From positions 1-24,079 of the IMG/VR virus record IMGVR_UViG_3300010389_000139: a stretch of DNA of 24,079 nt; one strand, written 5' to 3'. Under the pieces are notes generated by a model. That model searched no databases, had not been told where the DNA came from, and saw only the letters and a program-made list of their open reading frames with translations. The stretch comes from a virus. This document shows, one piece after another, positions 1-24,079 of the stretch (position 1 is its first letter; each line of letters opens with the position of its first letter). The translations under genes were made by a program, and so were the position numbers.

Positions 1-11
1 GGTCTGCAATT

Positions 12-446
12 TTGAGCGAAAGCTACACCATCAAGGTTGCTGGCCGTCCAGCTCCCCAAGGCAGCAAGCGCCACGTTGGCGGTGGCAGATTCATCGAAGC
101 GTCAAAATACCTTCGACCTTGGCGAACTGCCGTTTCGACTGCTGCCAGACGCTTGACACCTGACGGCTGGCATACCAAAATGGGTGTGTCGCTCACCATC
201 ACTTTCATTCTTGCTCGCCCTAAGTCTCATTTTCGTTCCAACGGCAAACTAAAAGACACAGCGCCACGTCTTTGCCTCGGTCGCATCGGTGATCTTGACA
301 AGCTTGTTCGTGCGGTTTTTGACGCACTCACAGGCATTGCCTACGACGACGATTCTCAGGTTTTTGACTTACACGCTGAACGTCGCTACGCAGTTGGTTA
401 CGAAAAGACAGGGGCGATTATCACCGTCACTGCAATCAATGACTGA
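12..446 (+). CDS. rusA: RusA-like Holliday junction resolvase
   Basis: Predicted endonuclease that resolves four-way DNA junctions made during phage recombination or replication. The family signature lies in the second half: Gly-Asp-Leu-Asp-Lys-Leu at residues 93-98, then an aspartate cluster at 112-114 (Tyr-Asp-Asp-Asp-Ser-Gln). These match the metal-binding aspartates and the conserved lysine of Escherichia coli RusA. The N-terminal Pro-Gln-Gly-Ser (residues 15-18) is also typical, and 144 residues is close to the usual 120-140. The start shown is a TTG. The frame stays open to the left edge, so the true start may lie outside the window. The stop overlaps the ATG of the annealing-protein gene by 8 bases, so the two are probably translated together as a recombination pair. 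Family assignment is confident; substrate activity is inferred. Confidence 0.88.
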   Translation: MSESYTIKVAGRPAPQGSKRHVGGGRFIEASKYLRPWRTAVSTAARRLTPDGWHTKMGVSLTITFILARPKSHFRSNGKLKDTAPRLCLGRIGDLDKLVRAVFDALTGIAYDDDSQVFDLHAERRYAVGYEKTGAIITVTAIND

Positions 447-1149
447 AATTCCAAACCTTGCTGGCGTTGCCACTAAGGATCTTGTTGAACAAATAGGAGG
501 CGGCAAATTTTCCGCTTCTTACATCAACTGGGCGCGTACCATCAACCTCCTGCATCAACATGCACCCGGCTGGATGGTGAATTACGTCACCAACAACGAT
601 GGCGGCTTGGTTCATAAAGCGCCTGGCATGGGCGGCTACCTGCTGATTGGCTTTGAGCATGTTGACGGCACTTCAACGCCGCCACTACCTCAAGCCGTAA
701 TGGATCATCGCAACAACGCAATCCCTTACGAAAAAATTTCAGCACGCGACATCACAGACACGCAACGTCGTGGCATGTGTATGGCCGCTGCAATGACCTT
801 TGGCCTTGGTTATGAGCTATGGGCCAAAATGCCACTTGAAAGCGGGTATGCAGCTTCTGAGCCTGAGCCTGAAATGACTTCACGCCCAGCAAGCAAAACC
901 ATTACAAAAGCGGCTGAACCTGTCACAGAATCGCCTAAGGTGTCAGACCCAAGCGAAACGCCTCTCACAGAAGACGAAAAGAAAGTCTTGCGCGGTCTTA
1001 TCGTTGAAATCCCTGAAGCTTCTCGTAAGGCTTTTCTTGACCGATTCCGTGAACGTTTCGGCCTCGAACCAAACAGCAAAGTAGCTTACGCAATCACCAA
1101 GAAAAAGCACGAAGCTTTTATCCAGAGTTTGCTGCCTGAATACGCTTGA
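439..1149 (+). CDS. Single-strand annealing protein, DUF1071 (Sak-like) type
   Basis: Predicted ssDNA-binding recombinase mediator that anneals complementary strands during phage recombination. Residues 25-130 carry the family pattern: a Ser-Tyr-Ile-Asn-Trp-Ala-Arg motif near the start, then 'VMDHRNNAIP' (88-97), then an Asp-Ile-Thr-Asp...Arg-Arg-Gly-Met-Cys-Met-Ala-Ala helix ending in 'FGLGYELWA' (121-129). The last is the hallmark end of DUF1071 proteins. A linker rich in Pro, Glu and Thr (about 138-175) leads to a charged helical C-terminus of about 60 residues that may contact a partner. The ATG at 439 was chosen because it overlaps rusA by 8 bases; upstream codons in this frame lie inside rusA and look like shadow sequence. 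The total is 236 residues. Confidence 0.8.
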   Translation: MTEIPNLAGVATKDLVEQIGGGKFSASYINWARTINLLHQHAPGWMVNYVTNNDGGLVHKAPGMGGYLLIGFEHVDGTSTPPLPQAVMDHRNNAIPYEKISARDITDTQRRGMCMAAAMTFGLGYELWAKMPLESGYAASEPEPEMTSRPASKTITKAAEPVTESPKVSDPSETPLTEDEKKVLRGLIVEIPEASRKAFLDRFRERFGLEPNSKVAYAITKKKHEAFIQSLLPEYA

Positions 1150-1153
1150 TTAA

Positions 1154-1339
1154 ATGTCAAAAACACCAATTCCTCAATGGGAGCACGATGAAAAACGCCG
1201 CAAGAATCATTTTCAAGTACGGCTGGATAATGATCTAGCCACCAAGTTGCGGCATTTCATGCAAAGCCGTGACTACAACGCCAACCAGGCGCTGACCACA
1301 ATCATCTCTCGTTTTTTCAAAGGCCAAACTAATGTCTGA
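1154..1339 (+). CDS. Small ribbon-helix-helix-like protein
   Basis: A basic 61-residue protein. Residues 18-25 (His-Phe-Gln-Val-Arg-Leu-Asp-Asn) look like the DNA-contacting beta strand of an Arc/CopG-type fold. Two short helices follow: 'DLATKLRHFMQ' and 'NANQALTTIISRFF'. That arrangement suggests a dimeric DNA-binding regulator, but the fold is inferred from the pattern only. It starts 4 bases after the annealing protein and ends 8 bases into the next gene, so it belongs to the same operon. No clear Shine-Dalgarno sequence is seen, which fits coupled translation. It could regulate its own early operon, or be a DNA-binding accessory of recombination. Confidence 0.6.
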   Translation: MSKTPIPQWEHDEKRRKNHFQVRLDNDLATKLRHFMQSRDYNANQALTTIISRFFKGQTNV

Positions 1340-1619
1340 TTATCCTCAAGACGCTTTCACTCTTTGGGCAAATTGCAACAAGGACAAAAAAACTGACGGC
1401 GCTTATTGGGCGTCTGCAGAAGTTCCTGTTGAGGAGCTTCGCAAAATGTTTGCTTGGGTTAAAAACGTCGAGAAGGTTAACAATCAAAAAGGCGAAGAAT
1501 GCGTCAAAATGCGCGTCAGCCTTCGCCCTCGCACTAGCAAAGCTGGGAACGATTATTTGCTGATGGCAATCAGTGATGAAAAGCCACGGCAAGCTGACAA
1601 CGGTACTGACATCTTCTGA
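1332..1619 (+). CDS. Small protein of the recombination operon, possible SSB-like role
   Basis: A 95-residue protein that I do not assign to a named family. The first half has alternating aromatic and charged residues (Tyr-Trp-Ala-Ser near 25, then a Glu-rich helix). Residues 56-82 look like two or three beta strands separated by a basic turn (Ser-Leu-Arg-Pro-Arg-Thr-Ser-Lys-Ala-Gly-Asn-Asp-Tyr). The C-terminus is short and acidic and ends in Asn-Gly-Thr-Asp-Ile-Phe, which resembles the acidic Asp-Ile-Pro-Phe tail through which single-stranded DNA-binding proteins recruit partners. Its place after rusA and the annealing protein would suit an SSB-like helper, but this is a hypothesis. It overlaps the upstream gene by 8 bases. 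Confidence 0.7.
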   Translation: MSDYPQDAFTLWANCNKDKKTDGAYWASAEVPVEELRKMFAWVKNVEKVNNQKGEECVKMRVSLRPRTSKAGNDYLLMAISDEKPRQADNGTDIF

Positions 1620-1629
1620 TCGGTAACCT

Positions 1630-1663
1630 AAGGGCAGGCGTAGTGCATTCTGCGCCTGTTCTT
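1630..1663 (+). promoter_or_regulatory. Long hairpin just upstream of the HNH gene
   Basis: Bases 1630-1643 can pair with 1650-1663 to give a 14-bp stem (with three G-T pairs) closed by the six-base loop TGCATT. It follows the stop codon at 1619 and ends 4 bases before the ATG at 1668. No T-run follows on either strand, so it is not a standard intrinsic terminator. It could limit ribosome access to the HNH gene, protect the upstream messenger from decay, or cause pausing. The pairing is seen directly; the function is inferred. Confidence 0.5.
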
Positions 1664-1667
1664 CAAA

Positions 1668-2081
1668 ATGGCTGCCATGCTGTTTGATGATTTCGTTTAT
1701 CCCGGAAATTATGAACTACTCCGCGAATCCTACGAAATACAACAAACAACGCATTACATTGACCACGGAGAACTAATCAGCAAGCGCAAAGCAAAGCGCA
1801 ATTTTCGTCGATCAATTCTTAACGCCTGGAACAATTGTTGCGCCTACTGCGGCGAACCTGGCGACACCTTGGATCACGTAAGGCCAAAAAGCAAAGGCGG
1901 TGAAACCAAACGATCAAACCTTGTCTGCTGCTGCGCAGCGCACAACTCAAACAAAAGCTCAGCCAACTGGGTTGAATGGTTTAGGCGCCAACCCTTTTGG
2001 ACGGCGGACAAGGAAGCGACAATCTGGATATGGCTCTATCAAGATTTCAATCCTGAAGATTGGGTTCAAATTGCCAATTAA
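1668..2081 (+). CDS. HNH endonuclease
   Basis: Predicted metal-dependent DNA nuclease of 137 residues. The HNH core spans about residues 57-98: a Cys-Ala-Tyr-Cys zinc knuckle (58-61), Leu-Asp-His (68-70) carrying the catalytic histidine, Pro-Lys-Ser-Lys-Gly-Gly, then 'SNLVCCCAAHNSNKS' (83-97) with a second cysteine group and the final His and Asn. The C-terminal 40 residues are rich in Trp. A second ATG lies at 1677, so the start could be three codons later. It is not beside a terminase gene, so it is more likely a free-standing (homing-like) or recombination nuclease than the packaging HNH partner. It follows a hairpin and is followed by the sigma gene with a 42-base gap. Confidence 0.85.
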   Translation: MAAMLFDDFVYPGNYELLRESYEIQQTTHYIDHGELISKRKAKRNFRRSILNAWNNCCAYCGEPGDTLDHVRPKSKGGETKRSNLVCCCAAHNSNKSSANWVEWFRRQPFWTADKEATIWIWLYQDFNPEDWVQIAN

Positions 2082-2123
2082 CGCAAAACAAGCTGCTAGG
2101 GTACTCCCGACTTTCCTTGTATC

Positions 2124-3068
2124 ATGCAGCCTGACGCCTTCAAAACTTATCTGAATGCGATAGGCAACTATCCCTTGCTAAGTCCTGATCAAGAGATTGA
2201 GCTGTCAAGGCAAATTCATCGAATGCTTGAGCTGAAAGAGCTTGACCGTGAATTGACAGCGCAAGAAAAGCGACAAATTAAAGTTGGAGAACGCGCCAAA
2301 GAAAAGCTCATTAAAAGCAATTTAAAGCTTGTCGTTCACATATCAAAGCGATATTTTAGGCGCCTCGTCTCTAACAACATGGAGCTTATCGATTTAGTGC
2401 AAGAGGGCAATATTGGCTTGGATCGTGCTGCCGAAAAGTTTGACGGCACGAGGGGCTACAAATTCAGCACTTACGCTTATTGGTGGATAAGGCAAGCAAT
2501 CACAAGGGCAATTGATACAAGCGAGCGTGTAGTAAGGATTCCTGCCAACTCCTTAGAAAAATTATTCAGGGTTTTTAAATTTCAACACGAGCACTACATC
2601 CATAACCATCGCTATCCAACGTTATCCGAAATGGCGGCTCATGTCGAAATGAAAGAAGATGATTTAATGATGTTGCTTGAAAGATCAACACCACATAAAA
2701 GCCTTGACATGCTGGCGACAGAAGACGGTCATAAACTCTTAGACCTTATGGCAGATCAGTCTTACCTTGATGATGATTACACGCCTTCAGAAACTAAAGA
2801 ACGCCACGAAACCTTGCATGACGCTTTAGGCGCCTTAAGCGATCAACAGCGTCAAATTATTGAAATGTATTATGGCCTAAAAGACGACAAAGAGCATAGC
2901 CTAAAAGAAATAGGCGAAGCTTTAAAAATGTCTCGTGAATGCGTACGCAAGAACCGTGATCGTGCTCAACGCATCCTAAGACAACGCTTTAGTCTTTCAA
3001 TCGGAAAACAGGATCCGCCGCCACCAGTTCATGCGCCTGTCCTGTTCGACTTCAAAACTTTCTCGTAA
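2124..3068 (+). CDS. Phage-encoded sigma-70 family RNA polymerase sigma factor
   Basis: A 314-residue sigma factor that would direct host RNA polymerase to chosen promoters. Region 1.2 is at residues 4-35, with a Met-Leu-Glu-Leu-Lys-Glu-Leu linker typical of cyanobacterial primary and group-2 sigmas. Regions 2.1-2.4 span about 58-140 and include 'YKFSTYAYWWIRQAITRAI' (112-130), where the tryptophans that melt the -10 element and the Gln and Thr that read it are intact. Region 3 is at about 140-200 and region 4 at 225-295. In the region 4.2 recognition helix, Ser-Arg-Glu-Cys-Val-Arg-Lys-Asn-Arg replaces the usual Arg-Glu-Arg-(Ile/Val)-Arg-Gln-Ile-Glu. A Pro-rich tail follows. There is no long region 1.1, and no clear Shine-Dalgarno precedes the ATG. 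Likely host-acquired; promoter class unknown. Confidence 0.93.
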   Translation: MQPDAFKTYLNAIGNYPLLSPDQEIELSRQIHRMLELKELDRELTAQEKRQIKVGERAKEKLIKSNLKLVVHISKRYFRRLVSNNMELIDLVQEGNIGLDRAAEKFDGTRGYKFSTYAYWWIRQAITRAIDTSERVVRIPANSLEKLFRVFKFQHEHYIHNHRYPTLSEMAAHVEMKEDDLMMLLERSTPHKSLDMLATEDGHKLLDLMADQSYLDDDYTPSETKERHETLHDALGALSDQQRQIIEMYYGLKDDKEHSLKEIGEALKMSRECVRKNRDRAQRILRQRFSLSIGKQDPPPPVHAPVLFDFKTFS

Positions 3069-3254
3069 AAAGCCTTCAGTTTCAAGCTCTGTAATCCGGC
3101 CGACGGCTTGGCTTAACAATGTTTGCTGATAATGCGTCTGCTTTATCAGCTGCGCACACAACTTGGCGACCTGATCGTGGTCATCATGGAATAGGACGGA
3201 GCGTGCCTCACGCTCTAGTTGCAACTGCTCCTCAAGAGACAGATTGACAACCAT
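2997..3254 (-). CDS. Small helical protein, antisense to the 3' end of the sigma gene
   Basis: An 85-residue protein starting Met-Val-Val-Asn-Leu-Ser-Leu-Glu-Glu-Gln. It is mostly helical, with an N-terminal charged helix, a His-Asp-Asp-His turn, a second helix 'VAKLCAQLIKQTHYQQTLL', and 'AVGRITELE' before a basic Trp-Trp-Arg-Arg tail. The style resembles small conserved cyanobacterial proteins, but I cannot name a family. An ATG eight codons upstream (3278) and another at 3272 are possible; 3254 best fits where the pattern begins. Its last 72 bases overlap the end of the sigma gene on the opposite strand, so their messengers could pair. It is isolated from the main late operon. Confidence 0.6.
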   Translation of the reverse strand: MVVNLSLEEQLQLEREARSVLFHDDHDQVAKLCAQLIKQTHYQQTLLSQAVGRITELETEGFLRESFEVEQDRRMNWWRRILFSD

Positions 3255-3311
3255 CCAATCCGCCCAGGCCATATGCAAGCCTCAATGTTTTCTTGTCTTC
3301 AAAATAGCGCC

Positions 3312-3473
3312 ATGAAACCGCCAAAGCTAGAACAATTTGACACTAAACATGGAAAAATCTGGAGGATAACCTGTGCTGGCATGGTCAAAGAGCACCATCA
3401 AGAATGGCAGGCACGGTGCTTCTATCATCAAGCGGTCTTGATGTATGCCGGTCGTTTAGCCGATCAAGATTAA
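3312..3473 (+). CDS. Small conserved-looking protein of 53 residues
   Basis: Begins Met-Lys-Pro-Pro-Lys-Leu-Glu-Gln-Phe and continues with a beta-like 'GKIWRITCAGMVKEHHQEW' stretch and a C-terminal helix containing Cys-Phe-Tyr-His-Gln-Ala. No family is recognised. The frame is open further upstream (ATGs at 3273 and 3285), but the protein-like pattern starts at 3312. Its TAA stop interlocks with the TAA of the dCTP-deaminase-family gene on the other strand (3470-3473), so the two genes converge with no spacer. It is one of only two small genes in the switch between the plus and minus arms. Confidence 0.5.
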   Translation: MKPPKLEQFDTKHGKIWRITCAGMVKEHHQEWQARCFYHQAVLMYAGRLADQD

Positions 3474-3477
3474 ACGA
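3452..3477. terminator. Inverted repeat at convergent stop codons, possible bidirectional terminator
   Basis: TCGTTTA at 3452-3458 is perfectly repeated in inverse as TAAACGA at 3471-3477, around a 12-base loop. It sits exactly on the stop codons of two converging genes, where a two-way terminator would be useful. The stem is only 7 bp and AT-rich, and no T-run follows, so support is weak. Confidence 0.3.
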
Positions 3478-3988
3478 TGTTTGGCATGACAGTATCGTGA
3501 TTGTTGTAATGACCCGTGAGTGCATACGATTTCAACGGCACGGCTGACATCCTGAAAAACACCATCTGACCAATCTTTAAGTTTGGGTACAGCGGTAATG
3601 GATGATAACGGCGTTCGTTTTTCAGTTCAAGAGTTAGCTTGCTTCCGTGCCAACCTGGATCTGCCCAACCAGCAAGCATGTGACCGTAAAAATCGCGAGC
3701 ACGGCTTGATTTGAGTACAAATTGTGCGCTGATGCTGTCTGGCAAATTAAATTGCTCAAATGTCTCAGCCAAGCAAATTTCGTTTGGCAGCAAAAGGTAG
3801 GGATCATCTTCCGTCCGATCTGATATATCAATTCGGATCAGCTCAGGCTGATCACGAACCTCAACCATCAAGTTAGGCCCAAGACGAACATCAAGGCTTG
3901 CAGGGTTTAGCAAATCTTGAGAAAACGGCCAAACCATTTGAGACGCTTCACAAAAACTGCGAATCTCCCAATCAGCAAGAACAGACAC
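3470..3988 (-). CDS. dcd: dCTP deaminase / dUTPase superfamily protein
   Basis: Predicted nucleotide-pool enzyme that deaminates dCTP, feeding dUMP and dTTP synthesis. Visible motifs: Asn-Pro-Ala-Ser-Leu-Asp-Val-Arg-Leu-Gly (27-36), Ser-Ser-Arg-Ala-Arg near 95, 'GHMLAGWADPGWHGS', then Leu-Thr-Leu-Glu-Leu-Lys-Asn with the glutamate that acts as catalytic base in the family, and Lys-Ile-Gly-Gln-Met-Val-Phe-Phe-Arg. In the usual His-Val-Thr-Ala segment, leucine replaces threonine. At 172 residues it is slightly shorter than E. coli Dcd. The start is a GTG, 9 bases after the endolysin stop. It is the last gene of the late minus-strand unit, an odd place for a nucleotide-metabolism enzyme. Activity on dCTP rather than dUTP is inferred. 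Confidence 0.85.
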   Translation of the reverse strand: MSVLADWEIRSFCEASQMVWPFSQDLLNPASLDVRLGPNLMVEVRDQPELIRIDISDRTEDDPYLLLPNEICLAETFEQFNLPDSISAQFVLKSSRARDFYGHMLAGWADPGWHGSKLTLELKNERRYHPLPLYPNLKIGQMVFFRMSAVPLKSYALTGHYNNHDTVMPNIV

Positions 3989-3997
3989 GAATTAGCT

Positions 3998-5119
3998 TTA
4001 AGGCTTCACCAAGATAGCCCATCCTGTTGCATTTCCATCAACTTCCCAGCGTTTTAACCAATTGTTGCGACTGTATTTAATACGCTTGCCAGCTGTAAAT
4101 GAATTGTCAATGTATCCACCGTTGGCAACGTCAGCCTCACCATTGGGATCGTTAAAAACGAAGGCGTCTTCGGTATAGCCAATGCAGCAACTCCAGTGCC
4201 CGCCACCATGAGGCGCAGAGGCTGAACCATAATGCAACCAACCAACAGCAACAGGACGATTATTTCTGATCTCGTTTTCAAGCACTGCTGCTGTGCCGTC
4301 AGTAATAAATTGGGCATTCAAGCCAAGATCACGCAACGCTAAAACCTGCGCGTCACTTGATGTTGTGTCGCCAAATTTTGCACGGATTGCATTGTACTGA
4401 TCATCTGAACTGACCTTGCCGTAATACTTAGCGATCATTGCGCAAGTACTGGAAAAGCACTCTCTGTAGCCTGTGCCGCTTTTATTGTCAAGTTGATATT
4501 CATAAGGAACGTCTAAAATCCGCTGGTTGCTTGACTGAAAACCTTGATCCTTCATCAGGCGAATTAACTTTTCCGCATAACCAGGATCCGTTGCATATCC
4601 TTCTTTGACGAGCAATTTTGCACATTCGTCGGCACTTGTCGCACAATTTACGCCTTTATAGCCTTTAAAATCTTTGTACCAACGACCAACAAGATATCCA
4701 ACGCAAGCGTTTAACGTAGGAAAATTGATAAAGCTATCCGTAATTTCAATCCACTGTCCATCAATAAACTCTTTTGTAAGAACGCTGGCACCGTCACCTT
4801 TTAAACCGAAGAAGTTATTCTTTGCTGAAGTATGCTTGCCCCAGCCAGACTCAAGCGCCCATTGAGCTGCAACACACTCGGGATACTTGGCGCCAGCACG
4901 CTTGGCCGCATCAATCACACCATCCCAGGAGTTAGGCGAACTATCCGCTTTGTCTGGAACAGCTGAAGACCAAGTGTTATACCAATTTTGGTCACGGTTA
5001 AACACATCAGGAGAAGCCTTCAAGATTTGCGCTTCAAGCTCTTGCAGAGCTGCGTTTTGATGCGGTGCGCCCTTGTAGTAGCGAAACAGGTCAATCAGTC
5101 TGATCGGAGTCTTGCTCAT
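3998..5119 (-). CDS. Two-domain endolysin: glucosaminidase plus C39-like peptidase
   Basis: Predicted lysis enzyme of 373 residues. After an N-terminal segment (1-55, 'LIDLFRYYKG...') comes a GH73-like glucosaminidase domain (about 60-190). Its 'AAQWALESGWGKHTSAKNN' motif (84-102) includes the probable catalytic Glu90. A C39-family papain-like peptidase domain follows (about 202-373): 'DVPYEYQLDN' lead-in, catalytic Cys221 in Arg-Glu-Cys-Phe-Ser-Ser-Thr-Cys, His308 in 'GGGHWSCCIGY', and Asp324 in 'VFNDPNGE'. Together they could cut both the glycan and the peptide parts of peptidoglycan. No signal peptide is seen, so export should depend on a holin. The ATG at 5119 was chosen because the protein pattern begins there; the frame opens further upstream from a TTG at 5212. 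It overlaps the preceding frame by 29 bases. Confidence 0.85.
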   Translation of the reverse strand: MSKTPIRLIDLFRYYKGAPHQNAALQELEAQILKASPDVFNRDQNWYNTWSSAVPDKADSSPNSWDGVIDAAKRAGAKYPECVAAQWALESGWGKHTSAKNNFFGLKGDGASVLTKEFIDGQWIEITDSFINFPTLNACVGYLVGRWYKDFKGYKGVNCATSADECAKLLVKEGYATDPGYAEKLIRLMKDQGFQSSNQRILDVPYEYQLDNKSGTGYRECFSSTCAMIAKYYGKVSSDDQYNAIRAKFGDTTSSDAQVLALRDLGLNAQFITDGTAAVLENEIRNNRPVAVGWLHYGSASAPHGGGHWSCCIGYTEDAFVFNDPNGEADVANGGYIDNSFTAGKRIKYSRNNWLKRWEVDGNATGWAILVKP

Positions 5120-5327
5120 ACCAAGGTGCGCGAATGTGTAAGTCATCAAGACGTATTGGCGGCAAAGTCGCTGGAGGCTGCGAACGATGCCACTCTTGCT
5201 CGGCTTGATCAAGCTTATGATTTAAAGTTGCATGGAATTTTTTGCGCTGAATTACTCGCTGCAAGGTCTCCCACTGTGAACGGGTGTTGAATCGTATGAT
5301 CCAACGACCGTCTGAAGGAATCAGCTC
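5091..5327 (-). CDS. C-terminal extension of the lysis-region membrane protein, reached by predicted -1 frameshift
   Basis: A 78-residue stretch beginning Glu-Leu-Ile-Pro-Ser-Asp-Gly-Arg-Trp-Ile-Ile-Arg-Phe-Asn, followed by a Trp- and Arg-rich amphipathic helix ('QWETLQRVIQRKKFHATL') and an acidic C-terminus. It reads as real protein: hydrophobic and charged residues alternate sensibly and there is no low-complexity shadow pattern. Its frame has no ATG or GTG between the preceding in-frame stop and its own stop at 5091. Only a TTG inside (giving about 55 residues) or an ATT after an AAAGAG sequence could start it alone. It lies in the -1 frame directly after A AAA AAG (5333-5327) of the 49-residue gene, so a fused product of 126 residues is predicted. 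The last 29 bases overlap the endolysin gene. Confidence 0.6.
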   Translation of the reverse strand, partial: ELIPSDGRWIIRFNTRSQWETLQRVIQRKKFHATLNHKLDQAEQEWHRSQPPATLPPIRLDDLHIRAPWYEQDSDQTD

Positions 5328-5470
5328 TTTTTTGCCTTTAATGCTCGCAGCGCAGTGAACATAAGCTGAATCACGGAATTGTCCTTGAGCTTGCTCATGC
5401 CGATAAGCTCAGATGCCGCTGCCACGACAACCCAAAAGGCAGGATGGGCAAGGATTTGTTCAACGTGCAT
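5321..5470 (-). CDS. Short membrane protein of the lysis region, frameshift donor
   Basis: A 49-residue protein that starts Met-His-Val-Glu-Gln-Ile-Leu-Ala-His-Pro. It has one hydrophobic stretch (about residues 11-24, 'AFWVVVAAASELIG') and an amphipathic basic C-terminal half ending Leu-Lys-Ala-Lys-Lys-Ser. That shape, and the position just before the endolysin, suits a small holin-like or lysis-timing protein, though the hydrophobic part is short. Codons 46-48 plus the preceding base pattern form the heptamer A AAA AAG at 5333-5327, two codons before the TGA stop. No clear Shine-Dalgarno sequence precedes the ATG. Confidence 0.65.
   Translation of the reverse strand: MHVEQILAHPAFWVVVAAASELIGMSKLKDNSVIQLMFTALRALKAKKS
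5327..5333 (-). other. Candidate -1 ribosomal frameshift site A AAA AAG
   Basis: On the minus strand the codons GCA AAA AAG AGC TGA end the 49-residue gene. The heptamer A AAA AAG fits the X XXY YYZ rule and equals the well-known slippery site of E. coli dnaX. A shift of -1 leads into GAG CTG ATT and an open frame of 78 codons. Only a weak 4-bp hairpin (CTGA/TCAG, five-base loop) is seen two bases downstream, so a stimulatory structure is not obvious. Confidence 0.55.
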
Positions 5471-5499
5471 GATCAATATGCTTTGATTCAATCCTAATC

Positions 5500-5748
5500 C
5501 TATTGGCTGGCTTTGCCTTCAAGTGCAGCAAGCCTGACATCATGGCTATTCAGCTTTGAATACATCTCACGTCGATCTTCTTTCATGTCCTGATGCAGCT
5601 CTTCAAGTTTGCCAGCGATGCTTTCCACCGCCATCGTCAGCCTGATGACAGCTTCGCGTGATTCGTTGTTGCGCTTGCTAAAGCCTGTTGCGGATAAACC
5701 AGCCACACCAATGGAGGCGCCTACAACTGCAGCAACTAACTCAATCAT
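5500..5748 (-). CDS. Small membrane-anchored coiled-coil protein of the lysis region
   Basis: An 82-residue protein. Residues 3-20 form an N-terminal Gly/Ala/Val-rich membrane helix, and residues 28-80 a charged coiled coil ('SIAGKLEELHQDMKEDRRE' in the middle). It would sit in the inner membrane with the coiled coil on one side. Together with the neighbouring 92-residue protein it resembles holin or spanin-like lysis helpers, but no named family is certain. A perfect AAGGAGG Shine-Dalgarno lies 6 bases before the ATG, the strongest ribosome-binding site in this part, so high expression is likely. It ends 29 bases before the next small membrane protein. Confidence 0.7.
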   Translation of the reverse strand: MIELVAAVVGASIGVAGLSATGFSKRNNESREAVIRLTMAVESIAGKLEELHQDMKEDRREMYSKLNSHDVRLAALEGKASQ

Positions 5749-5771
5749 GGTGGGCCTCCTTCACTTCGATT

Positions 5772-6050
5772 CTATCGGCAAGGTTGCGACCGCCTTAAAC
5801 GTTCTACTTCAGCTTGCAAAACATGGATTGCACTGTCTTGTTTCACGTCATCAGGTAATGCGCCCATCTCGCCACGAGGCCATTTGATGCGAAACTCGGT
5901 GTTCTGATCGACGTTCATGTGCATCTTGGTGATCTCATGCTCCAAGTGATAAATCTTGGAGTGAATGCCGGATGCCCACCAAACAGCAATGCCAGCTTGA
6001 ACAGCAAGCGCAAGGATACCTCCTATCAGCTCAATGTTGATTCGATTCAC
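5772..6050 (-). CDS. Small membrane protein with C-terminal coiled coil
   Basis: A 92-residue protein with an N-terminal membrane helix (about 7-27, 'IELIGGILALAVQAGIAVWW') and a polar stretch of heptad-like residues (30-55). A 'WPRGEMGALPDD' segment follows, then a short coiled coil at the end ('AIHVLQAEVERLRR'). It could be a holin or an inner-membrane spanin subunit; neither is proven. No ATG is available near the start. GTG at 6050 is used here and TTG at 6053 is the alternative. It lies 35 bases after the 42-residue micro-gene and 23 bases before the next gene. Confidence 0.65.
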   Translation of the reverse strand: MNRINIELIGGILALAVQAGIAVWWASGIHSKIYHLEHEITKMHMNVDQNTEFRIKWPRGEMGALPDDVKQDSAIHVLQAEVERLRRSQPCR

Positions 6051-6087
6051 CAAGCTGCGGTCGCTAAATTAATTTTACCTAGAAAGA

Positions 6088-6216
6088 TTACGCTAATGGA
6101 TCCGGCTTTCCAGCCAATATCATCAATGCACGCTTATAGTACATGCAATTAGTCTTGCCAGCCTTCTCAAGAGCTATCTTGACTTTTAACCAATTAGCTC
6201 TTGTTTCGGGATCCAT
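6088..6216 (-). CDS. Micro-protein of 42 residues (MDPETRANW...)
   Basis: Starts Met-Asp-Pro-Glu-Thr-Arg-Ala-Asn-Trp-Leu-Lys and continues as an amphipathic helix with 'ALEKAGKTNCMYYKRAL', ending in Gly-Lys-Pro-Asp-Pro-Leu-Ala. The composition is that of a real soluble protein, and I recall similar small helical proteins in cyanophages, without a known function. Its ATG shares one base with the TAA of the upstream micro-gene (TAATG), so it is translationally coupled. It is short enough to be missed by standard gene callers. Confidence 0.7.
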   Translation of the reverse strand: MDPETRANWLKVKIALEKAGKTNCMYYKRALMILAGKPDPLA

Positions 6217-6344
6217 TACTTTCCTTGACCGCGCCGCATCTTTCTATTGTGGCTAGGTTTTGAATGTTGACCATTGCCTTGGCGAGTTTTTTTAGGTTTT
6301 CCTAGAACGAAAGTTAACCCATTCAAGCTTTTAGGTTTGGCCAT
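6216..6344 (-). CDS. Micro-protein of 42 residues, very basic (Lys/Arg/Gly/Asn-rich)
   Basis: Starts Met-Ala-Lys-Pro-Lys-Ser and ends 'RKMRRGQGK'. The middle 'KPKKTRQGNGQHSKPSHNR' is basic and disordered-looking, which suggests a nucleic-acid-binding or ribosomal-protein-like tail peptide. No family with known function is recognised. Both ends are coupled: TGATG with the gene before it and TAATG with the gene after it. Such coupling on both sides is strong support that this tiny frame is translated. Confidence 0.68.
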   Translation of the reverse strand: MAKPKSLNGLTFVLGKPKKTRQGNGQHSKPSHNRKMRRGQGK

Positions 6345-6544
6345 CAATCGTTATCGCAAAGATCCGACAGCGGTGCGCCTAAATATTGCTGAAACAAGCC
6401 CGTATAGGTGTGACAAAAAGGATGATCAGGATTGTCACGACCATCATGCACATACAAAGCTTCCAACCATTTAACGCGGTTGTTCATCGCTTCGGTATCT
6501 TGCGCACCTGGCTTTGAAGGAATCATTGGATCAGGTCGATTCAT
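6344..6544 (-). CDS. Small protein of 66 residues (MNRPDPM...)
   Basis: Begins Met-Asn-Arg-Pro-Asp-Pro-Met-Ile-Pro-Ser-Lys-Pro-Gly. It continues with a helical 'NNRVKWLEALYVHDGR' and 'TYTGLFQQYL', and has no membrane segment. The function is unknown. The ATG at 6544 is preferred; an upstream TTG at 6553 would overlap the stop of the 26-residue gene. Its TGA shares one base with the ATG of the next micro-gene. Confidence 0.68.
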   Translation of the reverse strand: MNRPDPMIPSKPGAQDTEAMNNRVKWLEALYVHDGRDNPDHPFCHTYTGLFQQYLGAPLSDLCDND

Positions 6545-6549
6545 TTGCG

Positions 6550-6630
6550 TCAATCATTAGAAGCAGTAAAAAGGAGCGCAAAGCCTATTAAAAGTAGCGC
6601 TCCGGTTGCAACACCTGCGGCAAAGGTCAC
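6550..6630 (-). CDS. Possible 26-residue single-span membrane peptide
   Basis: Reads GTG-initiated (Val/Met)-Thr-Phe-Ala-Ala-Gly-Val-Ala-Thr-Gly-Ala-Leu-Leu-Leu-Ile-Gly-Phe and ends in Thr-Ala-Ser-Asn-Asp. Nearly the whole peptide is one transmembrane helix. It starts 3 bases after the stop of the fibre-assembly-like gene and stops 5 bases before the next ATG, so it fills a spacer exactly between two coupled genes. No Shine-Dalgarno is seen. It may be a lysis-related or membrane micro-protein; the short length limits confidence. Confidence 0.5.
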   Translation of the reverse strand: MTFAAGVATGALLLIGFALLFTASND

Positions 6631-6633
6631 TTG

Positions 6634-7194
6634 TTAAAAACTATTGGATTGGAATGGTTCAGCAGGCCAAGGAGTTGCAAGGTTTGGGTTGTCGATCATG
6701 GCGACATTGCCATCATCGTCAGTTTGCTCGATCTGCGCTGAGCCATACAACAATTCTTTTAGTGCATCTACATCGGTGCAAGCATCAATTTCGCCTTGGC
6801 GCGTGTTGCAGGTTGTACGCACAGAAGCGCGATAAGTCTTCCAAGCTGCTGGAATGTTCGTGCCGGTTTCTTTGGCCTTAATCACGCGCCAATCAGAGCT
6901 GGCAAGTAGGTTGGCAGCAATTTCGTTTTGCTTGGCTTTCCACTGTGTTTTTAGGCCAGTAGTGACGTTGCCATTTTCATCAGTGCTGTCCTCTAGCTGT
7001 TTGGGATTGGATGCGCTCCAATAAAACCGCTGGTCATAAACGTCTTCAGCCGCTGTGGTCACTTCAACAAGGCCAACGGCCTCCTTTTCGGCTGCTGTGG
7101 ATAGCCGCAACCAGTTAGCCGGGTATTGAACACCGGTATCAGGGTGCGTCCAGGCTTGATCGTATTTGACGATTTGGCCGCTGACAGTAAACAT
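6634..7194 (-). CDS. Tail fibre assembly / chaperone-like protein
   Basis: A 186-residue protein. The N-terminus 'MFTVSGQIVKYDQAWTHPD' and the early 'YPANWLRLSTAAEKEAVGL' segment match small phage proteins encoded right after tail fibres, which relate current residue composition to insertion of fibre tips. The C-terminal half is a helical 'WRVIKAKETGTNIPAAWKTY' region with regularly spaced charged residues, of the sort seen in DUF4376-like fibre-assembly proteins. It lies 24 bases after the LamG/SPRY fibre gene, which supports a role in folding or attaching that fibre. The role is inferred from position and pattern. Confidence 0.65.
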   Translation of the reverse strand: MFTVSGQIVKYDQAWTHPDTGVQYPANWLRLSTAAEKEAVGLVEVTTAAEDVYDQRFYWSASNPKQLEDSTDENGNVTTGLKTQWKAKQNEIAANLLASSDWRVIKAKETGTNIPAAWKTYRASVRTTCNTRQGEIDACTDVDALKELLYGSAQIEQTDDDGNVAMIDNPNLATPWPAEPFQSNSF

Positions 7195-7218
7195 GACCGT
7201 AATGGCGATGGTTAAAGA

Positions 7219-9627
7219 TTACCGCGCGCGAGCGGTTTTGAGTGGGTGTTCACTAAAGGCGGCGTAAATATAGGTTCCGCTAGAGGAATTCCACCAAGTT
7301 GCATTTCCTCTAATCTTAAAACCATTAGACAAAATATCCACACCGTTGCTGCCAGTGGTTCCATATTCAGTACCGTTATAATTGGGATTAAGTATTGCAT
7401 TTGTAAGATTGTATCCAAGTCTTTGGTCGTCCCAGATAAACCAATCTCCAGTGCTAGAAGTGATTTTTGTTATAACAAATTGAGGTCTAAATCCCGTATA
7501 AACAAACGGACCATCAGCATCTCCGTTGCCTTCATACGAACCAAACGCGCTATAGCCTTCGACAGGTGCAAAACAATAGGCGATTATGTCTTCACCTGTG
7601 AAATTAACAGCAACAGCAGCGCCTAATGAAACCACACTAGATGTTGGGGCTGTGTTGTTGAAATAAGATGAAGCCGTGCCTGCCGCATCGCTAGTGTTAA
7701 GTTCTAAATACTTGGTCGCTCCAAGGCTTGCATGATAAACAATCCAGTTGATAGCTCTATCTCTGTTTTTAATTAAAACAAATTCAGGTGCAGCATTTAA
7801 GCCATGACCTATAGTTGCGTTTGCGCTTGTTCCCGTATAACTAACAATCGAACACCCAGCAGAGGCATTGGCTCTCACATTTGCAGTAGTGCTGCCATCA
7901 GTGTTAGAGACTGTTGAAGCTCCGGCGTCCCATGCCCAGGCGACGTAAGTATTGCCGCCGCTTATGTTGTAATCAGCGTCAGCGCCAAGGTCAAAGCCAT
8001 CAGCATTAAAAGCAGTCAAACCATCTGAGTTTGTTGCTTCACTGGCTGTTTGATTAGGCTCAAGTTCCTGTCCAGTTCCTCGCACACTGTCTACAAGTTT
8101 GTGATCACGACTCTGACTCCTGCTCTTAATCCACACCAAATCAGGCGAAAAGTTTAGACCGCTGATGGTTTGAGTAGAGCTATTGCCCGTATAGAGCGCC
8201 ACATCCATCTCTGTCGAACCATCGGCAATCGTTGGATCGTCTAGATTTGCCGTGCATAAGCACTTGTAACCACTGGGTGCAGAATAGGCAAACGGGCGTT
8301 GGCCGAAATTGGCATCACAACCATTGCCGTTGCCTGTGCTTACCGTTGGAAAGTATGGCCCTGTCGTAAGACTGCTATAAGCCTGCCCTTGACTTACTCC
8401 GTTTTTATAAAAAGTCAGAGTGCCTGCATCGGCGTCAAACGCAACCCCAATCACGTCACCGGCACCTGCAGACTGTCCATAAGTAGCTCCTGAGTTGTTG
8501 TGATACTTTAATCCAGCCTGCAACGTATAGGACCATCCTTCGCTAGTACTGGCGGCCCATGTGCCTATGTAAACGCTAAAATTAATAGTTCCGATTCCGA
8601 CGTGAAAGTCGTAAGGAATTGATCCATTAACCGTTATTTCCCAATACCACTTTCCGGATATCATTCCAATCGTAGCAACGCTTGTGCGATAGTTTGCAGA
8701 TCCGGCAACATTAAGATTACCATTGGATAGCGTAACATTTGTATAGGGCAAGGCTTCATTCCAAGTGCAGTAATTTCCACTTACCTCGCCGCCAGCGCCT
8801 GTATCAGTCTGTGTGCCGTTGATTGGTGAGTCGAAGAGGGAGTCGTTGCCTGCACCTGCAGTTACAGAGATGTTGTTTGCTGTCCAGTCATTACCGTTAC
8901 CGCTTGAATCTTCGGCAATCGTTGTAGTGTTTGTATCGTCTGAGAAGTCAAGATGGAAACCATTAGTGCCATACGTTCCAGCGTATGCCTTTGGTTGCCA
9001 TACATTGCTATCGTCAAACTCACCGAAGTCAGTGGGGTCTAGCGCCTGACCGTCGATTAGATGTACATCTGCCAAATAAGCGTCAGCATAGTAAGTGCTA
9101 AACTCCCCCGCTCTACCAATAGCGTGGAGAGTCGCTCTATTGACAAAAGTGTCGTAATTAAGTGTCGGATAAGTAGCAGAACTGAATTGCGTTACCTGCA
9201 ACCCATTAACGTATAACTTTACGCGATCAGATGCGGTTGATTGCGTGGTGTCAGTAGCAACCACGATATGGTACCAAGCACTTAAGTCTCGATAAACGCT
9301 TGAAGTGTATATAGAAGTTGTTATTGCAGTAGGTGTTGCAGTTTCGTAATTGGCCACATATATTTCGTCTGAGGCAGTAAATCCAATGAATGTTTGATCA
9401 TTCTGGGGAGTAAATGTTGACGACGCAAAAATATGTTGTATTGTACCCAACTCGGTCCTTTTTACCCACCCGCTCCAAGTCCAGGTCTTGCGATTGCCAG
9501 CAGATGACGGGGTTCTATTCAGATAAGCACTATCAGCACTGTTAAACCGCAAGCTTCGCTCAATGCTGAATTCCTCGTCCGCTGCACTAGCCAGCAGCAG
9601 AGGTGATGCAGCTCCAGGAATACTCAT
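7219..9627 (-). CDS. Large LamG/SPRY tail fibre or receptor-binding protein
   Basis: An 802-residue secreted-style beta-rich protein, rich in Thr, Ser, Asn and Gly, with no lysine-rich core. Residues about 24-235 form a concanavalin/LamG-like domain ('KTWTWSGWVKRTEL', 'WYHIVVATDTTQSTASDRVKLYVNG' in two parts, 'DVHLIDGQALDP'). Residues about 323-450 look like a SPRY domain (Gly-Lys-Trp-Tyr-Trp-Glu; 'DVIGVAFDADAGTLTFYKNG'). From 470 to the end there are three related modules, each opening with a Tyr-Thr-Gly and a 'P-x-(F/L)-V-(L/W/I)-I-K' strand and closing with an aromatic strand ('YVAWAWDA', 'IAYCFAPVEGY', 'YIYAAFSEHP'). Glycan-binding folds at the distal end of the tail suggest host-surface recognition. 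Its ATG overlaps the upstream fibre stop by four bases. Confidence 0.8.
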   Translation of the reverse strand: MSIPGAASPLLLASAADEEFSIERSLRFNSADSAYLNRTPSSAGNRKTWTWSGWVKRTELGTIQHIFASSTFTPQNDQTFIGFTASDEIYVANYETATPTAITTSIYTSSVYRDLSAWYHIVVATDTTQSTASDRVKLYVNGLQVTQFSSATYPTLNYDTFVNRATLHAIGRAGEFSTYYADAYLADVHLIDGQALDPTDFGEFDDSNVWQPKAYAGTYGTNGFHLDFSDDTNTTTIAEDSSGNGNDWTANNISVTAGAGNDSLFDSPINGTQTDTGAGGEVSGNYCTWNEALPYTNVTLSNGNLNVAGSANYRTSVATIGMISGKWYWEITVNGSIPYDFHVGIGTINFSVYIGTWAASTSEGWSYTLQAGLKYHNNSGATYGQSAGAGDVIGVAFDADAGTLTFYKNGVSQGQAYSSLTTGPYFPTVSTGNGNGCDANFGQRPFAYSAPSGYKCLCTANLDDPTIADGSTEMDVALYTGNSSTQTISGLNFSPDLVWIKSRSQSRDHKLVDSVRGTGQELEPNQTASEATNSDGLTAFNADGFDLGADADYNISGGNTYVAWAWDAGASTVSNTDGSTTANVRANASAGCSIVSYTGTSANATIGHGLNAAPEFVLIKNRDRAINWIVYHASLGATKYLELNTSDAAGTASSYFNNTAPTSSVVSLGAAVAVNFTGEDIIAYCFAPVEGYSAFGSYEGNGDADGPFVYTGFRPQFVITKITSSTGDWFIWDDQRLGYNLTNAILNPNYNGTEYGTTGSNGVDILSNGFKIRGNATWWNSSSGTYIYAAFSEHPLKTARAR

Positions 9628-12080
9628 GAGACGTTCAGCAGCGAAGTAACCGTAATACGGCTGGAACTTTCCACATAGTAGGCAAGAACATCAACTGCAC
9701 TAGCCGTTGTTGTCAGAGTCGGTGCCGTTCCACCAGCAAACTTATACACCGAGTTGTACGCAAGTGTCCTGCTTCCGGTCGTGTCTTGAGTCACCACAAT
9801 CACGCCAGATTGACCAGCAGTCACATTTGTTGGAGCGCCTAGCGTCCGGTTGCCTGCAAGCGTCACCGTAAAGTTGTTGCCCAAGCTCAGATCAACAGCA
9901 ATCGTTGCTGCATCGGTTAACGCAACAGGCGTTCCACGCTGTGCTTTGGTGAAGCTCTGAGCGACAGCAAGACCAGCAACAGTCGTCGTTGCATCAGGCA
10001 GCGTAATTGTCCGATCAGCTGTCGGGTCAACAACTGTCAGCGTCGTTTCATTTGCGTCAGCAGTTGAACCTTCAAAAATGATTGAGCTGTTAAACGTTGC
10101 AGCACCCGTGAACAACGCAGTTGAACTGAACGTTGCCGCACCGGTAACGCCCAAAGTTGAGCTAAGTGTTGCGGCTCCAGTGACTCCAAGCGTTGAGCTA
10201 AACGTTGCAGCACCTGTTACATCGAGCGTGCTATCAAGTGTTGCCGCACCTGTAATGACAGCAGTTGAGTCAAAGGTTGCAGCACCTGTAACATCCAGCG
10301 TCCCAGGAATGTCAACATTACTGGTAAATTCAACCCCAGTTCCACCCGCGTCAGTTTGCAGTAGTTGACGGGCCGTGCCATTCGCCAGCTTGCTAACTGC
10401 AATTTCTGCTGTGTTACTAATGTCAGCGTTGACAATAGTGCCATCGCTAATCATTGCGCTGGTGACAGAGCCTGTATCACCAGTTGTGATTACTGTTCCA
10501 GTAACATCTGGTAACGTAATAGTTTGATCTGCGGTTGGGTCGGCAACCGTTAGTGTTGTTTCATAATCATTGGCAGTTGCACCTTCAAACTGAATCGTGG
10601 CATTTGCGCCAAGCCCAACTGTGCCGGTGAACGTTGGGCTTGCTGAACCAACCTTTTCAGTGTCTAACTCTTCAATCGCAGCCTGCACATTGGTTGCTGA
10701 AATGTCTCCAGCAGGTGAAAACGAAACGTTTGATGCAACCTGAGCAACAACCGTGCTTGAGACATCAATTTCTGTGTATTCAGAACCTGTTGAAAGGATA
10801 AAATCAGGCGGACTTAGTGAAACCGTTGGAGCGGGTGACGTTCCAGTGCCCGCCTCACTAACAACAACGTAATATCCTTTGTTTGCTGTTGCTGCAGCCG
10901 GAAGCGCAGAACCTACGGTGAAACCAAGCGCAGTACCTTCTGATGTAACCGTCGCCATCAAATTGGTGCTGGCGTCATACGTTCCAGCAAGAACAACCTC
11001 ACCAACGCTGATGCCAATAGGTTGCCAAACGTTGCCGTCCCATAGAAAATAATCCCCGGTCAACGAGTTGAGGTGCGTCTGACCAATAAATGCACCGCCA
11101 GCAGGCGTTGTTTCGGCAATTGTTGCTGTAGACCTGTCGCCTAATTTCGCTGCCGTAATTGCATCATCGGCGATACGTGCAGTGGCAAGAGCGCCAGTTG
11201 TAAACTTACTGACGCTTAGATCCGGGATGTCCGCCGCAGTCAGTGTTGTTCCTGTGGTGGCCCGACCATAGGAGTCCACAGTTATTTTTGTGTACGTTCC
11301 GGCGGTTACTCCTGTGTTCGTAAGGCCAATTGAACCGGAAGCGTCAATGCTCAAACCTTGAGCCGCAGGAACCTGCACAGCGCCCACAGCATTAGTGAGG
11401 GCAACAGGTAAATGTCCTGGCTGAAGTTCAGTCACATAATTGATGTGACCGTGCTCGTCATAGCTGATGTTTGCGACGATGTCTGCAGTTACGTCGTGCT
11501 CATGACGCACTTCGCCTGTAACGCTAACTTCTAAACCGCCATCGGTAGGAACAATGACGCCACCAACTGTCGTTGTAGTGGCTAAAGGCAAATCCGATGC
11601 AGGAATTGCACCTGTTGCAGTGATGTGACCTTGTGCGTCAAAAGTAATTCCGGCTGCCGTACCAGCAGTGACCGTATTGGTGTGGCCAATATTTCCGTCA
11701 ACTTGATCAAGACCGCGATCAGTTACAGCACCAAGCTTTGCTGCGGTGACCGTTCCATCGGAAAGCTTGGATCCGCTAACGCCACTTGCGATCTTGGCGT
11801 CAGTAACGGCACCGGCTTGGATTGCAGAGCTGTCTACAGAGTCATTTGCAAGCTGAGAACTGCCAACGCTATTGGCAGCGAGCTGTGCAGAACCAAGGGC
11901 GGCAACCTTGGCCGCTGGAACGCTTGCATCATCTACAAGTGCAATGCCTGACTGAACTAGATCCTTGGCGGTAATCTTCTTCGTCTCTGACGCAGACAAA
12001 TCCGCAACCGCAACCGGATCGTTGCCATCAAGACCCGGACCAGTCAGGGCAGGTAAATTACTGATTTCTAGATCAGGCAT
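9624..12080 (-). CDS. Repeat-rich tail fibre protein
   Basis: An 818-residue fibre with a strong AAAGGAG ribosome-binding site. The N-terminus 'LTGPGLDGNDPVAVADLSAS' is of the type that anchors fibres to the tail. Residues 55-120 repeat 'Ala-Lys-(Leu/Ile/Val)' units. Three related modules of about 60 residues follow at 132-190, 193-252 and 254-290, each with 'T-A-G-T/D-x-x-x-I-x-(F/V/Y)-D-x-x-G' and a 'GVI/AVQVP' strand. Residues 328-356 carry 'FIGQTHLNSLTGDYFLWDG', a common fibre hinge. Six 12-residue repeats lie at about 591-662. The 'DPTADQTITLPD' sequence is repeated before and after them. It is expected to form a trimer like other long fibres. The 3' end overlaps the LamG/SPRY gene. Confidence 0.82.
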   Translation of the reverse strand: MPDLEISNLPALTGPGLDGNDPVAVADLSASETKKITAKDLVQSGIALVDDASVPAAKVAALGSAQLAANSVGSSQLANDSVDSSAIQAGAVTDAKIASGVSGSKLSDGTVTAAKLGAVTDRGLDQVDGNIGHTNTVTAGTAAGITFDAQGHITATGAIPASDLPLATTTTVGGVIVPTDGGLEVSVTGEVRHEHDVTADIVANISYDEHGHINYVTELQPGHLPVALTNAVGAVQVPAAQGLSIDASGSIGLTNTGVTAGTYTKITVDSYGRATTGTTLTAADIPDLSVSKFTTGALATARIADDAITAAKLGDRSTATIAETTPAGGAFIGQTHLNSLTGDYFLWDGNVWQPIGISVGEVVLAGTYDASTNLMATVTSEGTALGFTVGSALPAAATANKGYYVVVSEAGTGTSPAPTVSLSPPDFILSTGSEYTEIDVSSTVVAQVASNVSFSPAGDISATNVQAAIEELDTEKVGSASPTFTGTVGLGANATIQFEGATANDYETTLTVADPTADQTITLPDVTGTVITTGDTGSVTSAMISDGTIVNADISNTAEIAVSKLANGTARQLLQTDAGGTGVEFTSNVDIPGTLDVTGAATFDSTAVITGAATLDSTLDVTGAATFSSTLGVTGAATLSSTLGVTGAATFSSTALFTGAATFNSSIIFEGSTADANETTLTVVDPTADRTITLPDATTTVAGLAVAQSFTKAQRGTPVALTDAATIAVDLSLGNNFTVTLAGNRTLGAPTNVTAGQSGVIVVTQDTTGSRTLAYNSVYKFAGGTAPTLTTTASAVDVLAYYVESSSRITVTSLLNVS
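10096..10311 (-). repeat. Six tandem 36-bp repeats in the fibre gene
   Basis: Six in-frame copies of a 36-bp unit start at 10096, 10132, 10168, 10204, 10240 and 10276 (plus-strand coordinates). Each encodes Thr-Gly-Ala-Ala-Thr-(Phe/Leu)-x-Ser-Thr followed by three variable residues, as in triple-stranded beta-helix shafts. Copies differ at many third positions, so the array is not freshly expanded, but copy number could still change by slippage or recombination and lengthen or shorten the shaft. Confidence 0.9.
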
Positions 12081-12118
12081 GGCTCCTTTCCGTTGCGGTT
12101 AGCGCAAACAAACCCAGT

Positions 12119-12997
12119 CTAATCGGGATTCTCCAGCAAAATGGCATTACCGTCCTCTTGAAGAAGTCTCGAGCCATCTTCCTGTAGCAGGGAATCAGGC
12201 GTAAATTGCTGGTTTAAAGTGATTGGTCCTGTCGCAACGAACTGCACGCGAGCGCTAATCACTTGAGTTGCCTCAACGTTGACAGCAAAACTTGTGACTA
12301 AGCACTCAGACTCATACCAGACGGGTGCGCCGCCGTCTTGCCCGTTATAGACGTAAAATTTGCCATGAAAGGATGCACCTTGCTTTAGACGTAGAAGCAA
12401 TCGAGCAAGATAACTAGAGAACTCATAATCCGGCTCGCTGTCGCTGAGTCCGCTTTGTCTTGTATGCTCCCAACGACAAGATAAGGCACCTTGGCCACTG
12501 ATCAAACCAGCTTCAAAGTAACTGTGGAATTCCGTTCCAAGTACATCCGTGTTCACCTGATCGCGGCTAGTTGTCAGCTCAAAATCCGTCACTTGGCCAA
12601 GAACATTAAAGTTAGAATCATCGGTTTTAATGCTGACATCAACAGCAGAATCTGGCTGTACTAACGTCAAAGCATTAGCACTAAGGCCGCTTACCGAAGC
12701 TTCAAATGTCGTATACAGCCGCAAACCTCCCACTGCATCAACATGGATGTAACCGTTCCAATCAGGGTAATAATTTAGAGATGCATCTAAATGATTGGCG
12801 ACAAGCTTTAAAGGAGATCCGTCAACCGTGGCGATCGTTACACGATCACCTGTAATCAGTGAACTGAGTGCAAAGTCAACACTAAAGCGCTTTCGACTTG
12901 TATTAACGTCGTTTGGGTCTAGCTGCGTGACCAAGGTTTGATCACCAGACTCTCGTCGAATCTCAACTTGACCGGCAGTGCCTAGATAAACGCCCAT
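12119..12997 (-). CDS. Tail protein with tail-tube-like fold, 292 residues
   Basis: No named family is certain, but the layout resembles the major tail protein at 21950-22690. An N-terminal beta region 'SSLITGDRVTIATVDG' leads to a Tyr-Tyr strand. A second part, 'VLGQVTDFELTTSRDQVNT' followed by 'GLISGQGALSCRWEHT', parallels 'VGDVREWSFEVTREEIDVT' and 'GFADGTGSCTVYTTDD' of the major tail protein. The C-terminus has two tandem Leu-Leu-Gln-Glu-Asp-Gly units and ends Ile-Leu-Leu-Glu-Asn-Pro-Asp, a sticky-looking tag. Its ATG shares a base with the upstream TAA (TAATG). A tail-tip or tube-end role is inferred from position after the J-like gene. Confidence 0.65.
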   Translation of the reverse strand: MGVYLGTAGQVEIRRESGDQTLVTQLDPNDVNTSRKRFSVDFALSSLITGDRVTIATVDGSPLKLVANHLDASLNYYPDWNGYIHVDAVGGLRLYTTFEASVSGLSANALTLVQPDSAVDVSIKTDDSNFNVLGQVTDFELTTSRDQVNTDVLGTEFHSYFEAGLISGQGALSCRWEHTRQSGLSDSEPDYEFSSYLARLLLRLKQGASFHGKFYVYNGQDGGAPVWYESECLVTSFAVNVEATQVISARVQFVATGPITLNQQFTPDSLLQEDGSRLLQEDGNAILLENPD

Positions 12998-13476
12998 TAG
13001 CTTGCCTGAGTGATGTTGGTTCCGCTAAGCGGTGCGCCATTCGATTCAAAACTAACGTCAGCCGCTAATACCTCGCCAACGCTAATCGACATGCTGACGC
13101 TTGTAATCAACGCAGGGATGTCAATGTATTTACCGCTAGATGTGCCATCGTCGATATACAAACGGAAGGTGACCGGGTCAGAAGCATCGTTTTCGCCATC
13201 ACCGGCTGCCGTTCCACCGGAAACCTTGATGACCTTCTCAAGTAACGTGGCGCAGTCGTTGTAAGACGTTGCGCCTGAGGTGTATTTGTAGTAGTAAAGG
13301 CGGCAGCTTCCGCTCAAACTACGGATGCCATATACAGCGGTTCTGTCCGTGTCACCTAACGTGGTCGTCTCAAGCGTGCCTTGTGCTGAGGTAAACGACC
13401 AATTCACCACCTTTGCGGCAGCTGTACTACTGCCGTCAATAAATAGCTTGCCCTGTTGGCCTGCGTAGAACGGCAT
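12997..13476 (-). CDS. Small tail-tube-fold structural protein, 159 residues
   Basis: Begins 'MPFYAGQQGKLFIDGSS' and contains 'KVVNWSFTSAQGTLETTTLG' and 'SLSGSCRLYYYKYT', the strand-loop-strand plan of phage tail-tube subunits (Trp-Ser-Phe then Thr, then Gly-Ser-Cys strand). A C-terminal beta region follows ('YIDIPALITSVSMSISVGEV', 'ADVSFESNGAPLSG'). A strong GAGGT ribosome-binding site lies upstream. It may be a variant tube subunit at the tail tip. The similarity to the main tail protein is my own pattern reading. Confidence 0.65.
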   Translation of the reverse strand: MPFYAGQQGKLFIDGSSTAAAKVVNWSFTSAQGTLETTTLGDTDRTAVYGIRSLSGSCRLYYYKYTSGATSYNDCATLLEKVIKVSGGTAAGDGENDASDPVTFRLYIDDGTSSGKYIDIPALITSVSMSISVGEVLAADVSFESNGAPLSGTNITQAS

Positions 13477-13499
13477 GATTTACCTCGCTCCAACAAAGT

Positions 13500-13904
13500 T
13501 TAGCTAGCGTCTAAGACGCCGATGAATGAGCAACTAACTGTGCTCAGTCCTGGATACACCGAATCAACCTGCGGAGGGCCGTCATAGCGGTATTTCAAAC
13601 CGGACCCGCCTCTCTCGCGAAAGAAGCTTGAAAGAGACGCATCCGCACCAGCGTCCGCTGTGTTTGGAAGGAACAAGATATCGTTCCACTCAGAGTTGAC
13701 GTTTTCGTAATGCTCCAAAATGCTTGCGGCATCTGCGTCCGAAATGTTTTGAAATACCAAATTCAGCTTTGAGTCAACCCTGCGGTTGCCATAACGAATA
13801 ATGGTCTTTGCTCCGTTCTGCGCCTGAAACTCCGTCTGCGGATACGTCCCAGGTTCGTAAGACCTGCTAGACGGCTTGAGGTTTGGGAACGCAAAGGTTG
13901 TCAT
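13500..13904 (-). CDS. Small tail protein downstream of the J-like gene
   Basis: A 134-residue protein beginning Met-Thr-Thr-Phe-Ala-Phe-Pro-Asn-Leu-Lys-Pro-Ser. It has 'SKLNLVFQNISDADAASILE' in the middle and 'RYDGPPQVDSVYPGLSTVSC' near the end, which resembles small tail-tip adaptor proteins with a beta-barrel plus a short helix. The family is not named with confidence. Its ATG begins one base after the TGA of the 1289-residue tip protein, and it is followed by the small tube-like protein, so it belongs to the tail-tip assembly. Confidence 0.65.
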   Translation of the reverse strand: MTTFAFPNLKPSSRSYEPGTYPQTEFQAQNGAKTIIRYGNRRVDSKLNLVFQNISDADAASILEHYENVNSEWNDILFLPNTADAGADASLSSFFRERGGSGLKYRYDGPPQVDSVYPGLSTVSCSFIGVLDAS

Positions 13905-13905
13905 G

Positions 13906-16900
13906 TCAAAGAATGATTCCTAGACCCACAAAATCAGCAGGATTCCAATCCAAGATCTTCAGTGTGCCAGTGTTAGTCAATGGCATGTGAGATCCTGAGA
14001 TTTCGATCAATCCGTCTTCTCCATACGTTAGCGACTCCAGCTTGTATACACGGCTTTGCTCACTCGTCATGACGACAGTGAAAACTGTGTTAAAGAATGC
14101 CGAGTCGGTGACTTTGTTGTCGGCCACGATCAAAGTGCCTTCTTTAACGCCTTCCGTACCAGGGTTCCAGTAATAGACAGAATGACTGCCGTTGGTCAGG
14201 CCATCGACGCTTGTTACGTAACCCTCAGAATCAACGGAACCGTTGTTAAACCTGCTGGTATGCGTTGAGTTGCTGGCAACCTTAAAGTAGTTGCCTGGTA
14301 TAAGCCCCATTGCGGCCTGAGGCGTGGTCTGGAACGTAATGGTGTGATCAACCTGTTGCCTCAGGCGAAGAGCGTAATATGCGTATCGAGCCGCGTGTAA
14401 TTCTGTAGTACAGAAACCGCTCATGTCGAATGTTTCCACTGGATCGGTTGACGAGCCACCCTCTGCATTAGACAGTCGCATTGTGAATTGTCTTGTCTTC
14501 GCAAACCCGTTTGGCACCTCTTCGCGCCAAAGCATTTCAGCCTGGAACAGTTGGCGTTCTCCTGGTCCCAACCACTGAATCTTCATGTCGCGCATGTTGC
14601 CGTCAGTGAACAGCGCCTTAAGTGCAGGCTTAACAGAGTTGCCGATGTTAAACGTGTTTGTGTAGGGCACAGCTGGAACCAACGCAAAACGGCCACCAAT
14701 GACAGTTGCGTCTAATAATGCATACTGCGCATTTTGAAATACCCAATCGCGGAAGTTAATGCGCTGGCTTACGGCACCGTCCCAGGTAAAGTCATTTGCA
14801 TTACAGAACTGTGATGCAATTTTCATCGAGTCTTTATCGACCTGCTGCGCTCCAAGGATTTTGCCTGCGCCCCATTCCGTGTTAGTCATCATTCCAAACA
14901 CAATGTCAGGAAGAAGGTTGGAAGCTTTAGCGCTGCCGTCAATTAGGTTCTCAAGAATAATGCCTTTTTTCATATAGGCAGAAAAGCTGTTGAAATTCGA
15001 CCACTCGCTAGAAGAGTTGATCCGCAGTCCGCCTATTGTCATGCCCTCGTAATTTGGCGTAAATTGCACAACCTTTTCGTTGATTGCAACAACTTCGTGC
15101 TCAGGCCCGCTTGTATTGCTGGCGGTTACTCCTTCGTAGGCAGGCACATCAAGGATGGCGTCAAAAGGTGAATAATTTTGCGCGTCGCGATCATACTCCG
15201 TAACGGTAACTGTTGTCGTTCCTGTAATTTCTACACCATAAATTTCTTTGTAAGTTCCGCTGCCAAGTGGTTCTTCCCATAAAACCCGGACAAAGTCTCC
15301 TTTGCTGTAACCTGTCCCTTGATTGTTAATGTCAATAGTCCACTTGTAGCCGATCTCTTGGCCTGCAGCGTTATTCCACCGTCGAACATAAAACTTTAAG
15401 CCACTTGCCTCCGGGTTGGCTACAGATACGTTCCTTGCTGGAGTCGTTTGGGCTTCTGCCGGATCTGTATTAGTAGCGGCCCCTTGTTCGTATTCTTCGC
15501 GCGCAATGCTTCGATATGCATAGCGATAAGGATAGATGTCAACAAGAGCGTTTTCTTTGCTGGGGTCTATAAGATCCCACAGATAACGAACATAACTCGG
15601 ATTGCTGGTGTCGTACCCGTAGGGCGGCTCCGTGCTCTGATTGGCCAACGTGCCACTAGCGCGAACGCTACCGTCCCAAACATACTCGTAATAATTATCC
15701 GACGCGTCAACGAAACTTATTCTCTTGACCATATAGTTTGAGCCGTTATACCGAGTTCCCTTCGAGTTCCAAGAGTAAGCACCTGGAACACCAAACGTGC
15801 CTATTTCAGTCGGTGTAATTCCTATATTCTCAAGCGCACCTTCGTCTTCTCTTGTTTCACTACTACTTGCTCGAATAAACTCTGGATTAGTTGCATATGC
15901 TTCGTCAAGCGTTACCTCTTTGCCGTTGAAAACTACGACATAACCGTTTGAAAGATACGGTGGTGCTTCAAAGCCGTACTGCAGCTTGCGCATCTTGCCG
16001 CCGCCAACGCCACTTTGTGCCTTGCGGATTGCACCAATGCCCGAAACAGGACGCAAACGAAACTCGGTTTCGACGTTACCTATGGCTCCAGTATCAACGC
16101 GAATGTAGTGATACTGATCAACTGGTGTATTGCCCTCAACAAAAAAGTATTTGTCCCCAGTGATGTCGATCCATGTATCCGTACCAGCGGTGCGGACTTC
16201 GAGCATGAAGAAGCTTAAGCGCCGCAAATATTTGTTTATCGTTCCAAGCTGGATGCTTCCGTTATTCTCTTGGTATTCAGCGATTAACCTTTCAGATGGC
16301 CATGCAGTAACGTCGGTAAAGCCTGAGACTTGCTTCCAAACGTTGGACTTGATAATTAGTTCGGTAGCCGAACAAGGGCGAGTATTGCTGACAGTGGCAA
16401 TTGCAGCCCGTTGAAGTGGGTAAGAATCGCTTGCGTAAAGTTTTGGATTTAAAGTAGCGTATGCTTCTGAAGATCCAATGCTGCCGGTATTGTCGATAGT
16501 CTCAACAAATCCTGGCTCGGTGATTGTAAAGTCATATTGTTTATCGTTTGTATTTGGAGTGGGTATATCGTCTGAGTATTTTGAAGGTGCCCAAGGTTCG
16601 TAACTGCCTAACACCCCGCTGATTTCTGTGCAAACACCAAGGGCCTTGTCTCCAACCAGATACAATTCGCCCTCTGCAATCTGAGAGTCAGCCGCAATGC
16701 GCGAAGAAATTGTTGATGAATTGACAAAACCTATTTCGTTTGGTGCAAAGTCAGGGTCATTCGGAACCTCTACATAAGTCGTGAGGCGGTACCGAATCCT
16801 GAAATCTTTTGCTAAAAACCCTTTAAAACCGACTGTTTCAACATCGTTGCCGTCAAGAATCGACCTAAAAAATGAGCCCTGCGGAAATCTGTCAAAATCA

Positions 16901-17775
16901 TACAACAGACGTTTGATCTTTAGCGCATCTTTAAAATCATCCTCTGCGTCGGCAGGTGTTAGAACAAGCTCCGGTGTGGGGCGATAAGGTGTATTGTTGA
17001 ACATCGGCGCATAAGCACCGAATTTGCTTTGCACATTAGTGAAGGTTGCGCCTGAAAACCAAGGCTGAATGCTTGCGGTCGCATCAAAATACGTGCCAAA
17101 CGCATCAGAGTAAGGAAGATTTTTTAATCCGCTTCCTGTAATGCGGTTTGTTGGCTCAATTAGACGCCCTCCGTTTTGACGCCAATAGGCGGCAACTTTC
17201 TTAGAGGTGTAACCTTCCAGCAGGGTATCGCCGATCGCTAAACCTGCGTAATCTGGAACGCCTTCTGTGTAACCATCACTAAATACAAAAACAGCACGCA
17301 GCTGCTGGTAACCTTTCTCCGCGATCATCTGCGACCAGACGAGCGAACCATTCACACGAACGCCTTTTTTGGCGAAGACAAGCGGAATGGTCTGGCCGAT
17401 AACGGCAAGATCTTGAACAGACTGGAATCCTTCCGTCTGCGCAAATCGATCTGCGCCAGTCTGTCCACCTAATGTCAGGTTTCTTGGCGTTTCCCCTCGA
17501 TCTTCAATCTCAGGGCTTTTTGGCTTTGGTGCGATAATTGCACTTACAGCCGTTGTGACCAGTCCAATAGCAATTGAGACCAGCGCCGGAACAATTACCG
17601 CGTCATTTTTAATATCGGGAATATGCGCATAAGCCTCGTTGCGCTCGCCGTTATATAGCTCAGCTTGATCAACAAAATGCCAATACTCTTCTTCGCTAAG
17701 TCCTACGGCTTCGCACAGTTCAACTTCCGCTGGCAATAACGCTCGACGACCACCAGGCTGTCGGATGGGCTCCAT
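13906..17775 (-). CDS. Large tail tip / host specificity protein (lambda J-like position)
   Basis: A 1289-residue central tail-tip protein, the probable hub that bears the fibres and contacts the cell. The N-terminus has Arg-Arg-Ala-Leu-Leu-Pro and 'LCEAVGLSEEEYWHFVDQA'. A hydrophobic segment at residues 59-82 ('VSIAIGLVTTAVSAIIAP') recalls the membrane-like stretch of lambda-type tip and I-like proteins. Then comes 'LTLGGQTGADRFAQTEGFQ', and the conserved 'IPLVFAKKGVRVNG' section typical of J-like hubs. The rest is beta-rich. The ATG at 17775 is chosen over 17805 because a GGAGGTGA ribosome-binding site precedes it. It overlaps the K-like gene by 73 bases, which is unusually long. Following lambda order, it comes after tape measure, L-like and K-like genes. 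Confidence 0.82.
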   Translation of the reverse strand: MEPIRQPGGRRALLPAEVELCEAVGLSEEEYWHFVDQAELYNGERNEAYAHIPDIKNDAVIVPALVSIAIGLVTTAVSAIIAPKPKSPEIEDRGETPRNLTLGGQTGADRFAQTEGFQSVQDLAVIGQTIPLVFAKKGVRVNGSLVWSQMIAEKGYQQLRAVFVFSDGYTEGVPDYAGLAIGDTLLEGYTSKKVAAYWRQNGGRLIEPTNRITGSGLKNLPYSDAFGTYFDATASIQPWFSGATFTNVQSKFGAYAPMFNNTPYRPTPELVLTPADAEDDFKDALKIKRLLYDFDRFPQGSFFRSILDGNDVETVGFKGFLAKDFRIRYRLTTYVEVPNDPDFAPNEIGFVNSSTISSRIAADSQIAEGELYLVGDKALGVCTEISGVLGSYEPWAPSKYSDDIPTPNTNDKQYDFTITEPGFVETIDNTGSIGSSEAYATLNPKLYASDSYPLQRAAIATVSNTRPCSATELIIKSNVWKQVSGFTDVTAWPSERLIAEYQENNGSIQLGTINKYLRRLSFFMLEVRTAGTDTWIDITGDKYFFVEGNTPVDQYHYIRVDTGAIGNVETEFRLRPVSGIGAIRKAQSGVGGGKMRKLQYGFEAPPYLSNGYVVVFNGKEVTLDEAYATNPEFIRASSSETREDEGALENIGITPTEIGTFGVPGAYSWNSKGTRYNGSNYMVKRISFVDASDNYYEYVWDGSVRASGTLANQSTEPPYGYDTSNPSYVRYLWDLIDPSKENALVDIYPYRYAYRSIAREEYEQGAATNTDPAEAQTTPARNVSVANPEASGLKFYVRRWNNAAGQEIGYKWTIDINNQGTGYSKGDFVRVLWEEPLGSGTYKEIYGVEITGTTTVTVTEYDRDAQNYSPFDAILDVPAYEGVTASNTSGPEHEVVAINEKVVQFTPNYEGMTIGGLRINSSSEWSNFNSFSAYMKKGIILENLIDGSAKASNLLPDIVFGMMTNTEWGAGKILGAQQVDKDSMKIASQFCNANDFTWDGAVSQRINFRDWVFQNAQYALLDATVIGGRFALVPAVPYTNTFNIGNSVKPALKALFTDGNMRDMKIQWLGPGERQLFQAEMLWREEVPNGFAKTRQFTMRLSNAEGGSSTDPVETFDMSGFCTTELHAARYAYYALRLRQQVDHTITFQTTPQAAMGLIPGNYFKVASNSTHTSRFNNGSVDSEGYVTSVDGLTNGSHSVYYWNPGTEGVKEGTLIVADNKVTDSAFFNTVFTVVMTSEQSRVYKLESLTYGEDGLIEISGSHMPLTNTGTLKILDWNPADFVGLGIIL

Positions 17776-18092
17776 TTCACCTCCGACTCTACGAAGCTCA
17801 GCCATCCTTCTTCAAACCAAACTGCCATGCCATAACCATTATCCGCCTGACATAGCGCAACTACACCACATCTTAGGTCGGCAGTAACCTTGCCCCATTT
17901 CTGCAGTTCGTCCTTAAATACATTGGTATCACCGCGCCGCAAACGTCGATACCAACTGCGTTGCGGAACAGGCGTTTCAATACCGTAGTACGTAAGCACG
18001 AAACGTGCCAAGCTTAAACAATCGCCTTCCGGTCTTGAGACGAAATCTGCTCCTAACCGGTAGCCTCGACCAATTAGGTCGTACGGTGTCAT
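17703..18092 (-). CDS. Tail protein K-like, NlpC/P60-type fold with missing histidine
   Basis: A 129-residue protein at the position where lambda-like phages encode the K (NlpC/P60 peptidoglycan peptidase) protein. Cys25 in 'PEGDCLSLARFVLTYYG' matches the nucleophile motif of the family. The segment where the catalytic histidine is expected reads 'DNGYGMAVWFEEGWLSF', and the protein contains no histidine at all. It may therefore be a structural version that no longer cuts, or use other residues. The ATG overlaps the L-like stop by four bases and the 3' end runs 73 bases into the J-like gene. The lambda order L, K, J supports the assignment. Confidence 0.7.
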   Translation of the reverse strand: MTPYDLIGRGYRLGADFVSRPEGDCLSLARFVLTYYGIETPVPQRSWYRRLRRGDTNVFKDELQKWGKVTADLRCGVVALCQADNGYGMAVWFEEGWLSFVESEVKWSPSDSLVVVERYCQRKLNCAKP

Positions 18093-18559
18093 CGAGCTTG
18101 GATTCCGCCTGTGGTTGGTAGCTCTCCGACAAGCGTGCGGTTATAAACTCGATTCGGCAGTACCAGCGCAACAGCGTCAAGACTGCTGCTTAATGCAACC
18201 TCAACCGTTGTTGTGTCATAGCCCATCGAAGAGGCAACCCAATACTCAGTGGTCAATCTTTTTGCAACCGCAAAAGTAGTCGGATTCATCACGCAGGTGT
18301 CCATCCTGACGTTCCATTTGTTGCTGACTGCCTCGTAGGCATAGCTCATGGAAATAGGATTGACCGACATCACTAAAGACGAGACAAGATTGTCTCCTGT
18401 GCGGTTCTTAGCCGCACCCTGGTAGATAAAAGATAGATACTGAAAACCGTAGCCGTCAAGCTGGATCGTTTCTCCAACCTTGCTGTTTTGGAAACGGTGC
18501 TGAACTTCGCCTGTTGGCTTGTAGACCGTCAAAAAGGTTGTGAGTGCTTGGATGCTCAT
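18089..18559 (-). CDS. Minor tail protein, lambda L-like position
   Basis: A 156-residue beta-rich protein with no obvious membrane segment. The C-terminal 'ALVLPNRVYNRTLVGELPTT' followed by Gly-Gly-Ile-Gln-Ala-Arg is a recognisable ending of small tail-tip proteins located between the tape measure and the NlpC/P60-like gene. It lacks the cysteine cluster of lambda gpL, so the same iron-sulphur role cannot be assumed. The start and stop both use four-base ATGA overlaps with the neighbouring genes. It is likely to help build the tail tip. Confidence 0.62.
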   Translation of the reverse strand: MSIQALTTFLTVYKPTGEVQHRFQNSKVGETIQLDGYGFQYLSFIYQGAAKNRTGDNLVSSLVMSVNPISMSYAYEAVSNKWNVRMDTCVMNPTTFAVAKRLTTEYWVASSMGYDTTTVEVALSSSLDAVALVLPNRVYNRTLVGELPTTGGIQAR

Positions 18560-21306
18560 CGTCCCAGTCCGATGCGACCGCGTTGACTGCGGCTATTTCG
18601 TAAAGTAGCGAATGTGCGTGCTTCACCAGCCTTGGCACCGCGCTTTGTAGCCTCATCAATGATGCCAGGCACGGCAGAAGCTGGGACGTAATCCTCAGAA
18701 TTAAAGTTAAGCGTCGGGCCGTTGTAGTTGACAATCGTGCCACCGCCGCCTGAAGCTCCGGTCATGCCACCTGAATCGCCGTTGCTTGGGATGACTGCGC
18801 TACCGCGAACACCGGCGTTATAGCGCTGCATTGCACCATCCATCTTACTTTCTGGAACAATATATTCTGGCTCAGAGCCTTCGCCAACAATTGCATTAGT
18901 TGGGCGAGTAACATAACCGCCTTCTGCAAAACCAAAAAACTTACTTAGGAATGGATTGCCTTGCGAAAGGCCGGCCAATGCCGTTTGTACGCCAAATTGG
19001 ATCAGAATTTTTCCAATATTTTTCAATACATCTGAAGCAATATCTGCCAAATTTTTGGTGCCATCAACGGCAGCGGTAAGCGCATCGACAATGCCTGTTG
19101 TAATTTCGCTGCCAATAGATCTGTAAACCCCATCTAGCTTATCCGCCAAACTAATCTCTTTTTCAAGCTGCGCATTTTTTTCAACTATCCCACGCACTTG
19201 AGCTTCCGTTAGCTTTGGATTTTCTGCCAAAATCCTGTTAATCTTTTCATTGAGGATATATTCTTCGCCTTTGCCAGCAAGAATTGCCTCAAGCCTTGAT
19301 TGCTCGTTTTGAAGGTTTAATAACACATCTCCAGCCTTTTTTTCTGCGTCCGCCTCTACCTTAAATCTTTCGTTGGCTAAAGCACTGATCCTTTCGTCTG
19401 CAGCAATAGTCGCAAGTCTTTTTTGGAGTATTTTGTCATCGGCATCAGCTTCGCTTGCATTGATTTTATCTTTTTCATACGCGAGCTGTTCTAATATTTT
19501 CTCCGTCTTCAAGGCCTCTTCTGCCGTTTTGTTGCCAGCGATTTGAGCGTTGACAATTTGTTCATTTAACTGCAGCAAGCGCGACTTAAGCGCAACTTGC
19601 GCTTGAAGGTCTGGCGTTATATCTCTTTCGGCCTTTTTGGCTTTAGAAGCACGAGCGCCACCACTGACACCACCTCCAGTGGCTGCGAGCCCGCCACCAC
19701 CACTTGAACGAGAGGCTGCGGCTGTACTTGGAGCGCCTGCCTCCATGATTGCACTAAACGCACCTTTAGCAAAACCAATAACTCGCTCAAGCAACGCCCT
19801 GATTGGCGCAGGAATACTGTTGTAAAAATTCTGCAGAAGATTAGGAATTTGACCGATCGTGTTTTGAAAAGCAGAAAGAAGATTTTTCCGCAAACCTTCA
19901 GTTGACTGCAGAACAAATTGAACTGCGCCACCTATTGCTCTGCCAATGATCCTGGCCAAGCCGATCACAAATTGACCAACTTTATCAATGCCAGCCCTTA
20001 CAGACTGAAAAGCATTTTCAAGCGACATTGCCGCATCGACAGCATCGGTGCCAATAGCACCTAAAATCGTATTCCTGATTTCTGCTGCAGCCGCATCAAT
20101 TGCTTTAAATGGAACAAGCACTAAATTGACAGCGGTCGCAAAAGCCTCGACAGTAACGGCAGCTATCTTAAAAACATTCTTGATTAAATCACCAAAAACT
20201 CCCTGCTCCGAAATTAAATTAGTAAAGGCAGATTGCAATCTTTTAACTTGACCTTGTATAGTGTCAGTCGCCGTGAAAGCGGCTTTTGCTGCGGCACCTT
20301 GTGCATCTTTTTGATTCTCTAAAAGCTTGTTATATTTTTCCGTATCATTGAGAAGTGCAAGGATTGACGGACCCGCTTCCGTTCCAAACGCCTTGATTAC
20401 AGTTCCGGCATCTGCGCCTGATTTTTTAATTTTTTCAAGAGTCTTGGCCAGGCCATCGGTGGCAAGCGTTGAAGCAGTAATTTCAACACCAAAAGCGGCA
20501 AATTCTTTACCAACCTTGCCAGCTGCAATTTGGGCAAAGGCTGTTTTTAACGCAGTAAATGTGACTTCAGCACCTTGACCTCCTGCCGTAATCTGCGCGA
20601 CAGCAGCATTAACCTCTTCAAGAGGTACTTTCAAAGCAGCGGCTACGGGGGCGACTTTTGCAATGTTTGCCGCATATTCACCAATGACAATTTTGCCATC
20701 GTTTTGAGTTTGAATAAACCCATCAACAAGTTGAGAGGCTTTGGCAGCTTCTAGTCCGTAGGCATTGAGAACAGAAGTTGTTGCGTCTGCAACTGTATTT
20801 ATGTCACTAAAACCACCAACGGCACCTTTACCAGCCGCGCTTAAGACTTCAGAGGCAGATGCTGCGTCAGCAAATCCGGCAGAAGCTACATCATAAGCTG
20901 AAGCAGTAAGTTCAACAATATCTGCTTGCCCTTGAAGTTCAGCAGAAACACCTTTTAATTTGCCAACAAGTGCATCACTGCTTACGCCAAGAGACCGCAC
21001 CTTGGCCTCTGCAAAATCTTGCTTGGAAAGAACAGAGAAAATTTGAGAAAAAGCACCTGCTGCTGTTGTAATTGCAGCGATCGGACCTAAGGCAGCTTTT
21101 AAAGCAACTCCTAATGCGCCGATACCGGGCGTAGCTGCTTTTGCAGCAGCACCCATGCCACCAAAACCAGACGCAGTCTTTTTGGCGCTGCCACTAAATC
21201 CTTGAAGAGCACGCTGTGTTTTGCTGCTTTGCGCCGCTAAGGCTTTAAGCTTTTTTTGCGCATCGCCAGTGTCAATTTTGATCCCAACACTGGCGACAGC
21301 TGCCAC
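18556..21306 (-). CDS. Tape measure protein
   Basis: A 916-residue protein that sets tail length and enters the host envelope on DNA delivery. Coiled-coil N-terminus ('DAQKKLKALAAQSSKTQRAL'), a hydrophobic stretch at 60-90, then the TP901-type tape measure core (about 100-340) with Ala-Phe-Gly-Thr-Glu-Ala-Gly-Pro-Ser. A hydrophobic amphipathic region occupies about 380-510, a Gly/Ser/Ala linker precedes long charged helices (about 590-760), and the end is Gly-rich with 'YIVPESKMDGAMQRYNAG'. By the 0.15-nm-per-residue rule, tail length would be near 137 nm, typical of a siphovirus. The start is a GTG, since no ATG is in frame. It lies nine sense codons after the amber stop of the frameshift frame, in that same reading frame. 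Confidence 0.93.
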   Translation of the reverse strand: MAAVASVGIKIDTGDAQKKLKALAAQSSKTQRALQGFSGSAKKTASGFGGMGAAAKAATPGIGALGVALKAALGPIAAITTAAGAFSQIFSVLSKQDFAEAKVRSLGVSSDALVGKLKGVSAELQGQADIVELTASAYDVASAGFADAASASEVLSAAGKGAVGGFSDINTVADATTSVLNAYGLEAAKASQLVDGFIQTQNDGKIVIGEYAANIAKVAPVAAALKVPLEEVNAAVAQITAGGQGAEVTFTALKTAFAQIAAGKVGKEFAAFGVEITASTLATDGLAKTLEKIKKSGADAGTVIKAFGTEAGPSILALLNDTEKYNKLLENQKDAQGAAAKAAFTATDTIQGQVKRLQSAFTNLISEQGVFGDLIKNVFKIAAVTVEAFATAVNLVLVPFKAIDAAAAEIRNTILGAIGTDAVDAAMSLENAFQSVRAGIDKVGQFVIGLARIIGRAIGGAVQFVLQSTEGLRKNLLSAFQNTIGQIPNLLQNFYNSIPAPIRALLERVIGFAKGAFSAIMEAGAPSTAAASRSSGGGGLAATGGGVSGGARASKAKKAERDITPDLQAQVALKSRLLQLNEQIVNAQIAGNKTAEEALKTEKILEQLAYEKDKINASEADADDKILQKRLATIAADERISALANERFKVEADAEKKAGDVLLNLQNEQSRLEAILAGKGEEYILNEKINRILAENPKLTEAQVRGIVEKNAQLEKEISLADKLDGVYRSIGSEITTGIVDALTAAVDGTKNLADIASDVLKNIGKILIQFGVQTALAGLSQGNPFLSKFFGFAEGGYVTRPTNAIVGEGSEPEYIVPESKMDGAMQRYNAGVRGSAVIPSNGDSGGMTGASGGGGTIVNYNGPTLNFNSEDYVPASAVPGIIDEATKRGAKAGEARTFATLRNSRSQRGRIGLGR

Positions 21307-21333
21307 TGCACTAGCCCATTGACTAAATGCAGT

Positions 21334-21525
21334 CTAACGGCGACGTTTGACCTTTTTCATCTCCGCTTCGTGCTCGTCGTTCAACAAGTCAAAATAAGCG
21401 GACCAAAGCAAAAGCTCGTCAAAGGTCATCTCTTCAGAAAGCTTGCGCAACGAATAGCCAAGTTCCTTAGCGACACCTAATTGAAGCCGCAAGAGATTAT
21501 CCTTCTTTAGCTCCTGCTTTAAGAT
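21334..21525 (-). CDS. Tail assembly chaperone, -1 frameshift extension (GT-like)
   Basis: A 63-codon open stretch without a usable start that continues the chaperone after a -1 shift. It begins Ile-Leu-Lys-Gln-Glu-Leu-Lys-Lys-Asp-Asn and has 'LGVAKELGYSLRKLSEEMTF' and 'DELLLWSAYFDLL', then a basic tail ending Arg-Arg-Arg before TAG. Small Gly-Tyr-Ser-Leu and 'L-L-W-x-A-Y-F' motifs are typical of the T domains of siphophage chaperones. It would produce a 176-residue G-T fusion that binds the tape measure. Only an internal ATG (giving 31 residues) could start it alone, so frameshifting is by far the best explanation. Confidence 0.8.
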   Translation of the reverse strand: MLKQELKKDNLLRLQLGVAKELGYSLRKLSEEMTFDELLLWSAYFDLLNDEHEAEMKKVKRRR

Positions 21526-21863
21526 TTTGGGTCAACGTCAGCCTCTTCGTCGTCGCTAATTACTGCAATCATTAATTTTTGCAGATCGGAATCGCGCACT
21601 TCGTGACGCAATTCTGCCATTTCGCCAGCTTGGAACAGGCGTTGACCATTTTCGTCTTGTGCCTTTAAAACCAGCAGTTGCAACGCAAAAGCATCTGTAT
21701 CGCCATTGGCATTTTTTTGAGCACGCTCACGTTCAGCCATAGTCAATGGCGTACGATAAAACTCAAACTCAGTACCGTTAGAAAGCGTCACAACCTTTTT
21801 GATTGGTTGCAAGTTGGCCGCTTTTTTCAAACGGTCTAATGCGCGGTTTGAAGATGAAGGCAT
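21519..21863 (-). CDS. Tail assembly chaperone, short form (G-like)
   Basis: A 114-residue protein expected to bind major tail protein and to help the tape measure fold before tail polymerisation. It begins Met-Pro-Ser-Ser-Ser-Asn-Arg-Ala-Leu-Asp-Arg. The rest fits the family: 'VTLSNGTEFEFYRTPLTMAE', a helical 'LLVLKAQDENGQRLFQAGEM' section, and an acidic end (Asp-Asp-Glu-Glu-Ala-Asp-Val-Asp) before the slippery site. The ATG at 21863 is used because the frame upstream of it overlaps a terminator hairpin (21894-21923). It is followed by the -1 extension and the tape measure gene. No strong Shine-Dalgarno is visible (AAGATAAAG only). Confidence 0.85.
   Translation of the reverse strand: MPSSSNRALDRLKKAANLQPIKKVVTLSNGTEFEFYRTPLTMAERERAQKNANGDTDAFALQLLVLKAQDENGQRLFQAGEMAELRHEVRDSDLQKLMIAVISDDEEADVDPKS
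21525..21531 (-). other. -1 ribosomal frameshift site C CCA AAA in the tail chaperone gene
   Basis: Minus-strand codons GAC CCA AAA TCT TAA end the shorter chaperone. C CCA AAA matches the X XXY YYZ rule exactly (CCC AAA A). A -1 shift enters the open frame that reaches TAG at 21334. Its location between the major tail protein and the tape measure gene is the place where many siphophages use such a shift. Confidence 0.8.
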
Positions 21864-21893
21864 GAACTTTATCTTGTCGTTGGCAGCATAGAC

Positions 21894-21923
21894 AAAAAAA
21901 GCCCCTGACACAAGTCAGAGGCC
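21894..21923 (-). terminator. Intrinsic terminator after the major tail protein
   Basis: On the minus strand GCCTCTGAC and GTCAGGGGC pair (9 bp, one G-T) around a TTGT loop and are followed directly by seven T residues. This is a textbook rho-independent terminator. It lies 26 bases after the major tail protein stop and before the chaperone start, so it would attenuate transcription and keep tail-tube protein in excess over chaperone and tape measure. Confidence 0.85.
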
Positions 21924-21949
21924 AAGATTCTTTTTGATCCTAATAAAAA

Positions 21950-22690
21950 TTAGCTGCGATCAAAATCAAAGCTAGGTGCATCGGATGGACGGAAATTGAT
22001 TTCTACTGACTGAGCATCATCAGGATTGACCCCATAAGAAGCAGAAGTCAACACCACAGGCATTTCAATAGAAGTGCTTGCCGTATCGTCAGGCGAACCA
22101 CTAGAAAGCGTCAAATCGGTGTAAAGCTTTAGCGTTGCACCGGCTTGCTTGCGTTGAATTACGTCCGCAATCAAACGATTGGCGATAGTGGTATCATCAT
22201 CGGTCGTGTAAACGGTACAAGAGCCAGTACCGTCCGCAAAACCAGTGATAAAACTACGGAATGGTGCATTCTGACCAAGAGTGCCACCAATGCTGGTTAC
22301 GTCAATCTCTTCGCGAGTTACCTCGAAAGACCATTCACGCACATCTCCAACCGATTGAAAATCGGAATAGTCAACACCAAAAGCACTGGTGCCGTCAGTG
22401 CCAGAATCAGTGATTGTGATAGTTGAACCACCAAGAGTGGCGGAAACTTGCAGAACACCCGTCGAAGACGTGTATGCAATAACGTAATAATCAGTTGCGG
22501 CGCTGATGCCAGCAGGCAAGGTGCCGCCATTGGCGGTAAATTGCACTTTATCGTTTACCTGAAAATTCAGATAAGTCGGAACAGTGATTTCATCGTCCGC
22601 AACGGTCACGTCGCTAGAAGTGAAAGTCGCGGAAGTGCCCGCAGGCTTGTAGTAAAGGGCGCCGGACGTACCGGACAGAACGGTAGCCAT
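21950..22690 (-). CDS. Major tail protein (tail tube subunit)
   Basis: A 246-residue protein that should build the tail tube. It has an N-terminal 'MATVLSGTSGALYYKPAG' start, a beta region with 'DYYVIAYTSSTGVLQVSAT', then the tube core 'VGDVREWSFEVTREEIDVTS', 'GFADGTGSCTVYTTDD' and 'NPDDAQSVEINFRPSDAPSF' at the end. These are typical of siphophage tube subunits. It precedes the chaperone frameshift locus and the tape measure gene, as expected. A terminator follows it. The first half also carries an extra strand-rich region, similar to that of the 292-residue tail protein. Confidence 0.85.
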   Translation of the reverse strand: MATVLSGTSGALYYKPAGTSATFTSSDVTVADDEITVPTYLNFQVNDKVQFTANGGTLPAGISAATDYYVIAYTSSTGVLQVSATLGGSTITITDSGTDGTSAFGVDYSDFQSVGDVREWSFEVTREEIDVTSIGGTLGQNAPFRSFITGFADGTGSCTVYTTDDDTTIANRLIADVIQRKQAGATLKLYTDLTLSSGSPDDTASTSIEMPVVLTSASYGVNPDDAQSVEINFRPSDAPSFDFDRS

Positions 22691-22715
22691 AGTTTTGAAC
22701 GGTAGTGGCTTCGCT

Positions 22716-23135
22716 TTATTCTAAATAGGCTTCAAACGTGATGGTCGTTTGCGTCTGAAAATAATCTTCCGGCGATGCAGGTAAAACCTGCGCTGGCCCG
22801 GATGCGTCTGCAAAAATAATTCCATTAACTGTCTGCCTGTCAAATAAATCCTTTAAACGCTCCGCAACAGTTAGGTTTGCACCGGGGCCAGCCCCAATTG
22901 GTGAATATACATCGACAACTAAAGTTCCGACTTGTCGATTTTTTCCAACAGAAGGACCGATTAAAGTTGCATAGGTTTTGCTGCCAAAGCGAATAGAGAC
23001 GCCAATCCATGTTGAGTTGTTTGGCGGCGAAAAAGAAACGTTTTGATAGCTAACAGGATAAGAAGGCGACAATGCCATCTCAGTGGCAATCCTAGATTCA
23101 ATTACGCTGCGAACGTCGTTGTAAGAACTGGTCAT
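22716..23135 (-). CDS. Tail terminator / completion protein (lambda U-like position)
   Basis: A 139-residue alpha/beta protein expected to cap the tail at the head end. The N-terminal helix 'YNDVRSVIESRIATEM' and strands 'VSFSPPNNSTWIGVSIRFG' and 'VGTLVVDVYSPIGAG' resemble the small tail-completion family (DUF4128-like) that sits just before the major tail protein gene. The ATG at 23135 shares a base with the TGA of the preceding gene (TGATG), so the two are coupled; a TTG one codon upstream is less likely. Confidence 0.75.
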   Translation of the reverse strand: MTSSYNDVRSVIESRIATEMALSPSYPVSYQNVSFSPPNNSTWIGVSIRFGSKTYATLIGPSVGKNRQVGTLVVDVYSPIGAGPGANLTVAERLKDLFDRQTVNGIIFADASGPAQVLPASPEDYFQTQTTITFEAYLE

Positions 23136-23446
23136 CAATCGATCCTCGCAATACGCCTAGCTTCTGCTTCAGCGTAAGGCTTAAGATTTGCCCCAATTGT
23201 CTGAATCCAGCCTTTAGGCGCTTGTTGTGACCAGCCATTTGCAAGTCGTTCAGCGTATGGCAAATTATTTAATACGGAAGCCTCCAAGGGCTCGACATTT
23301 GCGTCCCAGTTGCCACGAAAACGACCAGTATCGACAGGGCTTTCTTGCTTTAATTGGGCGTCGGCCTCAAGAGCAACGGCACGCACAAGCCTTGAAAGGT
23401 TTTCTTCGCTGTAGGAACCGATTTGTGCAATCTCAATCTTTTTCAT
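23135..23446 (-). CDS. HK97 gp10-like head-tail / tail completion protein
   Basis: A 103-residue protein that likely sits at the head-tail joint. The diagnostic motif is 'ESPVDTGRFRGNW' in the middle (Pro-Val-Asp-Thr-Gly followed by Trp), followed by 'NNLPYAERLANGWSQQAPKG' and a C-terminal helix ending Ala-Arg-Arg-Ile-Ala-Arg. The GP10-family phages have the same order: gp10-like, tail terminator, major tail protein. The ATG at 23446 is preferred to the GTG at 23449 next to it, which overlaps the TAG of the upstream gene. Confidence 0.8.
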   Translation of the reverse strand: MKKIEIAQIGSYSEENLSRLVRAVALEADAQLKQESPVDTGRFRGNWDANVEPLEASVLNNLPYAERLANGWSQQAPKGWIQTIGANLKPYAEAEARRIARID

Positions 23447-23448
23447 CA

Positions 23449-23805
23449 CTAAGCCCGCAAGAAAAACACGTAAACAATTGCCGTATTGTCTTGCTCAATT
23501 GTTTCGACTTGAATGATCTGATGGGTCGTTCCACTAATTATGATTTTGTCGTCAACGCCAGGCGTCGAGTTGATTGATGATGCAGCGACTGTCAATTTCT
23601 TGTCATCACCACGAATCAAGCCATTAACTTCGCGTGCATTGACATCTTCAAGCACACCCTTAACGGTTGCGGTTGTAGTGCTTTCACTAGCCGTGCCAGT
23701 CGCCGGGTCATACGCAGCAGTTGTTACAAACTGCAACGTAACGTCGCCGCCGAACTTGCTAATTGCCTTGTTAGCAACCTTTTGCAGTGAAGATGCAAGC
23801 CCCAT
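23449..23805 (-). CDS. Head-closure / head-tail connector-like protein
   Basis: A 118-residue protein beginning Met-Gly-Leu-Ala-Ser-Ser-Leu-Gln-Lys-Val-Ala-Asn-Lys. A short helix is followed by beta strands ('GGDVTLQFVTTAAYDPATG', 'VKGVLEDVNAREVNGLIRGD', 'IIISGTTHQIIQVETIEQD'), the pattern of small neck proteins such as the head-closure family. Position before the gp10-like gene agrees. The ATG at 23805 shares a base with the TGA of the preceding gene; the frame extends upstream but only to overlapping codons. Confidence 0.7.
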   Translation of the reverse strand: MGLASSLQKVANKAISKFGGDVTLQFVTTAAYDPATGTASESTTTATVKGVLEDVNAREVNGLIRGDDKKLTVAASSINSTPGVDDKIIISGTTHQIIQVETIEQDNTAIVYVFFLRA

Positions 23806-24062
23806 CAGATTCGATAAGCAATACAAGCACCATTCTGAAGCTGAATCGACGTAAACACACCGACTAGATGAAAACCAGCCGGGAACGTTTCACCTGCAAG
23901 CGTGTTGCCCGTGTAATTTTCACTAGCAATAGCAGTGACGGTTGTATTTTCGTAGAAATCAATATGCTTGAAACGACCCGTATGGGCCACACTGTCAGTG
24001 ATCACTTCAGCGCCAAGCGTGTAATCAATGCCTACGTCGCCTTGTCCAAATCCTTTTGCCAT
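23805..24062 (-). CDS. Small structural protein in the neck/head region
   Basis: An 85-residue beta-rich protein, 'MAKGFGQGDVGIDYTLGAE' at the start and 'FPAGFHLVGVFTSIQLQNGA' near the end, with no membrane segment. It might be a head decoration or neck accessory. No family is named with confidence. It is followed by a head-closure-like gene, coupled by a TGATG junction. Just upstream on the minus strand, TGA at 24067-24065 could end another gene that continues beyond the window edge. Confidence 0.6.
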   Translation of the reverse strand: MAKGFGQGDVGIDYTLGAEVITDSVAHTGRFKHIDFYENTTVTAIASENYTGNTLAGETFPAGFHLVGVFTSIQLQNGACIAYRI

Positions 24063-24079
24063 GATCAGAGCCTATAAGC

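Follow-up and report, generated by a model that had tools for sequence, protein, structure and literature searches.

Two forms of a small membrane protein appear to be produced by many viruses that infect marine and freshwater picocyanobacteria, through ribosomes slipping one base back near the end of its gene. The junction was examined in a viral DNA of 24,079 nucleotides (the whole stretch analysed, hereafter the window), where the gene of a 49-residue membrane protein, ORF1, gives way at the heptamer A AAA AAG to a second open frame, ORF2. This junction very probably undergoes -1 ribosomal frameshifting, and comparison of relatives strongly supports joint selection on its slippery site and its second frame.

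ORF1, ORF2 and the endolysin gene that comes next are all encoded on the minus strand of the window. ORF1 (MHVEQILAHPAFWVVVAAASELIGMSKLKDNSVIQLMFTALRALKAKKS; 5321-5470), the zero-frame product, ends GCA AAA AAG AGC TGA, with its stop at 5323-5321, and the heptamer lies in its phase at 5327-5333. In the -1 frame, ORF2 (5091-5327, stop at 5093-5091) has 78 open codons (5327-5094), opening GAG CTG ATT CCT (ELIPSDGRW...RAPWYEQDSDQTD). Read after the shift, it would form a 126-aa fusion with ORF1, with the expected junction peptide ...KAKKELIPSDGR. The end of ORF1, the heptamer and the 78-codon frame had been pointed out in an earlier sequence-only reading and were confirmed on the minus strand. 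The 78 codons of ORF2 hold no ATG or GTG and, leaving aside the CTG that overlaps the TGA, no NTG occurs until a TTG 21 codons in, at 5264. The endolysin (3998-5119, minus strand; 373 aa) combines a glucosaminidase with a C39-like peptidase (Pfam PF01832, E=3.9e-20, and PF13529, E=1.5e-9; PHROG 10051 endolysin, E=2.9e-149), and its ATG (5119) sits within the final 29 nt of ORF2. On the other side of ORF1 stands the gene of an 82-aa protein (5500-5748, minus strand; PHROG 26178, labelled unknown function) with a hydrophobic segment at its N-terminus followed by a charged region, probably a coiled coil. Two further features of the region may be mentioned. The endolysin has about 243 residues in KBS-S-2A as against 373 in the window, suggesting that the C39-like domain comes and goes among relatives, and a sigma-70-like factor is encoded near the lysis genes (2124-3068), in the same place as in KBS-S-2A and S-CBS1. 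Taken by itself, an open frame of 78 codons is mildly unusual, and the heptamer and frame alone are within chance. Since AAAAAAG is not rare in the window (9 occurrences, 10.6 expected), the question had to be decided by relatives.

A tblastn search with the 49-aa ORF1, together with two scans of IMG/VR (80 loci each), gave 100 junctions after deduplication. The tblastn matches comprised the siphoviruses KBS-S-2A, S-CBS1, S-CBS3 and S-EIV1, the T7-like podoviruses S-B28, WH11-B and 7B11-B, and others. The -1 frame is open and recognisable as ORF2 at 84 junctions, and every one of these keeps both the frame switch and an in-phase heptamer, which answers the question, put forward in the sequence-only reading, of whether relatives would do so. 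The heptamer is AAAAAAG at 83 of them and GGGAAAG in S-EIV1, where the same switch occurs at G GGA AAG. At these 84 loci the zero-frame stop (TGA, TAA or TAG) comes 0-2 codons past the heptamer; complete ORF2s run for roughly 47-95 codons beyond it and usually end in an ...APW/SPW motif. The homologues of the window ORF2 are 62% identical to it in KBS-S-2A and 61% in S-CBS1. The sole exception seen among loci selected by ORF1 is L013, where a -1 stop falls directly after the heptamer, before the CTG; its sister L098 is open. No single-frame fusion of ORF1 with ORF2 was seen among about 145 loci.

The codon before AAA AAG may be GCA, GGA, CCA, TCA, ACA, CAA, GTA or GAA, so that Ala, Gly, Pro, Ser, Thr, Gln, Val or Glu precedes Lys-Lys, and its third base is always A. 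Over 20 clusters below 75% identity, formed to drop near copies, this pattern has a chance of about 1e-11, and the use of AAA AAG, given Lys-Lys, a further chance of about 1e-12. Among 37 divergent representatives, synonymous identity is 1.00 at the three heptamer codons, against 0.33, 0.65 and 0.65 expected; no other codons reach 100%, those upstream staying near the expectation from codon usage. In the -1 frame, the dN/dS of ORF2 itself is 0.16 for siphoviruses and 0.43 for podoviruses, and over the first nine codons it is 0.12 and 0.29, respectively; the other two frames of this DNA give 1.0-1.7, with at least 1.2 where the -1 frame gives 0.16. Purifying selection on ORF2 is already in force at the first codon past the heptamer, so the constraint sets in with the heptamer and does not wait for a start codon further along. 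The frameshift proposed in the sequence-only reading is strongly supported, and the TTG or ATT start that it had listed as an alternative is disfavoured.

An independent set, selected without ORF1, was obtained from a scan seeded solely with ORF2 of the S-CBS3 type (56 loci, 43 distinct junctions). Thirty-three of these junctions carry A_AAA_AAG, four C_CCA_AAG and two G_GGA_AAG, which makes at least 39 of 43 with an efficient heptamer in phase, while a separate scan found two more loci with G_GGA_AAG (L156, L157). C_CCA_AAG, G_GGA_AAG and A_AAA_AAG are the most efficient -1 heptamers measured in E. coli (PMC4066793), and short of selection for -1 slippage there is little that would account for all three occurring at the same junction. 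The other four junctions are diverse: L243 has C_CCA_AAA, L251 ends at the contig edge, L242 has lost the heptamer and L252 is ambiguous. In L242, CCG AAG stands in place of the heptamer and a GTG start overlapping the stop is retained, possibly an intermediate between a frameshift and a separate gene. In L252 (400-520), a possible slippery site, T TTT TTC in phase, separates an end resembling that of ORF1 from an ORF2 relative, with a -1 stop two codons upstream; the case was left uncounted because an internal ATG makes it ambiguous. At yet another locus (L245, 420-930), G_GGA_AAG joins an apparently different small N-terminal membrane module (MDTAAIIFITTVAVGAIDKIIERFYPNSKVNNVIDLVLRFLGTIPPSGKP) to the same ORF2 family. 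This looks like module swapping across the frameshift site, and supports the fusion as the selected product.

Natural controls point in the same direction. In L090, nested beside its sister L083, which has both heptamer and ORF2, ORF2 is gone, the end of ORF1 reads GCA AAG AAA TGA and the endolysin ATG overlaps the stop as ATGA. In the S37-C6 group Lys-Lys is retained but written AAG AAA or AAG AAG, and ORF2 is absent; L159 and the P60/S-CBP types have neither heptamer nor ORF2. The ORF2 relatives in S-CBS2 and in a Cyanobium contig (L161) begin with a GTG at the stop, and there the heptamer is absent. The heptamer and an own start codon are nearly mutually exclusive, L239 and L241 carrying both (C_CCA_AAG plus an overlapping GTG start). 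The sequence-only reading had named a separate start for the second frame in relatives as evidence against a frameshift. Such starts do exist in a few distant relatives (S-CBS2, the Cyanobium contig and L242) and, as these are without the heptamer, they act as controls rather than as a refutation. Taken with the conserved heptamer and switch and the substitution of other efficient heptamers, joint loss with ORF2 gives strong support to the programmed -1 frameshift proposed there.

We propose that ribosomes translating the 49-aa gene would slip one base back at A AAA AAG, before they reach the zero-frame stop. Termination at this stop, giving the short protein, is the expected fate of most ribosomes; a minority would read 78 further codons and yield a 126-aa protein, in which the shared membrane part is followed by a charged, helical C-terminal domain. 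We infer both the ribosomal nature of the shift in vivo and its efficiency. The account as a whole, with a -1 slip on A AAA AAG yielding a short and a 126-aa form of a lysis-cassette membrane protein, seems to us likely, and we hold it with good confidence.

The frameshift might be real and yet have as its purpose the setting of endolysin (or terminase) translation via the downstream start, the extension being secondary. Shifted ribosomes would cross the endolysin start region, which could couple endolysin translation to the shift as a second role. The downstream ATG does lie inside ORF2, mostly 14-32 nt ahead of its stop, and where ORF2 was lost, in L090, the endolysin start came to overlap the ORF1 stop directly. 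We consider this purpose unlikely, because the ORF2 protein is under clear purifying selection and its C-terminal family also occurs as stand-alone proteins. It is a good deal less probable that ORF2 is a separate protein, made without any frameshift through termination-coupled re-initiation at a near-cognate codon that shares bases with the stop (CTGA in the window). At 62 of the 84 loci the codon overlapping the stop is CTG, distant relatives use GTGA or TAGTG starts, and the -1 stop of L013 falls just ahead of the CTG. Yet this CTG is the automatic result of a C before TGA, and re-initiation fails at 20 of the 84 loci, among them those of all the podoviruses and of S-CBS3, in which the overlapping codon is GTA, CTA or TTA and ORF2 is conserved all the same. 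It also leaves unexplained why the heptamer shows 100% synonymous identity, why G GGA AAG or C CCA AAG can replace it, and why it disappears when ORF2 is lost or a GTG start is gained. Slippage of RNA polymerase on the A6 run, with an edited mRNA coding for the fusion, would fit the presence of this run in most relatives, but we give it very little credence: six A make a short run by the standards of bacterial transcript slippage, relatives with G GGA AAG or C CCA AAG switch frame without any run longer than three, at which point the idea fails, and only a ribosomal model needs the heptamer to be placed in phase. Finally, a sequencing error or a pseudogene, which a homopolymer region and disrupted frames might evoke, has a negligible probability, as the same heptamer and switch recur in six separately sequenced isolates (KBS-S-2A, S-CBS1, S-CBS3, S-B28, WH11-B and 7B11-B), which excludes the one-base error in A6 once considered as an alternative, the same switch is found in S-EIV1, more than 100 metagenomic loci agree, and dN/dS is well below 1 in both frames.

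Returning to the ribosomal -1 slip, the same heptamer A_AAA_AAG, read by tRNA-Lys(UUU), serves E. coli dnaX and the IS3 family. These have Shine-Dalgarno-like and stem-loop stimulators, whereas none is evident at the ORF1-ORF2 junction. The sole anti-Shine-Dalgarno affinity lies 45-48 nt upstream of the heptamer, with no Shine-Dalgarno-like stimulator seen upstream, and the stretch in question encodes Lys-Asp (AAGGAC-like codons), conserved at the amino-acid level. Folding of 39 representatives found no localised stem beside the heptamer; mild structure extends across ORF2 (mean z about -0.6 to -1.2). Stimulators of either type are common at -1 sites but not obligatory; as no conserved one was found, the efficiency of frameshifting may be low. 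The one cyanobacterial draft genome examined, the Cyanobium genome that holds L161 and not necessarily that of the host of the window phage, has among 36 tRNA matches a single tRNA-Lys, with anticodon UUU, although in a draft a second one could be missing. A tRNA-Lys(UUU) on its own is the slip-prone arrangement of E. coli.

What the two proteins might do must be read from their predicted features and their neighbours. ORF1 matches PHROG 22542 (E=1.5e-32). Its one membrane segment is marginal and contains a conserved Glu (hydropathy 1.5-1.9; 1.61 over residues 6-24 in the window), and its AlphaFold2 model (pLDDT 78.5) has helices at 10-25 and 33-47, the second amphipathic. ORF2 is charged, not hydrophobic, and is predicted to fold as one long helix (residues 20-51) with a flexible tail (pLDDT 75); the model has no match in a viral structure library, and a PDB sequence search returned only weak coiled-coil-like matches to troponin T. 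Neither product matches Pfam or NCBIfam, PHROG 22542 and 15106 are both labelled unknown function, and no holin or antiholin family was matched by either product in Pfam, NCBIfam or PHROG. A homologue of the 82-aa gene is directly upstream of ORF1 in 83 of the 84 loci; directly downstream is the endolysin in 68 and, in 10 T7-like loci, the small terminase. The holin gene of T7 stands at this position before the small terminase. From gene order, then, the siphovirus loci are lysis-type cassettes and the podovirus loci occupy a T7 holin-like position. A holin/antiholin role is plausible, and the two products would be membrane proteins with a shared anchor. The extended form would modulate the short form in the same membrane, holin or holin partner being the most likely role; antiholin-like modulation thus seems likeliest, with endolysin coupling as the alternative. 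More tentatively, and with some doubt, one may imagine a lysis timer of holin/antiholin type, its effector-to-inhibitor ratio fixed by -1 frameshifting and not by dual starts, across cyanophage siphoviruses and T7-like podoviruses. Were this true, the state of the host translation machinery at late infection would set the time of lysis.

The C-terminal part of ORF2 has relatives elsewhere. The motif that ends the podovirus type, ETGxFGxDGWSIxIxxP, also ends stand-alone proteins of cyanomyoviruses (cluster T4-GC 410, L147-L153), which belong to PHROG 6464 and 3316. The relation of ORF2 to GC410 extends over this C-terminal motif only; the podovirus type matches well (hhalign E=1e-8), and for the siphovirus type a direct comparison gives a probability of 3%, too low to establish it. 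Because relatives of this part are separate genes in cyanomyoviruses and in S-CBS2, the fusion is not universal.

Several known systems share features with this one. In dual-product holins (lambda S105/S107; SPP1 24.1/24.1* and 26/26*), a single lysis gene likewise gives a pair of related membrane proteins. In lambda, S105 and S107 have different start codons in one frame, and it is their N-termini that differ; the same holds for both SPP1 pairs (PMC6316719), whereas the ORF1 forms would differ at the C-terminus, by a 78-aa domain. Such an extension is seen in the SPP1 tail tube, where a frameshift just before the stop adds an 87-aa C-terminal domain to the minor product gp17.1* of the gp17.1/gp17.1* pair (PMC6316719), but this is a +1 shift at CCCUAA, in a structural protein. 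Tail assembly chaperones (lambda gpG/gpGT, HK97-like, phiCbK) also have an X_XXY_YYZ -1 site near the end of the short gene, a minor C-terminally extended product and interchangeable heptamers; phiCbK gp93/gp94 shifts at AAAAAAC or GGGAAAC, and these interchange between relatives (PMC3556154). Chaperones are cytosolic and encoded before the tape measure, while ORF1 is a membrane protein beside the endolysin. Identity with G/GT was rejected, ORF1 being flanked by the 82-aa gene on one side and by the endolysin or small terminase on the other, and not followed by a tape measure, and no sequence relation was found between ORF1 or ORF2 and these chaperones. Lysis functions are tied to overlapping frames in MS2 L and a lactococcal lysin (cited in PMC10885494); L is a separately initiated protein, unlike an ORF1-ORF2 fusion, and the lactococcal case concerns a lysin and not a small membrane protein.

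Among the open-access papers searched, none was found that describes -1 frameshifting for a small lysis-cassette membrane gene or for any cyanophage gene, a novelty that is provisional since subscription journals were mostly outside the scope of the search. The KBS2A announcement and the S-LBS1 paper make no mention of frameshifting or of a slippery sequence. ORF2 is absent from the annotations of KBS-S-2A (L002, 6418-6623) and WH11-B, where the stretch leading up to the following gene is left blank. It is annotated from an internal codon as S-CBS1 gp23, S-CBS3 gp22 and S-EIV1 4385-4621, and the S-EIV1 record leaves ORF1 unannotated (loci concerned: L002, L008, L009, L004 and L005). A hidden second half of the protein would thus have been overlooked or cut short in the records of KBS-S-2A, S-CBS1, S-CBS3, S-EIV1, WH11-B and S-B28. 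The junction is preserved across large evolutionary distances and provides, at one place, a natural series of interchangeable heptamers. A two-form membrane protein may tune the timing of host lysis, and the junction offers a cheap route to testing lysis timing in cyanophages, a major cause of picocyanobacterial death. As a last observation, four contigs (L158, L160, L162 and L159) binned as Hyphomonadaceae, 'bacterium TMED88', Planctomycetota and Blastopirellula carry the cyanophage-type gene, three with heptamer and ORF2 and L159 with neither; these are probably phage contigs misbinned into metagenome-assembled genomes.
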